A DNA stretch of 64,000 nucleotides from Burkholderiaceae bacterium (lineage in GTDB: Bacteria; Pseudomonadota; Gammaproteobacteria; Burkholderiales; Burkholderiaceae_C). Positions 1 through 64,000 of the stretch are shown here, piece after piece. The stretch's first letter is position 1; the number at the start of each line of letters is the position of its first letter. The stretch covers positions 293,249-357,248 of the forward strand of contig JAGOPK010000006.1 of NCBI GenBank assembly GCA_017992055.1, read 5' to 3'. A program made the position numbers and the translations under genes. The notes beneath the pieces are model-generated. The model was not told where the DNA came from and did no database searches. It saw only the letters and a program-made list of their open reading frames with translations.

Positions 1-594
1 CAGCGAGGCGTCGTTTTCGGTCTGGCCCACGTACACCACCGGGTCGGCCGGCAGGCGCAGCTGGCCCTGGCGGCGCTGGGCCAGGCGCAGCCGGGCGGCC
101 AGGCGCGAGGCATCGGCGACCAGCATGTCCACGCTCAGCGCCAGCGGCTGCACCGCCGCCAGGATGGCCGGCACATTGCTGCGCAGGCCCACCACCAGGT
201 CGCTGGCAAAGCGCAGCGGCGACAGGCGCAGGTCGATCCAGGGCTGTGCGGCGGCGTCCAGCCGGGCCAGCAGCCAGGGCGGCAGGTCGTGGCCCAGCAC
301 CAGGGCGCCGTCGGGCAGGTGGTCCATCAGATAGGCGGCCGCGGCATCGGGCACCGCATGGTGCAGCGTGTGCCAGGGCGCGGGCGGGCGGCCGTCGTGG
401 CACAGCGCGCGGAACTGCGCCAGCGAGAAGCCGGCGCGCAGGCCGCTGGCCTCGGCGCGGTGCGGCGTCTTGGCCATGCCCAGCCCGGTGGCATGGAAGA
501 TCGGCAACCGCACCAGGTCGAACATGAATTCACTGGCCGGCCAGGTGTCTTCGCGGACCAGGTCGTCGAGGCAGACGAGGGTGCTGACTTGCAT
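1..594 (-). CDS. Hypothetical protein, 3'-truncated by the window edge
   Basis: An open frame runs from an ATG at 594 off the left edge of the window (198 codons visible, no stop seen). The start is preceded by a GGAGC ribosome site. The product begins MQVSTLVCLDDLV and ends in view with VVYVGQTENDASL. That last stretch faintly recalls the GQ-x-(E/D)-x-DAS motif of KpsC/LipB-type capsule Kdo transferases, so a sugar-transfer role is possible but only a guess. The gene lies 142 bp downstream of the membrane-tethered receiver gene on the same strand. A GC-rich 7-bp hairpin (683-707) without a T tract sits between them. I do not recognise the family with confidence. Confidence 0.6.
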   Translation of the reverse strand, partial: MQVSTLVCLDDLVREDTWPASEFMFDLVRLPIFHATGLGMAKTPHRAEASGLRAGFSLAQFRALCHDGRPPAPWHTLHHAVPDAAAAYLMDHLPDGALVLGHDLPPWLLARLDAAAQPWIDLRLSPLRFASDLVVGLRSNVPAILAAVQPLALSVDMLVADASRLAARLRLAQRRQGQLRLPADPVVYVGQTENDASL

Positions 595-736
595 CGAAAG
601 CTCCAGGGGCCTCGCATGGTCCGGTCCCGGGCTCGGGGCCATGGACGATGGGGCTGTGGCGGCAGTCTAGGCAGGCACCGTGGCCGGCTAAAGCGCGATA
701 AGCCGGCGATTGGCCGGCCAGAACCGGCCCGGCGGC

Positions 737-1564
737 TCAGCGCCGGGCCGAGGCGGCCAGCAGCTGCTGCACCCGCTGCAGCAGCAGGGCATCGTCCCAG
801 GGCTTGCGGAACAGCCCCTGGATGGGCTGCAGCCCGGCGAGTTGCTCGTGCAGGGCCTCGTGGCCGCTGATGGCCAGGATGGGCAGGCGGGCCGCGGCGC
901 CACTGGCCTGCAGTGCGCCGATCAGGGCCACGCCGTCCATGCCGGGCATCTCCAGATCGGTGATCAGCAGCGCATGCGGCTGGCGCTGCAGGCAGGCCAG
1001 GGCTTCCTGGCCGTCGCGCGCCAGCGTCACGGCCAGGCCGGCGCCTTCCAGCAGCTTGCGCAGCTTGGCCCGCACCACGGCCGAGTCGTCGACCGCCAGC
1101 ACGGCGCCGGCCGGCGCGGGGGCCGGGGTGGGGGCCGGCGCAGGCGGCGGCGGAGCAGGGCGGGCGGCAACCGGGGCCGGCGCCGGAGCAGGGGTCGGCG
1201 GTGCCGGTGGAGCCGGCCTGGCGGTTGGCGCAGGGGTTGGCGCAGGGCTTGGCGCCGCGGTCGGCACCGGCACCTGGCGTGGCGGCGGGGCCGGCGGCGG
1301 CGGACGTGGCACCGGTGGCGGTGCCGGTGGCTGGGAGGCTGGCGGAACCGGCGCCCTGGCGGGCGGCCGCACCGCCGGACGGGGTGGGGCGGCGGGTGGC
1401 GCTTTGGGTGGGGCTGTGGGTGGCGCCGCGGGACGTGCCGGCGGGCGTCGGCGTGCACGGGCCAGCAGCGCCAGGCCCAGCCCGATCAGCACCACGACCA
1501 CCAGACCCAGCAGCACCGCGCCCAGCGGTCCCAGGTCCTGCAACAGCGACTGCATGCCCACCAT
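737..1564 (-). CDS. Membrane-tethered CheY-like receiver protein with Pro/Ala-rich linker
   Basis: This 275-residue protein has three parts. Residues about 12-36 form one membrane helix followed by a basic stretch (RARRR). Residues about 40-150 are an almost pure Pro/Ala linker. Residues 154-275 are a response-regulator receiver domain. The receiver keeps the acidic pair D159-D160, the phospho-acceptor D203 in ITDLEMPGMDG, a serine at 233 in the switch-threonine position and K254 in the KPW motif. There is no output domain. A GGGAGA ribosome site precedes the ATG. It is transcribed divergently from flhDC, which suggests a motility or chemotaxis role, perhaps as a phosphate sink held at the membrane. 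Partner and function are inference. Confidence 0.8.
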   Translation of the reverse strand: MVGMQSLLQDLGPLGAVLLGLVVVVLIGLGLALLARARRRPPARPAAPPTAPPKAPPAAPPRPAVRPPARAPVPPASQPPAPPPVPRPPPPAPPPRQVPVPTAAPSPAPTPAPTARPAPPAPPTPAPAPAPVAARPAPPPPAPAPTPAPAPAGAVLAVDDSAVVRAKLRKLLEGAGLAVTLARDGQEALACLQRQPHALLITDLEMPGMDGVALIGALQASGAAARLPILAISGHEALHEQLAGLQPIQGLFRKPWDDALLLQRVQQLLAASARR

Positions 1565-1682
1565 TCTCCCTGCGGGCCGTGTCTGCCGTCCCGTGTGCGG
1601 CGGATTCTGCCAGCCGCCTCTGTCGCCACCATGACCGGGCGCAGGCCGCCCGCGCCGGAAGACACCTCGATCGGCTTGTAAG

Positions 1683-1711
1683 GCTTTTTCCTACACCGGC
1701 ACGGAAAAAGC
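1683..1711. promoter_or_regulatory. 9-bp inverted repeat upstream of flhDC
   Basis: GCTTTTTCC (1683-1691) and GGAAAAAGC (1703-1711) form a perfect 9-bp inverted repeat with an 11-nt spacer. It lies about 100 bp before flhD, between the divergent receiver gene and flhDC. It is notably AT-rich for this genome. It could be an operator for a dimeric regulator of the flagellar master operon or a leader hairpin; the sequence alone cannot decide. Confidence 0.4.
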
Positions 1712-1740
1712 GGGACTCAAGTCGCGGAAACGGACCGATG

Positions 1741-1767
1741 TTGCCCCCCAGTTCCGGTCACTACAGT
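1741..1767 (+). promoter_or_regulatory. Weak candidate flhDC promoter
   Basis: TTGCCC (1741-1746) and TACAGT (1762-1767) resemble sigma-70 -35 and -10 boxes. Their 15-bp spacer is shorter than the usual 16-18. Transcription from here would give a leader of about 36 nt before flhD. Confidence 0.25.
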
Positions 1768-1809
1768 TCATTCCACGCCAACCGACCCACCGAACCCAGG
1801 AGCAGCCCG

Positions 1810-2133
1810 ATGAACACCGACCAAATCCTCGCCGAGATCCGCGAAGCCAACCTGTCGTACCTGATGCTGGCCCAGTCGCTGATCCGCGCCGACCGCGACC
1901 AGGCCCTGTTCCGCCTGGGCGTCAACGAGGGCACGGCCGACCTGATCGGCGCGCTGACCCCGGCCCAGATGATGAAGATCGCCTCCGGCAACACCCTGCT
2001 GTGCCGCATGCGCTGCGACGACGACATGGTCTGGGGCCTGCTGACCAGCCACGGCAAGTCGTCGGCCAACGATGCCGTCAGCCGCCTGCACGCCAGCATC
2101 CTGATGGCCGGCCGCCACCAGGAAGCCGCGTAA
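1810..2133 (+). CDS. flhD: Flagellar transcriptional regulator FlhD
   Basis: FlhD combines with FlhC in the FlhD4C2 complex that switches on class II flagellar genes. The 107-residue product has the usual family length and the typical N-terminal helix (INEANLSYLMLAQ-type, here REANLSYLMLAQSLI) followed by LTPAQMMKIA. The start is fixed by an AGGAG ribosome site at 1798-1802, seven bases before the ATG. flhC follows 62 bp downstream on the same strand, so the pair forms the standard master operon. Upstream are a 9-bp palindrome and a divergent receiver gene. FlhDC as master regulator is typical of beta- and gamma-proteobacterial flagellar systems. Confidence 0.96.
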   Translation: MNTDQILAEIREANLSYLMLAQSLIRADRDQALFRLGVNEGTADLIGALTPAQMMKIASGNTLLCRMRCDDDMVWGLLTSHGKSSANDAVSRLHASILMAGRHQEAA

Positions 2134-2195
2134 CAGCCGGCCAGGCCACAGGCCGGCACCGCTGCACACACACACAAAGCCACGGAGAGAGAACC

Positions 2196-2789
2196 ATGTC
2201 GCGCACCAAGAGCATCCTGACCGAAGCCAAGCAGATCGAGACCGCGGTGGAGCTGATCAAGCTCGGCGCGCGACTGCAGGTGCTGGAAAGCGAGACCGAC
2301 CTGAGCTACGAGCGCCTGCTGCGCCTGTACAAGGAGGTCGCCGGCAAGAGCCCCAGCAAGGGCCAGCTGCCGTTTTCCACCGACTGGTTCATGACCTGGC
2401 AGCCCAACATCCACGCCAGCCTGTTCCTGAACATCCACGAGTACCTGAACAAGGTGGCCGCGCTCGACGAGATCGACACCGTTATCAAGGCCTACAAGCT
2501 GTACATGGAGCAGGTCGGTGCGCAGGACCTGGAGCCGCAGCTGTCGGTCACCCGTGCCTGGCGCCTGGTGAAGTTCATCGACAACGGCATGCTGACGATG
2601 ACCAAGTGCAGCAAGTGCGGCGGCCACTTCGTGACCCATCCGCACGAGATCGCCCGCCACTATGTCTGCGGCCTGTGCAACCCGCCGGCGCGCGCCGGCA
2701 AGGGCCGCAACGCCGGCGCCATCCGCCTGCCGTCGGTGGCCGAGTGCGAACTGCATGGCGCCCACGACGAACTGCACGCCGCGCACTGA
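2196..2789 (+). CDS. flhC: Flagellar transcriptional regulator FlhC
   Basis: FlhC is the main DNA-contacting partner of FlhD in the class II flagellar activator. The 197-residue product carries the four zinc-binding cysteines C138, C141, C158 and C161 (KCSKC and VCGLC), one residue off E. coli FlhC numbering. The N-terminal half contains the family stretch LIKLGARLQVLESET. A GGAGAG ribosome site lies at 2183-2188, eight bases before the ATG. A strong intrinsic terminator at 2941-2974 ends the flhDC unit. Confidence 0.96.
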   Translation: MSRTKSILTEAKQIETAVELIKLGARLQVLESETDLSYERLLRLYKEVAGKSPSKGQLPFSTDWFMTWQPNIHASLFLNIHEYLNKVAALDEIDTVIKAYKLYMEQVGAQDLEPQLSVTRAWRLVKFIDNGMLTMTKCSKCGGHFVTHPHEIARHYVCGLCNPPARAGKGRNAGAIRLPSVAECELHGAHDELHAAH

Positions 2790-2940
2790 CTTTTTCGGCC
2801 CGCGGGCTTGAGTTGGCTGCCGGCGGGCCGATATGACTCCCATGGGGCCTGCATGCAGACCCCGCGATCCAGCGATGGATCGACCGATCGACTGAGTTTT
2901 TCTTGCTTGTCTCCTCCTGGCACAGTCCCTGTGCTTTGCA

Positions 2941-2974
2941 GGCGGTTTCCCTGGTGGAAACCGCCTATTTTTTT
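2941..2974 (+). terminator. Intrinsic terminator of flhDC
   Basis: A perfect 10-bp stem, GGCGGTTTCC (2941-2950) with GGAAACCGCC (2956-2965), has a 5-nt loop and is followed by TATTTTTTT. It lies about 150 bp after the flhC stop and before the next gene. Confidence 0.92.
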
Positions 2975-3046
2975 GCCCGCGTGGTGTTGGTTTCAAGTTG
3001 TGGCCGCGCCGGTCGATAGCCTGCCAACAGACATCTGCCGTACACC

Positions 3047-3829
3047 TTGAACGCCCTTTCCATCCGTTCGCGCCAACTGGCCCTGGATCTGCGCCGCCTG
3101 CCGGCCGACAGCGGCCAGCCGCGCCGTGGTGAACTGGCCGCGGCCTGGGAGGCGCTGATCCATGGCCTGGACCTGGTGCTGCGCGAACTGCGGCCGGAAT
3201 CCGACGCCGCCGCGCGGCTGCGCCTGCTGCGCCAGCGCGGCGCCGCGCTCAGCGACGCCGATGCCCAGGCCAGCCTGCGCCAGCTGGTGCAGCTGGCCGG
3301 CCAGCGCAGCATCCGCTACACCGCCCACCATGCCTGGCTGTGCTGGGCCCTGGTGCGGGCGGCGCAGCCGGGCGAGGCCGATCCGAGCCTGCCGGAGCCG
3401 GCCCTGGAGCATGCGGCGCTGAGCATGCACTGCATGCTGCGCCCGCTGCAGGACCGGCTGGCGCTGCAGCCCGGCCCGCCGACGGCGGCCGAGCAGGCGC
3501 TGATCCAGCAGCATGCGGTGCTGGCCGGGTCGCGCCTGGCAGCCCTGCCGGGCGTGGACGGCGATTGGCTGCGCCTGGTGCGCGAGCACCATGGCGGCGG
3601 CGAACCCGCCACGCGGCTGCTGGCGCTGGGCGAGCGCCTGGCGGCCGCCTTCAGCCGCCGCATCGAGCGCCCGGCCATGGACGGCCCGCGCCTGCGGGCC
3701 CTGCTGGCGCAGCTGGCGGCCGACGAGCAGGCGCTGCTGGAGCGCCATCCTGCCGCGGGGCCGGCCTGGGTGCCCCGGCTGCAGCAGATCCTGCTGCCGC
3801 TGCTGGCGCCACCGACGCCGGCAGCCTGA
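3047..3829 (+). CDS. Degenerate HD-GYP-like protein
   Basis: The 260-residue product has no intact catalytic motif but follows the HD-GYP phosphodiesterase pattern. AALSMHCMLRPLQDRLALQ sits where AxLHDIGKxxIPxxIL is expected, so the HD pair is H128-C129. QPGPPTAAE matches KPGxLTxxE, and QQHAVLAG matches the downstream H-x-x-x-G segment. HHGGGEP at 181-187 replaces HHExxDGxGYP. Loss of HD, of the HHE glutamate and of GYP predicts an inactive enzyme. The gene sits between flhDC and motAB, pointing to a motility role, possibly c-di-GMP or protein binding (inference). The only reachable start is a TTG at 3047 without a clear ribosome site, so the true start is uncertain. Confidence 0.65.
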   Translation: MNALSIRSRQLALDLRRLPADSGQPRRGELAAAWEALIHGLDLVLRELRPESDAAARLRLLRQRGAALSDADAQASLRQLVQLAGQRSIRYTAHHAWLCWALVRAAQPGEADPSLPEPALEHAALSMHCMLRPLQDRLALQPGPPTAAEQALIQQHAVLAGSRLAALPGVDGDWLRLVREHHGGGEPATRLLALGERLAAAFSRRIERPAMDGPRLRALLAQLAADEQALLERHPAAGPAWVPRLQQILLPLLAPPTPAA

Positions 3830-3834
3830 GCGCT

Positions 3835-3858
3835 GCGGGCCGGGAAGGCCCCGCTTTT
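3835..3858 (+). terminator. Probable intrinsic terminator
   Basis: GCGGGCC (3835-3841) pairs with GGCCCCGC (3847-3854), leaving one bulged base. The stem is followed by TTTT. It lies just after the stop of the HD-GYP-like gene. Confidence 0.6.
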
Positions 3859-3886
3859 CCAGCGACCGCCGGCCGGGCCCGCCGCC

Positions 3887-3892
3887 CACACT
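3887..3892 (+). promoter_or_regulatory. -10-like box just before the methyltransferase-like gene
   Basis: CACACT lies 7 nt before the ATG at 3900, so a transcript starting the usual distance downstream would begin at or next to the start codon. No good -35 box is seen. This is the weakest member of a group of nine such boxes. Confidence 0.25.
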
Positions 3893-3899
3893 GGTGGCC

Positions 3900-4745
3900 A
3901 TGACTGCGTCCGTCCGCGTCCACCGCCCATCCGCTGCGACCGAGGTCCAGGCCCTGACGCCAGGCCATGGCCGCCTGCCATGGCCGCTGCCGGCGCTGCT
4001 GGTGTGGTCTGCGGCCTGGGGCCTGGCGCGGCTGCTGGCCCAGGGCCTGTCGCTGCCGGCCGGGGCGTCGGCCGCCGCCGGCCTGGGCCTGGGCACGCTG
4101 CTGGCGCTGGCCTGGCCGGGCCTCAGCCGCTGGCGCCGCATGATGCTGGCCGCCGGTTATCCGGTGGCCCTGCTGGGCAGCGGCTTGGCCGCGGGCGTGC
4201 CGGCCTGGGTCTGGCTGCTGCCGGCGCTGCTGCTGCTGCTGGCCTATCCGCTGCGCGCCTGGCGCGACGCGCCGCTGTTTCCCACCCCGCCCGGCGCCCT
4301 GGCCGGCCTGGCCCAGGCCCTGCCGCTGGCCGAGGGCGCGCGGGTGCTGGATGCCGGCTGCGGCCTGGGCCAGGGCCTGGTGGCCTTGCGCGGCCAGTGG
4401 CCGCAGGCGCGGCTGTCGGGCGTGGAATGGAGCCTGCCGCTGGCCTGGGCCACGCGGCTGCGCTGCCCCTGGGCCCAGGTGCGGCGCGGCGACCTGTGGG
4501 CCGGCGACTGGTCGCAGCAGGACGTGGTCTATGTGTTCCAGCGGCCCGAGAGCATGGCCCGCGCCTGGGCCAAGGCCTGTGCCGAGATGGCCCCGGGCAG
4601 CTGGCTGGTGAGCCTGGACTTCGCCGTGCCCGGCCGCCAGCCCACGCAGCGGCTGCAGAGGCCCGGCCGCCAAAGCGTCTGGCTCTACCGCCTGGACGGC
4701 GCGGCCGGCATGCCGAACTCAACCCCGGGACGCCGCCGCCGATAA
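3900..4745 (+). CDS. Membrane-anchored class I methyltransferase-like protein
   Basis: The 281-residue product has two or three hydrophobic helices in its first 125 residues (for example ALLVWSAAWGLARLLAQGL and WVWLLPALLLLLAYPL). A short Rossmann-type domain follows. The motif VLDAGCGLGQGL (around residue 150) matches SAM-binding motif I, and GVEWSLPL fits the acidic motif II position. The acceptor is unknown; the family is mostly annotated as class I SAM-dependent methyltransferase. Its last bases overlap the sigma-28 promoter of motA. The ATG at 3900 was chosen because the membrane segments follow it directly and a -10-like box sits just upstream. Confidence 0.7.
   Translation: MTASVRVHRPSAATEVQALTPGHGRLPWPLPALLVWSAAWGLARLLAQGLSLPAGASAAAGLGLGTLLALAWPGLSRWRRMMLAAGYPVALLGSGLAAGVPAWVWLLPALLLLLAYPLRAWRDAPLFPTPPGALAGLAQALPLAEGARVLDAGCGLGQGLVALRGQWPQARLSGVEWSLPLAWATRLRCPWAQVRRGDLWAGDWSQQDVVYVFQRPESMARAWAKACAEMAPGSWLVSLDFAVPGRQPTQRLQRPGRQSVWLYRLDGAAGMPNSTPGRRRR
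4719..4745 (+). promoter_or_regulatory. Sigma-28 (FliA) promoter of motAB
   Basis: TCAA (4719-4722), a 15-nt gap and a perfect GCCGATAA (4738-4745) match the FliA consensus TAAA-N15-GCCGATAA with correct spacing. It lies 57 bp before motA and overlaps the stop codon of the upstream methyltransferase-like gene. This makes motAB a late (class III) flagellar transcription unit. Confidence 0.82.
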
Positions 4746-4802
4746 CCCCGCATCGGCTCGGCGCATCGGCGCCGGCCAAGCACACCCACAGCGCAGCACA
4801 CC

Positions 4803-5660
4803 ATGTTCGTCATCGTCGGTTGGGTTCTCGCCATCGCCTGCATCTTCGGCGTGTACATCGTGCACGGCGGCAACATGGGCGTGATCCTGAAGGCCTTGCC
4901 CTTCGAGTTCACCACCATCTTCGGCTCGGCCTTCGGCGCCTTCCTGGTCAATAACCAGATGAAGGTGGTCAAGGCCACCATGGCCGGCCTGGGCCGCTGC
5001 TTCAAGGGCAGCAAGTTCAGCAAGGCCCGCTATATGGAGCTGCTGGCGCTGATGTACGACATCCTGCAGAAGGCGCGCAAGGAAGGCCTGATGTCGATCG
5101 AGAAGGACGTCGAGGACCCGCACAGCTCGGCCATCTTTCAGAAGTACCCGACCGTGGGCAACGACCACCATGTGGTGGAGTTCATCACCGACTACCTGCG
5201 CATGATGGTCTCGGGCAACCTCAATGCCCATGAGATCGAGAGCCTGATGGACTCGGAGATCGAGACCCACCACCAGGAAGAGCATGCGGCGGTGGCGGCC
5301 ATCGCGCGCCTGGCCGGCGGCCTGCCGGCCTTCGGCATCGTGGCCGCCGTGCTGGGCGTGGTCAACACCATGGGCTCGGTGGGCCAGCCGCCGGCGGTGT
5401 TGGGCGGCATGATCGGCTCGGCCCTGGTCGGTACCTTCCTGGGCATTCTGCTGGCCTATGGCTTCGTCGAGCCGCTGGGCGGCCTGCTGGAGCAGAAGGT
5501 CGAGGACGCCGGCAAGGAACTGCAGTGCATCAAGACCACGCTGCTGGCCAGCATGCAGGGCTATGCGCCGCAGGTGGCCATCGAGTTCGGCCGCAAGGTG
5601 CTGTTCTCGGGCGATCGCCCGTCGTTCAGCGAGCTTGAGCAGCACGTCAAGAAGAAGTGA
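4803..5660 (+). CDS. motA: Flagellar motor stator protein MotA
   Basis: MotA is the multi-pass stator subunit that, with MotB, conducts ions and turns the flagellar rotor. The 285-residue product has four membrane helices in the usual places. It also has the charged cytoplasmic residues that contact FliG (R92 and E100 in ARKEGLMSIE, matching R90 and E98 of E. coli) and the channel proline P175 in LPAFGIV (P173 in E. coli). motB begins 33 bp downstream. A sigma-28 promoter lies just upstream at 4719-4745. Confidence 0.97.
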   Translation: MFVIVGWVLAIACIFGVYIVHGGNMGVILKALPFEFTTIFGSAFGAFLVNNQMKVVKATMAGLGRCFKGSKFSKARYMELLALMYDILQKARKEGLMSIEKDVEDPHSSAIFQKYPTVGNDHHVVEFITDYLRMMVSGNLNAHEIESLMDSEIETHHQEEHAAVAAIARLAGGLPAFGIVAAVLGVVNTMGSVGQPPAVLGGMIGSALVGTFLGILLAYGFVEPLGGLLEQKVEDAGKELQCIKTTLLASMQGYAPQVAIEFGRKVLFSGDRPSFSELEQHVKKK

Positions 5661-5693
5661 TGGGCCAGGCCTCGTCATCGCTGGGAGCAGGTC

Positions 5694-6683
5694 ATGGCCG
5701 GTGATGCCAAGAAGCTGCAGCCCATCATCATCAAGAAGGTCAAGAAGGGCGGCCATGCGGCGCATGGCGGGGCCTGGAAGATCGCCTATGCCGACTTCGT
5801 GACCGCGATGATGGCCTTCTTCCTGCTGATGTGGCTGCTGGGCAGCACCAGCGAGGGCGACAAGAAGGGCATCGCCGACTACTTCAACTCGCCGCTGAAG
5901 GTGGCCCTGCTCAACAGCGGCTCGGGCTCGGGCGATTCGTCGTCGTTGCTCAAGGGCGGCGGCCAGGACCTGACGCGCTCGCATGGCCAGGTCAAGCAGG
6001 GCGATGTGCAGGCGCCGCGCAGCACCATCAACCTGCAGGCGCTGAAGGCCGAGCAGCGCCGCGCCGAGGGCCAGCGCCTGGAAGAGCTGCGCGAGAAGGT
6101 CGAGTCCGAGCTGCGCAATGCGCCCAAGCTGGCGCAGTTCGCCTCGCAGATCAAGCTGGACATGACCCGCGACGGCCTGCGCATCCAGATCGTCGACGAG
6201 CTGAACCGGCCGATGTTCGATTCCGGCAGCGCGGTGGTCAAACCGTATATGCGCGAGCTGCTGCGCGCCATCGGCAGCGTGCTGTCCGAGGTGCCCAACC
6301 GCATCACGCTGGAAGGCCACACCGACGCCCAGCCGTTTCCCGGCGGCGACCGCGGCTACGGCAACTGGGAGCTCAGCGCCGACCGGGCCAATGCCGCGCG
6401 GCGCGAGCTGAGCGGCGGCGGCCTGGGCGAGGAGCGGGTGCTGCGTGTGCTGGGCCTGGCCTCCAGCCAGCCGTTCAAGCGCGAGGACCCGCAGGACCCG
6501 GAAAACCGGCGCATCAGCATCATCGTGATGAACCGCGATGCCGAGGAGCGCTTCTTCCGCCCCGGTGGCAGCGAGGCCGAGCCGGCCGAGGCCGGGCATG
6601 GCGGGCATGGCGGGCCCGGTGGGCAGGGCGCCGATGGCGCCGCCGCTCCGGCGAAGCCGCTCCTGCGCGCACCGCCACGCTGA
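5694..6683 (+). CDS. motB: Flagellar motor stator protein MotB
   Basis: MotB is the stator subunit that anchors the motor to peptidoglycan. The 329-residue product has a basic N-terminus and one membrane helix with the essential proton-binding aspartate D34 in AYADFVTAMMAFFLL. A plug/linker region follows, then an OmpA-like peptidoglycan-binding domain (about 160-280) with LEGHTDAQPF and NWELSADRANAARREL. The last 45 residues form a Gly/Ala/His-rich tail. The aspartate in YADFVTAMMAFF suggests a proton-driven stator. It is co-transcribed with motA. Confidence 0.97.
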   Translation: MAGDAKKLQPIIIKKVKKGGHAAHGGAWKIAYADFVTAMMAFFLLMWLLGSTSEGDKKGIADYFNSPLKVALLNSGSGSGDSSSLLKGGGQDLTRSHGQVKQGDVQAPRSTINLQALKAEQRRAEGQRLEELREKVESELRNAPKLAQFASQIKLDMTRDGLRIQIVDELNRPMFDSGSAVVKPYMRELLRAIGSVLSEVPNRITLEGHTDAQPFPGGDRGYGNWELSADRANAARRELSGGGLGEERVLRVLGLASSQPFKREDPQDPENRRISIIVMNRDAEERFFRPGGSEAEPAEAGHGGHGGPGGQGADGAAAPAKPLLRAPPR

Positions 6684-6806
6684 GCTGCGGCGCGCCGCGA
6701 ACAGGCCCGGCTTGGCCCGCCTGTTCCGGCGCTGGCGCTGCGGTCGGCGTGCCTACCATCGCTCGGCCGCTTCCTGGTGGCGCTCCGCCCCCGAAAGACC
6801 TGCACC

Positions 6807-8303
6807 ATGCCCGCCGAGCCCGGATTCCCGCACGCCGCAGCGCCCGCCGCGCGGCGCACGTCCTTGCGTTCCAGCCTGCTGCGCACGCCGGCCGCCGCCC
6901 AGCTGCTGGCCGCCGACGCGCCACTGTGGCTGGACACCGAGCCGCCCGCCACCGAGCCGCCGGCGCCGCGGCCGCTGCCGCGCCAGGCCGCAGCGCGGCC
7001 GGCGGCCGTGCCGCCACGCCTGCAGGCGCGCACCGAGCCGCAGATCGATCCGCTGGCGCCGGCCATGCCCTGGCTGGTGCGCCACCTGGGCGTGGCCGCG
7101 GCGGTGGAGGCCGCGGTCGGCCCGCTGCAGGGTGGCACCGGCCTGGACCTGCAGCGCCTGCTGCCGCTGCTGCGGGATCTGGGCGTCGATCTGCGCAGCG
7201 ACGACCGGCCGCTGCAGGCCCTGGGGGCCCAGGACTGCCCGGCCGTGCTGCTGCTGCGCAGCGGCGACACCTGCGTGCTGACCGGCTGCGAAGGCCCGCC
7301 CGGTCCGCAGCGGCGCTGGCAGCTGGTGGTGCCCGAGCCGCAGCCGCTGGCCTTCAGCGTGGCCGAGTCCGAGCTGGCCCAGGAACTGCTGGGCCTGGCC
7401 CTGGTCGTGCACCGCGCGACGCCGCAGCCGCCGCGCTCGGACCTGCGCCGGCGCGCCGAGCAGCAGGCCGGCCGCGCCGCCCCCGACGTCCTGCCGCTGG
7501 CGGCGCTGGCCGCGGCCATGCAGCTGCGGCCCGAGGCCGCCCGGCCCGTGGTCCGGCCGCCGGGCCGCGCGCTGCTGGATCGCCTGCTGTCGGGCCCCGC
7601 CCGGCTGTGCGGCCGCGCCGCGCGGCTGGCCGACCTGGGTCCGGCCCTGGCCGCGACCCTGGTCCCGGCCTGGCGGCGGCAGGGCCAGGCCCTGGTGCAG
7701 CGGCTGCGGCCACGCCTGCCGCGCCTGCAGCCGCCCCGGCAGCCGCTGCAGCCGCGGCAGCCCGCGGCCGAGGCGTCGGCCACCAGCGGCAGCGCCATGC
7801 GCACGCGCCTGGACCGGCTGGACCAGGCCCTGGCCCAGCGCGCCGGGCAGGGCCTGCAGCGCATCGTCGGCCTGCTGGGGTGGTTCCGGCCTGACAGCCT
7901 GCTCGGCATGCTGCTGCTGGGCGCCCGGCCGTTCGAGCGCCTGGTGCGCCAGCCGCTGCTGGCGCTGTGCGCCCTGCTGTGCCAGGGCCTGGGCCTGCCG
8001 CTGCCGACCTGGGCGCCGCTGCTGGGCGCCTGCGGCCTGCAACTGGCCGGCCTGCTGGTGCCGGGGCTGGCGCGGCGCGCCTTTCCCGACGAGCAGGCCC
8101 AGGCCGAGGCCATCGTGCGGCGCGAACAGCGCCGCCGCGAGCGTGCGCTGCGCGAGCGCGAGCTGGCCCTGGCCGAGGCGCGGGCCCAGGCCAAGGCCCG
8201 GCGCCGCGCCGCGGCCATGGCGCCGTTTGCGCCGGTGCTGCCCGGTGCCGGCACGGCCCTGCGGCCGGCCTCGGCCGGCGGCAATGTTTCACGCCCCGCC
8301 TGA
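6807..8303 (+). CDS. Stand-alone C39-like domain membrane protein (uncharacterised)
   Basis: I do not recognise a named family for this 498-residue protein. Residues about 80-205 read as the degenerate C39-like N-terminal domain of the type I secretion transporter at 11554-13920: CPAVLLLRSGDTCVLTG against LPAVLLLKSGDACILTG, and AESELAQE against SESELAAE. No catalytic Cys/His pair is visible. Residues 1-75 are Ala/Pro-rich. Residues about 352-421 hold hydrophobic helices, then a charged Arg/Glu coiled-coil-like tail. It has no ABC ATPase domain. It sits between motAB and cheY. A role as an accessory to secretion or as a decayed transporter is inference. An earlier in-frame start (6777) exists; the ATG at 6807 is preferred. 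Confidence 0.65.
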   Translation: MPAEPGFPHAAAPAARRTSLRSSLLRTPAAAQLLAADAPLWLDTEPPATEPPAPRPLPRQAAARPAAVPPRLQARTEPQIDPLAPAMPWLVRHLGVAAAVEAAVGPLQGGTGLDLQRLLPLLRDLGVDLRSDDRPLQALGAQDCPAVLLLRSGDTCVLTGCEGPPGPQRRWQLVVPEPQPLAFSVAESELAQELLGLALVVHRATPQPPRSDLRRRAEQQAGRAAPDVLPLAALAAAMQLRPEAARPVVRPPGRALLDRLLSGPARLCGRAARLADLGPALAATLVPAWRRQGQALVQRLRPRLPRLQPPRQPLQPRQPAAEASATSGSAMRTRLDRLDQALAQRAGQGLQRIVGLLGWFRPDSLLGMLLLGARPFERLVRQPLLALCALLCQGLGLPLPTWAPLLGACGLQLAGLLVPGLARRAFPDEQAQAEAIVRREQRRRERALRERELALAEARAQAKARRRAAAMAPFAPVLPGAGTALRPASAGGNVSRPA

Positions 8304-8341
8304 GCTTGGCCGCCCGCCGTGGCGGGGGTGCTGCACGGCAG

Positions 8342-8368
8342 TCAAGTTTTTTCGCCATGCACCGATAA
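8342..8368 (+). promoter_or_regulatory. Sigma-28 (FliA) promoter of cheYZ
   Basis: TCAAGTTT (8342-8349), an 11-nt gap and ACCGATAA (8361-8368) match the FliA consensus TAAAGTTT-N11-GCCGATAA at 7 of 8 positions in each box with exact spacing. It lies 64 bp before cheY. Confidence 0.85.
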
Positions 8369-8432
8369 CCGGACAGCGCGTGCCTCACGCTAGCCCGTCC
8401 GATTCGCCAAGCCCCCGACTCTGAGGAACCTC

Positions 8433-8828
8433 ATGAATCCCGCCGACCTGAAATTCCTGATCGTCGACGACTTCTCCACCATGCGCCGCATCGTGCGCGG
8501 CCTGCTCAAGGAGATGGGCGCCAACAACGCGGACGAGGCCGAGGACGGCGCGATCGCGCTGCAGATGATGAAGAACAACCGCTACGACTTCGTCGTCAGC
8601 GACATCAACATGCCCAACATGAACGGCTTCGACCTGCTCAAGGCGGTCAAGGCCGAGCCCTCGCTGAAGCACATCCCGGTGCTGATGGTGACGGCCGAGG
8701 CGCGCAAGGAAGACATCCTGCTGGCGGCCCAGAACGGCGCCGCCGGCTACGTGGTCAAGCCCTTCACCAAGGCCACGCTGGAGGAGAAGGTCACCAAGAT
8801 CATGCAGAAGCTGGCCACCGCCGCCTGA
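8433..8828 (+). CDS. cheY: Chemotaxis response regulator CheY
   Basis: CheY is the diffusible receiver that, when phosphorylated by CheA, binds FliM and changes flagellar rotation. The 131-residue single-domain protein keeps all key residues at E. coli-like numbers: D12 and D13, phospho-acceptor D57 in VSDINMP, switch T87 in MVTAEA and K109 in VVKPFT. cheZ follows 24 bp downstream. Transcription probably starts from the sigma-28 promoter at 8342-8368. Confidence 0.97.
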
Positions 8829-8852
8829 GCGTCAAACACTGGGAGCAGAACC

Positions 8853-9494
8853 ATGAAGATGGAAGACATCGGCGCCCTGGTGCCGCCGACGGTGCAAAGC
8901 AATGTGCACGCCTCGCCCGAGGTGGTGCAGAAGATCGGCGAGATCACCCGGCTGCTGCACGACACGCTGGAGCAGCTGGGCGTGATGCCCAAGCTGCAGA
9001 TCGCCGCCGACGGCCTGCCCGATGCGCGCAGCCGCCTGAGCTATGTGGCCGACAAGACCGCCGCCGCCGCCGAGAAGGTGCTGAACTCGGTCGACCAGGC
9101 CAAGGCCGAGCAGTCCCACATCGCCGAGCAGACGCGCACGCTGGCCGCCCAGCTGACGGCCGACCCGGTGCGCGCCATCGCCAGCGGCGCGGTGATGAAC
9201 TTCGTCAACGACGTCGAGGCGCGCACCAGCGCCGTCGACGCCCACCTGACCGACATCATGATGGCCCAGGACTTCCACGACCTGACCGGCCAGGTGGTGC
9301 AGAAGGTGGTGCGCCTGGCCAACGACCTGGAAGACAGCCTGCTGAAGCTGCTGGTGCAGGTGGTGCCGCCCGAGGCCCGCGAGAAGGTGGACACCAGCAT
9401 CCTGAACGGTCCCGTGGTCAACCCCGAGGGGCGGACCGATGTGGTGCAGAACCAGGGTGAAGTGGATGACCTGCTGGCCAGCCTGGGCTTCTGA
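8853..9494 (+). CDS. cheZ: Chemotaxis protein phosphatase CheZ
   Basis: CheZ removes the phosphate from CheY-P. The 213-residue product is a long helical protein with the catalytic segment DIMMAQDFHDLTGQVVQK, placing D143 and Q147 at the E. coli positions. The C-terminal CheY-docking peptide VDDLLASLGF is intact. It is 24 bp behind cheY, and an intrinsic terminator follows at 9527-9547. Confidence 0.96.
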   Translation: MKMEDIGALVPPTVQSNVHASPEVVQKIGEITRLLHDTLEQLGVMPKLQIAADGLPDARSRLSYVADKTAAAAEKVLNSVDQAKAEQSHIAEQTRTLAAQLTADPVRAIASGAVMNFVNDVEARTSAVDAHLTDIMMAQDFHDLTGQVVQKVVRLANDLEDSLLKLLVQVVPPEAREKVDTSILNGPVVNPEGRTDVVQNQGEVDDLLASLGF

Positions 9495-9526
9495 CGCCAG
9501 GGCCTGCGGCGCTCAGCAGCAGCAAG

Positions 9527-9547
9527 GCGGCCTCCGGGCCGCTTTTT
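9527..9547 (+). terminator. Intrinsic terminator after cheYZ
   Basis: GCGGCC (9527-9532) and GGCCGC (9537-9542) form a stem with a TCCG loop, followed by TTTTT. It lies 33 bp after the cheZ stop. Confidence 0.85.
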
Positions 9548-9677
9548 GCGTTGCGGCGACGGTTGCCGCAGTGCCCGGAACAGGCCGGCTTCGCCCCGCT
9601 TATCCCGCCACTGCGGCCGCGGGTGGCCCCCTACGATGGCTTGCCACCATCGCCTCATGCGTTGGTCGGGACCTGCC

Positions 9678-11507
9678 ATGCCCGCTGTCACGCTGAATCC
9701 TTCCCCGATGAGCCACATGCCCGCCGCCCCGGCCGCGCCGCGCAGCCTGCCCGAGCTGGTGCAGGAGGCGCAGCGCCTGCAGGCGGCCGGCCAGACCGAT
9801 GCCGCCGTGGCCCTGTACCGCGACTGGCTGGGCGACGGCCAGGCGGCGATGCGCCATGTGGCGGCCTTCAACCTGGGCACCCTGCTCAGCGGCCTGAACC
9901 GCGTGGACGAGGCCGAGGCCGCCTACCGTGAGGCCATCGCGCTGCTGCCCGACTTCCCGCATGCGCGGCTCAACCTGGGCCATCTGCTGGAGCGCCGCGG
10001 CGAGCCCGAGGCCGCGCTGGCGCAATGGCGCGCGGTGCTGGCCGGCCATCCGGCGGCCGAGCTGCGCGTGCATGCGCACAACAACCTGGGCCGGCTGCTG
10101 GAGACGCTGCGGCGCTATCCCGAGGCCGAGGCCGAGCTGCGCGCCAGCCTGGAGCTGGATGCGCAGCAGAGCGGCGTGGTCCAGCACTATGTGCACCTGC
10201 GCCAGAAGCAGTGCGCCTGGCCCATCCACCAGCCGGTGGGCGAGGTCACGCCCAACCAGCTGCTCACCGGCACCTCGCTGCTGGCGATGATGAGCGCCAG
10301 CGACGATCCGGCGCTGCAGCTGATGGTGGCCCAGCGCTTTGCCGCCGAGCGTGTGCCCAAGCCGGCGCCGGTGGCCCTGCACAAGACCATGGCGCCGCGC
10401 CAGGGCCGCATCAAGGTCGGCTACCTGTCGGGCGACCTGCACATGCATGCCGTGGGCCTGCTGATCCCCGAGCTGCTGGAACTGCACGACCGCAGCCGCT
10501 TCGAGGTCTGGGCCTTCGACTGGACGCCCGAGAGCGAGCAGCCGCAGCGCCGGCGCATCCGCGCCGCCATCGACCAGCATGTGCGCCTGGGCGGCGTGGA
10601 CGACGCCACCGCGGCGCGCCTGATCGCCGAGGCCGGCATCGACGTGCTGGTGGACCTGCAGGGCCTGACCAGCGGCGCACGGCCGTCCATCCTGGGCTGG
10701 CGCGCCGCGCCGGTGCAGGTGGGCTACCTGGGCCTGCCCGGCACCTCGGCCCTGCCGGGTGTGGACTGGATCATTGCCGACCGCTTCGTGCTGCCCGAGG
10801 CCATGCAGCCGTACTACACCGAGCGGCCGATCTATCTGCCGCACTGCTACCAGGTCAGCGACCGCCAGCGCGAGGTGGCGCCGCGGCCCGAGCGCAGCCG
10901 CTACGGCCTGCCCGACGATGCCTTCGTGTTCTGCTCGTTCAACAACAACTTCAAGTTCACCGAAGAAGTGTTCGACAGCTGGATGCGCATCCTGGCCCAG
11001 GTGCCGGGCAGCGTGCTGTGGCTGCTGGCCGACAACGACACCGCGCGCGAGAACATGCTGGGCCGCGCCGCGGCCGCCGGCATCGCGCGCGAGCGCCTGA
11101 TCTTCGCGCCGCGCGTCGCGCCGCCCGAATACCTGGCGCGCTTCCAGTGCGCCGACCTGGTGCTGGACACCTTCCCGTACAACGCCGGCACCACCGCCAG
11201 CGATGCGCTGTGGATGGGCACGCCCATCCTCACGCTGGCCGGCCGCAGCTACATCAGCCGCATGGCCGGCAGCCTGCTGACGGCCGTGGGCCTGCCCGAC
11301 CTGGTGACCGAGAGCCTGGCCGACTACGAGCGCCTGGCGGTGACGCTGGGCCGCGCGCCGGCGCGTGTGGCCTCGTACAAGCGCTACCTGGCCGAGCAGG
11401 GCCGCAGCTCGCCGCTGTTCGACCTGCCGCAGATCGTGCGCGATCTGGAAGCCGAGTTCGAGCGCCTGGCCCTGGACGCGCGGGCGCGCGCCGCCGCCGG
11501 CCGCTGA
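9678..11507 (+). CDS. TPR O-GlcNAc-transferase-like protein glycosyltransferase (GT41 type)
   Basis: The 609-residue product joins N-terminal TPR repeats (about 20-195) to a C-terminal domain like eukaryotic OGT/SPINDLY and bacterial HMW1C enzymes (family GT41), which glycosylate proteins from UDP- or GDP-sugars. Seen motifs are VGYLSGDLHMHAVG, a GLPGTSALPGVDW segment, FCSFNNNFKFTEEVFDSW and the nucleotide-sugar stretch DTFPYNAGTTASDALWMGTPILT. It lies between the cheYZ terminator and a type I secretion ABC transporter, starting 46 bp before the latter. Flagellin or a secreted adhesin is a plausible target (inference). The start is uncertain: in-frame ATGs exist at 9636, 9657, 9678 and 9708, none with a strong ribosome site. 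Confidence 0.82.
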   Translation: MPAVTLNPSPMSHMPAAPAAPRSLPELVQEAQRLQAAGQTDAAVALYRDWLGDGQAAMRHVAAFNLGTLLSGLNRVDEAEAAYREAIALLPDFPHARLNLGHLLERRGEPEAALAQWRAVLAGHPAAELRVHAHNNLGRLLETLRRYPEAEAELRASLELDAQQSGVVQHYVHLRQKQCAWPIHQPVGEVTPNQLLTGTSLLAMMSASDDPALQLMVAQRFAAERVPKPAPVALHKTMAPRQGRIKVGYLSGDLHMHAVGLLIPELLELHDRSRFEVWAFDWTPESEQPQRRRIRAAIDQHVRLGGVDDATAARLIAEAGIDVLVDLQGLTSGARPSILGWRAAPVQVGYLGLPGTSALPGVDWIIADRFVLPEAMQPYYTERPIYLPHCYQVSDRQREVAPRPERSRYGLPDDAFVFCSFNNNFKFTEEVFDSWMRILAQVPGSVLWLLADNDTARENMLGRAAAAGIARERLIFAPRVAPPEYLARFQCADLVLDTFPYNAGTTASDALWMGTPILTLAGRSYISRMAGSLLTAVGLPDLVTESLADYERLAVTLGRAPARVASYKRYLAEQGRSSPLFDLPQIVRDLEAEFERLALDARARAAAGR

Positions 11508-11553
11508 GCGACCGCAACGCCGCCCTCTGACCCCGCTCTGACGCCACACGCTC

Positions 11554-13920
11554 GTGACTGCACGCATCGAGCCCATCGTTCCCGGCCAGGCCGCCAATGC
11601 CGCGGCCATGGCGCAGGGCGCCGATCCGGCGCCGCAGGCCAGCCTGGAAGACGATGCGCTGGCCCATGCCCTGGTCTGGCTGACGCGCCACCACGGCCAG
11701 GCGCGCAGCATTGCCTCGCTGCTGTCCAACCAGCAGGTGGACGGTGCGCTGGGCCCCGACCAGGCGCTGCGCGCGCTGCGCGAGGCCGGCTACAACGCCG
11801 CGCTGATGCAGCGCCCGCTGGCCGAGATCCCGGCGCTGCTGCTGCCGGCGGTGCTGCTGCTCAAGTCGGGCGACGCCTGCATCCTCACCGGCCGCCAGCT
11901 CACGCCCGGCGGCACGCTGTGCAGCGTGGTCATGCCCGGCCCCGAGCCGCAGGAGCTGCAGGCCAGCGAGTCCGAGCTGGCCGCCGAATACACCGGCGTG
12001 ACCCTGGTGGCCACGCCGCTGCCGCAGGCGCCGCCGGTCAGCCACCATGCCACGCCCGAGCAGAAGGCGGCGATGGAAGACCCCGGCCAGCACTGGCTGT
12101 GGGGCACGATGCGGCGCTTCCTGCCCTATTACCGCTCGGCCCTGGTGGCGGCGCTGCTGAGCAATACGCTGATGCTGGTGACCGGGCTCACCACCTCGGT
12201 GATCTACGACAAGGTCATCCCGCACCAGGCCTTTGCCACGCTGTGGGCCATGACCGCGGCCGGCGTGCTGGCCCTGCTGTTCGACTTTGCCGCGCGCCAG
12301 CTGCGCACCTACCTGATCGACCTGGCCGGCCGCAAGGCCGACCTGCTGGTGGGCGTGCAGCTGTTCCGCCAGAGCCTGGGCGTGCGCATGGAGAACCGGC
12401 CCGAGTCGCCCGGCGCCTATGCCCACATCGTCGGTCAGATCGAGACCGTGCGCGAGTTCTTCTCGTCGGCCACGCTGTCGGCCATCTCGGACCTGCCGTT
12501 CATCTTCATCTTCGTCGGCATGACCTTCGTGATGGGCGGCGTGCTGGGCTGGGTGCCGGTGCTGGCGATCCCGGTGATCCTGGGCGTGGCCATGATCGTG
12601 CAGGGCCAGCTGCGCCGCAACACCAGCGCCAACATGCAGCAGACGGCCGACCTGCACGGCGTGCTGGTCGAGGCGGTCGAAGGCATCGAGGACATCAAGG
12701 CCACCGGCGCCCAGGGCCGCTTTCTGCACCACTACGAGCAGAGCACGGCCCAGGCCGCCGAGACCCAGCTGCGCAGCCGCTGGCTGATGAGCTGGACCAC
12801 CAACTTCTCCGGCGTGGCCCAGCAGCTGATCACCCTGGTGATGCTGGTCTGGGGCGTGTACCTGATCGAGTCCAAGGAGCTGACCGGCGGCGCGCTGATG
12901 GGCGCGGTGATGTTTGCCATGCGCGCGGTGGCGCCGCTGTCCACCGTGGTCATGCTGGCCATGCGCTACCAGGGCGCGCGTGCGGCCATGCGCGCGCTCG
13001 ACCGGGTGATGAAGCAGCCGCTGGACCGCGAGCCCGGCCGCAGCTATTTGCCGCACCGTGGCGGCCAGGGCGAGGGCCAGGGCCGGCTGGGTCTGCACGA
13101 CGTGGCGTTTTCGTACCCGGCCTCGCCCGGGCGCGAAACCCCCAAGGTGCTCAAGGGCGTGAACCTGGCCTTCCAGCCCGGCGAGCGCGTGGCCATCCTG
13201 GGCAAGATCGGCTCGGGCAAGAGCACGGTGCTGCGCCTCTTGGCCGGCCTGTACCGGCCCACCGAGGGCCTGGTCGAGGTCGACGGCATCGACCTGCGCC
13301 AGATCGACCCCACCGACTACCGCGCCAATGTCGGCTATGTGCCGCAGGACCCGCGGCTGTTCAACGGCACGCTGCGCGACAACGTGCTGCTGGGCCGCGC
13401 CGCCGCCGATGCCAACCGATTGATCGAGGTGGCCCGGCTCACCGGCCTGGCGCGGGTGGCCGATGGCCATCCGCTGGGCTGGGACCTGCCGGTGGGCGAT
13501 TCCGGCGGCCTGCTGTCGGGTGGCCAGCGCCAGCTGGTGGCCCTGGCGCGCTGCCTGATCACCCAGCCGCAGATCGTGCTGATGGACGAGCCCACCAGCT
13601 CGATGGATGCGCAAAGCGAGCTGGCCTTTCTGCGCCAGCTGAAAGAGGCCACGGCCGGCCGCACCCTGCTGGTGGTGACGCACCGCCCGGCGGTGCTGGA
13701 ACTGGTCGACCGCATCATCGTCATGGATGCCGGCCGCATCGTCATGGACGGTCCCAAGCAGCAGGTGCTGGCGGCGCTGTCGGGCGCGCGCCCGGTGCCG
13801 GCGGTGGCCACGCCGGGATCGCCAGGATCGGCACAAGCGGCCGCGCAAGCCGGTGCTTCTCCATCGAACGTGCACCTACACCCCAGCGCCCAGCCGGCCG
13901 ATAGCAAGGCAGCGGTCTGA
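11554..13920 (+). CDS. Type I secretion ABC transporter, permease/ATPase (HlyB/LapB type)
   Basis: This 788-residue exporter has an N-terminal C39-like domain (about 30-155) without the catalytic cysteine, a six-helix membrane domain (about 190-440) and an ABC ATPase domain. Walker A is GKIGSGKST (about 550), the signature LSGGQRQ (about 654) and Walker B IVLMDEPTS (about 675). Inactive C39-like domains are typical of transporters for RTX toxins and large adhesins, where the domain grips the substrate instead of cutting it. The start is the GTG at 11554, 46 bp after the glycosyltransferase. The HlyD-type adaptor follows 41 bp downstream. No TolC-type outer-membrane protein and no substrate gene are in view. 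Confidence 0.92.
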   Translation: MTARIEPIVPGQAANAAAMAQGADPAPQASLEDDALAHALVWLTRHHGQARSIASLLSNQQVDGALGPDQALRALREAGYNAALMQRPLAEIPALLLPAVLLLKSGDACILTGRQLTPGGTLCSVVMPGPEPQELQASESELAAEYTGVTLVATPLPQAPPVSHHATPEQKAAMEDPGQHWLWGTMRRFLPYYRSALVAALLSNTLMLVTGLTTSVIYDKVIPHQAFATLWAMTAAGVLALLFDFAARQLRTYLIDLAGRKADLLVGVQLFRQSLGVRMENRPESPGAYAHIVGQIETVREFFSSATLSAISDLPFIFIFVGMTFVMGGVLGWVPVLAIPVILGVAMIVQGQLRRNTSANMQQTADLHGVLVEAVEGIEDIKATGAQGRFLHHYEQSTAQAAETQLRSRWLMSWTTNFSGVAQQLITLVMLVWGVYLIESKELTGGALMGAVMFAMRAVAPLSTVVMLAMRYQGARAAMRALDRVMKQPLDREPGRSYLPHRGGQGEGQGRLGLHDVAFSYPASPGRETPKVLKGVNLAFQPGERVAILGKIGSGKSTVLRLLAGLYRPTEGLVEVDGIDLRQIDPTDYRANVGYVPQDPRLFNGTLRDNVLLGRAAADANRLIEVARLTGLARVADGHPLGWDLPVGDSGGLLSGGQRQLVALARCLITQPQIVLMDEPTSSMDAQSELAFLRQLKEATAGRTLLVVTHRPAVLELVDRIIVMDAGRIVMDGPKQQVLAALSGARPVPAVATPGSPGSAQAAAQAGASPSNVHLHPSAQPADSKAAV

Positions 13921-13961
13921 TCCCCGACCGCACAACCGCCTCAGCTTGATACGCAGCCGGC

Positions 13962-15203
13962 ATGGCATCCCCCTTCCAATCCGATCGTGGTTCGGCGCTG
14001 CAGCGCGGTGACCTGGCGTTTCTGACGCCGGTGCAGATCGCGCGCCAGGTCGAGCCCACGCCGGGCGCCACCTGGGCCCTGTACCTGATGCTGGCGGCCG
14101 TGGTGGTGGCCTTTGCCTGGGCCGCGCTGGCCCAGGTGGACATGGTCACGCGCGCCGATGCCCGCGTGGTGCCGGTGGGCCGCGAGCAGATCATCGCCAG
14201 CCTGGAAGGCGGCATCCTGCGCGAGCTGAAGGTGCGCGAAGGCCAGGCCGTCGAGGCCGGCCAGCCGCTGGCCCTGCTGGACCCGACGCGCGTGGAGGCC
14301 CAGGGCAACGAAAGCCGGGCCAAGCGCTTGTCGCTGCTGGCCACGGTGGCGCGGCTGCAGGCCGAGGCCGGTGGCCGCAGCCTGAACTTTCCGGCCGAGC
14401 TGGACGCTGCGCCGGCCATCGTGCGCGGCGAGACCGACAGCTACCAGGCGCGCCAGCGGGCGCTGAACGAGGCCGTGGCGGTGAACCTGCGCAACGTCAA
14501 GCTGCTCGAGCGCGAGCTGGCCATGGCCGAGGGCATGGCCGCCAAGGGCCTGATGAGCGACGTGGAGGTGATGCGCGTGCGCCGCCAGGTCAACGACATG
14601 AACCTGTCGGCCCAGGAGCGCATCAACCGCTTCCGCCAGGATGCGGCGGCCGAGCTGGTGAAGGTGCAGACCGAGCTGACCATGCTGGGCGAGCAGCTGG
14701 TGGTCAAGGACGACCAGCTCAGGCGCACCGTGCTGGCCTCGCCGGTGCGTGGCCTGGTCAAGAACATCCGCGTCAACACGGTCGGCGGTGTCATCACCGC
14801 CGGCGCGCCGGTGATGGAGGTGGTGCCGATCGCCGACGAGGTGCTGGTGGAGGCGCGCGTCAAGCCGCGCGACATCGGCTTCGTCAAGCTGGGCCAGCCG
14901 GTCGAGGTCAAGCTGACGGCCTACGACTACACCATCTACGGCAGCCTGCGCGGCAAGGTCGAGGTGCTGTCGCCCGATGCGCTGGGCGATGCCGACAAGG
15001 GCACGGCCGGCGCCGCCGCCGATGCCACCTGGTACCGCGTGCTGGTGAAGGCCGATCCGTCGACGCTGAAGGCCGGCAAGAAGGCGCTGGAGGTGCTGCC
15101 CGGCATGGTCGGCACGGCCGAGATCCGCGTCGGCGAGCGCTCGGTGCTGAGCTTTCTGTTCCGGCCCATGCTGCGCGCGACCGAGGCCTTCACCGAGCGC
15201 TGA
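13962..15203 (+). CDS. Type I secretion membrane fusion protein (HlyD/LapC type)
   Basis: This periplasmic adaptor connects the inner-membrane ABC exporter to a TolC-like outer-membrane channel. The 413-residue product has one membrane helix near residues 30-52 (WALYLMLAAVVVAFAWAALA). It then has a biotinyl-lipoyl-like half (ASLEGGILRELKVREGQ), a long coiled-coil hairpin (about 110-250) with ELTMLGEQLVVKDDQL, and a beta-barrel region ending in RVGERSVLSFLFRPM, typical of HlyD-family proteins. It is the second gene of the ABC operon. A GC-rich palindrome at 15210-15228 separates it from the convergent acetyl-CoA hydrolase. Confidence 0.93.
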   Translation: MASPFQSDRGSALQRGDLAFLTPVQIARQVEPTPGATWALYLMLAAVVVAFAWAALAQVDMVTRADARVVPVGREQIIASLEGGILRELKVREGQAVEAGQPLALLDPTRVEAQGNESRAKRLSLLATVARLQAEAGGRSLNFPAELDAAPAIVRGETDSYQARQRALNEAVAVNLRNVKLLERELAMAEGMAAKGLMSDVEVMRVRRQVNDMNLSAQERINRFRQDAAAELVKVQTELTMLGEQLVVKDDQLRRTVLASPVRGLVKNIRVNTVGGVITAGAPVMEVVPIADEVLVEARVKPRDIGFVKLGQPVEVKLTAYDYTIYGSLRGKVEVLSPDALGDADKGTAGAAADATWYRVLVKADPSTLKAGKKALEVLPGMVGTAEIRVGERSVLSFLFRPMLRATEAFTER

Positions 15204-15227
15204 AGGCGCGCCGGCCGCTGCGGCCGG

Positions 15228-17372
15228 CTACAGATTGCCGGCGAACAGCTTGCGGATGAACAGGTCCTTGAAGCTGTGCGCCTCGTCCAGGCCCAGGCGC
15301 TGCAGATAGGCCTGCGGCGCCTCCTTGCCCTCGACCAGGCTCTTGATCGCCAGGCTCACCAGTTCCACCGGATGCTGGGTGGCCTTCTTCAGCCGCTTCA
15401 GCGCGGTGACGATGTGCAGCTCGTCGGCCGTCAGGTCGGTGCCGAACGGGAAGGCCGGCAGCAGGCCGGCCTCGCTCCAGGGGTGCAGCTGGGCGTCGAG
15501 CGCGGCCGGCAGGTTGTGGCGGTAGCGCTGCGGCAGCTCGTAGCCGGCCTCCAGCTTGCCATGGGCCTGGGCCTCGCGGATCAGCCCGTCCTGGAAGCGC
15601 GAGTCGGCGATCTGGATCAGGCGCTTGACGATCTCGCCATCGGCCTGGCCGCGCAGGTCGGCCACGCCGTACTCGGTGATGACGATGTCGCGCAGATGGC
15701 GCGGAATGGTCACATGGCCATAGTTCCAGACGATGCTGCTGTGCAGGCCGTCCTGGTTGTCATGGGTGGCGCGCAGCATCAGGATCGAGCGTGCATCGGC
15801 AATGGCATGGGCCATGGCGACGAAGTTGTACTGCCCGCCCACGCCCGACACCACCTGGCCCGACTCCAGCGCGTCCGAGGCCGCCGCGCCCAGCAGCGTG
15901 ACCTTCATGGTCGTGTTCATGAAGCGCGCCTGATGGCGCTGCTGGCGCTTCAGCTCGCTCTCGCCCGGCGCATCGGCATGGCCGTAGAGCTGGTTGATGA
16001 AGTCGATGCGCGTCATGTCGATCTTGGCCAGCTCCTGCGGCGGCATGCTGCGCAGCCGCTCATAAAAGTCGTTGGGGCCGAGGAAGAAGCCGCCGGTCAT
16101 GACGATGCCGTGCGCCAGCCGCGTGCCCAGCAGCAGGCTGCAGACGGCGTCGAACTGGGCCGCGCCCTGCAGGTCGTTGGGCAGAGGCAGGCCGTCCAGC
16201 ACCAGGTGGTCGCCGTCCAGCATGACGCCGGGCTTGAAGATGCCGAAGTGGCACAGGAAGTCCAGGTCGGCCTGGCGCAGCGGCGAGTGGATGCGGCCGG
16301 CCTGCAGCAGGGCGCGCAGCGTCTGCGGCGTCACCGTCGCATCGGCCAGCGTGCCGTCGTTGAGCAGGCGCTGCAGCGTGGCATCGGCAAACACCTCGCG
16401 GCGGATGATGCCGGCCTCGATCAGCTTGAGAAAACCGTTGACGAACATCTCCGAGCAGCCGTAGAGGCCACGGTCGAAGCGGCCGGTCTCGCGGCCCTCG
16501 ATGCCGTCCGGGCACAGGCCAGCCAGGATGCGCCGGTATTCGGCGCCATGGCGGTCGCGCACGATCAGCGCCTGGGCGATGGCATCGCCCAGCGAGCCGA
16601 TGCCGATCTGCAGCGTGCCGCCGTCGGCCACCAGGCTGCTGGCATGCAGGCCGATGGCGTAGTCGGCGGTGCTGACCTTGCCGTTGGGCGGGCCGAAGGG
16701 CTGGTGCGTGGCCGCCGGGTCGGTGACCACCAGGTCGAAGAAGCCCGGCGCGACCTCGGCGCCATTGGGCATGAAGGGCATCTTGCGGTTGACCACGCCC
16801 ACCTTCAGCAGCGGCCGGCCGGCCGCGGCATAACGTTCCACCACCTCGAACACCACGTCGGGGTTGCTGGACACCGACAGCCGCCAGTCGCCGCCGCCCT
16901 CGCTGCCCTGCTCGGCCACCGCCTGGGCGATCACGTTCATGCCCTGCAGCAGCATGTCGCGGGCGACGAAGGTGTAGTTGGTGGAGATGTAGTTCTGCTG
17001 CGCGACGCCGTTGCCCAGGTAGTCGCCGGTCTTCATGAAGAACTCGCGCACCTGGATGTTGGGCGGCAGCTGGCCGCTGCGCAGGTCCTTCACATAGTCC
17101 AGGTCGGGATAGTCGGCGAACACGCGCCCGACCAGCGGCTCCAGGAAATGGCGCTCCAGATCGCTTTTGCCCACCGGCTTTTCCAGCGACAGCGCGGTGA
17201 CGATGGTCAGCCGCCGCGTGCCGCCGTCCTTGATGCGCCGGTACAGCGCATTGACGAAGGGGTTGGGCTTGCCGATGGCCAGCGGGATGCCCAGCACGAT
17301 GTCGCCCGGAATGCGGTCGAGCACCACATCGACGGCGGCGCTGATCGTGGGGATGACCTGGGGCTGCGGCAT
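15228..17372 (-). CDS. Acetyl-CoA hydrolase/transferase family protein, long form
   Basis: The family cleaves acetyl-CoA or moves CoA between acids such as acetate and succinate. The 714-residue product starts MPQPQVIPTISAAVDVVLDRI; an AGGAG ribosome site precedes this ATG, which rejects the longer upstream frame. The C-terminal acetyl-CoA hydrolase/transferase domain is clear (GGQYNFVAMAHAIADARSILMLRAT, ITEYGVADLRGQ). At over 700 residues it is about 200 longer than typical Ach1/Cat1 enzymes. The extra length is spread over the N-terminal part and middle. It is convergent with the secretion operon and divergent from the GGDEF gene. Confidence 0.85.
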   Translation of the reverse strand: MPQPQVIPTISAAVDVVLDRIPGDIVLGIPLAIGKPNPFVNALYRRIKDGGTRRLTIVTALSLEKPVGKSDLERHFLEPLVGRVFADYPDLDYVKDLRSGQLPPNIQVREFFMKTGDYLGNGVAQQNYISTNYTFVARDMLLQGMNVIAQAVAEQGSEGGGDWRLSVSSNPDVVFEVVERYAAAGRPLLKVGVVNRKMPFMPNGAEVAPGFFDLVVTDPAATHQPFGPPNGKVSTADYAIGLHASSLVADGGTLQIGIGSLGDAIAQALIVRDRHGAEYRRILAGLCPDGIEGRETGRFDRGLYGCSEMFVNGFLKLIEAGIIRREVFADATLQRLLNDGTLADATVTPQTLRALLQAGRIHSPLRQADLDFLCHFGIFKPGVMLDGDHLVLDGLPLPNDLQGAAQFDAVCSLLLGTRLAHGIVMTGGFFLGPNDFYERLRSMPPQELAKIDMTRIDFINQLYGHADAPGESELKRQQRHQARFMNTTMKVTLLGAAASDALESGQVVSGVGGQYNFVAMAHAIADARSILMLRATHDNQDGLHSSIVWNYGHVTIPRHLRDIVITEYGVADLRGQADGEIVKRLIQIADSRFQDGLIREAQAHGKLEAGYELPQRYRHNLPAALDAQLHPWSEAGLLPAFPFGTDLTADELHIVTALKRLKKATQHPVELVSLAIKSLVEGKEAPQAYLQRLGLDEAHSFKDLFIRKLFAGNL

Positions 17373-17587
17373 GCTGTCTCCTGCTTCTGAAAGTATGTTG
17401 TCGCAGTCTGCGGCGGCGGTGGCGGCGGCGCCTTGACGGTGGACAAGCCTTGGCCGCCCCGGGCCGGGCGCCGGCAGCCTGGCGCTGGCGACGCATTTGG
17501 TGGCATATGGCCGTGTGCAGGCCGCATCTTCGGCGAGCAGGGCCGGCGCCTTTGTGTTGGAATCGAATGAGAGCCTGCCCGTCCGCC

Positions 17588-18613
17588 ATGACCCAAGACC
17601 CACGCCCCGCCGCTGCCGCCTCCACCCCTGCCTCGCCCTGGCCGCTGCGGCTGGCCACCGGCGCCGGCGCTGCCGGCTTTGCCGCCCTGGTCGGCTACGG
17701 CCTGGGCCACAGCCTGCAGCAGGCCCTGGGCACGGCGGCCGCCGGCGCCACGGGCGGCTGGGTCGGTGCCCTGGTGGGCGCGGTGGTGGCCGGCGTGGCC
17801 GTGCCGCTGGCGCTGTGGGCGCGGCCGCCGCAGGCCCCGCGGCTGGCACGGGGCGAGTTGCAGGCGCTGATCGGCCAGCGCAGCGAACGCAGGCGCAGCG
17901 GCAAGGCCGCCGAGGCGGCGGCAGCCACCGGCGGCCAGGCCGCCAGCAATGTGGTGGCCCTGCCGGGCCGCTCACTGGATCGATCGCTGGAAGCCGTGCT
18001 CAGCGGTGGCGATGCGCCGCCGTCGCGCCAGGCCGCCGAGGCGCCCGGCGCCCAGCGCAGCATGCGCGACGCGCTGACCGGCGCCTTCACCCAGCAGCAT
18101 TTTGTCGCCGCGGCCGACCGCGAGTGGGCGCGCATCCGCCGCCACAACGAGGACGCGGCCCTGCTGATGGTCGACATCGACCACCTGGCCGCCGTCAATG
18201 CCGAGCAGGGCCCCGAATGCGGCGATGCGGTGCTGGTCGAGGTCACGCGCCTGGTGTCGGCCACGCTGCGCCAGTACGACCTGCTGGCGCGCTTTTCCGG
18301 CGGCGTGCTGGTGGTCTACCTGCCGCACACCGACCCCATCGGCGCGCTGGACGTGGCCGAGCGCATCCGCGAGCGCGTGGCCCAGCTGCGGCTGGACTGG
18401 CGTGGCCGCTCGGTCAAGGCCACGGTCAGCGTCGGCGTGGCCGGCATCGGTGCCAGCCATGGCGTGCTCGACGATGTCATCGCCGATGCCGGCGCCGCGC
18501 TGCGCGAGGCCAAGCAGGCCGGCCGCAACTGCGTGCGCGCCGCGCCCATTCCGCCGCGCCGCGGCGCGCCGGCAGGGCGTTCGGAGCAGGGCCGGCCGGC
18601 TTCGCCGAACTGA
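17588..18613 (+). CDS. Degenerate GGDEF-domain protein with intact RxxD inhibitory site
   Basis: The 341-residue product has two hydrophobic Gly/Ala-rich segments near residues 20-80 and a C-terminal GGDEF fold (about 160-325). The metal-site region is recognisable (LLMVDIDHLAAVN), but the active-site signature reads R-F-S-G-G-V-L at 235-241 instead of R-F-G-G-D-E-F, so diguanylate cyclase activity is unlikely. Seven residues upstream of the arginine, RQYD keeps the RxxD inhibitory site that binds c-di-GMP. This suggests a receptor rather than an enzyme (inference). An alternative in-frame ATG lies at 17567. It is divergent from the acetyl-CoA hydrolase gene. Confidence 0.8.
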   Translation: MTQDPRPAAAASTPASPWPLRLATGAGAAGFAALVGYGLGHSLQQALGTAAAGATGGWVGALVGAVVAGVAVPLALWARPPQAPRLARGELQALIGQRSERRRSGKAAEAAAATGGQAASNVVALPGRSLDRSLEAVLSGGDAPPSRQAAEAPGAQRSMRDALTGAFTQQHFVAAADREWARIRRHNEDAALLMVDIDHLAAVNAEQGPECGDAVLVEVTRLVSATLRQYDLLARFSGGVLVVYLPHTDPIGALDVAERIRERVAQLRLDWRGRSVKATVSVGVAGIGASHGVLDDVIADAGAALREAKQAGRNCVRAAPIPPRRGAPAGRSEQGRPASPN

Positions 18614-18649
18614 GCCGGACCCAGCCCGGCTACCTTCAGGCCCGGAGCG

Positions 18650-19774
18650 TCAACCCAGGCGCATCGCGCCGGCGCGGCCGGTCATCTCCAGATAGCCCAG
18701 GCCGATGCGGCGGCCGTCTGCATCCAGCAGCTCGGCCAGGCCTTCCCAGTAGACGGTGCCGCTGCTGGCGCGGCTGTCCAGCTCCTGCGCATCGAGCAGG
18801 GCGCGCAGCTCGTGCGTGCCGGCCGGTGTCTGCACCCGCCAGCGCACCGGATAGCGCGCGCCGGTGTCCGGGCTGGTCCAGTGGGCCAGCGGCGTCCACA
18901 GCACGGCATCGGCGGCAAAGCTGTGCGTGGCCTCGTCGGCGCGGCGCAGGCTGCCACCGGCCCACAGCGCAGCGTCGTCGCGTCGCCGCAGCTGGAAGGC
19001 GGTGAGCGCGCCGCCGTCCAGCAGGTTGATGCCCAGCCAGTCCCAGCCCACGGCCTCGGGCGCCAGCAGCTCCTCGCTCCATTCATGGTCCAGCCAGCCG
19101 CGGCCGGCCAGGCGCTGCGGCCGGCCGTCCAGCATCAGATCGGCCTGCACCGCCAGCTGCGGCTGGCTGTAGTAGTGGCTGGCCTGGCTGGGCCGCGGGC
19201 CCTTGCGCGAGAAGCCGGCCTCGCCCTGCAGCAGCAGCGGCTGGGTGGGGCGCAGCTGCAGCGCCAGCGAGAAGCCGGCGTCCGGCGCGGCCAGCCGGGC
19301 CTGGTAGACGCCTTGCTCGCCGCGGCGCAGCGTCCACGGGCCCAGGGCCAGCCGGGTGTCGGCGCGTGCCGCATGGGCCTCGGGCCGGGACTCGTCGCCC
19401 GACCAGCGCATCAGCCGCTGCGCATGGCGGTGGCGTCCGGCGGCCAGGTCGGTGACCGCGGCATGGGCAAACAGCAGCTGCTGCGGCGCAAAGCGGCCGG
19501 CGGCCAGGCCCGGCCAGCCGCGGCCGTCGCCGACGCGGCTGCGGAAGAAGGTCAGCTGGAAGCCGTGGCGCGGCCGGCCGTCGTCGCCGTGCAGCCAGCC
19601 GGTGGCATACCACCATTCGATGCGCGAGCCCGGATGGGCGCCATGGTCGCGTGGAAAGCGCAGCACGCGCTGCGGCGAGATGGCGTCGTCGCCGGCCGGC
19701 TGGGCCCAGGCCGGTCGCGAGGCCTGCGCCGACGCCAGGGCCGATGCCAGCAGCAGCAGCGGGCGGCGGCGCAT
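18650..19774 (-). CDS. AttH/CrtC-like lipocalin-fold secreted protein
   Basis: The 374-residue product has a signal peptide (MRRRPLLLLASALASAQA, with cleavage near AWA-QP). It then has the two lipocalin-like halves of the AttH/hydroxyneurosporene-synthase family, seen in IEWWYATGWL, GRGWLDHEWS and the C-terminal GLGYLEMTG. These periplasmic proteins are usually encoded with an ABC transporter of the FtsX/LolCE type, as here: its ATG overlaps the permease stop as TGATG, implying translational coupling. Attribution to carotenoid hydration is unlikely given no carotenoid genes nearby; a role in lipid or envelope handling is inferred from the partner. Confidence 0.85.
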   Translation of the reverse strand: MRRRPLLLLASALASAQASRPAWAQPAGDDAISPQRVLRFPRDHGAHPGSRIEWWYATGWLHGDDGRPRHGFQLTFFRSRVGDGRGWPGLAAGRFAPQQLLFAHAAVTDLAAGRHRHAQRLMRWSGDESRPEAHAARADTRLALGPWTLRRGEQGVYQARLAAPDAGFSLALQLRPTQPLLLQGEAGFSRKGPRPSQASHYYSQPQLAVQADLMLDGRPQRLAGRGWLDHEWSEELLAPEAVGWDWLGINLLDGGALTAFQLRRRDDAALWAGGSLRRADEATHSFAADAVLWTPLAHWTSPDTGARYPVRWRVQTPAGTHELRALLDAQELDSRASSGTVYWEGLAELLDADGRRIGLGYLEMTGRAGAMRLG

Positions 19775-22356
19775 CACCAGTCCTCCTTGACCGCCAGCAC
19801 CGCCTGGCGCCCGGCGGCACGGCGCGCGGCCCACAGCGCGGTGAGCGCGCCGCACAGCACCACGGCCGCGGCCAGCGCCGCCAGCCGGCCGCCAGGCACG
19901 GCCAGCGGCATGCTCCAGTGGAAGCTCTGCGGATTGATCACCTGCACCAGCACCACCGCCATGGCCAGGCCCAGGGCCAGGCCGATCAGCGCGCCGGCCA
20001 GCAGCCAGGCGCCGGCCTCCAGCGCCACCAGGGCCATGATCTGGCGCCGCGTCAGCCCCAGGTGGCTGAGCAGGCCGAACTCCTTGCGCCGCGCCAGCAC
20101 CTGGGCCGACAGGCTGGCGGCCACGCCGACCAGGCCCACGCCGATGGCCACGGCCTGCAGGTACAGCGTGACCGCAAAGCTGCGGTCGAAGATGCGCAGC
20201 GACATGCGGCGCAGCTCGGTGGTGCTGGCGGTTTCCAGCGGCAGGGCCTGGTCGCCCTGGCCGCCCAGGTCCTGCAGTGCACGCGCCACCTGGGCCGGCG
20301 CCGCGCCGGGCGCCAGCCAGACGGCCAGGTCGTTGAGCTGCCGGTCGCCGGTGGCGCGCTGGTAGTCGGCCAGGTCGATGGCGATGGCGCCGAACTGGCG
20401 CGCATAGTCGCGCCAGACGCCACGCACGCGCAGTTCCAGGCCCTGCGGGCCGGCGCCGGCTATGCCGTCCAGCGGCAGCGTCAGCCGGTCGCCGGGCTTC
20501 CAGCCATGCAGGGCGGCGGCCGGCTCGCTGACCCAGGCGTCCAGCGCTGCGCCGGCCGCGGCCGGGGCCAGCGGCGGCGCCAGCAGCGGCAGCTGGCGGC
20601 CGGGATCGTCGGCATCGATGGGCCGGGCCAACAGGGTCACCGGCGGCTGCTGCGGCGTGATCAGCAGGGCGCGCTGGCGGCTGGCGGCGATGCGCTGCAC
20701 GCCGGGCAGGGCCGCGGCGCGCGCCGGCAGGTCGGCGGGCAGCACGCTGCGCTCGCCGCCGCCCTGCACGCGCAGGTAGAGGTCGGCCGGCAGCACGCTG
20801 TCCAGCCAGACGATGACCGCATCGCGGAAGCTGGTGACCATCACCGTGATGGCCACGCACAGTGCCAGGCTGGCGACCACGCCGGCCACCGTGGCACCGG
20901 CGGTGCCGCGCGCGAAATGCGCGCGCCGCAGCGCCAGCAGCGGCACCGCGGCCTGCGGCTCGGGCCAGCGGCGCAGCAGGCCATCCACCGCCGCCGGCAC
21001 CAGGGCCACGCCGCCGGCCAGCAGCAGGGCCACCGAGGCATAGGCGGCCAGCGGCAGGCCGGCGATGGGCGGGGCCAGCGCCAGCAGGCCGCCGCCGGCC
21101 AGCAGGGCCAGGGCCGGCCAGATGCGGGCGCGTGGCGCGCTGGCGCCGTCCGTGCCCAGGCCTTTCAAGGCCTGGGCCGGGGCCAGGGCCTCGGCCTGGC
21201 GCGCCGGCCACCAGGCGCCGGCCACCGCCGCCGCCGTGCCCAGCAGCAGGCACAGCGCCAGCAGGCCCCAGGGCCAGTGCAGGCCGGGCGCGACGCCGGC
21301 GAAATAGCCGCCGCCCAGGTCGGCGCCCATCCAGCGCAGGGCCAGCGCGGCCAAGGCGGCACCGGCGGCCAGGCCGATCAGGCTGCCGGCCAGGCCCAGC
21401 AGGGCGGTCTCGGCCAGCACCAGGGCGCGGCGCTGGCGAGCCGGCAGGCCCAGCACGCCCAGCAGGGCCAGCTGCGGCAGGCGCTGGGTCACCGACAGCG
21501 AAACCACCGAATAGACCAGGAAGCCGCCCACCAGCAGGGCCACGCCAGCCAGCACGCCCAGGTTGACGCGGTAGGCCCGCGACAGGTTGGAGACGCGCTG
21601 CAGCGCATCGTCGGCCGCGGCCCAGGTGGCGCCGGCGGGCAGGGCGCCGTCCAGCGAGCGCTGCCAGGCCATGCGGTCGGTGCCGGCGACCAGGCGGATG
21701 TCGATGCGGCTCAGCCGTGCGGCGCGGCCGAAGCGGGTCTGGGCCGCGGCGATGTCCAGCACCGCCAGCGGCGCGCCCGGCGCGGCCACGCTGCCGGCGA
21801 TGCGAAAGCGCAGCCAGCCGTCGGGCCCGCGCAGCCACAGCGGCGCGCCGTCGGCCAGGCCCGCGCCCAGGGCCTGCCGCGCGGCGGGGTTCAGGTACAG
21901 GGCCTCGGGGTCGAACAGCCTGGCCACGCCGCGGTCACCGGCTTCGGCGGCCGAGGCCGGACGCGGCAGCAGGGCCGGCGCCATGCCGGCCACGGTCAGC
22001 GGATCGATACCGGCCAGGCGCAGCGTGCCCGCGGCGCTGGCGCCGTCGCGGCGTGCCAGCACCTCCAGCTCCAGCACCGGGCTGAGCGCGGCCACCGCCT
22101 CGTCCTGTGCCAGCCGGGCATACAGCGCGTCGTCGAAGCCGTCGCGCTGGCGCGCCGCCAGCACTGCATCGGGCTGGCCGTTGACGGCGCGCACCGCCTG
22201 GGCAAATTCGGCCAGCGCCGATGCATTGATGATCTGCACCGATGCCGCCAGCGCCACGCCCAGGGCCACCGCCAGCAGGGCCACCGCATGCCGCCCCGGG
22301 TGGTGGCGCCATTCGGCCCAGGTCAGCACAAGCAGGTGATGCCACATCGGCGCCAT
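19774..22356 (-). CDS. ABC transporter permease, FtsX/YbbP family
   Basis: This large inner-membrane permease (860 residues from the ATG at 22356) has an N-terminal membrane helix (HAVALLAVALGVALAASVQII), a big periplasmic domain and two clusters of FtsX-type helices, as in YbbP and LolC/E proteins that move lipophilic substrates out of the inner membrane. The AttH-like gene is translationally coupled downstream. The likely ATPase partner lies about 2.2 kb away at 24603-25325, on the same strand but behind two other genes. An open frame extends 34 codons further upstream; the chosen ATG directly precedes MWHHLLVLTWAEW, a typical permease start. Confidence 0.86.
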   Translation of the reverse strand: MAPMWHHLLVLTWAEWRHHPGRHAVALLAVALGVALAASVQIINASALAEFAQAVRAVNGQPDAVLAARQRDGFDDALYARLAQDEAVAALSPVLELEVLARRDGASAAGTLRLAGIDPLTVAGMAPALLPRPASAAEAGDRGVARLFDPEALYLNPAARQALGAGLADGAPLWLRGPDGWLRFRIAGSVAAPGAPLAVLDIAAAQTRFGRAARLSRIDIRLVAGTDRMAWQRSLDGALPAGATWAAADDALQRVSNLSRAYRVNLGVLAGVALLVGGFLVYSVVSLSVTQRLPQLALLGVLGLPARQRRALVLAETALLGLAGSLIGLAAGAALAALALRWMGADLGGGYFAGVAPGLHWPWGLLALCLLLGTAAAVAGAWWPARQAEALAPAQALKGLGTDGASAPRARIWPALALLAGGGLLALAPPIAGLPLAAYASVALLLAGGVALVPAAVDGLLRRWPEPQAAVPLLALRRAHFARGTAGATVAGVVASLALCVAITVMVTSFRDAVIVWLDSVLPADLYLRVQGGGERSVLPADLPARAAALPGVQRIAASRQRALLITPQQPPVTLLARPIDADDPGRQLPLLAPPLAPAAAGAALDAWVSEPAAALHGWKPGDRLTLPLDGIAGAGPQGLELRVRGVWRDYARQFGAIAIDLADYQRATGDRQLNDLAVWLAPGAAPAQVARALQDLGGQGDQALPLETASTTELRRMSLRIFDRSFAVTLYLQAVAIGVGLVGVAASLSAQVLARRKEFGLLSHLGLTRRQIMALVALEAGAWLLAGALIGLALGLAMAVVLVQVINPQSFHWSMPLAVPGGRLAALAAAVVLCGALTALWAARRAAGRQAVLAVKEDW

Positions 22357-22435
22357 GTTACGCAGGCGCATCGGCCGCATCGGCCGCAATGGCTGTGTCG
22401 GTTGCGGCCCTCTTGCGTTCCCGCGGGTCAGCGGT

Positions 22436-22441
22436 TGCAAT
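22436..22441 (+). promoter_or_regulatory. -10-like box just before the M20 deacylase gene
   Basis: TGCAAT lies 7 nt before the ATG at 22449, a distance that fits a leaderless transcript. No clear -35 box is visible. Confidence 0.3.
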
Positions 22442-22448
22442 GGGCCGC

Positions 22449-23789
22449 ATGAACGCACCCGACCCGGCGCTGCGCGCCCAGCCCACTTCAGACGCCCTGG
22501 TCAGCGACGACCAGATCCTGGCCGCCGTGGCCGAGCAGCATGGCGAGGCCGTGGCCCTGCTGGCCGAGCTGGTGGGCCATGCCTCGCTGCTGGGCGAGGA
22601 GGCCTCGGCCCAGGCGCGCATGGCGCAGCTGTATGCCGGCCTGGGCCTGGCGGTGGACGAGTTCGCCATCGACGAGGCGGCGCTGCGCCAGCATCCGGCC
22701 TGGTCGCCGTCGCTGATCTCCTACGAGGGCCGGCGCAACGTGGTCGGCGTGCACCGGCCGCGCGCGCAGGCTGGCGTGGCGCCGGGCCGCTCGCTGATCA
22801 TCAACGGCCACATCGACGTGGTGCCGGTGGGCTGGCCCGAGCTGTGGACCACGCCGCCGTTCGAGCCGCGCATCGAGGGCGACCGGCTCTACGGCCGCGG
22901 TGCCTGCGACATGAAGGCCGGCCTGGTGGCCGGCGCGATGGCCTTGCAGGCCCTGCAGCGCCTGGGCTGGGAGCCGGCGGCCGAGCTGGTGCTGCAGTCG
23001 GTGATCGAGGAGGAATGCACCGGCAATGGCGCGCTGGCCTGCCTGGTGCGTGGCTACACCGCCGAGGCCGCGCTGATCCCCGAGCCGACCAATGAATGCC
23101 TGATGAGCGGCCAGCTGGGCGTGATGTGGCTGACGCTGGAGGTGTTTGGCGTGCCGGTGCATGCCTCGCATGCCCACACCGGCGTGGCCGCGCTGCAGTT
23201 TGCCCAGTACATGGTCGACGAGCTGCGCGAGCTGGAGCGGGCCTGGAATGCGCCGGCCGCCCGCCACCGTTTGTTCTGCCAGCACGAGCATCCGATCAAC
23301 TTCAACCTCGGCAAGCTGTCGGGTGGCGAATGGACCTCGTCGGTGCCCACCCATGCCCGCGCCGACCTGCGCCTGGGCTTCTACCCGGGCAAGAAGCCGG
23401 CCGAGGTGCGCGCCGAGGTCGAGGCCCTGCTGGCCGAGGCCCATGCCCGGCATCCGCAGTCGGCCTCGGTCAAGTACCGCATCACCTACCAGGGCTTCCA
23501 GGCCGAGGGCGTGGAGGTCGATCTGCAGCAGCCGGCGATGCAGCTGCTGATGCAGTGCCATCACGACCTGCTGCAGGCCGATTGCCCGAGCTTTGCGCTG
23601 CCGGCGACCACCGACGTGAAGTTCTTCCACCTCTATGGCCGCATCCCCAGCACCTGCTATGGCCCGGCCGGAGCCGACATCCACGGCATCGACGAATGGG
23701 TGTCGCTGTCCAGCCTGCAGCGGGTGACGGCGGTGTATGCGCTGTTCATCGCGCGCTGGTGTGGCTTGCAGCGCCGCGAGCCGGGTTGA
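22449..23789 (+). CDS. M20 family deacylase (ArgE/DapE type)
   Basis: These di-zinc amidohydrolases remove acyl groups from amino acids or related compounds. The 446-residue product has the M20 metal ligands and catalytic residues: NGHIDVVP (His ligand and Asp), YGRGACDMKAG (bridging Asp) and VIEEECTGNGA (catalytic Glu pair). A later conserved histidine lies near ADIHGIDEW. It is often annotated as acetylornithine deacetylase, but no arginine genes are nearby and the substrate is open. The start is the ATG giving MNAPDPAL; another ATG lies nine bases upstream. It ends one base from the convergent metallo-beta-lactamase-fold gene. Confidence 0.88.
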   Translation: MNAPDPALRAQPTSDALVSDDQILAAVAEQHGEAVALLAELVGHASLLGEEASAQARMAQLYAGLGLAVDEFAIDEAALRQHPAWSPSLISYEGRRNVVGVHRPRAQAGVAPGRSLIINGHIDVVPVGWPELWTTPPFEPRIEGDRLYGRGACDMKAGLVAGAMALQALQRLGWEPAAELVLQSVIEEECTGNGALACLVRGYTAEAALIPEPTNECLMSGQLGVMWLTLEVFGVPVHASHAHTGVAALQFAQYMVDELRELERAWNAPAARHRLFCQHEHPINFNLGKLSGGEWTSSVPTHARADLRLGFYPGKKPAEVRAEVEALLAEAHARHPQSASVKYRITYQGFQAEGVEVDLQQPAMQLLMQCHHDLLQADCPSFALPATTDVKFFHLYGRIPSTCYGPAGADIHGIDEWVSLSSLQRVTAVYALFIARWCGLQRREPG

Positions 23790-23790
23790 G

Positions 23791-24558
23791 TCAACCAGGT
23801 ACGCGGTAGTCGGCCGGTCCCATCAGGTCGATGCCGCAGCGCAGCTCGCGTGCCCAGGCGATGAACTCGGCCACCGCCGGCCCGGCCAGCGGCGCGCCGT
23901 GCTGGGGCACGATCATCGCGATGTCCAGCGGCGCCACCATGTCGGCCCACAGCCGCAGCACCTTGTTGCTCACCATGTAGCGGCGGTGGAAGCGCTCCAT
24001 GCCCGGCAGCAGCTCGGCCAGCCGCGTCACCGGCGTGCCGGCCTCGCGGCCTGGCAGCATCGACACGCCCAGATCGCCCGAGAACAGGATGCGCGACACC
24101 GGGTCGTAGAACTGGAAGTTGCCTTCGGCGTGCAGGAAGTGCGCCGGCAGCGCCAGCAGATCGTGGCGGCCGACGCGGATGCGCATGCCGGCGTCGGGGA
24201 TGCCGATGATGCGGTCCACCGTCTTGCCCGGCTTGCAGAAGTGCGGCACGAAGCGCTCCCACACCGTGGAGATGTAGATCGGCGCCTGGGTCGCGGTGGT
24301 CCAGCGGTCCAGCGAGGCGATGATGTCCGGGTCGGCATGCGAGGCGATGATGGCCGACAGCGACTGCGGCGGGAAATGCCGCGTCATGCCCAGGTACAGG
24401 TCGTTGTAGGCCAGGTTGCCGCCGGGGTCGAGGATGGCGCCGGTGCCGCCGTCGACGATCAGGAACTGGTTGGCCTGCACCGCCTCGCCATCGCGGTCGC
24501 ACAGGTCGGTGAACATCAGGCACTGGTGCCCGTCGCGCTGGTAGAGGGTGGTCGGCAT
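23791..24558 (-). CDS. Metallo-beta-lactamase-fold protein, oxygen-binding di-iron (ODP) type
   Basis: The 255-residue product keeps the MBL fold order: FLIVDGGTGAILDPGG, then SHADPDIIASLD where HxHxDH is usual, ALPAHFLHAEGNFQFYDP, LFSGDLGVSML and VPQHGAPL. The H-x-D-P-D form in place of H-x-H-x-D-H is characteristic of flavodiiron-type (ODP) domains that bind a di-iron centre, not zinc hydrolases. No flavodoxin domain is attached, so a role in oxygen or nitric oxide sensing or reduction would need a separate partner (inference). It is convergent with the M20 gene, and the ABC ATPase gene lies 44 bp upstream on the same strand. Confidence 0.85.
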   Translation of the reverse strand: MPTTLYQRDGHQCLMFTDLCDRDGEAVQANQFLIVDGGTGAILDPGGNLAYNDLYLGMTRHFPPQSLSAIIASHADPDIIASLDRWTTATQAPIYISTVWERFVPHFCKPGKTVDRIIGIPDAGMRIRVGRHDLLALPAHFLHAEGNFQFYDPVSRILFSGDLGVSMLPGREAGTPVTRLAELLPGMERFHRRYMVSNKVLRLWADMVAPLDIAMIVPQHGAPLAGPAVAEFIAWARELRCGIDLMGPADYRVPG

Positions 24559-24564
24559 CGCCGC

Positions 24565-24570
24565 ACTGTA
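24565..24570 (-). promoter_or_regulatory. -10-like box just before the MBL-fold gene
   Basis: On the minus strand TACAGT lies 6 nt before the ATG at 24558, so the transcript would begin at the start codon. No ribosome site is present in the gap. Confidence 0.4.
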
Positions 24571-24602
24571 GGCAGGCGCCCGGCCGCGCGTCTTGAGCGA
24601 TA

Positions 24603-25325
24603 TCAACGCCCGCCGCGGGGCGGGCCGAGTCCGGCCTGCGCGACCTCGGCCTGCATGCCCTGGCTGCTCAGGTGCAGCCGGCGGTCGGCCTGCGCCGCGG
24701 CCGCGGCCGAATGCGTGACCAGCAGGCAGGCGCAGCCCTGCTCGCGCACCTGGTCGCGCAGCAGCTCGATCATGCGTTCGGCGGTGGCCGGGTCCAGGTT
24801 GCCGGTGGGCTCGTCGGCCAGCAGCAGGCGCGGGCCGTGCACCAGGGCCCGCGCCAGCGCCACGCGCTGCAGCTGGCCACCCGACAGCTGGGCCGGCGAG
24901 CGCCGCGCCAGCGCCGCCAGGCCCACCGCCTGCAGCACCTGCTGCACCCGCGCCTCGGCCTCGGGGCCGTGGCGGCCCTGCAGGCGCAGCGGCAGGCCCA
25001 CGTTGTGGGCCACGTCCAGCTGCGGCAGCACATGGAAGGCCTGGAACACGAAGCCCAGCGACTCGCGGCGCAGCCGGGCGCGGCCCGGCTCGTCCAGGCC
25101 GCGCAGGTCCTGGCCGTCGATCAGGATGCGGCCGGCATCGGCCTCGTCCAGGCCGGCGATGCAGTTCAGCAGCGTGCTCTTGCCCACGCCCGACTCGCCC
25201 AGCAGCGCGACGAACTCGCCCGGCGCCAGCGCCAGCGAGACATTGCCAAACACCGGCGTGGACGCGCCATCGACGGCATAGGCCTTGGCCAGGCCGTCGA
25301 TCTGCAGCACCGGCGCGGCGCTCAT
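24603..25325 (-). CDS. ABC transporter ATP-binding protein, LolD/YbbA type
   Basis: The 240-residue ATPase has Walker [10 protein letters not shown] (about 40), the Q-loop in [14 protein letters not shown], the signature LSGGQLQR, Walker [14 protein letters not shown] and the H-loop VTHS. The DEPTGNLDP and FQ-x-F-x-L-x-P-x-L features are typical of the LolD/MacB/YbbA class that powers FtsX-type permeases. The matching permease is the gene at 19774-22356. Its ATG overlaps the miaA stop (shared bases 25322-25325), so it is translated behind miaA. Confidence 0.92.
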
Positions 25326-26323
25326 CGCGGCCCGGCCAGCGCACGCTGCGCCGCGTCCATGGCCGGGGCCAGCGTGTCCAGGGCCAGCGCAGCCGCATCG
25401 TCGGCATCGCAGGCCAGCACCGTGCGCGCCATGCCGCGCAGCCAGGTCAGCTGGCGCTTGGCCAGCTGGCGCGTGGCGGCGATGCCGGTGTCGCGCAGCC
25501 GCCCCAGGTCGGGATGGTCGGCGTCGGCCTCCAGCGCCTCCCAGGCCTGGCGGTAGCCGACGCAGCGCATCGCCGGCAGGCCGGCCTGCAGATCGCCGCG
25601 TGCACGCAGGCGGCGCACCTCGTCGACCAGGCCGGCTTCCAGCATCGCGTCAAAGCGCTGGGCGATGCGCGCATGCAGCCAGGCGCGCTCGGCGGGTTCG
25701 AGCGCAAACAGCGGCAGGTCCAGGCCGGGCACCGATCCGGGCCGGGCCTGGCGGCCGTGGAAGGCCGAGATCGGCTGGCCGCTGAGCTGCCAGACCTCCA
25801 GCGCACGCTGGATGCGCTGGGCATCGCCGGGCTTGAGCCGGGCCGCGGTGACCGGGTCCACCGCCGCCAGCTCGGCATGCAGGGCCGGCCAGCCCAGGGC
25901 CGCGGCACGCTGGTCCAGCGCGGCGCGCACCGCGGCATCGGCCGCCGGCATGGCGTCGATGCCGTCGAACAGCGCCTTGAAGTACAGCATGGTGCCGCCG
26001 GCCAGCAGGGCGATGCGGCCGCGGCCATTGATCTCGCCGATCAGCCGGTGGGCATCGGCGACGAAACGCGCCGCCGAATAGGCCTCGGTGGGCTCGCACA
26101 GGTCGATCAGGTGGTGCGGCACCTGGGCGCGCTCGTCGGCCGTGGGCTTGGCCGTGCCGATGTCCATGCCGCGGTAGACCAGGGCCGAGTCGACGCTGAC
26201 GATCTCCAGCGGCCAGCGCCGGGCCAGGGCCAGGGCCAGGGCGCTCTTGCCGCTGGCCGTGGGGCCGGCCAGGGCGATGGCGGCGACGGCCTGGGCCGTC
26301 GCGCGGGGCTCAGAACCGCTCAT
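25322..26323 (-). CDS. miaA: tRNA dimethylallyltransferase MiaA
   Basis: MiaA adds the dimethylallyl group to A37 of tRNAs reading UNN codons. The 333-residue product has the P-loop [10 protein letters not shown] (about 19-28), the substrate loop [30 protein letters not shown], the [13 protein letters not shown] segment, and the C-terminal [11 protein letters not shown] and [13 protein letters not shown] motifs of the family. It overlaps the pseudouridine-synthase gene by 14 bases upstream and the ABC ATPase by four bases downstream, forming one transcription unit. Confidence 0.96.
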
Positions 26324-27086
26324 GCGGGCCCAGGTAGCGCCATTGGCCCGGCGGCAGCTTGCCCAGCACCACGCTGCCGATGCGCACCCGCTTCAGGCCC
26401 AGCACCTCCAGGCCCACGGCCTGGCACATGCGGCGGATCTGGCGCTTGCGGCCCTCGCGCAGCACAAAGCGCAGCTGGTCCTCGTTGGCCCAGCTGACCT
26501 TGGCCGGCTTGAGCTGGCGGCCGTCCAGCGACAGGCCGTATTGCAGCAGGGCCAGCTGCTCGGGCGGCAGCGGCCCGGGCTGCAGATGGCGCACGCGCAC
26601 CAGGTACTCCTTCTCCACGCGGCTGTCGTCGCCGATCAGGGCCTTGGCGATGCGGCCGTCCTGCGTGAGCACCAAGAGGCCGGTGGAATCGATGTCCAGC
26701 CGGCCGGCCGGCGCCAGGCCACGCTGCTGGCCGGGATGGAAGCGGATCGGCGCGCGGTCTTCGCTCCAGCGGTTGGCGGCGGTGATCAGCACGCTGGCCG
26801 GCTGGTAACCGTCTTCGGCCTGGCCCGAGACATAGCCGATGGGCTTGTGCAGCAGCACGGTCACGCGCTGGGCCTGCTGCTGGCGCGCGGCGGGATCGAT
26901 GTCGATGCGTGCATCGGGCTGGGCGCGCTGGCCCAGCACCGCCGGCTGGCCGTTGACGCTGACCCAGCCGGCCTCGATCCAGGCATCGGCCTCGCGGCGC
27001 GAGGCCAGGCCACGCTCGGTGAGCAGCTTGGAGATGCGGATGCCTTCGGGCGCGGCGCTGTTGTCGGTGTCGGAGGGCGTGACCAT
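26310..27086 (-). CDS. Ribosomal large-subunit pseudouridine synthase, RsuA/RluB/RluF family
   Basis: The 258-residue product has an N-terminal S4 RNA-binding domain ([20 protein letters not shown]) and the catalytic domain with HKPIGYVSG and [17 protein letters not shown]. The first Asp of the latter (GRLD) is the pseudouridylation nucleophile. The C-terminal [16 protein letters not shown] motif separates the RsuA family from RluA-type enzymes. The KPIGYVSG and ALIGDDS features resemble RluF, but the exact rRNA site cannot be told from sequence. miaA overlaps its 3' end by 14 bases. The start at 27086 follows a -10-like box by 7 nt. Confidence 0.9.
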
Positions 27087-27093
27087 GGCCCGG

Positions 27094-27099
27094 ATTGGA
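27094..27099 (-). promoter_or_regulatory. -10-like box just before the pseudouridine synthase gene
   Basis: TCCAAT on the minus strand lies 7 nt before the ATG at 27086, fitting a leaderless transcript that would carry the pseudouridine synthase, miaA and the ABC ATPase. Confidence 0.3.
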
Positions 27100-27115
27100 C
27101 CATGGCCGGCGCGGC

Positions 27116-29017
27116 TCAGCGGCCGCGCAGGAACAGCGCGTCCAGCTCCTTGAGCGTGACCTGGCGCCAGGTCGGGCGGCCGTGGTTGCACTGGTCGGCA
27201 CGCTCGGTGCGCTCCATGTCGCGCAGCAGGGCGTTCATCTCCGGCAGGGTCAGCGCGCGGTTGGCACGCACCGCACCATGGCAGGCCATGGTGGCCAGCA
27301 GCTCGTCGCGGGCCCGCTGCACCAGGCGGCTGGCGTCGCCATGGCCCAGCTCGGCCAGTTCGGCCAGCACCGCACGCGCCAGGGCCACCGGGTCGGCATC
27401 GGGCAGGGCCGCCGGGCGCTCGCGCACCGCCAGCACGCCGGGCGACAGCGGCGCCACGTCCAGGCCCAGCTGGGCCAGCGTGGCGGCATGGGCCTCGGCC
27501 GTGGCCAGCTCGGTGGGCGTGGCGGCAAAGGTGGCCGGGATCAGCAGCGGCTGGCCGGGCAGTTGCTCGCCGCCCAGCGTGGCCTTCAGGCGCTCGTAGA
27601 CGATGCGCTCGTGGGCCGCATGCATGTCGACGATGACCAGGCCGCGTGCGTTCTCGGCCAGGATGTAGGCGCCGGCCAGCTGGCCCAGGGCCCGGCCCAG
27701 CGGCCAGGCGGTGTCGGCCGGCATCGTGGCAGCGGGCGCCGCCGGGGCCGGCGCCGGCTCGGACATGGTGGTGGCGGTGGCGGAGGCAGCGGCCACCGGC
27801 GACGGCGCCGCGGCCGGCGGCGACCAGCGCGCGGCCGGCTCCTGCGCATACAGCACGGCCAGGTCCTGCAGGCCCAGGGCCACCTGGCCACCGGCCACGC
27901 TGGGCCGCCAGGCCGGGGCGGGTGCCGCTGCCGGCATGGTGGCGGGCGCCGCTGCCGGCATGGCCGAGGGCAGGGCCTCGGCCGGTGCGCGCGATTCGGC
28001 CAGCACCGCCTCCACCGCATGGCGCACCGCCTGGTGCACCTCGCGGCCATCGCGGAAGCGCACCTCGATCTTGGTCGGGTGCACGTTCACGTCCACGCGC
28101 AGCGGGTCCATCTCCAGCAGCAGCACATAGCTGGGCTGGCGGCTGCCGTGCAGCACGTCCTCGTAGGCCGAGCGCGCGCCATGGGCCACCTGGCGGTCGC
28201 GCACATAACGGCCATTGACATAGACGTACTGCATGTCGGCACGCGCACGCGCCGCATCGGGCAGGCCGACGCGGCCGGCCAGGCGCACGCCCGGCGCATG
28301 GGTCAGGGCCTCGGGCAGGGCCCGGCTCTGGGCCACGAAGTCGTCGCCCAGCACGTCGGCGATGCGCTGATCCAGGGCCTGGGCAAACGGCGTGCCGTCG
28401 GCGGCGCGCCGCCATTGCTCGACCAGCCTGCCTTCGTGCCAGACGGCAAAGCCCACGTCGGGCCGCACCAACGCATGGCGGCGCACCGCCTCCAGGCAGT
28501 GCGCCAGCTCGGTGGCATCGGTCTTCAAGAATTTGCGCCGCGCCGGCGTGGCGAAGAACAGCTCGCGCAGCTCGACGCTGGTGCCGGTGGCACGGGCCGC
28601 GGCCACCAGCTCGCCCGAGCGTGCGTCCAGCCGCCAGGCGTGCAGGGCATCGGCGGTGCGGCTCGCTATGCTCAGCTCGGCCACCGAGGCCATGGCCGCC
28701 AGGGCCTCGCCACGAAAGCCCATGGTGTGCACGGCTTCCAGATCGTGCAGGCTGGCGATCTTGCTGGTGGCATGGCGCTTGACGGCCAGCGGCAGCTCGG
28801 CCTCGGCAATGCCGCTGCCGTCGTCCTCGACCACGATGCTGCGCACGCCGCCGGCCAGCAGCCGCACGGTGACCTGGCGCGCGCCGGCATCCAGCGCGTT
28901 GTCCACCAGCTCGCGCACCACCGAGGCCGGGCGCTCGATGACCTCGCCGGCGGCGATCTGGCTGATCAGTTCGTCGGGCAGTTCACGGATCGCGCGGCGC
29001 GGGGGCAGGGGGCTCAT
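27116..29017 (-). CDS. mutL: DNA mismatch repair protein MutL
   Basis: MutL couples MutS mismatch recognition to strand removal. The 633-residue product has the GHKL ATPase N-terminus (QIAAGEVIERPASVVRELVDN with the catalytic Glu, DDGSGI, RHATSKI, GFRGEALA). A Pro/Ala-rich linker follows (about 340-440), then the dimerisation domain. At residues 464-475 it reads DMHAAHERIVYE, matching the metal-binding endonuclease motif DQHA-x2-E-x4-E with Met for Gln. A C-terminal segment MACHGAVRANRAL also fits nuclease-type MutL. This predicts a nicking MutL, as expected in bacteria without MutH. mutL and the DedA gene share a short divergent promoter region. Confidence 0.96.
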   Translation of the reverse strand: MSPLPPRRAIRELPDELISQIAAGEVIERPASVVRELVDNALDAGARQVTVRLLAGGVRSIVVEDDGSGIAEAELPLAVKRHATSKIASLHDLEAVHTMGFRGEALAAMASVAELSIASRTADALHAWRLDARSGELVAAARATGTSVELRELFFATPARRKFLKTDATELAHCLEAVRRHALVRPDVGFAVWHEGRLVEQWRRAADGTPFAQALDQRIADVLGDDFVAQSRALPEALTHAPGVRLAGRVGLPDAARARADMQYVYVNGRYVRDRQVAHGARSAYEDVLHGSRQPSYVLLLEMDPLRVDVNVHPTKIEVRFRDGREVHQAVRHAVEAVLAESRAPAEALPSAMPAAAPATMPAAAPAPAWRPSVAGGQVALGLQDLAVLYAQEPAARWSPPAAAPSPVAAASATATTMSEPAPAPAAPAATMPADTAWPLGRALGQLAGAYILAENARGLVIVDMHAAHERIVYERLKATLGGEQLPGQPLLIPATFAATPTELATAEAHAATLAQLGLDVAPLSPGVLAVRERPAALPDADPVALARAVLAELAELGHGDASRLVQRARDELLATMACHGAVRANRALTLPEMNALLRDMERTERADQCNHGRPTWRQVTLKELDALFLRGR

Positions 29018-29026
29018 CGGGGCGGG

Positions 29027-29032
29027 ATTATC
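29027..29032 (-). promoter_or_regulatory. -10 box of mutL (divergent promoter pair)
   Basis: GATAAT on the minus strand lies 9 nt before the mutL ATG. Together with the mirror GATAAT for the DedA gene at 29050-29055 it forms a compact divergent promoter with 46 bp between the two start codons. Confidence 0.5.
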
Positions 29033-29049
29033 CGGTCACGCGAGCCCCT

Positions 29050-29055
29050 GATAAT
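29050..29055 (+). promoter_or_regulatory. -10 box of the DedA-family gene
   Basis: GATAAT lies 8 nt before the ATG at 29064, so transcription would start within one or two bases of the start codon. Confidence 0.5.
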
Positions 29056-29063
29056 CGGCCGCC

Positions 29064-29717
29064 ATGGACGCCATCATGACCCTCGTGGACTTCATCCTCC
29101 ACGTCGACCGCCACCTCAAAGAGTTTGTCGACGCCTATGGCGGCTGGGTCTATGCCCTGCTGTTCCTGATCGTCTTCGTCGAGACCGGCCTGGTGGTGAT
29201 GCCCTTCCTGCCCGGCGACTCGCTGCTGTTCGTGGTCGGCACGCTGTGTGGCGCCGGGCTGATGAGCTATCCGCTGGCCATGGCCCTGCTGCTGGTGGCG
29301 GCCATCGTCGGCGACCAGGTCAACTACAGCATCGGCCGCTATTTCGGGCCGCGCGTATTCCAGTGGGAGAACAGCCGCTGGTTCAACCGCCAGGCCTTCA
29401 ACCAGGCCCATGCCTTCTACGAGAAGTACGGCGGCATCACCCTGGTGCTGGCGCGCTTCATGCCGTTTGTGCGCACCTTCGTGCCCTTTGTCGCCGGCGT
29501 GGCCGAGATGAGCCGCGGCAAGTTCAGCTTCTACAACGTCACCGGCGGCCTGCTGTGGGTGGTGGGCCTGGTCACCGCCGGCTATTTGTTCGGCAACGTG
29601 CCCTGGGTGCAGGCCAATCTGAGCAAGATCATCTGGGCCATGATCATCATCCCCGGCCTGATCGCCCTCTTCGGCGCCTGGAAGGCGCGCCAGGCCGCGG
29701 CCACGGTGAACGGTTGA
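29064..29717 (+). CDS. DedA family membrane protein
   Basis: DedA proteins are polytopic inner-membrane proteins; some act as undecaprenyl-phosphate or phospholipid flippases and support the proton gradient. The 217-residue product resembles E. coli YqjA/YghB-type members: FVETGLVVMPFLPGDSLLF with the conserved Glu, VGDQVNYSIGRYFG, and the signature LARFMPFVRTFVPFVAG with the paired arginines, followed by C-terminal helices. It is convergent with amiC, ten bases from its stop. Which DedA subgroup it belongs to is not resolved here. Confidence 0.92.
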   Translation: MDAIMTLVDFILHVDRHLKEFVDAYGGWVYALLFLIVFVETGLVVMPFLPGDSLLFVVGTLCGAGLMSYPLAMALLLVAAIVGDQVNYSIGRYFGPRVFQWENSRWFNRQAFNQAHAFYEKYGGITLVLARFMPFVRTFVPFVAGVAEMSRGKFSFYNVTGGLLWVVGLVTAGYLFGNVPWVQANLSKIIWAMIIIPGLIALFGAWKARQAAATVNG

Positions 29718-29727
29718 CGGCGGCCGG

Positions 29728-31095
29728 TCAGAGCGTGCGCTGGCGCGCGGCCGGTGGCTGGCGCGCGAAGTAGCGGCGTATGCCGGTGAACAGCGCCTCG
29801 ACCAGCTGCTCGCGGTAGCCCTCGTCGCGCAGCTTGGCCTCTTCGTCCGGGTTGGAGATGAAGGCCGTCTCGACCAGGATGCTGGGGATGTCGGGCGCCT
29901 TCAGCACCGCAAAGCCGGCCTGCTCGACGCCGCGCTTGTGCAGGTGGCCGACCTTGCCGATGCGCTCCAGCACCTCGCGGCCGATCTTCAGCGAGTCCTT
30001 GATCTGGGCGCTGGTGCTCATGCTCAGCACGGCGCGCAGCACCTGCGGGTCTTTCACCGCGCTGTTCACGCCGCCCACCAGGTCGGCGGCGTTTTCCTTG
30101 TTGGCCAGCCAGCGTGCGGCGGCGCTGGTGGCGCCGGTGTCGCTGAGCGCAAACACCGACGCGCCCCGCGCCGTGGGCGTGGTGAAGGCGTCGGCATGGA
30201 TGGACACGAACAGGTCGGCCTGCACCCGCCGCGCCTTGCGCACGCGATCGTGCAGCGGCACGAAGAAGTCGGCATCGCGGGTCAGCATGGCGCGCATGCC
30301 GGGCACGCTGTTCAGCCGCTCGCGCAGCTTCAGCGCAATGGCCAGCACCACGTCCTTCTCGCGCAGGCCGGTCGGGCCGATGGCGCCGGGGTCCTCGCCG
30401 CCATGGCCGGGGTCGAGTGCCACCACCACCAGGCGGTCGATGCGGCGCAGGGCCTCGTCGTCCACCGGCGGTGGCGGTGCGGGCGTGGCCAGCGGCGGAT
30501 GCGAGGCCGGGGCCGGTGGCAGCGGGGCCGGCACCGGCGGCGCGGCAGCCGAGGCGGCCGCGGCCGGCAGCGGTGGCCGCTCCAGCTTGTCGATGAACTC
30601 GCCCAGCGCATCGCGCACGCTTTGCGCGGCCTGGCCCTCGGCACGCTCGCGCTCGCGGATCAGCGCCAGCAGCGGATCGGGTGCCTCGCTGGGATAGAGG
30701 TCGAACACCAGCCGGTGCTGGTAGGCGGCCACCGGCGTCAGCGAGAACAGCTGCGGCGCCACCGCCTGCTTCAGGTCCACCACCAGGCGCACCACGCGCG
30801 GCTGGTACTGGCCCACGCGCACGCCGGCGATCTGCGGGTCGTCGGGCCGGATCTTGCCGACCAGTTCACGCAGCGCCGGGCTCAGCTCCAGGCCGTCGAT
30901 GTCGATCACCAGGCGCGGCGGGTTGTCCAGCAATTGGTGCTGGGCAGCCAGCGGGCTGTCGCTTTCCAGCGTGACGCGGCTGTAGTCTTTGGACGGCCAG
31001 ACGCGCACGGCCACCAGGGTGGCGCCGAACACCAGCTGGCTGGGGCCCAGCAGCAGGGCCAGGCTGGCCAGGGCATGGCGGCGGCCGCGGTTCAT
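29728..31095 (-). CDS. amiC: N-acetylmuramoyl-L-alanine amidase, AmiC type
   Basis: This periplasmic amidase cuts septal peptidoglycan during daughter-cell separation. The 455-residue product has a signal peptide (MNRGRRHALASLALLLG..VFGA), an AMIN septum-targeting domain (about 27-130), a Pro/Ala-rich linker (about 170-210) and an Amidase_3 domain. The latter carries LDPGHGGEDPGA, LTRDADFFVPLHDRV, FVSIHADAF and ILVETAFISN, which supply the zinc ligands and catalytic Glu. It is translationally coupled to tsaE: the ATG and the tsaE stop share 31092-31095. tsaE-amiC is a common betaproteobacterial order and mutL is next along the same strand. Confidence 0.94.
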   Translation of the reverse strand: MNRGRRHALASLALLLGPSQLVFGATLVAVRVWPSKDYSRVTLESDSPLAAQHQLLDNPPRLVIDIDGLELSPALRELVGKIRPDDPQIAGVRVGQYQPRVVRLVVDLKQAVAPQLFSLTPVAAYQHRLVFDLYPSEAPDPLLALIRERERAEGQAAQSVRDALGEFIDKLERPPLPAAAASAAAPPVPAPLPPAPASHPPLATPAPPPPVDDEALRRIDRLVVVALDPGHGGEDPGAIGPTGLREKDVVLAIALKLRERLNSVPGMRAMLTRDADFFVPLHDRVRKARRVQADLFVSIHADAFTTPTARGASVFALSDTGATSAAARWLANKENAADLVGGVNSAVKDPQVLRAVLSMSTSAQIKDSLKIGREVLERIGKVGHLHKRGVEQAGFAVLKAPDIPSILVETAFISNPDEEAKLRDEGYREQLVEALFTGIRRYFARQPPAARQRTL

Positions 31096-31610
31096 GGCGC
31101 GGCCTTTGTGGCCTGGGCCTGAACCAGGGCCTGCAGCAGCGCCTGTCCCAGTGCCGTGCCGGCCTGCAGCTGCACGCGGCGGGCCGATTCGTCCAGCGGC
31201 TCGATGCGCAGCCGCAGGTCGGCCACGGGCAACAGGCCGGCGGCCTGCTCGGGCCATTCGGCCAGCTTCAGCCCCGGGCGCGCGAATACATCGCGAAAGC
31301 CCGCGTCCAGCCATTCGCGTGGATCGCCGAAGCGGTAGAAGTCGAAGTGCGAGACCTCGCCACCATCGGCCAGCGCATAGGGTTCCATCACCGCATAGGT
31401 CGGGCTCTTGATGCGGCCGGCGATGCCCAGCGCCCGCAGCAGGTGGCGCACGAAGGTGGTCTTGCCGGCGCCCAGCGGGCCATGCAGCTCGATGAAGGCC
31501 TGGCGCAGGCCGGGCAGGGCGGCCAGGCGCTGCGCGAAGGCGGCGCAGGCGGCCTCGTCGGGCCAGTCAAAATCGCGGGTTTCGAGGGGATGCGGGTGGA
31601 CGGCGGTCAC
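31092..31610 (-). CDS. tsaE: tRNA threonylcarbamoyladenosine biosynthesis protein TsaE
   Basis: TsaE is the P-loop ATPase that supports the TsaBD complex in making t6A37 on ANN-decoding tRNAs. The 172-residue product has ELHGPLGAGKTTFVRHLLRALG (Walker A), IKSPTYAVMEPY and FDFYRFGDPREWLDAGF, all typical of TsaE/YjeE. The best start is GTG at 31610 (VTAVHPHP). This start region overlaps the divergent queG start (31590) by about 21 bases, so the two genes probably share back-to-back promoters inside each other's 5' ends. TsaD, its pathway partner, is encoded at 41001-42056. Confidence 0.92.
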   Translation of the reverse strand: MTAVHPHPLETRDFDWPDEAACAAFAQRLAALPGLRQAFIELHGPLGAGKTTFVRHLLRALGIAGRIKSPTYAVMEPYALADGGEVSHFDFYRFGDPREWLDAGFRDVFARPGLKLAEWPEQAAGLLPVADLRLRIEPLDESARRVQLQAGTALGQALLQALVQAQATKAAP

Positions 31611-32741
31611 GGGCGGCAGGCGACAGAAGCGGTGGCTGCAGCGCAGGCGGATGCCCTGGCGCTGGGCCGCGAGCTGTGGCCGCAACTGCAGGACTGGGCC
31701 ACAGCGCTGGGATTCTCCCAGATCGGGGTGGCCGACGTGGACCTGGCCTCGGCCGAGCCCGGCCTGCAGGCCTGGCTGGAGGCCGGCTTCCAGGGTGGCA
31801 TGGGCTATATGGCCGCCCATGGCCTGAAGCGTGCGCGGCCGGCCGAGCTGGTGCCGGGCACGCTGCGCGTGATCACCGTGCGCATGGACTATCTGCCGCG
31901 CGACACCGACCCGGGCTGGCAGGCCATCGAGTTCAGCCGGCTGCGCCAGCCGGCGATGGCCGGCGTGTCGATCTATGCCCGCGGCCGCGACTACCACAAG
32001 GTGCTGCGCCAGCGCCTGCAGCGCCTGGGCGAGCGCCTGCAGCAGGCCCTGGCGCCGCGCGGCTTTGCCGTGGCCCACCGCGCCTTCACCGATTCGGCGC
32101 CGGTGCTGGAGGTGGAGCTGGCGCAGCGCAGCGGCCTGGGCTGGCGTGGCAAGCACACGCTGCTGCTGGGCCGCGACGGCGGCTCGATGAGCTTTCTGGG
32201 CGAGCTGTTCGTCGACCTGCCGCTGCCGACCACGCCGCCGGTGGACGCGCACTGCGGCGCCTGCAGCGCCTGCCTGGAGGCCTGCCCCACGGCGGCCATC
32301 GTCGCCCCTTACCGGCTGGATGCGCGGCGCTGCATCTCCTACCTGAGCATCGAGCACGACGGACCGATCCCGGTCGAGTTCCGCGTGCCCATGGGCAACC
32401 GCATCTACGGCTGCGACGACTGCCAGCTGGCCTGCCCCTGGAACAAGTTTGCGCGGCGCAGCCCGCTGCCCGACTTCGATGCCCGCGAGGGGCTGGCCGG
32501 CGCCACGTTGCTGCAGCTGTGGGCCTGGGACGAGGCGGCGTTCCTGCAGCGCACCGAGGGCAGCGCCATCCGCCGCATCGGCATCGCCCGCTGGCGGCGC
32601 AACCTGGCCGTGGCCCTGGGCAATGCCTGGCGCGAGAACGGCGATGTGGCCATCGCCCAAGCCTTGCACGACGCTCTGCCGCAGGCCGATGCGCTGCTGG
32701 CCGAGCACATCGCCTGGGCGCTGGATCAGCGTCAGGCGTAG
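31590..32741 (+). CDS. queG: Epoxyqueuosine reductase QueG
   Basis: QueG is the cobalamin-dependent enzyme that reduces epoxyqueuosine to queuosine at position 34 of tRNAs. The 383-residue product has the N-terminal reductase half (LGFSQIGVADVDL, GFQGGMGYM, SIYARGRDYHK, FTDSAPVLE) and two 4Fe-4S ligand sets, CGACSACLEACP and CDDCQLACPWNKF. A HEAT-like C-terminal helix set follows (RRIGIARWRRNLAVALGNA). The ATG at 31590 is chosen; a GTG at 31596 with GAGGGG upstream is an alternative. The 3' end overlaps the convergent histidine-phosphatase gene by ten bases. Confidence 0.95.
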   Translation: MRVDGGHGRQATEAVAAAQADALALGRELWPQLQDWATALGFSQIGVADVDLASAEPGLQAWLEAGFQGGMGYMAAHGLKRARPAELVPGTLRVITVRMDYLPRDTDPGWQAIEFSRLRQPAMAGVSIYARGRDYHKVLRQRLQRLGERLQQALAPRGFAVAHRAFTDSAPVLEVELAQRSGLGWRGKHTLLLGRDGGSMSFLGELFVDLPLPTTPPVDAHCGACSACLEACPTAAIVAPYRLDARRCISYLSIEHDGPIPVEFRVPMGNRIYGCDDCQLACPWNKFARRSPLPDFDAREGLAGATLLQLWAWDEAAFLQRTEGSAIRRIGIARWRRNLAVALGNAWRENGDVAIAQALHDALPQADALLAEHIAWALDQRQA

Positions 32742-33406
32742 GTGATCCAGTCGGCCAGCCCCGGCTCGTCCAGGTGCGGCAGGGTGTTGAAGGTCAGCAG
32801 CGAGTGGCGCTTGGCGCTCATCTCGAACTCGCAGACCGCGCTGTTGCGCAGCCGCATGTTCAGCTCGATGCTGACCTCGGGCGAGACGCCCAGCACCTGG
32901 GCCACGGCGGTGGAGATGGGGCCGCCGCTGGAGACCAGCAGCACGCGGGCCTCGGGCGTGCGCCGGGCCTCGTCCAGCGCCGCCGCCACGCCGGCACGAA
33001 AGCCGGCATAGCTGGGCATGCCGGCCGGCTGGGTCTGGCCGCTCATCCAGGCTGCCAGGCCCTGGCGCAGCAGGCGGAAGTGGTGGCGGTACAGCTCGGG
33101 CGTGGTCGGCCGCGCCAGCGGCTCGGGGTGGATGGCGGCGATCACCGCATGGCTGTCGTATTCGTCCAGCCCCGGCAGGCCCAAGGCCTCGGGCAGGCTG
33201 GCATCGGCCAGGCCTTCGGCCAGCGCGGCGCGGCTTTGCTCATGGCGCACCAGGGTGCCGGTGATGACACGGTCGAAGCGGCGGCCGCGGGCCGACAGGT
33301 ATTCGCCCAGGCGGCGGCACTGGCGCTCGCCCAGCGGGCTGAGCTGGTCGTAGTTGTCGGCACCGAACGAGGCCTGGCCGTGGCGCACGAGGTAGAGGCT
33401 TCCCAT
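32732..33406 (-). CDS. Histidine phosphatase family protein
   Basis: The 224-residue product begins LYLVRHGQASFG, the RHG motif with the phospho-accepting histidine. It continues with the conserved LSPLGERQCRRLGEYL and ends with the second catalytic histidine region VLLVSSGGPIS, where a serine replaces the histidine often seen in GHG. Many family members dephosphorylate small metabolites or proteins; no substrate can be assigned. It is monocistronic, starting after a -10-like GACAAT, and is convergent with queG. Confidence 0.85.
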   Translation of the reverse strand: MGSLYLVRHGQASFGADNYDQLSPLGERQCRRLGEYLSARGRRFDRVITGTLVRHEQSRAALAEGLADASLPEALGLPGLDEYDSHAVIAAIHPEPLARPTTPELYRHHFRLLRQGLAAWMSGQTQPAGMPSYAGFRAGVAAALDEARRTPEARVLLVSSGGPISTAVAQVLGVSPEVSIELNMRLRNSAVCEFEMSAKRHSLLTFNTLPHLDEPGLADWITYA

Positions 33407-33413
33407 GGCGGCG

Positions 33414-33419
33414 ATTGTC
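33414..33419 (-). promoter_or_regulatory. -10-like box just before the histidine phosphatase gene
   Basis: GACAAT on the minus strand lies 7 nt before the ATG at 33406, with no ribosome site in the gap. The layout fits a leaderless mRNA. Confidence 0.45.
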
Positions 33420-33525
33420 CCGGCGGCGGCCGGCGCGGGCCTGTCGCCGCGGCGACCCCGTGCCAGCCTGGTGCGGTGCGCGGCACCGCGGCGGTGCGCC
33501 GGCGGGCCGGGGCGGTGGCCTGCCC

Positions 33526-33560
33526 AAAAAAAGAGCCCCGCGGTGCAGGCACCGGGGGGC
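33526..33560 (-). terminator. Intrinsic terminator of the nrtABD operon
   Basis: On the minus strand a GC-rich stem runs from 33560 to 33535 (outer GCCCC/GGGGC, inner GGTG/CACC around a CCTG loop) and is followed by TCTTTTTTT. It lies about 110 bp after the nrtD stop and also insulates the downstream histidine-phosphatase gene. Confidence 0.88.
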
Positions 33561-33668
33561 CGGACTAAAGGGCAAGGGCCCTGCTGAGGAGATAGACAGA
33601 CACCTCGCGGTGCCGATCAATGTTGAGCAAGGGGCGTGCCAGGCGCCTGCCTGCCGACCCGGCGCAGC

Positions 33669-34466
33669 TCAGGCCGCCTTCTCCACATGCCCATGCCGGG
33701 TGTAGAGGAAGTCCAGCACCTCCTTGCGGCAGTGCATATAGGCCGGGTCCTCGGCCAGTTCCACGCGGTTGCGCGGCCGCGGCAGGTCCACTTCCAGGAT
33801 CTGGCCGATGGTGGCGGCGGGCCCATTGGTCATCATCACGATGCGGTCGGAGAGCAGCACCGCCTCGTCCACGTCGTGGGTCACCATCACCACCGTGCTT
33901 TGCGTGCGGGCGACGATCTTCAGCAGCTCGTCCTGCAGATGGGCGCGGGTCAGCGCGTCCAGTGCCCCGAAGGGCTCGTCCATCAGCAGCACCTTGGGCT
34001 CCATGGCCAGGGCGCGGGCGATGCCCACGCGCTGCTTCATGCCGCCGGAGATCTCGTGCGGCCGCTTGGACGCCGCATGGCCCATGTTCACCAGTTCCAG
34101 CGCGGCCAGCGTGCGCGCCTTCAACTGGGCCTTGGACTCGGCCGCGCCGAACACCCGCTCCACCGCCAGGTAGACGTTGTCGAAGCAGGTCAGCCAGGGC
34201 AGCAGCGAATGGTTCTGGAACACCACCGCGCGCTCGGGGCCGGGGGCCTTGATCTCCTTGTTGTCGCACAGCAGCACGCCCTCGCTGGGCAGGGTCAGGC
34301 CGGCGATCAGGTTCAGCAGCGTGCTCTTGCCGCAGCCCGAATGGCCGATCAGCGCGATGAACTCGCCCTTGTGGATCTGCAGGTGGATGTCGCGCAGCGC
34401 GTGGAAGCGGCCCTTCTTGGTGCTGAACACCATCTCGGCGCCCTGGACTTCAATAAACGCAGTCAT
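33669..34466 (-). CDS. nrtD: Nitrate ABC transporter ATP-binding protein (NrtD type)
   Basis: The 265-residue ATPase belongs to the NrtD/TauB/SsuB class that powers uptake of nitrate and similar anions. Motifs are Walker A GHSGCGKST, VFQNHSLLPWLTCFDNV, signature ISGGMKQRVGIARAL, Walker B VLLMDEPFGALDALTR and the H-loop VTHDVDEA. Unlike cyanobacterial NrtC it has no fused solute-binding domain. The ATG at 34466 has an AAGGAAAC ribosome site. It is the last gene of the operon, and the terminator follows. Confidence 0.92.
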   Translation of the reverse strand: MTAFIEVQGAEMVFSTKKGRFHALRDIHLQIHKGEFIALIGHSGCGKSTLLNLIAGLTLPSEGVLLCDNKEIKAPGPERAVVFQNHSLLPWLTCFDNVYLAVERVFGAAESKAQLKARTLAALELVNMGHAASKRPHEISGGMKQRVGIARALAMEPKVLLMDEPFGALDALTRAHLQDELLKIVARTQSTVVMVTHDVDEAVLLSDRIVMMTNGPAATIGQILEVDLPRPRNRVELAEDPAYMHCRKEVLDFLYTRHGHVEKAA

Positions 34467-34492
34467 GGTCGTTTCCTTGGAGGGGTTCCGGA

Positions 34493-35410
34493 TCAGCTGT
34501 CGAACGAGAAGCGCTTGGCCAGCAGCATCAGCGCCTGCTCGAGCAGCAGACCGACGATGCCGATGACGAAGATGGCGATGATGATGTGCTGGACGTTGAG
34601 GTTGTTCCACTCGTCCCAGACCCAGAAGCCGATGCCCACGCCGCCGGTCAGCATCTCGGCGGCCACGATCACCAGCCAGGCCGTGCCCACCGACAGGCGC
34701 ACGCCGGTCAGCATGTAGGGCAGCACGGCCGGGAACAGGATGCGCGTGATGACCTTCCATTCGCTGAGGTTCAGCACCCGGGCCACATTGAGGTAGTCCT
34801 GCGGCACGCGCTGCACGCCGACTGCGGTGTTGATGACCATGGGCCAGATCGAGCAGATGAAGATGGTCCAGATGGCCGCCGGGTTGGCGCTCTTGAACAC
34901 CAGCAGGCCGATCGGCAGCCAGGCCAGTGGCGACACCGGGCGCAACAGGCTGATCAGCGGGTTGACCATGCGGTTGAGCACCTCGAAGCGCCCCAGCATG
35001 AAGCCCAGCGGGATGCCCACCGCGGCGGCCAGGCCGAAGCCGAGGGCCACGCGCTGCAGCGAGTTGAGGATGTTCCAGCCGATGCCCTGGTCATTGGGGC
35101 CGTTGCGGTAGAACGGGTCGGCAAACAGCTTGACCGCCGCGTCCCAGGTCTTGGCCGGTGACGGGAAGGCGCTGCTGTTCATCGTCGCCAGCGCCCACAC
35201 GCCGATCAGCAGGGCCAGGCCGGCGATGGGCGGCAGCACGGTCAGCGCGAGGCCGCGCCAGTCGATGGGGGGGCGGGCTGCACGGGCCGGCTTGCTGGCC
35301 GTGGTGGCTGTGGCAGCGGTGGCAGAGGGTGCGGCGGCGGCCGGCAGGCTGCGCGCGGCCGGTTTGGCCACCGGCTCGACCGGGGCGGAATGGAACACGG
35401 CACTGACCAT
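34493..35410 (-). CDS. nrtB: Nitrate ABC transporter permease (NrtB type)
   Basis: The 305-residue inner-membrane permease has a 50-residue Ala/Pro-rich cytoplasmic N-terminus followed by about six helices. The EAA-loop motif of binding-protein-dependent permeases is visible in ARVLNLSEWKVITRILFPAVLP. The stretch GFWVWDEWNNLN is typical of the nitrate, bicarbonate and taurine group. Position between the NrtA-like binding protein and the ATPase, plus the NasT-type leader upstream, supports nitrate/nitrite as the substrate. Confidence 0.92.
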   Translation of the reverse strand: MVSAVFHSAPVEPVAKPAARSLPAAAAPSATAATATTASKPARAARPPIDWRGLALTVLPPIAGLALLIGVWALATMNSSAFPSPAKTWDAAVKLFADPFYRNGPNDQGIGWNILNSLQRVALGFGLAAAVGIPLGFMLGRFEVLNRMVNPLISLLRPVSPLAWLPIGLLVFKSANPAAIWTIFICSIWPMVINTAVGVQRVPQDYLNVARVLNLSEWKVITRILFPAVLPYMLTGVRLSVGTAWLVIVAAEMLTGGVGIGFWVWDEWNNLNVQHIIIAIFVIGIVGLLLEQALMLLAKRFSFDS

Positions 35411-35465
35411 GGCGGTTCTCCTGGAGAAGGTGGGGACGCAGGGCTCAGGGGCTTGGGGCCGGCCG

Positions 35466-36686
35466 TCAGGCGCGGACCTTGAACGAGTCGGCGTACTTGG
35501 CCGGGTCCTTGCCGTCCCAGACCACGCCGTCGATGAACTTGCTGCTGCGCATGTCGCTCTTGGGCAGGCTGGCCTTGACGCCGGCCGCGGCCTCCTTGTA
35601 GAGCGCCACCTGGTTGACCTGCTTGGCCACCGCCAGGTAGTCCGGATGCTCCTTGATCAGGCCCCAGCGCTTGTGCTGGGTCAGGAACCACATGCCGTCC
35701 GACAGGTACGGGAAGTTGACCGCGCCGTCGTTGAAGAACTTCATGTGGTCGGGGTCGTCCCAGGTCTTGCCCAGGCCGTTCTGGTAGCGGCCCAGGATGC
35801 GCTGGTTGATGGCATCGACGCTGGTGTTGACATAGGCCTTGTCGGCGATGGTCTCGGCCATCTTCATCTTGTTCTGCAGGCCGGCATCGATCCACTTGCC
35901 GGCCTCGATGATGGCCATCATCACCGCGCGGGCGGTGTTGGGGTACTTCTTGACGAAGTCGCCGGTGGTGCCCAGCACCTTCTCCGGATGGTCCTTCCAC
36001 ACCTGCTGGGTGGTGGCCGCGGTGATGCCGATGCCGTCGATGATGGCGCGGTGGTTCCAGGGCTCGCCGACGCAGAAGCCGTCCATGTTGCCCACGCGCA
36101 TATTGGCCACCATCTGCGGCGGCGGCACGGTGATGACCTTGGCGTCCTTCATCGGATTGATGCCCGCCGAGGCCAGCCAGTAGTACAGCCACATCGCATG
36201 CGTGCCGGTCGGGAAGGTCTGCGCGAAGGTGTATTCGCGCTTCTCGGCGGCCATCAGCTTGGCCAGGCCGCCCACGTCCACCGCGCCCTTGTCGGCCAGC
36301 TTCTTGGACAGGGTCAGCGCCTGGCCGTTGTGGTTCAGGTTCATCAGCACGGCCATGTCTTTCTTCGGCCCGGCCGTGCCCAGGTGCACGCCGTAGATCA
36401 GGCCGTACAGCACATGGGCCATGTCCAGTTCGCCATTGACCAGCTTGTCGCGCACACCGGCCCAGCTGGCCTCCTTGGTGGGCACGATCTTCACGCCGTA
36501 CTTCTTGTCGAAGCCCAGCACGCTGGCCATCACCACGCTGGCGCAGTCGGTCAGCGGGATGAAGCCGATGCGCACTTCCTCCTTCTCGGGCTTGTCCGAG
36601 CCAGCGGCATAGACGGCGCTGCGCAGGCCGGGCAGCAGGCCGGCGCCGCCGACGGCAGCGGCCTGGATCAGGGAACGGCGGGTCAT
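35466..36686 (-). CDS. nrtA: Nitrate/nitrite ABC transporter substrate-binding protein (NrtA type)
   Basis: The 406-residue product starts MTRRSLIQAAAVGGAGLL, a twin-arginine-type signal ending near YAA-GS. It continues as a NrtA/CmpA-family binding protein: IGFIPLTDCASVVMAS, FAQTFPTGTHAMWLYYWL, PPPQMVANMRVGNMDGFCVGEPW. An AAGGAAG ribosome site supports this ATG; an in-frame ATG at 36752 would add 22 residues before the twin arginines. The gene follows a 200-nt regulated leader with sigma-54 promoter, ANTAR hairpins and terminator. It could also act as the NasS-like nitrate sensor for NasT, but the signal peptide argues for export. Confidence 0.92.
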   Translation of the reverse strand: MTRRSLIQAAAVGGAGLLPGLRSAVYAAGSDKPEKEEVRIGFIPLTDCASVVMASVLGFDKKYGVKIVPTKEASWAGVRDKLVNGELDMAHVLYGLIYGVHLGTAGPKKDMAVLMNLNHNGQALTLSKKLADKGAVDVGGLAKLMAAEKREYTFAQTFPTGTHAMWLYYWLASAGINPMKDAKVITVPPPQMVANMRVGNMDGFCVGEPWNHRAIIDGIGITAATTQQVWKDHPEKVLGTTGDFVKKYPNTARAVMMAIIEAGKWIDAGLQNKMKMAETIADKAYVNTSVDAINQRILGRYQNGLGKTWDDPDHMKFFNDGAVNFPYLSDGMWFLTQHKRWGLIKEHPDYLAVAKQVNQVALYKEAAAGVKASLPKSDMRSSKFIDGVVWDGKDPAKYADSFKVRA

Positions 36687-36796
36687 GGTGGTCGCTTCCT
36701 TGGCGGGGGGCGTAGCTAGGGGCGTATCGACGGGCGTGAGGGGACGGGACATCGTGGCTTCTCGCTTCCAGGGCTGGCCGATTGAGGCGTGCAGAC

Positions 36797-36854
36797 AAAC
36801 AAAAAGGCGTCCTGACCAGCCCGCTGCGGCGCAGCGGGGGGTCAAGGACGCCTT
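36797..36854 (-). terminator. Leader (attenuator) terminator upstream of nrtA
   Basis: On the minus strand AAGGCGTCCT (36854-36845) pairs perfectly with AGGACGCCTT (36813-36804). An inner CCGCTGC/GCAGCGG stem extends it, and it ends in TTTTTGTTT. It lies about 110 nt before nrtA. Just upstream, GGACG-AAGG-CGTCC could form a smaller hairpin that takes the 5' arm of the terminator, a candidate antiterminator. Confidence 0.9.
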
Positions 36855-36866
36855 CGTCCGGGACCG

Positions 36867-36919
36867 ATGCATCGTCAATGACGCACCAGAACCATGTTGC
36901 TGGGGTCGTCGTTGACCCC
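36867..36919 (-). promoter_or_regulatory. ANTAR-responsive tandem hexaloop hairpins
   Basis: Two hairpins read on the minus strand fit the ANTAR target motif, which needs hexanucleotide loops with A at position 1 and G at position 4. The first is GGGGTC-AACGAC-GACCCC (36919-36902). The second is GTGCGTC-ATTGAC-GATGCAT (36886-36867), with two G-T pairs. They lie directly upstream of the leader terminator, and the ANTAR protein NasT is encoded just upstream on the same strand. NasT binding would be expected to prevent termination. Confidence 0.85.
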
Positions 36920-36933
36920 CACGCAGTCTCTTG

Positions 36934-36949
36934 AGCAATCGGTGTGCCA
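36934..36949 (-). promoter_or_regulatory. Sigma-54 promoter of the nrtABD operon
   Basis: On the minus strand TGGCAC-ACCGA-TTGCT is an exact match to the sigma-54 consensus TGGCAC-N5-TTGCW, with GG at -24 and GC at -12. The predicted transcription start (about 36923) falls a few bases before the first ANTAR hairpin. Confidence 0.85.
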
Positions 36950-36999
36950 GGGCTGCGGGCCGCTTTGGAGGGGGATCTGCGGCCTCTCCACGGCCTTGG

Positions 37000-37037
37000 T
37001 GCACCAGCACTGCGCCGCCGTGCCTCGGCGCGGTGCG
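37000..37037 (-). promoter_or_regulatory. Two NtrC-like enhancer boxes
   Basis: TGCACC-N5-TGCGCC (37000-37016) and TGCCTC-N5-GGTGCG (37021-37037), read on the plus strand, each match 9 of 12 bases of the NtrC consensus TGCACY-N5-RGTGCA. Their centres lie about 85 and 106 bp upstream of the predicted sigma-54 start and are 21 bp apart, two helical turns. They are imperfect sites, so this is a candidate. Confidence 0.5.
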
Positions 37038-37056
37038 CGGCCCGATCCGAGTCCGT

Positions 37057-37695
37057 TCAGCCCAGCAGGTCGGCCGCGTCGATGATGCGTTGGGCCAGGT
37101 CCACCAGCTTCAGCTTGCGGTCCATGGCGCCGCGGCGCAGCCGCGCATAGGCCTCTTCTTCGCTGAGGCCCTGGCGCTTCATCATCAGGCCCTTGGCGCG
37201 CTCGATGGTCTTGCGCTCGTTGAGCTGGTTGCGCGCGCTGGCCAGCTCCTGGCGCAGCGATTCCTCGACCTGGAAGCGGGCCATCGCCACCTCCAGCACC
37301 GGCTTCACGCGCTCGGGCGCCAGCCCGGCCACCACATAGGCGCTGACCCCGGCGGCGATGGCATCGCGCACATGGCTGGTGTCCTCGTCGTCGGTGAACA
37401 TCACGATCGGCCGGCGCTCGTCGCGCGTGGCCAGCACCACATGCTCCAGCGTGTCGCGGGCCTGGCTCTCGGCGTCGACGATCACCAGGTCGGGCTGGAT
37501 CTGCGCCAGCTGCACCGGCAGGAACATGTCGGCCGGCAGCACCGCGACGATGTTGTAGCCGGCCTGCAGCAGGCCGATGCGCAGGCTGCGCGAGCGCTCG
37601 GCCTCGCTCCAGGCCTGGGCATCATCGGCATCGGGCACCAGCGATTCGGGTGCGACGATGACGATGCGCAGCGGGCGCGGATCGGGCGGCAACAT
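37057..37695 (-). CDS. nasT: ANTAR-domain response regulator, NasT-like
   Basis: The 212-residue product has an N-terminal receiver-like domain (about 10-125) without the usual acidic triad and phospho-acceptor, and a C-terminal ANTAR RNA-binding domain (about 145-207): NERKTIERAKGLMMKR and EEEAYARLRRGAMDRK. NasT proteins bind paired hexaloop hairpins in nitrate-assimilation leaders and block termination when the sensor NasS releases them upon nitrate binding. A matching leader lies just downstream (36797-36919). No separate nasS gene is in view. Confidence 0.93.
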   Translation of the reverse strand: MLPPDPRPLRIVIVAPESLVPDADDAQAWSEAERSRSLRIGLLQAGYNIVAVLPADMFLPVQLAQIQPDLVIVDAESQARDTLEHVVLATRDERRPIVMFTDDEDTSHVRDAIAAGVSAYVVAGLAPERVKPVLEVAMARFQVEESLRQELASARNQLNERKTIERAKGLMMKRQGLSEEEAYARLRRGAMDRKLKLVDLAQRIIDAADLLG

Positions 37696-37751
37696 GGTGC
37701 TCAGTCCGCGCGCAAGAAGCGCGCCATGCGTGCCATGCGCACTTCAGCCCC

Positions 37752-37757
37752 GACAAT
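37752..37757 (+). promoter_or_regulatory. -10-like box just before the phosphatase-kinase gene
   Basis: GACAAT lies 6 nt before the ATG at 37764, fitting a leaderless transcript. Confidence 0.4.
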
Positions 37758-37763
37758 CGGCGC

Positions 37764-39563
37764 ATGAGCTTCGACGTCGACATCGGCCATGCCAGCGCCA
37801 GCGGTCCGCGCCCGGTCAACGAGGACTTTGTCGGCGCCCTGCGCAGCAGCGAGCGGGGCCGCGGCGTGGTGGCGGCGCTGGCCGATGGCGTGTCCACCGG
37901 CGGGCGTGGCCGCGAGGCCGCGCAGAGCACGGTGATGGGCCTGCTGGCCGACTTTTTTGCCACTCCCGAGACCTGGCAGACCACGGTGGTGTTCGACCGC
38001 CTGATCTCGGCGCAGAACGGCTGGTTGGCCGACCACAACCGCCGCCGCTCGCGCGAGGCCGATGGCACGGCGCTGACCACGCTGACCGCGCTGGCCCTGC
38101 GTGGCCAGACCTGGACCGTGGCCCATGTCGGCGACAGCCGCGCCTGGCTGCTGCGCGACGAGGCCGAGCCCGCACCGGAACCCCAACTCGATCCCGCCGC
38201 GCTGCGCCCGCCGGCCCTGCTGCAGCCGCTGACCCAGGACCATGCCTTCGAGGCGCTGGACCTGCGCTCGCGCCTGACCCGCGCCGTGGGCCTGGACGAT
38301 GTGGTGCGCATCGACCACCTGCAGGGCGAGGCGCGCATCGGCGACAGCTTCGTGCTCAGCAGCGACGGCGTGCACGGTGTGCTCAAGCCGGCGGCGATGA
38401 GCGCGCTGCTGCGTGGCGCGGCCACCGCCCAGCAGGCCGCCGAAGCCCTGGTGGAGGCGGCGCTGCAGGCCGGTGGCCGCGACAACGCCAGCGCCCTGGT
38501 GCTGCGTGTCACCGGCCTGGACGAGCGCGACCTGCACGACGAGCGCGCCCAGGTGCACGAGCTGCCGGTGCCCGCGCTGCTGAAGGTGGGCGAGCTGCTG
38601 GACGGCTACCAGATCACCGCGCGGGTGGCCGACAACGGCATCCACCGCCTGTACCAGGCCCGCGATGTGGGCAGCGGCGGTGCCGGCGGCCCGCTGGTGG
38701 CGATCAAGACCCTGCACCCCAGCCGGGCCAGCGACGCCGAGGAACGCACGATGCTGGCGCACGAGGCCTGGCTGGCCCTGCGTGTGGCCGGCGAGGGCGA
38801 GGCCGGCGCCGCCGACGACCCCGGCGAGCCCGGCTTTGTGCGTGTGCATGCGCGCCGGCGCCAGGCCACGGCGCTGTACTGGGTCTACGACTGGCATGGC
38901 GGCCGCACCATGGAACAGCTGGCCGCCGATGGCGCCCTGCCCACCGTGGGCGAGGTGGTGGCCGCGGCCCAGGCCGTGGCCCTGGCCCTGGGCCGGCTGC
39001 ACCGCCTGGGCGTGGTGCACCGCGACATCAAGCCGGGCAATCTGCACCGCGGCGACGACGGCCGCTGGCGCGTGCTCGATCTGGGCGCGGCCATCAGCGG
39101 CCGCGAGTCGGCGGCCCAGCGTGAACTGCATGCCGGCACGCCCAGCTACATGAACCCCGAGCAGTGGCAGGGCGCCGCCGCCGATGCCGCCAGCGACCTG
39201 TTCGCGCTGGCCGTCTCGCTGTACCAGTGGCTGACCGGGCGCCTGCCCTATGGCGAGGTCGAGCCCTATCAGCTCGGGCGTTATCGGCGCGATCCGGTGC
39301 CGGTGTCGCGGCTGCGGCCCGATGTGCCGATGTGGCTGGATCATCTGCTGGCCAAGGCCCTGGCGCGTGAGCCGCGCGAGCGTTTCGAGACCGCCGAAGA
39401 GCTGCTGCTGGCCTTGCAGCGTGGCGCCGCCCGTCCGCTGGCCGCGCCGCGGGCCACGCCGCTGTTGCAGCGCGATCCCGCCGCGCTGCTGAAGGCCGCG
39501 CTGGGGGTGTCGCTGCTGTTCAACGGGCTGCTGATCGTCTGGCTGCTGTTCCTGCCGCGCTGA
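37764..39563 (+). CDS. Bifunctional PP2C-type phosphatase / Ser/Thr protein kinase
   Basis: The 599-residue product joins two opposing enzymes. Residues 1-250 are a PP2C phosphatase (RPVNEDF, ALADGVSTGGRG, VAHVGDSRAWL, SSDGVHG, RDNASALVLRV). Residues about 275-545 are a Hanks-type kinase with catalytic lysine in VAIKTLH, HRDIKPGN near 419, DLG in place of DFG and GTPSYMNPEQ. One membrane helix (about 574-594) ends the protein. Proteins of this layout recur beside nitrate transport and nitrite reductase genes in proteobacteria, and a NarK-type transporter overlaps it here. Its target is unknown; tuning of nitrate transport is inference. The 3' ends of the two genes overlap by 44 bases. Confidence 0.92.
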   Translation: MSFDVDIGHASASGPRPVNEDFVGALRSSERGRGVVAALADGVSTGGRGREAAQSTVMGLLADFFATPETWQTTVVFDRLISAQNGWLADHNRRRSREADGTALTTLTALALRGQTWTVAHVGDSRAWLLRDEAEPAPEPQLDPAALRPPALLQPLTQDHAFEALDLRSRLTRAVGLDDVVRIDHLQGEARIGDSFVLSSDGVHGVLKPAAMSALLRGAATAQQAAEALVEAALQAGGRDNASALVLRVTGLDERDLHDERAQVHELPVPALLKVGELLDGYQITARVADNGIHRLYQARDVGSGGAGGPLVAIKTLHPSRASDAEERTMLAHEAWLALRVAGEGEAGAADDPGEPGFVRVHARRRQATALYWVYDWHGGRTMEQLAADGALPTVGEVVAAAQAVALALGRLHRLGVVHRDIKPGNLHRGDDGRWRVLDLGAAISGRESAAQRELHAGTPSYMNPEQWQGAAADAASDLFALAVSLYQWLTGRLPYGEVEPYQLGRYRRDPVPVSRLRPDVPMWLDHLLAKALAREPRERFETAEELLLALQRGAARPLAAPRATPLLQRDPAALLKAALGVSLLFNGLLIVWLLFLPR

Positions 39564-40794
39564 CCGGCGCCGCGCCGCGCTGCTGCACGGGCCTGGCCCG
39601 GCCACCCTTCTCGGCCCAGGTGCGGGTCCAGCGGATCTGCACGATGCGCAGCATGGCCAGCATCACCAGGGCCAGCGCGGTGAAGGCCAGGAAGCCGCCC
39701 AGGTAGCTGCCGCTGTACTGCTTGGACAGGCCCATGGCATTGGGCAGGAAGCCGCCGCCCAGCGCACCGACCTCGCCGATCATCGAGCCGGCCACCGCGG
39801 TGGTCAGCGGCCAGCGCAGCGGCACCAGCTGGAACAGCGCGCCATTGCCGGCGCCCAGGGCCGCGAAGCACAGCATGAACAGCAGCGTGGTCAGCACCAG
39901 CGACTGGCCGGCAAAGCCGCAGGCCGCCAGCGCACCGGCCACCACCAGCAGCACGCCGCTGAGCGTGTGGATGCCGCCGATGCGGTCGGCGATCCAGCCG
40001 CCCACCACGCGCACGGCCGAGCCCATCAGCGTGGCCAGCATGGTCAGCTGGCCAGCCTCGATCTTGCTGACCTTGAACTGGTCGTAGAAATAGGTCGGCA
40101 GAAAGCTGGCCAGGCCGATGAAACCGCCGAAGGTGACGATGTAGATCAGGCTGAACGACCAGCCGTCCTTCTCGAACAAGCAGGACAGGTGCTCGCGCAG
40201 CGTCTGGTGCTCGCGGTCCGGCGGCTCCTTGGCGGCAAACCACATCACCAGCATCGGCAGCAGCATGGTGGCGGCGGCGATGCCGTACACCGTCTGCCAG
40301 CCGAAGGCCTGGGCCAGCGGCGGCGCAAACAGCACGGCCAGCACCGTGCCCGAGTTGCCAGCACCGGCAATGCCCATGGCCAGGCCCTTGTACTGCGGCG
40401 GAAACCAGCCCGAGCCCAGGCTCAGCGCCACGCCGAAGCTGGCGCCGGCAATGCCCAGCAGCACGCCCATGGCCAGCACGCTGTCGTAGCTGTCGACGAA
40501 CAGGAAGCCGAAGCCCAGGGCCAGCACGATCAGGCCCATCTCGACCATGGCCGCGTTCTTGCGGCCGATGTACTGCGCCAGCACGCCCAGCGGAAAGCGC
40601 ATCAGCGCGCCGGCCAGGATGGGCACCGAGATCATGAAGCCCTTCTGCGCCGCATTCAGGCCGAAGGTCTCGCTGATGAACGGTGCCATCGCGCCGTTCA
40701 GCACCCAGATCGCGAAGCAGAAGTCGAAGTACAGGAACGACGCGGCCAGCGTCGGCCAATGGCCCGAGCGGAGAAAGGTCTTGAATTGGGACAT
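39520..40794 (-). CDS. narK: Nitrate/nitrite MFS transporter, NarK/NasA type
   Basis: The 424-residue major-facilitator protein has 12 predicted helices. The nitrate-signature regions of the NNP family are visible as [19 protein letters not shown] and [12 protein letters not shown], and [20 protein letters not shown] is a typical NarK1-like first helix. The C-terminal tail is basic and Ala-rich. It is convergent with the PP2C-kinase gene (44-base overlap) and close to nasT-nrtABD, so the locus encodes both a primary and a secondary nitrate/nitrite uptake route. Transport direction cannot be read from sequence. Confidence 0.92.
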
Positions 40795-40986
40795 GGTGCG
40801 CAGGCCCGCGCAGCGGGCGCGGGCGACCGTGGCGGGGAAGGGCGGAAGCCTGCGTGGGGCGGCTCCGGCATGCGATGCACCACCGTCGTTGGCGGATCAC
40901 CGGTTTGGTGCGCTGCAACACACCAATGCCCGGGATACGCAAGACCGGTGCCAAGGCCGGTGCCGGACGGGCCTGGACGGGCCGCC

Positions 40987-40992
40987 TACACT
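40987..40992 (+). promoter_or_regulatory. -10 box of tsaD
   Basis: TACACT lies 8 nt before the ATG at 41001, so the mRNA would begin at or next to the start codon. No ribosome site is visible. Confidence 0.45.
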
Positions 40993-41000
40993 CGCCGCCC

Positions 41001-42056
41001 ATGATGAATGTGCTGGGCATCGAATCCTCCTGCGACGAGACCGGCGTGGCCCTGGTGCAGACCCGCGACGGCCAGGCCGTGCCCTCGCTGCGTGCCCATG
41101 CACTGCACAGCCAGGTGGCCATGCACCAGGACTATGGCGGCGTGGTGCCCGAGCTGGCCTCGCGCGACCACATCCGCCGCGTGCTGCCGCTGGCGCGCCA
41201 GGTGCTGGCCGAATCCGGCGCCACGCTGGCCGACATCGACGTGGTGGCCTTCACCCGCGGCCCGGGCCTGGCCGGGGCCCTGCTGGTCGGCGCCGGCGTG
41301 GCCTGCGCGCTGGCCACGGCGCTGGACCGGCCGACGCTGGGCGTGCACCACCTGGAAGGCCATCTGCTGTCGCCCTTTCTGTCGGCCGATCCGCCCGAGT
41401 TCCCGTTTGTCGCGCTGCTGGTCTCGGGCGGCCACACCCAGCTGATGCGGGTGGACGGCGTGGGCCGCTACCTGCTGCTGGGCGAGACCATCGACGACGC
41501 CGCCGGCGAGGCCTTCGACAAGAGCGCCAAGCTGCTGGGCCTGGGCTATCCGGGCGGGCCGGCGCTGGCGCGGCTGGCGGCCTTCGGCAACCCGCAGGCC
41601 TTCGATCTGCCACGCCCGCTGCTGCACAGTGGCAACCTGGACTTCTCGTTCGCCGGCCTGAAGACCGCGGTGCTGACCCAGCACCGCAAGCTGCTGGCTT
41701 CGTCGGCGAGCAACCTCTGCGAGCAGGCCCGCGCCGACCTGGCGGCCAGCACCCAGGCGGCCATCGTCGAGGTGCTGGTGAAGAAGTCGCTGGCCGCGCT
41801 GAAGGCCAGCGGCCTGAAGCGCCTGGTGGTCTCGGGCGGTGTCGGCGCCAATGCCGAGCTGCGCCGCCAGCTCAACGAGGCCGCGGCACGGCGCGGCTGG
41901 CGCGTGCACTATCCGGAGCTGGCGCTGTGCACCGACAACGGCGCGATGATCGCGCTGGCCGCGGCCATGCGCCTGCAGGCCGGCGTGGCGGTGGCAGCGC
42001 GCGACTATGCCTTCGACGTGCGGCCGCGCTGGGCGCTGGACGGGCTGGCCGCCTGA
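41001..42056 (+). CDS. tsaD: tRNA N6-adenosine threonylcarbamoyltransferase TsaD
   Basis: TsaD (formerly Gcp/YgjD) transfers the threonylcarbamoyl group to A37 of ANN-decoding tRNAs. The 351-residue product has the family opening [13 protein letters not shown], the iron-binding HHLEGH motif, [23 protein letters not shown], and the C-terminal [11 protein letters not shown] and CTDNGAMIA. The start at 41001 (ATGATG) is chosen because the conserved N-terminus begins there. It is followed by an intrinsic terminator. TsaE, needed for the same modification, is encoded about 9.4 kb upstream. Confidence 0.96.
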
Positions 42057-42081
42057 GGCGGGCCGAGGTCACCGGGGCTTC

Positions 42082-42124
42082 TAGAATCCGCGCAGCGCCG
42101 CTGGACTGTCAGCGGCTTTTTTTT
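42082..42124 (+). terminator. Terminator after tsaD, with a -10-like box just before it
   Basis: GCCGCTG (42097-42103) and CAGCGGC (42110-42116) form a perfect 7-bp stem with a 6-nt loop, followed by eight Ts (42117-42124). Immediately before it TAGAAT (42082-42087) resembles a -10 box. A transcript from there would enter the terminator within a few bases. Confidence 0.85.
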
Positions 42125-42145
42125 GCGCTGCCCGCTTTCACCTCC

Positions 42146-43447
42146 ATGCTTCACCGTTCCACTTCGCTGCTGCAACGCCGCTCCCTGCTCCAGGGCCTGC
42201 TGGCCGCGCTGGGCGCCAGCGCCGGCCTGGCCGCACAGGCCCAGGCCGAGTCCATCAAGCTGGCCATGGTCGAGGGCCTGTCCGGCCCGGCCGGCCATGC
42301 CGGCGAGGCGGTGTTCCGCAACCTGCTGTGGGCGGTGGAGCGTGTCAATGTCCGCGGCGGCGTCAAGCTGCCAGGCGGCGCGCGGCCACTGGAGCTGCTG
42401 CGCTTGGACAGCAAGGGCCAGACCGACGAGGCGCTGTCGGCGCTGCGCTCGGCGCTGGACCAGCGCATCGCCTTCGTGCTGCAGGGCAACAGCTCGGCCG
42501 TGGCCAGTGCCCTGGTCGATGCGCTGAACAAGCACAACGAGCGCGAGCCGCAGCGCCGCGGCCTGCTGCTCAACTACTCGGCGGTGGATCCGGCGCTGAC
42601 CAACGAGCGCTGCAGCCCCTGGCACTTCCGCTTCGACGCCCATGCCGACATGCGGCTGGCGGCGCTGATGACCGTGCTGCAGGAAGACAAGGCGCTGAAG
42701 AAGGTCTACCTGATCGGCCAGGACTACAGCTTCGGCCAGCAGGTCAACCGCCAGGCGCGGGCCATGATCGAGAAGCTGCGGCCCGACATCGAGATCGTCG
42801 GCGACGAGCTGCATCCGATGATGCGGGTCAAGGACTTCATGCCCTATGCCACCAAGATCCGCGCCAGCGGCGCCCAGGCGGTGGTCAGCGGCAACTGGGG
42901 CAACGACCTGACGCTGATGGTCAAGGCCGTGGCCGAGCTGGGCGTGCCGCTGAAGTTCTACACCTTCTACGGCAATGCCCTGGGCGTGCCGGCGGCCCTC
43001 GGCGAGGCCGGCGTGGGCCGGGTGCTGGCGGTGGCCGAGTGGCAGCCCAACATGGGCGACACGGCCAGCGATGCGCTGGTGCAGGGCTTTCGCAAGCGCT
43101 TCCCCGATCCCAAGGAAGACTATCTGCATGCGCGCATGCAGGCCCTGGTGGAGCTGCTGGTGCAGGCCATCGAGCGCGCCCGCAGCACCGAGGCCGGCGC
43201 GGTGGCGCGGGCGCTGGAAGGCCTGAAGCTCGATGCCACGGCGCTGGGCGGCGTGCACCAGGGCCAGATGCGCGCAGCCGACCACCAGTTCCAGCAGCCG
43301 CTGGTGGTCAGCGTGATGGACCGCGCCGGCGCGCCGGGCGTCAGGTTCGACGTCGAGGGCTCGGGCTACGGCTTTCGCACGCTGCGCCGCTTCGAGGCCC
43401 GTGCGGTGGAATTGCCGCACCAGTGCCGCATGGCACGCATCGACTGA
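42146..43447 (+). CDS. ABC transporter substrate-binding protein, branched-chain amino acid (LivJ) type
   Basis: The 433-residue product has an N-terminal export signal with paired arginines (LQRRSLLQGLLAALGASAGLAAQ, cleavage near AQA-ES). It then has a type 1 periplasmic binding fold like LivJ/HAAT-family proteins (KLAMVEGLSGPAGHAGEAVF, VYLIGQDYSFGQQ, YFYTFYGN-like KFYTFYGNALGVP). No permease or ATPase lies beside it, so it is an orphan binding protein; the ligand is unknown. It begins 22 bp after the tsaD terminator, and the aminotransferase gene follows 23 bp downstream, so the two may be co-transcribed. Confidence 0.87.
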   Translation: MLHRSTSLLQRRSLLQGLLAALGASAGLAAQAQAESIKLAMVEGLSGPAGHAGEAVFRNLLWAVERVNVRGGVKLPGGARPLELLRLDSKGQTDEALSALRSALDQRIAFVLQGNSSAVASALVDALNKHNEREPQRRGLLLNYSAVDPALTNERCSPWHFRFDAHADMRLAALMTVLQEDKALKKVYLIGQDYSFGQQVNRQARAMIEKLRPDIEIVGDELHPMMRVKDFMPYATKIRASGAQAVVSGNWGNDLTLMVKAVAELGVPLKFYTFYGNALGVPAALGEAGVGRVLAVAEWQPNMGDTASDALVQGFRKRFPDPKEDYLHARMQALVELLVQAIERARSTEAGAVARALEGLKLDATALGGVHQGQMRAADHQFQQPLVVSVMDRAGAPGVRFDVEGSGYGFRTLRRFEARAVELPHQCRMARID

Positions 43448-43470
43448 CCCAGCACCCGGAGACCTTGGCC

Positions 43471-44634
43471 ATGGACCTGCGTCCGCACATCGCCGGCCTG
43501 CCCGGCAGCAAGATCCGCGAAGTGGCCAATGCCGGCCTGGGCCGCAGCGACGTGCTGCCGTTCTGGTTCGGCGAGAGCGACGAGGTCACGCCCGAGGCCG
43601 TGCGCCAGGCGGCGGCCGAGTCGCTGGCCCGCGGCGAGACCTTCTACAGCCACAACCTGGGCCTGGCCGAGCTGCGCGAGGCGCTGCGCACCTATCTGGC
43701 CGGCCTGCATGGTGATCCGGGGCCGGAGCGCATCGCCGTGACCTCGTCGGGCGTCAGCGCGCTGATGATCGCCACCCAGCTGCTGGTGGCCGCCGGCGAC
43801 GAGGTGGTGGTGGTGGTGCCGGTGTGGCCCAATCTGCCGGCCCAGCCAGCGATCCTGGGCGCCAACGTGCGCCGGGTGGCGCTGGCGCCGGACGAGCGAG
43901 GCGCCTGGCGGCTCGATCTGCAGCAGCTGCTGGACGCGGTGACGCCGTCCACCCGCGTGCTGCTGCTGAATGCGCCGAACAACCCCACCGGCTGGACGCT
44001 GACGCGCGACGAGCAGCAGGCCCTGCTGGCGCATTGCCGGCGCACCGGCACCTGGATCATTGCCGACGAGGTCTACGACCGGGTCTGGTTCGGCGGCGCC
44101 GACGGCGAGGTCGCGCCCAGCTTCCTGGACATCGCCGCGCCCGACGACCGCCTGGTGGTGGTGGGCAGCTTCTCCAAGGCCTTTCTGATGACCGGCTGGC
44201 GCCTGGGCTGGCTGGTCGTGCCGCGGCCCTGCCTGGACACGGTGGCCAAGCTGGCCGAGTTCAACAGCAGCTGTGCGCCGGTGTTCGTGCAGCGTGGCGC
44301 GCTGGCGGCACTGGCCATGGCCGACGGCTTCGTGCCCGGCCTGGTGGCGCGGCTGCGCGCCGGCCGCGATGCCCTGGTGCCGGCGCTGGCGGCGCTGCCG
44401 GGCGTGCAACTGGCCTGTCCGCTGGGCGGCATGTATGCCTGGTTCCGCGCCCCGGGGGCCGGAGACTCGCTGGCCTTTGCCAAGCGCCTGGTGGCCGAGC
44501 AGGGCCTGGGCCTGGCGCCGGGCGTGGCCTTCGGGCCCGAGGGCGAGGGCTGGCTGCGCTGGTGCTTTGCCTCGCGCGACACCGCGCGCCTGGGCGAGGG
44601 TGTGGCCCGGCTGGCGCGGGCGCTGGCGGCCTGA
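43471..44634 (+). CDS. PLP-dependent aminotransferase, class I/II
   Basis: The 387-residue fold-type I enzyme shows FWFGESDEVTP near the N-terminus, the NAPNNPTGW motif, ADEVYDRVWF, the PLP lysine in SFSKAFLMTGWRLGW and a C-terminal WLRWCFAS with the carboxylate-binding arginine. It resembles aspartate/aromatic-type aminotransferases, but the substrate cannot be fixed. A GGAG ribosome site lies about ten bases before the ATG. It follows the orphan LivJ-type binding protein by 23 bp, which would fit an amino-acid uptake and use unit (inference). Confidence 0.9.
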   Translation: MDLRPHIAGLPGSKIREVANAGLGRSDVLPFWFGESDEVTPEAVRQAAAESLARGETFYSHNLGLAELREALRTYLAGLHGDPGPERIAVTSSGVSALMIATQLLVAAGDEVVVVVPVWPNLPAQPAILGANVRRVALAPDERGAWRLDLQQLLDAVTPSTRVLLLNAPNNPTGWTLTRDEQQALLAHCRRTGTWIIADEVYDRVWFGGADGEVAPSFLDIAAPDDRLVVVGSFSKAFLMTGWRLGWLVVPRPCLDTVAKLAEFNSSCAPVFVQRGALAALAMADGFVPGLVARLRAGRDALVPALAALPGVQLACPLGGMYAWFRAPGAGDSLAFAKRLVAEQGLGLAPGVAFGPEGEGWLRWCFASRDTARLGEGVARLARALAA

Positions 44635-44663
44635 ACCTCGATCGCGGGGCCGGCCGCATCGGC

Positions 44664-44669
44664 TATACT
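44664..44669 (+). promoter_or_regulatory. -10 box of rpsO
   Basis: TATACT about 200 bp before rpsO is the best -10 box in the gap after the aminotransferase. The -35 region is weak. It implies a long 5' leader of about 200 nt. Confidence 0.5.
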
Positions 44670-44798
44670 CCGCCGGTTTTGCGCCGGGCCGGTATCTCCT
44701 GCCAAGCGCGCAACGCAGGCACGGCACGGGTCGGTTTCACCCGTGACCGCAAGTGATAAACGCCGCCGTCGAGGATGTTCCATCCCGCAGCGGCACTC

Positions 44799-44855
44799 GG
44801 AAACCGCCTGACGCCCTGGGGCTTGCCGTCCCGTGGCGCCGGCCCGGCGGTTTCC
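44799..44855 (+). promoter_or_regulatory. Structured rpsO leader, candidate S15 autoregulatory element
   Basis: GGAAACCGCC (44799-44808) and GGCGGTTTCC (44846-44855) are perfectly complementary over 10 bp and enclose a 37-nt GC-rich insert that can pair further. The stem ends nine bases before the AAGGAAA ribosome site (44864-44870) of rpsO. S15 represses its own mRNA through leader structures in several bacteria; this element is in the right place, but its identity is inference. Confidence 0.5.
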
Positions 44856-44875
44856 ATACAACCAAGGAAACGTCC

Positions 44876-45145
44876 ATGTCCGTGGCCGACATCAACCGCG
44901 CCGAGATCGTCAAGGCGAACGCCCGCAGCACCAACGACACCGGCAGCCCCGAGGTCCAGGTGGCCCTGCTGACCGCCCGCATCAACGAGCTGACCCCCCA
45001 CTTCAAGGCCAATGCCAAGGACCACCACGGTCGCCGCGGCCTGCTGAAGATGGTGTCGCGCCGCCGCAAGCTGCTCGACTACCTGAAGGGCCGTGCGCCC
45101 GAGCGCTACACCGCGCTGATCCAGAAGCTGGGCCTGCGCAAGTAA
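44876..45145 (+). CDS. rpsO: 30S ribosomal protein S15
   Basis: S15 binds 16S rRNA helices 20 and 22 early in assembly of the 30S platform. The 89-residue product has the standard length and motifs ([41 protein letters not shown]). An AAGGAAA ribosome site precedes the ATG. It is followed by pnp after 254 bp, the conserved rpsO-pnp order, and preceded by a structured leader. Confidence 0.98.
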
Positions 45146-45160
45146 TCGGCCCATGATGCG

Positions 45161-45196
45161 AGAAGCCTGTCTGGACCCGTGCCAGCACAGGCTTCT
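45161..45196 (+). terminator. rpsO-pnp intergenic hairpin
   Basis: AGAAGCCTGT (45161-45170) and ACAGGCTTCT (45187-45196) form a perfect 10-bp stem just after rpsO. The tail TGTCATTT is weak for a terminator, so it may be a partial terminator or a processing/stability hairpin between rpsO and pnp. Confidence 0.65.
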
Positions 45197-45248
45197 TGTC
45201 ATTTGGAGAACAGCGGTTCCCTGCATGCACGCCGAGACCTTGCTGTGT

Positions 45249-45303
45249 CATTCCAACGGCGTCCTGAGCGATGGCAGCCATCGCCGCGGATTTCACTGGA
45301 ATG
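45249..45303 (+). promoter_or_regulatory. Structured pnp leader
   Basis: CATTCCA (45249-45255) and TGGAATG (45297-45303) can pair around an inner palindrome GCGATGGCAGCCATCGC, making a long two-part hairpin about 100 nt before pnp. In E. coli a pnp leader stem is cut by RNase III for autoregulation; the same role here is inference. Confidence 0.45.
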
Positions 45304-45399
45304 GCATCCAGTCTCGAGGCATGAGCAACGCCTGATCCTCCCGGTTCTTTGCGGCGCCACCGCGAGCGCGCCGACGACACCTCCACCGGAGACGCACGC

Positions 45400-47715
45400 A
45401 TGACCATGTTCAACAAAGTGACCAAGAGCTTTGCCTGGGGCCCGCACCAGGTGACGATGGAAACCGGCGAGATCGCCCGCCAGTCCGGCGGCGCCGTGCT
45501 GGTCGACATCGACGGCACCGTGGTGCTGGCCACCGTGGTGGCGCGCAAGGAGCCCAAGCCGGGCCAGGACTTCTTCCCGCTGACGGTCGACTACATCGAG
45601 AAGACCTATGCCGCCGGCCGCATCCCCGGCAGCTTCTTCAAGCGCGAAGGCCGTCCCAGCGAGCTGGAGACCCTGACCAGCCGCCTGATCGACCGCCCGA
45701 TCCGCCCGCTGTTCCCCGAAGGCTTCTTCAACGAAGTCCAGGTCGTCGTGCATGTGCTGAGCCTGAACCCCGAGGTGCAGGCCGACATCGCCGCACTGAT
45801 CGCCACCAGCGCCGCGCTCAGCGTCTCCGGCATCCCGTTCAACGGCCCGATCGGCGCCGCGCGCGTGGGCTATGTCAACGGCGAGTACGTGCTGAACCCG
45901 GGCAAGGCCGATCTGGCCAACAGCAAGCTCGACCTGGTGGTGGCCGGCACCGAAGCCGCCGTGCTGATGGTCGAGTCCGAAGCCGACCAGCTGAGCGAAG
46001 AGGTGATGCTGGGCGCCGTGGTCTATGGCCACGACATGGGCAAGATCGCCATCAACGCCATCCACGAGCTGGTGCGCGAGGCCGGCAAGCCCGAGTGGCA
46101 GTGGACGGCCCCGGCCAAGGACGAGGCCTTCATCGCCAAGGTCACCGAGCTGGCCGAGCCCAAGCTGCGCGCCGCCTACCAGATCCGCAGCAAGCAGGCC
46201 CGCACCCAGGCCTGCCGCGAAGCCACCGCCGACACGCTGGCCGCGCTGAAGGCCGAAGGCCTGGCGTTCGACAGCGTGGCCGTCGAAGGCCTGCTGTTCG
46301 ACATCGAAGCCCGCATCGTGCGCGGCCAGATCCTGGCCGGCGAGCCGCGCATCGACGGCCGCGACACCCGCACCGTGCGCCCGATCGAGATCCGCAGCAG
46401 CGTGCTGCCGCGCACCCACGGCTCGGCGCTGTTCACGCGCGGCGAGACCCAGGCCCTGGTGATCTCCACGCTGGGCACCGAGCAGGACGCGCAGAAGATC
46501 GACGCGCTGGCCGGCGAGTTCCAGGACCGCTTCCTGTTCCACTACAACATGCCCCCGTTCGCCACCGGCGAAACCGGCCGCGTCGGCAGCCCCAAGCGTC
46601 GCGAGATCGGCCACGGCCGCCTGGCCAAGCGCGCCCTGGTGCCGCTGCTGCCGCCCAAGGACGAGTTCCCGTACACCATCCGCGTGGTGTCGGAGATCAC
46701 CGAGTCCAACGGCTCGTCGTCGATGGCTTCCGTCTGCGGCGGCTGCCTGGCGCTGATGGACGCCGGCGTGCCGATGAAGGCCCATGTGGCCGGCATCGCC
46801 ATGGGCCTGATCAAGGACGGCAACCGCTTCGCCGTGCTGACCGACATCCTGGGCGATGAAGATCACCTGGGCGACATGGACTTCAAGGTCGCCGGCACCA
46901 CCGCCGGCGTGACCGCCCTGCAGATGGATATCAAGATCCAGGGCATCACCAAGGAGATCATGGAAGTCGCCCTGGCCCAGGCCAAGGAAGCGCGCATGCA
47001 CATCCTGGGCAAGATGCAGGAGGCGATGGGCGAGGCCAAGACCGACGTCAGCCAGTTCGCACCGCGCCTGTACACGATGAAGATCAACCCCGAGAAGATC
47101 CGCGACGTGATCGGCAAGGGCGGTTCGACCATCCGTGCGCTGACCGAAGAAACCGGCACGCAGATCGACATCGGCGAAGACGGCACCATCACCATCGCCT
47201 CCACCGATGCCGACAAGGCCGCCCTGGCCAAGAAGCGCATCGAGGACATCACGGCCGAGGCCGAGGTGGGCGCCATCTACGAAGGCCCGGTGACCAAGAT
47301 CCTGGACTTCGGCGCGCTGATCAACATCCTGCCCGGCAAGGACGGCCTGCTGCACATCAGCCAGATCGCCCACCAGCGCGTGGAGCGCGTGGAAGACTTC
47401 CTGAAGGAAGGCCAGATCGTCAAGGTCAAGGTGCTGGAGACCGACGAGAAGGGCCGCATCAAGCTGAGCCTGAAGGCCCTGCTGGACAAGCCCGAAGGCT
47501 ACGAAGAGCCCGAGCGCTTCGAGCGCCCGCGCCGCGAATACGGCGACCGTCCGGACCGCGGCGAGCGCCGTGACCGTGGCGACCGCGGCCCGCGTCGCGA
47601 GCGTGGCGACCGTCCGGAGCGCGCCGACCGTCCGGAGCGTGCCGAGCAGGCCGCCCCGGCCGAGGGCGCGGCGCCGGCCGAAGGCCACGAGCAGCAGCAA
47701 CAGCAGCAGCAGTAA
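45400..47715 (+). CDS. pnp: Polyribonucleotide nucleotidyltransferase (PNPase)
   Basis: PNPase degrades RNA 3' to 5' by phosphorolysis as a trimer. The 771-residue product has two RNase PH-like cores ([13 protein letters not shown]-type [53 protein letters not shown]), a KH domain ([17 protein letters not shown]) and an S1 domain (about 625-700). The tail after about 704 is an Arg/Asp/Glu-rich repeat ending in seven glutamines, longer than in most PNPases. The ATG at 45400 follows a GGAG site; an in-frame upstream GTG-type start is not favoured. Confidence 0.97.
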
Positions 47716-47738
47716 GCCGCGGCGCGCCGTCGACTGCC

Positions 47739-48749
47739 ATGCGTGCCATCGAGATCACGCGCTTCGGCGCACCCGAGGTGCTGGTCGAGACCAGCCGTCC
47801 CGACCCGCAGCCCGCGGCCGGTGAACTGCTGTTGCAGGTCACGGCCTCGGGCGTCAACCGGCCTGACGTGCTGCAGCGCAAGGGCGCCTATGCACCGCCG
47901 GCCGGGGCCTCGGACCTGCCGGGCCTGGAGATCGCCGGCACCGTGGTCGGCGGCGATGCCGCCGAGCTGTCGGCCGCCGGCTTCGCGCTGGGCGACCGCG
48001 TCTGCGCCCTGGTGGCCGGCGGCGGTTATGCCGAGCGCTGCGTGGTGCCGATCCCGCAATGCCTGCCGGTTCCGATGGGGCTGAGCGACATCGAGGCCGC
48101 GGCGCTGCCGGAGACCTTCTTCACCGTCTGGTCCAACGTCTTCGACCGCGGCCGCCTGCAGCCGGGCGAGACCCTGCTGGTGCAGGGCGGCTCGTCGGGC
48201 ATCGGCGTGACGGCCATCGCGCTGGCCAAGGCCTTGTATGGCCAGGACGGCACCCGGGTGCTGGTCACCGCCGGCAGCGACGACAAGGTCGCGGCCTGCC
48301 TGGCCCTGGGCGCCGATGTCGGCATCAACTACAAGACCCAGGACTTCGTTGCCGAGGTCAAGGCAGCCACCGGCGGCCGCGGTGCCGACGTGGTGCTGGA
48401 CATGGTGGCCGGCGACTATGTGGCGCGCGAGATCCAGTGCCTGGCCGACGACGGCCGCATCGTCATCATCGCGGTGCAGGGTGGCGTGAAGAGCGAGTTC
48501 AACGCCGGCGAGGTGCTGCGCCGGCGCCTGCTGATCACCGGCTCCACGCTGCGACCGCGGCCGGTGGCCTTCAAGGGCGCCATTGCCGCGGCCTTGCGCC
48601 AGCGCGTGTGGCCGCTGATCGAGGCCGGCCGCATCCGTCCGGTGATCCACCAGGTGTTTCCGGCGGCCCAGGCCGCCGCCGCCCATGCATTGATGGAGTC
48701 CAGCACGCACGTCGGCAAGATCGTGCTCGACTGGACCCGGGCTGTTTGA
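47739..48749 (+). CDS. NAD(P)H quinone oxidoreductase, zinc-free MDR type (PIG3-like)
   Basis: The 336-residue medium-chain dehydrogenase/reductase has the quinone-oxidoreductase features [27 protein letters not shown] and the nucleotide-binding [19 protein letters not shown]. It lacks the structural-zinc cysteines of alcohol dehydrogenases. The family reduces quinones or enone substrates with NADPH. It starts 23 bp after pnp, and tpiA follows 13 bp downstream, so it likely shares a transcript with tpiA. Confidence 0.9.
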
Positions 48750-48762
48750 AGGAGTGAATCTG

Positions 48763-49503
<741 letters not shown>

Positions 49504-49558
49504 GTCCCGGCCCCGTCCGTCCCGAATCCCGTATTTCGAGTTTGCGAGAAAGAACAAC

Positions 49559-49960
49559 ATGCAGATCTGGATCAACCTGGTGCTGGTGGTGCAACTGGTG
49601 GCCGCACTGGCGATGATCGGCCTGGTGCTGGTGCAGCAGGGCAAGGGCGCCGACATGGGCGCCTCCTTCGGCAGCGGTGCCTCGGGCAGCCTGTTCGGCG
49701 CCACCGGCAGCGCCAACTTCCTGTCGCGCTCCACCGCCATCTGCGCCACCGTGTTCTTCGTCTGCACGCTGGCCCTGGCCTTCTTGTCCAACAGCGCCAG
49801 CATGCGCGCGCCGGCCGCCGGCGGCAGCGTGCTCGACCGCGCCGCATCGGCCAGCGCGCCGGCAGCGGCCGGCAGCGCGCCGACCATTCCGGGCGCGCTG
49901 GCCCCGGCCCCGGCCCCGGCCGCGGCCTCGGCCGCCGCAGGCGCCATCCCGACCAAGTGA
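49559..49960 (+). CDS. secG: Protein-export membrane protein SecG
   Basis: SecG is the auxiliary subunit of the SecYEG translocon. The 133-residue product has two membrane helices (LVLVVQLVAALAMIGLVLVQ and AICATVFFVCTLALAFL) joined by the family loop QQGKGADMGASFGSGASGS. It is followed by an Ala/Pro-rich tail of about 50 residues. It lies 55 bp after tpiA and just before the tRNA-Leu gene. Confidence 0.95.
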   Translation: MQIWINLVLVVQLVAALAMIGLVLVQQGKGADMGASFGSGASGSLFGATGSANFLSRSTAICATVFFVCTLALAFLSNSASMRAPAAGGSVLDRAASASAPAAAGSAPTIPGALAPAPAPAAASAAAGAIPTK

Positions 49961-50059
49961 TGGTCGCGGCCTGGCGGCGCTGATGCTGCCTGGCGTTGCG
50001 TGCGGGCGTCTGCAGCGCTGGCGCCTACGCGCAAACCCGAAGATTGCCCCTGCTTTCGA

Positions 50060-50067
50060 TATAGAAT
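50060..50067 (+). promoter_or_regulatory. -10 region before tRNA-Leu / nuo operon
   Basis: TATAGAAT lies about 67 bp before the tRNA. It is the only clear -10-like box between secG and tRNA-Leu. No well-spaced -35 box was found: TTGCCC at 50044 is too close. Confidence 0.4.
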
Positions 50068-50133
50068 CCAGGGCTGTTCAGCGAGCCATTCCTCACGCCA
50101 GCTGAACCGCCGCCGGGCCCGGCCTGGCACACC

Positions 50134-50218
50134 GCCGTCGTGGTGAAATTGGTAGACACGCTATCTTGAGGGGGTAGTGGCGAAAGCTGTGCGAGTTCGA
50201 GTCTCGCCGACGGCACCA
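50134..50218 (+). tRNA. tRNA-Leu (anticodon GAG)
   Basis: The 85-nt gene folds as a class II tRNA. The acceptor stem GCCGTCG pairs with CGACGGC, followed by A and an encoded CCA. The anticodon stem CTATC/GGTAG holds the loop TTGAGGG with anticodon GAG. The TTCGAGT T-loop is present, and a short variable arm follows the anticodon stem. It reads CUC and CUU leucine codons. The secG-tRNA-Leu-nuoA order is common in Burkholderiales. Confidence 0.97.
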
Positions 50219-50426
50219 GATTTCAGCGCCGGCCCGGGTTTCATCCGGCCCCTGTCCGGCGAGCGCCCCAGCCTTGTCCGTGCGCGGCCCTTGTCGGCAT
50301 GGCAGGCATCCTGAGCGGCGCGCTGGCGTGAGCGGTCTTCGCCCCGACGGGCGAAGCGGCGCGAACGGCACAGCAGGCGCGCCTTTTTGTGGCCGGATGG
50401 ACTTTGCTTCATCGCCGCCGCACACC

Positions 50427-50786
50427 ATGGACCTGCAACAGTACCTCCCCGTCATCCTGTTCATCCTGGTGGGCATCGGCGTGGGGGTCGCGCCCCAGGT
50501 CCTGGGTTTCCTGCTCGGGCCGCAGCGTCCGGATGCGGCCAAGAACAGCCCCTACGAGTGTGGCTTCGAGGCCTTCGAGGATGCGCGCATGAAGTTCGAT
50601 GTGCGCTACTACCTGGTGGCCATCCTCTTCATTCTGTTTGACCTGGAAATCGCCTTCCTGTTTCCGTGGGCCGTGTCGCTGCACGACATCGGCGCGTCAG
50701 GCTTCTGGGCGATGATGGTCTTTCTGGCGATCCTCGTGGTCGGCTTCGCCTACGAGTGGAAGAAGGGCGCCCTCGATTGGGAATGA
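50427..50786 (+). CDS. nuoA: NADH-quinone oxidoreductase subunit A
   Basis: NuoA is a small membrane subunit at the junction of the peripheral and membrane arms of complex I. The 119-residue product has three helices, the conserved loop [20 protein letters not shown] with its cysteine, and [20 protein letters not shown]. The ATG giving MDLQQYLPV is the family start; the open frame upstream is not conserved. It is the first gene of the 14-gene nuo operon. Confidence 0.97.
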
Positions 50787-50838
50787 CCGGCCTGGCCGGC
50801 TGCAAGCGAGCACAGCACGCACCACAAGGACAAGCAAC

Positions 50839-51318
<480 letters not shown>

Positions 51319-51344
51319 GGGCGCCGGCCACAAGTCAAGCAGCC

Positions 51345-51944
51345 ATGACCCAACGCCTGGACACCCTGCAGGCGGCGCTGAACGCGTCGCTGGGCGACAA
51401 GATCAAGCACTTCAAGCGCGACCGCGGCGAGATCACCATCACCGTGTCCGCCGCCGACTATCTGGGCGTGGCCCAGCGCCTGCGCGACGATGTCACGCTG
51501 AAGTTCGAGCAACTGATCGACCTGTGCGCGCTCGACTACAGCAGCTGGAAGGACCAGGCCTGGGACGGCCCGCGTTATGCGGTGGTCTCGCACCTGCTGA
51601 GCGTGAGCCTGAACTGGCGTGTTCGTCTGACGGTGTTTGCGCCCGATGACGACCTGCCGGTGGTGGCCTCGGTCAACGACGTGTGGAGCGCGGCCAACTG
51701 GTTCGAGCGCGAGGCCTTCGACATGGTCGGCGTGATCTTCGAGGGCCACAACGACCTGCGTCGCCTGCTCACCGACTACGGCTTCATCGGCCATCCGCTG
51801 CGCAAGGACTTCCCGGTGTCGGGCCATGTCGAGATGCGCTACGACGCCGAGCAGAAGCGCGTGATCTACCAGCCGGTGAGCATCGAGCCGCGCGAGATCA
51901 CGCCGCGCGTCATCCGCGAGGACAACTACGGCGGCCTGCACTGA
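51345..51944 (+). CDS. nuoC: NADH-quinone oxidoreductase subunit C
   Basis: NuoC is the 30-kDa peripheral-arm subunit. The 199-residue product shows the family motifs [39 protein letters not shown] and a C-terminal [10 protein letters not shown]. The ATG at 51345 gives [12 protein letters not shown]. It is separate from nuoD, unlike the fused nuoCD of E. coli. Confidence 0.97.
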
Positions 51945-51975
51945 GCGCAGCCCGCACGTCGAACCGGATCTCCTC

Positions 51976-53229
51976 ATGGCAGACATCAAGAACTACACCC
52001 TGAACTTCGGCCCGCAGCACCCGGCTGCCCACGGCGTGCTGCGCCTGGTGCTCGAGCTGGACGGCGAGGTCATCCAGCGCGCCGACCCGCACATCGGCCT
52101 GCTGCACCGCGCCACCGAGAAGCTGGCCGAGAGCAAGACCTACATCCAGTCGCTGCCGTACATGGACCGTCTCGACTACGTGTCGATGATGTGCAACGAG
52201 CATGCGTACTGCCTGGCCATCGAGAAGCTGCTGGGCATCCCCGTGCCCGAGCGTGCGCAGTACATCCGCGTGATGTTCAGCGAGATCACGCGCCTGTTGA
52301 ACCATCTGCTGTGGCTGGGCTGCCATGGCATGGACTGCGGTGCGATGAACATGCTGATCTACTGCTTCCGCGAGCGGGAAGACCTGTTCGACATGTACGA
52401 GGCGGTGTCGGGCGCGCGCATGCATGCGGCCTACTTCCGTCCGGGCGGCGTCTACCGCGACCTGCCCGACAGCATGCCGCAGTACAAGGTCAGCAAGATC
52501 CGCAACGAGCGGGCCATCAAGGCGCTGAACGACAATCGCCAGGGCTCGTTGCTGGACTTCATCGACGACTTCTGCAAGCGCTTCCCGCCGCTGGTCGATG
52601 AGTACGAGACCCTGCTCACCGACAACCGCATCTGGAAGCAGCGCACCGTGGGCATCGGCGTGGTCACGCCCGAGCGCGCGCTGAACCTGGGCTTCACCGG
52701 CGCCATGCTGCGCGGCTCGGGCATCGCCTGGGACCTGCGCAAGAACCAGCCCTACGACGTCTACGACAAGATGGACTTCGACGTGCCCATCGGCGTCAAC
52801 GGCGACACCTACGACCGCTACCTGGTGCGCGTCGAGGAGATGCGCCAGTCCAACCGCATCATCCAGCAGTGCGTGGCCTGGCTGCGTGCCAACCCCGGTC
52901 CGGTGATCACCGACAACCACAAGGTCGCCCCGCCGTCGCGCGTGGGCATGAAGACCAACATGGAGGAGCTGATCCACCACTTCAAGCTGTTCACCGAAGG
53001 CTTCCGCGTCCCCGAGGGCGAGGCCTATGCCGCGGTCGAGCATCCGAAGGGCGAGTTCGGCATCTACCTGGTCAGCGACGGCGCCAACAAGCCCTACCGG
53101 CTGAAGATCCGCGCCCCGGGCTTCGCCCATCTGGCGGCGCTGGATGAAATGAGCCGCGGCCACATGATCGCCGACGCGGTGGCGATCATCGGCACCATGG
53201 ACATCGTGTTCGGCGAGATCGATCGATGA
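51976..53229 (+). CDS. nuoD: NADH-quinone oxidoreductase subunit D
   Basis: NuoD is the 49-kDa subunit that helps form the quinone site. The 417-residue product has [22 protein letters not shown] with the quinone-site His, [26 protein letters not shown], and the C-terminal DIVFGEIDR. nuoE begins inside its last codon (ATGA overlap at 53226-53229). Confidence 0.98.
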
Positions 53230-53743
53230 GCAATCAAGCAGCCACCCAGGCCCAGGCCTATACGCTGTCCGCGGCCACGCGGGCCCGGTTCGACAAGGAA
53301 GTGGCCAAGTACCCGGCCGAGCAGCGGCAATCGGCCGTGATGGCCTGTTTGTCCATCGTGCAGCAGGAAGAAGGCTGGGTTTCCGGCGAAGCCGAGACGG
53401 TGATCGCCGGCTACCTGGGCATGGCGCCGATCGCCGTGCGCGAGGTCACCACCTTCTACAACATGTACAACCAGCGGCCGGTGGGCAAGTTCAAGCTCAA
53501 CGTCTGCACCAACCTGCCGTGCCAGCTGCGCAACGGCCAGCATGCGCTGGAGCATGTGCTGAAGAAGCTGGGCATCGAAGACGGCGGCACCACGCCCGAC
53601 GGCCTGTTCACGGTGGCCAAGTGCGAATGCCTGGGTGCCTGCGCCGATGCGCCGGTGGCCCTGGTCAATGACCGGCAGATGGTCAGCTTCATGAGCGACG
53701 ACCGTCTCGACGATCTGCTCGACCACCTGAAGGCCCAGGCCAA

Positions 53744-53747
<4 letters not shown>
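53226..53747 (+). CDS. nuoE: NADH-quinone oxidoreductase subunit E
   Basis: NuoE carries the 2Fe-2S cluster N1a near the FMN site. The 173-residue thioredoxin-fold protein has the four ligands in VCTNLPCQL and [12 protein letters not shown]. The ATG overlaps the nuoD stop and its own stop overlaps the GTG of nuoF, so D-E-F are translationally coupled. Confidence 0.97.
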
Positions 53748-55096
<1,349 letters not shown>

Positions 55097-55114
55097 GCAG
55101 GGCAGGGCACACAC

Positions 55115-57445
55115 ATGATCGAAATCGAACTCGACGGCCAGAAGGTCTCGGTGCCCGAAGGCAGCATGGTGATGCATGCGGCCGATGCCGCCGGCAAGAC
55201 CATTCCGCACTTCTGCTACCACCGCAAGCTGTCCATCGCGGCCAACTGCCGCATGTGCCTGGTGGACATCGAAAAGGCGCCCAAGCCCATGCCCGCCTGC
55301 GCGACGCCGGTGACGCAGGGCATGATCGTGCGCACCCAGAGCGACAAGGCACTGAAGGCCCAGCAGTCGGTGATGGAGTTCCTGCTCATCAACCACCCGC
55401 TGGACTGCCCGATCTGCGACCAGGGCGGCGAATGCCAGCTGCAGGATCTGGCGGTGGGCTACGGCAAGAGCGCCTCGCGCTATGAGGAAGAAAAGCGCGT
55501 GGTGTTCCACAAGAACGTGGGACCGCTGATCTCGATGGAAGAGATGAGCCGCTGCATCCACTGCACCCGCTGCGTGCGCTTCGGCCAGGAGATTGCCGGC
55601 GTCATGGAACTGGGCATGGTGCATCGCGGCGAGCACTCCGAGATCACCACCATGACCGGTGGCACGGTGGACAGCGAGCTGTCGGGCAACATGATCGACA
55701 TCTGCCCGGTCGGCGCGCTGACCAGCAAGCCCTTCCGCTATGCCGCCCGCACCTGGGAGCTGTCGCGCCGCAAGAGCGTGAGCCCGCACGACAGCACCGG
55801 TGCCAACCTGGTGGTGCAGGTGAAGAACGGCAAGGTGCTGCGCGTGGTGCCGCTGGAGAACGAAGACGTCAACGAGTGCTGGATCGCCGACCGCGACCGC
55901 TTCAGCTATGAAGCCGTCAACAGCGAGCAGCGCCTGACCCAGCCGCAGATCAAGCAGGGTGGCCAGTGGCAGACCGTGGACTGGACCACGGCGCTGAACT
56001 ATGTGGCCGACGGCCTGAAGCGCGTCAAGGCCGAGCATGGCACGGCGGGCATCGGTGCCGTCGGCTCGGCCCACCGCACGGTGGAAGAACTGCACCTGCT
56101 GGCCAAGCTGGTGCGCGGCCTGGGCAGCCAGAGCGTCGATACGCGCAGCCGCCATGCCGACTTTGCCAACACCGCGCCGGCCGGCCAGGCGCGCTGGCTG
56201 GGCACGTCCATCGCGTCGCTGTCGCAGCTGGATCGCGCCTTCGTCATCGGCAGCTTCCTGCGCAAGGACCATCCGCTGTTTGCCCAGCGCATCCGCCAGG
56301 CCGCGCGCCGCGGAGCCGCGGTCTACAGCCTGAACGCGGTGCACGACGACTGGGCCCTGCCGCTGGCCGGCCGCCTCACCGCCGCGCCCGGCGCCTGGGC
56401 CCAGGCCCTGGCCGACGTGGCCGGCTATGTGGCCAGCGCCAAGGGCGTGCCGGCACCGGCCAGCGCCCTGGTCAATGCCGAAGCCGAGGCCGTGGCCCAG
56501 GCCCTGCTGTCCGGTGAACGCAAGGCCCTGCTGCTGGGCAATGCCGCCGCGCAGCACCCGCAGGCCAGCCAGCTGCTGGCCCTGGCGCAGTGGATCGCCA
56601 CGCAGACCGGCGCCACGGTTGGCTACCTGGGCGAGGCCGCCAACACGGTGGGTGCCCAGCTGGTCAACGCGCTGCCGGGCCAGGGTGGCCTGAACGCCGG
56701 CCAGATGCTGGGCCAGCCGATGAAGGCCCTGCTGCTGCTGGACGTGGAACCGGTGCGCGACGCCGCCAATGCCGCGGCCGCCACGGCCGCGCTGGCCGGC
56801 TCGGGCCTGGTCGTGGCCCTGACCTCGTTCAAGGACGCGGCCGTGGCCAATGCCGACGTGCTGCTGCCGATCGCGCCGTTCACCGAGACCGCCGGCGCCT
56901 ACGTCAATGCCGAAGGCCGTCTGCAGGCCTTCCACGGCGTGGCCAAGCCGCTGGGCGACAGCCGTCCGGCCTGGAAGGTGCTGCGCGTGCTGGGCAATCT
57001 GCTGGGCCTGGACGGTTTCAACCAGGAGACGGTGGAAGAGGTGCGTGCCCAGGCCCTGGGCGATCTGGCCACGCTGCCCCAGCGCCTGAGCAACGCGGCC
57101 ACTGCCGCCATCTCGGCTCCCGGTGCTGCCGCCGGACTGGAGCGCATTGCCGACGTGCCGATCTACAGCGCCGACGCCCTGGTGCGCCGCTCGCCGTCGC
57201 TGCAGGCCACGGCCGATGCGCGCCCGCCGGTGGCCGGCCTGCCGGCCGCGCTGTGGGCCCAGCTGGGCCTGGATGCAGCCGGCGAGGGTGCTCGCGTCAA
57301 GCTGAGCCAGGGCGGCGCCAGCGCCGTGCTGCCGGCCCGGCTGGACACGACCCTGGCCGCCAACGCCGTGCGCGTGGCCGCCGGCCATGAGCACACCGCC
57401 ACGCTGGGCGCGATGTTCGGCGCGATCACGGTGGAGAAAGCCTGA
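55115..57445 (+). CDS. nuoG: NADH-quinone oxidoreductase subunit G
   Basis: NuoG is the 75-kDa peripheral subunit. The 776-residue product has an N-terminal 2Fe-2S domain ([20 protein letters not shown]), the His/Cys set for N5 and N4 ([41 protein letters not shown]) and a molybdopterin-oxidoreductase-like C-terminal half without cofactor ligands. The C-terminal third is Ala-rich, as is common in betaproteobacteria. nuoH begins two bases after the stop. Confidence 0.97.
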
Positions 57446-57447
57446 GC

Positions 57448-58530
57448 ATGATCGACCACATCAACGCAATGGGCGGCGGCCTGATCGCCGCCCCCTGGTG
57501 GCAGGGCATCGCCTGGCCGGTGATCTGGACCCTGGTGAAGATCGTGGCGCTGGTGCTGCCGCTGATGATCTGCGTGGCCTATCTGACGCTGTGGGAGCGC
57601 AAGGGCATCGGCTTCACCCAGCTGCGCCCCGGCCCCAACCGCGTCGGCCCGTTTGGCCTGCTGACGCCGATCGCCGATGCGGTGAAGCTGATCTTCAAGG
57701 AGATCATCCGCCCCACCGCGGCCAACAAGGGCCTGTTCTTCCTCGGCCCCATCATGACCATCATGCCGGCGCTGGCCGCCTGGGCGGTCGTGCCGTTTGG
57801 TCCCGAGGTGGTGCTGGCCAATGTCAATGCCGGCCTGCTGTTCCTGATGGCCATCACCTCGCTGGAGGTGTATGGCGTGATCATCGCCGGCTGGGCCTCG
57901 AACTCGAAGTACGCCTTCCTGGGCGCGCTGCGCGCCTCGGCCCAGATGGTCAGCTACGAGATCGCCATGGGCTTCGCCCTGGTGGTGGTGCTGATGGTCT
58001 CGGGCTCGATGAACATGGTCGAGATCGTGATGCAGCAGGACAAGGGGCGCATGGCCGAGATGGGCCTGAACTTCCTGTCCTGGAACTGGCTGCCGCTGCT
58101 GCCGGTGTTCGTCGTCTACTTCATCTCCGGCCTGGCCGAGACCAACCGCCATCCGTTCGACGTGGTGGAAGGCGAGTCGGAGATCGTCGCCGGTCACATG
58201 ATCGAGTACTCGGGCATGTCGTTCGCGATGTTCTTCCTGGCCGAGTACGCGAACATGATCCTGGTCTCCACGCTGTGCGTGGTGATGTTCCTCGGCGGCT
58301 GGCTGCCGCCCATCGACTCGGCCCTGTTCAACTGGATCCCGGGCTGGATCTGGCTGGCACTCAAGGTGTTCGTGGTCGTGACCATGTTCCTGTGGGTGCG
58401 GGCCACCTTCCCGCGCTACCGCTATGACCAGATCATGCGCCTGGGCTGGAAGATCTTCATCCCGGTCACCCTGGTGTGGCTGATCGTGGTGGGCCTGTGG
58501 ATGCAGACCCCGCTCAACATCTGGAAGTGA
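57448..58530 (+). CDS. nuoH: NADH-quinone oxidoreductase subunit H
   Basis: NuoH is the membrane subunit next to the quinone chamber. The 360-residue product has eight helices and the conserved loops [38 protein letters not shown] and [18 protein letters not shown] with the acidic residues of the proton path. Confidence 0.98.
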
Positions 58531-58538
58531 ACCCCGCC

Positions 58539-59036
58539 ATGGCCACCCAGACCCCATTCAAAGACTTCGTCTCCAGCTTCATGCTGCTGGAGCTGTTCAA
58601 GGGCCTGCGCATCACCGGCAAGTACTTCTGGGCGCGCAAGGTCACGGTGCAGTTCCCGGAAGAGAAGACGCCGCTGAGCCCGCGTTTCCGCGGCCTGCAT
58701 GCGCTGCGCCGCTACGAGAACGGCGAGGAGCGCTGCATTGCCTGCAAGCTGTGCGAGGCCGTGTGCCCGGCGATGGCCATCACCATCGAGAGCGATGTGC
58801 GCGACGACGGCAGCCGCCGCACCACGCGCTACGACATCGACCTGACCAAGTGCATCTTCTGCGGCTTTTGCGAAGAAAGCTGCCCGGTCGACTCCATCGT
58901 CGAGACGCACATCTTCGAGTACCACGGTGAGAAGCGGGGCGACCTGTACTTCACCAAGGACATGCTGCTTGCCGTGGGCGACCGCTACGAGCGCGAGATT
59001 GCCGCCAACAAGGAGGCTGACGCCAAGTACCGCTGA
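58539..59036 (+). CDS. nuoI: NADH-quinone oxidoreductase subunit I
   Basis: NuoI carries clusters N6a and N6b. The 165-residue product has two 4Fe-4S ferredoxin motifs, [16 protein letters not shown] and [16 protein letters not shown]. The ATG giving [11 protein letters not shown] is chosen because the frame upstream overlaps the end of nuoH and is not conserved. Confidence 0.97.
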
Positions 59037-59078
59037 TCCCGGCCGGGATCGGCGCGTCCTCCGTCGCTGCACAAAAAC

Positions 59079-59723
59079 ATGACCACCACTGGCGCTCTCT
59101 TCTATCTGTTCTCGGCCGTGCTGCTGTTCGCTTCGTTCCGCGTCATCACGGCGCGCAGCACGGTGCACGCGGCCCTCTACCTGGTGCTGGCCTTTGCCAA
59201 CGCCTCCGTCATCTGGATGCTGCTGAAGGCCGAGTTCCTGGCGATCACGCTGGTGCTGGTCTATGTCGGCGCGGTGATGGTGCTGTTCCTGTTCGTCGTG
59301 ATGATGCTGGACATGAACTCCGACGAGTTCCGCGAGGGCTTCTGGAAGCATCTGCCGCTGGCCGGCTTCATCGGCGCGCTGATCGCACTCGAGATGGCCA
59401 TGGTGCTGATGGGCGGCTTCCGCCTGTCCGAGGCGCCGGTGCTCGATCCGGCGCTGGCCAAGCTGGGCAATACCCGGCTGCTGGGCATCGAGATCTACAC
59501 CAAGTACCTGTACCCGCTGCAGCTGGCCGCAGTGCTGCTGCTGGTGGCCATCATCGCCGCCATCGCGCTGACGCTGCGCCGCCGCAAGGACAGCCGGGCC
59601 ATGGACCCGGCCGAACAGGTCAAGGCCCGCAAGGCCGACCGCGTGCGCCTGGTGAAGATGCAGCCGGTGATCGATGCGCCTTCGGTGCCTGCCGCCGCCG
59701 CCGCCGAGGAGAAGAAGGCATGA
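59079..59723 (+). CDS. nuoJ: NADH-quinone oxidoreductase subunit J
   Basis: NuoJ is a five-helix membrane subunit. The 214-residue product has the conserved [17 protein letters not shown] with the pi-bulge region and [13 protein letters not shown] charged Lys/Arg/Ala tail of about 40 residues extends the C-terminus. nuoK starts inside its stop (ATGA overlap 59720-59723). Confidence 0.96.
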
Positions 59724-60037
59724 ATCTCGGTCCCATCACCCTGGGTCACTACCTGTCGCTGGGCGGCCTGCTGTTCGCGCTGTCGGTGATCGGCATCTAC
59801 CTGAACCGGCGCAACCTGATCGTGTTGCTGATGGCCATCGAGCTGATGCTGCTGGCCGTCAACATGAACTTCGTTGCCTTCTCGCACTACCTGGGCGACA
59901 TGGCCGGCCAGGTGTTCGTGTTCTTCATCCTCACCGTGGCGGCCGCCGAGTCGGCCATCGGTCTGGCGATCCTGGTCGTGCTGTTCCGCAACCGCGCCAC
60001 GATCAACGTCGAAGAGCTCGACACGCTCAAGGGCTGA
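59720..60037 (+). CDS. nuoK: NADH-quinone oxidoreductase subunit K
   Basis: NuoK is a three-helix proton-path subunit. The 105-residue product has [20 protein letters not shown] with the key Glu, and the second conserved acidic residue in [18 protein letters not shown]. Translationally coupled to nuoJ. Confidence 0.98.
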
Positions 60038-60060
60038 GGCCAGGGACACGGTAGAACAAC

Positions 60061-62103
60061 ATGGCTGCACAACTTTCACAGAACCTGCTGCTCGCGGTGC
60101 CGCTGGCACCGCTGGCCGGTGCCGTGCTGGCGGGCTTCTTCGGCAAGACCATCGGTCGCCGCGGCGCGCACACGGTCACCATCCTGGGCGTGCTGATTGC
60201 CTTCATCATCTCGGCGATGACGCTCAGGAGCGTGGCCGTCGACGGCGCGCGCTTCAACGCCACCATCTACGAGTGGATGGTGCTGGGCGGGCTGAAGATG
60301 GAGGTCGGCTTCCTGGTCGACAGCCTGACGGCGATGATGATGTGCGTGGTGACCTTCGTGTCGCTGATGGTGCACGTCTACACCATCGGCTACATGGAAG
60401 AAGACCCGGGCTACCAGCGCTTCTTCTCCTACATCAGCCTGTTCACCTTCTCGATGCTCATGCTGGTCATGAGCAACAACTTCCTGCAGCTGTTCTTCGG
60501 CTGGGAAGCGGTGGGCCTGGTGTCCTACCTGCTGATCGGCTTCTGGTTCAAGAAGCCCACGGCCATCTTCGCCAACATGAAGGCCTTCCTGGTCAACCGG
60601 GTCGGTGACTTCGGCTTCATCCTCGGCATCGGCCTGCTGGCCGCCTATGCCGGCACGCTGAACTACGGCGAGACCTTCGCCAAGTCGGCCGAGCTGGCCA
60701 AGCTGCAGTTCCCCGGCACCGACTGGATGCTGATCACCGTGGCCTGCATCTGCCTGTTCATCGGCGCGATGGGCAAGAGCGCGCAGTTCCCGCTGCATGT
60801 GTGGCTGCCCGACTCGATGGAAGGCCCGACGCCGATCTCGGCGCTGATCCACGCCGCCACCATGGTGACGGCCGGCATCTTCATGGTTGCGCGCATGTCG
60901 CCGCTGTTCGAGCTGAGCGACACGGCGCTGAACTTCGTGCTGGTGATCGGCAGCATCACCGCGCTGTTCATGGGCTTCCTGGGCATCATCCAGAACGACA
61001 TCAAGCGCGTGGTGGCCTATTCCACGCTGTCGCAGCTGGGCTATATGACGGTGGCGCTGGGCGTGTCGGCCTATTCGGTGGCGGTGTTCCACCTGATGAC
61101 CCATGCCTTCTTCAAGGCCCTGCTGTTCCTGGGTGCGGGCTCGGTGATCATCGGCATGCACCACGATCAGGACATCCGCAACATGGGCGGCCTGCGCAAG
61201 TACATGCCCATCACCTGGATCACCTCGCTGCTGGGCAGCCTGGCGCTGATCGGCACGCCGTTCTTCGCCGGCTTCTATTCCAAGGACTCGATCATCGAGG
61301 CCGTGCACGCCAGCCAGCTGCCGGCCGCGCACTGGGCCTACTTCGCGGTGGTGGCCGGCGTGTTCGTCACCGCCTTCTACTCGTTCCGCATGTACTTCCT
61401 GGTGTTCCACGGCAAGGAGAACTTCCACCACAAGCCGTTCCCGCCGGAAGACGACCACCATGATGACCATGCCGACGACCATGGCCATGGCCACCATGCC
61501 CACACGCCGCACGAGTCGCCGTGGGTGGTGACCGCGCCGCTGGTGCTGCTGGCCATCCCGTCGGTGGTGATCGGCTTCCTGGCCATCGGCCCGATGCTGC
61601 ACGGCGACTTCTTCAAGGACGTGATCTTTGTCGATGCCGCCAAGCACCCGGCCATGGCCGAGCTGGGCAAGCACTTCCACGGCGCCACCGCGATGGCCCT
61701 GCACGGCGTGCAGACGCTGCCGTTCTGGCTGGCCCTGGCCGGCGTGCTGGTGTCCTGGTTCTTCTACATGAAGGCGCCGCAGATCCCGGCGGCGATCGCC
61801 AAGGCGCTGTCGCCCATCGTGCGCGTGCTCGAGAACAAGTACTACTTCGACTGGTTCAACGAGCATGTGCTGGCCGCCGGCTCGCGCGCCCTGGGCCGCG
61901 GCCTGTGGAAGGGTGGCGACCAGGCGCTGATCGATGGCCTGCTGGTCAACGGCTCGGCCAAGCTGGTGGGTGTGTTCGCCGGGCTCACGCGCCTGGTGCA
62001 GACCGGCCACATCTACTGGTATGCCCTGGTCATGCTGCTGGGCGTGTTCGGGCTGCTGACCTGGCAGCTCTGGCCCGCACTCGCCGGGCTCACCGGTCGC
62101 TGA
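60061..62103 (+). CDS. nuoL: NADH-quinone oxidoreductase subunit L
   Basis: NuoL is the distal antiporter-like proton pump with the long lateral helix. The 680-residue product has GWEAVGLVSYLLIGFWF with the key Glu, AMGKSAQFPLHVWLPDSMEGPTP (split loops), STLSQLGYM and ALLFLGAGSVIIGMHHDQD. A striking His/Asp-rich loop lies at about 463-485 between late helices. nuoM follows 25 bp downstream. Confidence 0.97.
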   Translation: MAAQLSQNLLLAVPLAPLAGAVLAGFFGKTIGRRGAHTVTILGVLIAFIISAMTLRSVAVDGARFNATIYEWMVLGGLKMEVGFLVDSLTAMMMCVVTFVSLMVHVYTIGYMEEDPGYQRFFSYISLFTFSMLMLVMSNNFLQLFFGWEAVGLVSYLLIGFWFKKPTAIFANMKAFLVNRVGDFGFILGIGLLAAYAGTLNYGETFAKSAELAKLQFPGTDWMLITVACICLFIGAMGKSAQFPLHVWLPDSMEGPTPISALIHAATMVTAGIFMVARMSPLFELSDTALNFVLVIGSITALFMGFLGIIQNDIKRVVAYSTLSQLGYMTVALGVSAYSVAVFHLMTHAFFKALLFLGAGSVIIGMHHDQDIRNMGGLRKYMPITWITSLLGSLALIGTPFFAGFYSKDSIIEAVHASQLPAAHWAYFAVVAGVFVTAFYSFRMYFLVFHGKENFHHKPFPPEDDHHDDHADDHGHGHHAHTPHESPWVVTAPLVLLAIPSVVIGFLAIGPMLHGDFFKDVIFVDAAKHPAMAELGKHFHGATAMALHGVQTLPFWLALAGVLVSWFFYMKAPQIPAAIAKALSPIVRVLENKYYFDWFNEHVLAAGSRALGRGLWKGGDQALIDGLLVNGSAKLVGVFAGLTRLVQTGHIYWYALVMLLGVFGLLTWQLWPALAGLTGR

Positions 62104-62128
62104 TGTCGCACCGGGCGGAGAACAACAA

Positions 62129-63613
62129 ATGGGTCTTCTGAGTGTTTCGATCTGGTTGCCGATCGCCTTCGGCTTCCTGCTGCTGGCCATCGGCCGTGAC
62201 GAGAACGCGCACACCGTGCGCTGGATCGCGCTGATCGGTGCCATCGCCAGCTTCCTGGTCACCATCCCGCTGATCACCGGCTTTGCGCTGGACACGCCAG
62301 CGCTGCAGTTCGTCGAGAACCTGCCGTGGATCGAGCGCTTCAATGTGCGCTACCACCTGGGCGTGGACGGCATCTCGGTGTGGTTCGTGCTGCTCACCGC
62401 CTTCATCACCATCATCGTGGTGCTGGCGGCCTGGGAGGTGATCACCGAGCGCGTGGGCCAGTACATGGGCGCGTTCCTGATCCTGTCGGGCCTGATGGTC
62501 GGCGTGTTCAGCGCCGCCGATGGCCTGCTGTTCTACGTGTTCTTCGAGGCCACTCTGATCCCGATGTACATCATCATCGGCGTCTGGGGCGGCCCGCGCC
62601 GGGTGTATGCGGCGTTCAAGTTCTTCCTGTACACGCTGCTGGGCTCGCTGCTGATGCTGGTGGCCCTGGTCTACCTGTACTACAAGTCGGGTGGCAGCTT
62701 CGACATCGCCACCTGGCACAAGCTGCCGCTGCCGCTGTCTGCGCAGACGCTGCTGTTCTTCGCCTTCTTCGCCGCCTTCTCGGTCAAGGTGCCGATGTGG
62801 CCGGTGCACACCTGGCTGCCCGATGCCCACGTCGAGGCGCCCACCGGCGGCTCGGTGGTGCTGGCGGCCATCATGCTGAAGCTGGGCGCCTACGGCTTCC
62901 TGCGCTTCTCCATGCCCATCGCCCCCGATGCCAGCCGCGAGTACGCCTGGTTCATCATCGCGCTCAGCCTGATCGCGGTGATCTACATCGGCCTGGTGGC
63001 CCTGGTGCAGCAGGACATGAAGAAGCTGGTGGCCTACAGCTCCATCGCCCACATGGGCTTTGTGACGCTGGGCTTCTTCATCTTCAACGAACTGGGCGTC
63101 TCGGGCGGCCTGGTGCAGATGATCAGCCACGGCTTCGTCTCGGGCGCCATGTTCCTGGCCATCGGCGTGCTGTACGACCGCGTGCACAGCCGCGAGATCT
63201 CCAGCTACGGCGGCGTGGTCAATACCATGCCCAAGTTCGCGGCCTTTGCGCTGTTCTTCGCCATGGCCAACTGCGGCCTGCCGGCCACCGGCGGCTTCGT
63301 CGGCGAATGGATGGTGATCCTGGGCACGGTGAAGGTGAACTTCTGGCTGGGTGCGCTGGCCGCCACCGCGCTGATCTTCGGCGCCGCCTACACGCTGTGG
63401 ATGTACAAGCGCGTGTACTTCGGCGACGTGACCAATGACGACGTGCGCGCGCTGACCGACATCAATGCGCGCGAGTTCCTGATCATGAGCCTGCTGGCCA
63501 TCGCCACGCTGTGGATGGGCGTCTACCCCAAGCCCTTCACCGATGTGATGCACAGCTCGGTCAACGGCCTGCTGGAACACGTGGCCAAGCCCAAGCTTGG
63601 CGCGGCGCAGTGA
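62129..63613 (+). CDS. nuoM: NADH-quinone oxidoreductase subunit M
   Basis: NuoM is the second antiporter-like proton-pumping subunit. The 494-residue product has YHLGVDGISVWFVLLTAF, FFEATLIPMYIIIGVWGG with the key Glu, KVPMWPVHTWLPDAHVEAPT, and AYSSIAHMGFV. Fourteen helices are expected. Confidence 0.97.
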   Translation: MGLLSVSIWLPIAFGFLLLAIGRDENAHTVRWIALIGAIASFLVTIPLITGFALDTPALQFVENLPWIERFNVRYHLGVDGISVWFVLLTAFITIIVVLAAWEVITERVGQYMGAFLILSGLMVGVFSAADGLLFYVFFEATLIPMYIIIGVWGGPRRVYAAFKFFLYTLLGSLLMLVALVYLYYKSGGSFDIATWHKLPLPLSAQTLLFFAFFAAFSVKVPMWPVHTWLPDAHVEAPTGGSVVLAAIMLKLGAYGFLRFSMPIAPDASREYAWFIIALSLIAVIYIGLVALVQQDMKKLVAYSSIAHMGFVTLGFFIFNELGVSGGLVQMISHGFVSGAMFLAIGVLYDRVHSREISSYGGVVNTMPKFAAFALFFAMANCGLPATGGFVGEWMVILGTVKVNFWLGALAATALIFGAAYTLWMYKRVYFGDVTNDDVRALTDINAREFLIMSLLAIATLWMGVYPKPFTDVMHSSVNGLLEHVAKPKLGAAQ

Positions 63614-63638
63614 TGCCTGAGGGCCGGAGTCGAACAAC

Positions 63639-64000
63639 ATGAATGCAATGAACTGGCTCGTCGTCTACCCCGAGGCCCTGCTGCTGCTGATGGCCTGCGT
63701 GGTGGCCCTGGTGGACCTGTTCGTCACCGACGAGCAGCGCCGCCCCACTTTCTGGCTGACTCAGATCAGCATCGCCGCCGTCGGCCTGCTGCACCTAGCC
63801 TACTTTAACGGCGGTGACACCGCCTATGGCATGCAGCGCATGATGGTCAGCGACCCCATGGGTCATCTGCTGGCGTTCTTTGCCTGCTTTGCCACGCTGA
63901 TCACCATCGCCTATGCCCAGCCCTATGTGGGCAGCCGTGAGATGCAGAAGGGCGAGTTCTACACGCTGATGCTGTTTGCGCTGCTGGGCATCTGCGTGAT
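63639..64000 (+). CDS. nuoN: NADH-quinone oxidoreductase subunit N (5' part)
   Basis: The frame opens at an ATG 25 bp after nuoM and runs off the right edge (about 120 codons seen). The visible product starts MNAMNWLVVYPEALLLLMACVV and continues with YGMQRMMVSDPMGHLLAFFA and KGEFYTLMLFALLGI, typical of NuoN. It is the expected last gene of the nuo operon. Confidence 0.95.
   Translation, partial: MNAMNWLVVYPEALLLLMACVVALVDLFVTDEQRRPTFWLTQISIAAVGLLHLAYFNGGDTAYGMQRMMVSDPMGHLLAFFACFATLITIAYAQPYVGSREMQKGEFYTLMLFALLGICV

Follow-up and report, generated by a model that had tools for sequence, protein, structure and literature searches.

The question raised by this locus is how nrtABD, which lies behind a nasT gene on the minus strand of the window (the whole stretch of 64,000 nucleotides that was analysed), is switched on. 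A sequence-only reading had proposed two layers of control, a sigma-54/NtrC promoter followed by an ANTAR antitermination leader, and the conservation described below makes that mechanism very likely right. Taken as a whole, the locus is with high probability a two-layer nitrate-uptake switch, in which sigma-54 and NtrC would start transcription and an ANTAR protein would let it pass a terminator. The genes concerned are:

37057-37695, minus strand: nasT, encoding 212 amino acids with a receiver-like part and an ANTAR antiterminator domain (PF03861, 70 bits)
35466-36752, minus strand: nrtA, nitrate-binding protein (PF13379, 339 bits), with its start at 36752 or 36686
34493-35410, minus strand: nrtB, permease (TIGR01183, 254 bits, over the cut-off)
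33669-34625, minus strand: nrtD, ATP-binding protein (TIGR01184, 345 bits, over the cut-off)

The NasT-type ANTAR gene is thus found where it had been placed, just upstream of the leader. Its product is recognised as a NasT with an ANTAR domain by the PF03861 match and by the alignment of residues 38-206 to the PDB antiterminators 6wsh and 1s8n, which we take to be EutV and Rv1626; a search of the protein for a Pfam receiver match found none. The RNA-contacting residues of EutV are R142, K143, Y164, M172 and K147 (PMC8934654; excerpts, as for all papers cited here), and in the alignment the first four correspond to R161, K162, Y183 and M191 of NasT, while K147 is replaced by R166. Divergent from nasT is a PP2C-kinase fusion gene (37764-39563, plus strand), adjoined by a gene for a NarK-type transporter (39520-40794, minus strand), and this pair recurs close to nitrate genes in some relatives.

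The first layer is made up of the following elements, all located between nasT and nrtA:

36949-36934, minus strand: sigma-54 (-24/-12) promoter TGGCACACCGATTGCT, TGGCAC-ACCGA-TTGCT, exact consensus
about 36923, minus strand: start (+1) of the nrtA leader, predicted from the sigma-54 promoter
37037-37021, 37016-37000 and 37003-36987, minus strand: three NtrC-like boxes, agreeing with 9/12, 9/12 and 10/12 consensus positions

The exact promoter and the two boxes spaced 21 bp apart had both been read from the letters and are present, and a third box, overlapping the second, can be added; the nrtA promoter thereby has the form of a sigma-54/NtrC promoter, TGGCAC-N5-TTGCW with NtrC sites upstream. 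Across the 5.9-Mb genome the exact sigma-54 pattern occurs at six places, compared with two for a backward control pattern. A sigma-54-like site with at most 2 mismatches is located near nrtA in 58 of 60 family loci and 69 of 80 named loci. Among the 11 named loci without such a site, nrtA was not found in six and lies 3.4-3.6 kb off in two, one (L167) is an overlap by rule, and in the last two (L178 and L180) the leader has no room. In both of these Janthinobacterium loci nrtA follows nasT after 44-56 bp. The best NtrC-like box reaches at least 10/12 in 65 of 124 homologous leaders, against 5.6 expected from shuffles, and at least 9/12 in 112 of them, against 39 expected. An ntrC gene, scoring over the curated cut-off, is encoded in the genome. 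Conservation therefore supports the sigma-54/NtrC layer. In a relative, Acidovorax citrulli, loss of ntrC leaves the organism unable to use nitrate, with the gene called nasS down and nasT up in the mutant (PMC10052978); the gene called nasS in that study may be nrtA.

The second layer resides in the leader itself, which contains:

36919-36902, minus strand: P1, GGGGTC-AACGAC-GACCCC, a 6-bp hairpin with the hexaloop AACGAC (A1, G4)
36889-36864, minus strand: P2, a 10-bp hairpin with the hexaloop ATTGAC (A1, G4)
36859-36846, minus strand: P3, GGAC-GAAGGC-GTCC (GGACGAAGGCGUCC), with a G1, G4 hexaloop; P3 and the terminator exclude each other
36854-36801, minus strand: intrinsic leader terminator, U5 tract included

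P1 and P2, the two hairpins noticed earlier, supply what an ANTAR target is expected to have, namely two or more A1/G4 hexaloop hairpins, and only 0.1% of 5000 dinucleotide shuffles of the window leader hold as many with stems of at least 5 bp. The intrinsic terminator before nrtA is likewise present, the stretch 36795-36936, terminator included, giving a folding z of -6.1. With nasT upstream on the same strand, a terminator at this position would end the nasT mRNA too, and the stem-loop could be thought to serve only that end, leaving nrtABD under sigma-54 alone. Such a reading is very improbable, since the terminator lies downstream of the sigma-54 start and must be passed for nrtA to be transcribed, and since the hexaloops are conserved and covary.

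The layout of promoter, hairpins, terminator and nrt genes recurs in relatives, nearly all of them Burkholderiales, with covarying hairpins; the closest named NasT relatives belong to Azohydromonas, Caldimonas, Rhizobacter and Piscinibacter, in a comparison that may omit records of the genome itself, and this makes an origin of the window in Burkholderiales very likely. NasT matches were obtained in 74 of 150 family genomes, 60 of which were taken for locus analysis. An NrtA match follows nasT on the same strand in 58 of these 60 loci, two of which, L070 and L074, have it at a distance of 2.8-3.4 kb. Counting stems of 5 bp or longer, the leaders contain a mean of 1.22 A1/G4 hexaloops, compared with 0.04 in shuffles, and two or more are seen in 18 of 59 leaders where 0.04 would be expected. 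In each of the two leader groups, unguided RNAalifold recovered P1, P2 and the terminator. A helix that it also placed inside the promoter was rejected as spurious, the promoter being untranscribed. Base-pair changes on both sides amount to 45 cells versus 12.2 after shuffling (24 leaders), and to 26 versus 8.8 in the window's clade (15 leaders), where "further pair types" do not exceed the shuffled level, 452 of 500 shuffles having reached the same value. With the partners slid by 1-3 columns, at most 57% of the cells are paired, compared with 95.5 and 93.3% before. Loop counts by size are confounded for P1, where A1-U6 or G1-C6 closing pairs make hexaloops resemble tetraloops, and some P1 loops are plainly GNRA (GAAA in L059, for example). 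Conservation supports the ANTAR-type antitermination layer as well.

A leader model, R1, finds one clear copy in the genome (42.3 bits, the next match scoring 21.8) and matches 72 of the 150 family genomes. NasT is present in 48 of these, a strong NIT match without NasT in 21 (the cut of 100 bits being set by hand), and neither in three (G011, G058 and G095). Conversely, a leader match at E<=0.01 is lacking in 24 of 72 genomes with NasT, and in 18 of these 24 NasT is at most 55% identical; the 72 are the 74 genomes given above minus G058 and G114, whose sole match was to ANTAR-PilJ, the second long ANTAR protein considered below. Twelve extra leader copies in other genomes were examined, and the seven with a readable gene, which were tested, precede nirB (5/7) or narK (2/7).

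P3 departs from the earlier view of the leader. It had been taken as a small GGACG-AAGG-CGTCC hairpin and a candidate antiterminator, a role that conservation supports, but it is better read as GGAC-GAAGGC-GTCC, a third hexaloop. The paired-hexaloop view consequently holds for the presence of P1 and P2 but not for the number of sites, which is three, nor for the one overlapping the terminator: P2 does not overlap the terminator stem, whereas P3 does, its 3' arm being the 5' arm of the terminator (GGCGUCC), but its loop in the window has G1 and not the A1 of an ANTAR site. Many relatives read GGAC-AAAGGC-GTCC or similar directly before the terminator. Of 123 distinct leaders, 121 have a P3-type element, whose loop begins with A in 91 cases and with G in 30; since the search pattern demanded G4 and accepted only A or G as the first loop base, these frequencies are partly by construction. 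This looser rule was used in place of a stricter one that missed 56 of the 123. Upstream of P3, two A1/G4 hexaloops are found in 53 of the 121 leaders, one in 57 and none in 11, and the ladder of three hexaloops is common. G1 also occupies P3 in 13 of the 14 leaders aligned with the window (alignment A1), L044 being the exception.

GGAC, the 5' arm of P3, hardly varies although it is not part of the terminator. Among 34 leaders, in rows that were selected for stems, 6 and 2 have A-U in place of G-C at the two outer pairs, and pairing is kept in all 34; pairing in alignment A4 is by selection, as it holds only leaders chosen for three stems of at least 4 bp. Arm conservation and pair changes together match what the ANTAR model expects of a hexaloop overlapping the terminator (PMC3369931, PMC8934654).

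In folding calculations the A1 form of P3 reaches -4.0 kcal/mol and the G1 form -6.0 kcal/mol, as G1 can pair with C6 to leave a tetraloop. With the 3' arm of the terminator unmade, P1, P2 and P3 all form in the window leader; once that arm is made, the terminator, at -35 kcal/mol, wins. The G1-C6 closing pair, together with the occurrence of G1 in about a quarter of the P3-bearing leaders (30/121), could mean that, in this clade, P3 works as an antiterminator independently of protein, with a 5-bp stem and an AAGG tetraloop, P1 and P2 being the sole ANTAR sites and acting by slowing or shielding. We consider this improbable: the terminator is far more stable, so P3 would need help and would have to be held by protein; the P3-type element of nearly all leaders (121/123) is a hairpin overlapping the terminator; and G4, the base contacted by EutV, stays. 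According to the EutV study, A1 is not contacted and was suggested to prevent cross-loop pairing, G4 stacks on Tyr164, and Met172 may exclude tetraloops (PMC8934654). An uncontacted A1 and a stacked G4 make the G1 of P3 a natural variant to test, and with it the idea that the sole function of A1 is to hold the loop open.

From the architecture, whose conservation and covariation are observed, we infer the binding, read-through and inducing signal of the preferred reading, which is antitermination by a protein that holds P3. Under nitrogen limitation, NtrC-P and sigma-54 would start transcription at about 36923, as suggested by the promoter, the boxes and the ntrC gene, and the nascent RNA would then run into the intrinsic terminator. 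The A/G-NNG hexaloops on the leader would be bound by an ANTAR protein, for which NasT, encoded by the adjacent upstream gene, is the most likely candidate. Held in this way, P3 would keep the 5' arm out of the terminator, allowing nrtABD to be read, with P1 and P2 as probable upstream docking sites.

NasT has been described as half of a NasS-NasT pair, and in Paracoccus NasS is the partner that gates it (PMC3795266). In a large Burkholderiales group including the present genome, NasT stands next to nrtABD and no NasS was found by the searches given below. An NMT1_2 family search of the genome gave NrtA at 340.9 bits, the next match at 82.2 and no NasS, and the Paracoccus NasS query (E<=1e-15) found only NrtA. 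The same query matched 109 of the 150 family genomes, never above 146.1 bits and at 27-34% identity, and no NasS was found among them. The positive control for these scores comes from outside that run and from a different score, BLASTP, by which two NasS proteins score 212 bits mutually versus 137 against the window NrtA. Stretches of up to 6 kb at the 80 named loci contained no NrtA-like match upstream of nasT. The cytoplasmic NrtA-like sensor that completes a NasS-NasT system was therefore not found; the usual gate on NasT is missing and the nitrate input is putative. The AND gate of nitrogen limitation and nitrate that had been proposed is, accordingly, supported by conservation in its nitrogen-limitation half, but its nitrate half is not supported as written, no NasS having been found. 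A second ANTAR protein also exists:

C18:93866-95236 (L011 8367-9737): ANTAR-PilJ, the other long ANTAR protein of the genome, which has PilJ as its C-terminal domain

The PilJ domain is a putative nitrate sensor. The gene lies beside genes that, by reading, resemble an assimilatory nitrate reductase operon; a leader before those reductase genes was looked for and not found. A protein encoded in the genome and combining ANTAR with PilJ might read the nrtA leader alone or jointly with NasT, and would then supply the nitrate information that is unavailable to NasT in the absence of NasS. The congener G011 (L286, leader at 5495) speaks for this, as nasT is absent there while the leader, nrtABD and the small-RNA element described below are kept; at this site a tsaD-like gene (by reading) abuts the nrtA leader, and the kinase-phosphatase gene and narK are absent. 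In another congener, G143, the ANTAR-PilJ gene sits with narK and the kinase-phosphatase gene. The protein is encoded, however, in only 21 of the 150 family genomes, whereas NasT accompanies the leader in two thirds of leader-bearing genomes (48/72), and G011 has a second, short ANTAR match in an open frame of 278 aa, whose product could read the leader in its place. In G011 itself ANTAR-PilJ is the best candidate reader and the short ANTAR protein the other; for the leader in the window a part for ANTAR-PilJ is conceivable but rather unlikely, and NasT is preferred.

A further indication of the signal comes from genomes with a NIT match and no NasT, in 17/21 of which a NIT-ANTAR (NasR-type) gene stands directly upstream of the R1 match. 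NasT and strong NIT matches share 6 genomes versus 18.7 expected, by Fisher tests that ignore kinship among genomes. Before the terminator, leaders behind a NIT match have two A1/G4 hexaloops in 16 of 19 cases, one in three and three in none; this set comprised 20 stretches, one of which (L321) held no leader, as many as 3 mismatches were accepted in the sigma-54 sites, and the ANTAR half was searched in 15 of the 20 genomes. A strict association of three hexaloops with NasT was considered and is ruled out by ten distant-NasT loci (L093-L102) with at most two A1/G4 hexaloops; G071, which has a NIT-ANTAR protein and a NasT-type ladder with G1 in P1, also goes against it. At L288 (in G071) and L287 (in G122), NIT-ANTAR regulators precede NasT-type leaders whose P1 has G1 or no hexaloop, possibly by replacement of the regulator on an inherited leader. 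As NasR senses nitrate (PMC5424462) and NIT-ANTAR replaces NasT at the locus, the swap supports nitrate as the signal, and the inducer is likely nitrate or nitrite. How NasT is gated is directly testable here, since it stands, with no NasS found, before the type of leader that a NIT-ANTAR sensor accompanies in related genomes.

At the far end of the operon two further elements are located:

33641-33626, minus strand: second exact sigma-54 site, 27 nt past the nrtD stop, the only other exact one in the window
33615-33526, minus strand: predicted sigma-54-driven small RNA of about 90 nt, from a predicted start near 33615 to a U tract at 33526

The putative RNA begins with a 5' hairpin and ends with a mini-hairpin followed by a terminator; between them lies single-stranded UGUCUAUCUCCUCAGC, in which UCUCCUC forms an anti-Shine-Dalgarno core. 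The conserved element carries UAUCUCCUCAG(C/U)AGGGC. Within 400 bp after nrtD, a sigma-54-like site (at most 1 mismatch) follows 13 of 111 nrtD ends, and 10 of these 13 have the element, which thus belongs to one part of the group, near the window; further members were also identified. A model, R2, was derived from 11 members chosen because they contain the UCUCCUCAG word. At E<=0.01 it has matches in 70 of 399 genomes, those matches above 1e-4 being doubtful; below 1e-6 there remain 35 genomes with one copy each, ten of them used in training. All 30 R2 loci taken contain UCUCCUCAG, preceded at 49-56 nt by a sigma-54-like site (at most 2 mismatches) in 29, and nrt genes are present at 23 of the 30 loci, each covered over at most 3 kb, so that the element seems able to stand alone. 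None of the Rfam families fits it, the one overlap being PhotoRC-I at 18.3 bits, far below the cut-off, and a literature search (sRNA, sigma54, NtrC, Betaproteobacteria) gave no evident report as judged by listing. Judged from sequence, this conserved sigma-54 small-RNA element looks new, and it may add a post-transcriptional arm to nitrogen control in this Burkholderiales group. Both ends of the operon can tentatively be joined in one scheme, somewhat less than an even bet, in which nrtABD is bracketed by two sigma-54 RNAs: a three-hexaloop leader read by NasT without NasS, nitrate entering by another route such as ANTAR-PilJ, and a post-nrtD small RNA whose UAUCUCCUCAG could silence messages at ribosome-binding sites under nitrogen shortage.

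How far the leader resembles known RNAs can be judged with covariance models, a check suggested together with the sequence-only reading. At gathering thresholds Rfam matched nothing in the window, the leader included; at lax thresholds, besides chance families, two models appeared below cut-off, the narK RNA (RF03032), covering the same stretch at 36869-36948 over the full model length with 24.3 bits (gathering 43.2), and P11 (RF00625), also at full length, with 28.7 bits (gathering 70). Both remained below the Rfam cut-offs in all 39 related loci tried (19 + 20). P11 is presumably the NalA leader RNA.

The two-layer combination of Ntr control and ANTAR antitermination put forward for nrtABD is not new in kind, being already known, in the excerpts available, from Klebsiella nasF with NasR and from Pseudomonas NalA with NasT (PMC5424462, PMC12830290). 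Klebsiella oxytoca nasF shares Ntr control with ANTAR antitermination, there by nitrate, but NasR has its own NIT nitrate sensor, while the adjacent gene here encodes a NasT without NasS (PMC5424462). The Pseudomonas NalA/nirBD leader shares the sigma-54/NtrC start, the leader terminator and NasT antitermination; it differs in preceding nirBD, where the operon here is nrtABD, and in having NasS as part of its system, which was not found in the present genome (PMC12830290). The Enterococcus eut RNAs read by EutV share the G4 hexaloops and, if P3 is counted as an ANTAR site, a terminal hexaloop hairpin overlapping the terminator, and the excerpts of these papers describe two hexaloops per ANTAR target, in contrast to the three hairpins and the G1 in the terminator-overlapping loop of the present leader (PMC3369931, PMC8934654). 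A literature search found no report of three-hexaloop ANTAR targets, which does not prove their absence from print. Set against these systems, the missing partner of NasT looks new, and so does the third hexaloop hairpin P3, overlapping the terminator and having G1 in the window and its clade.
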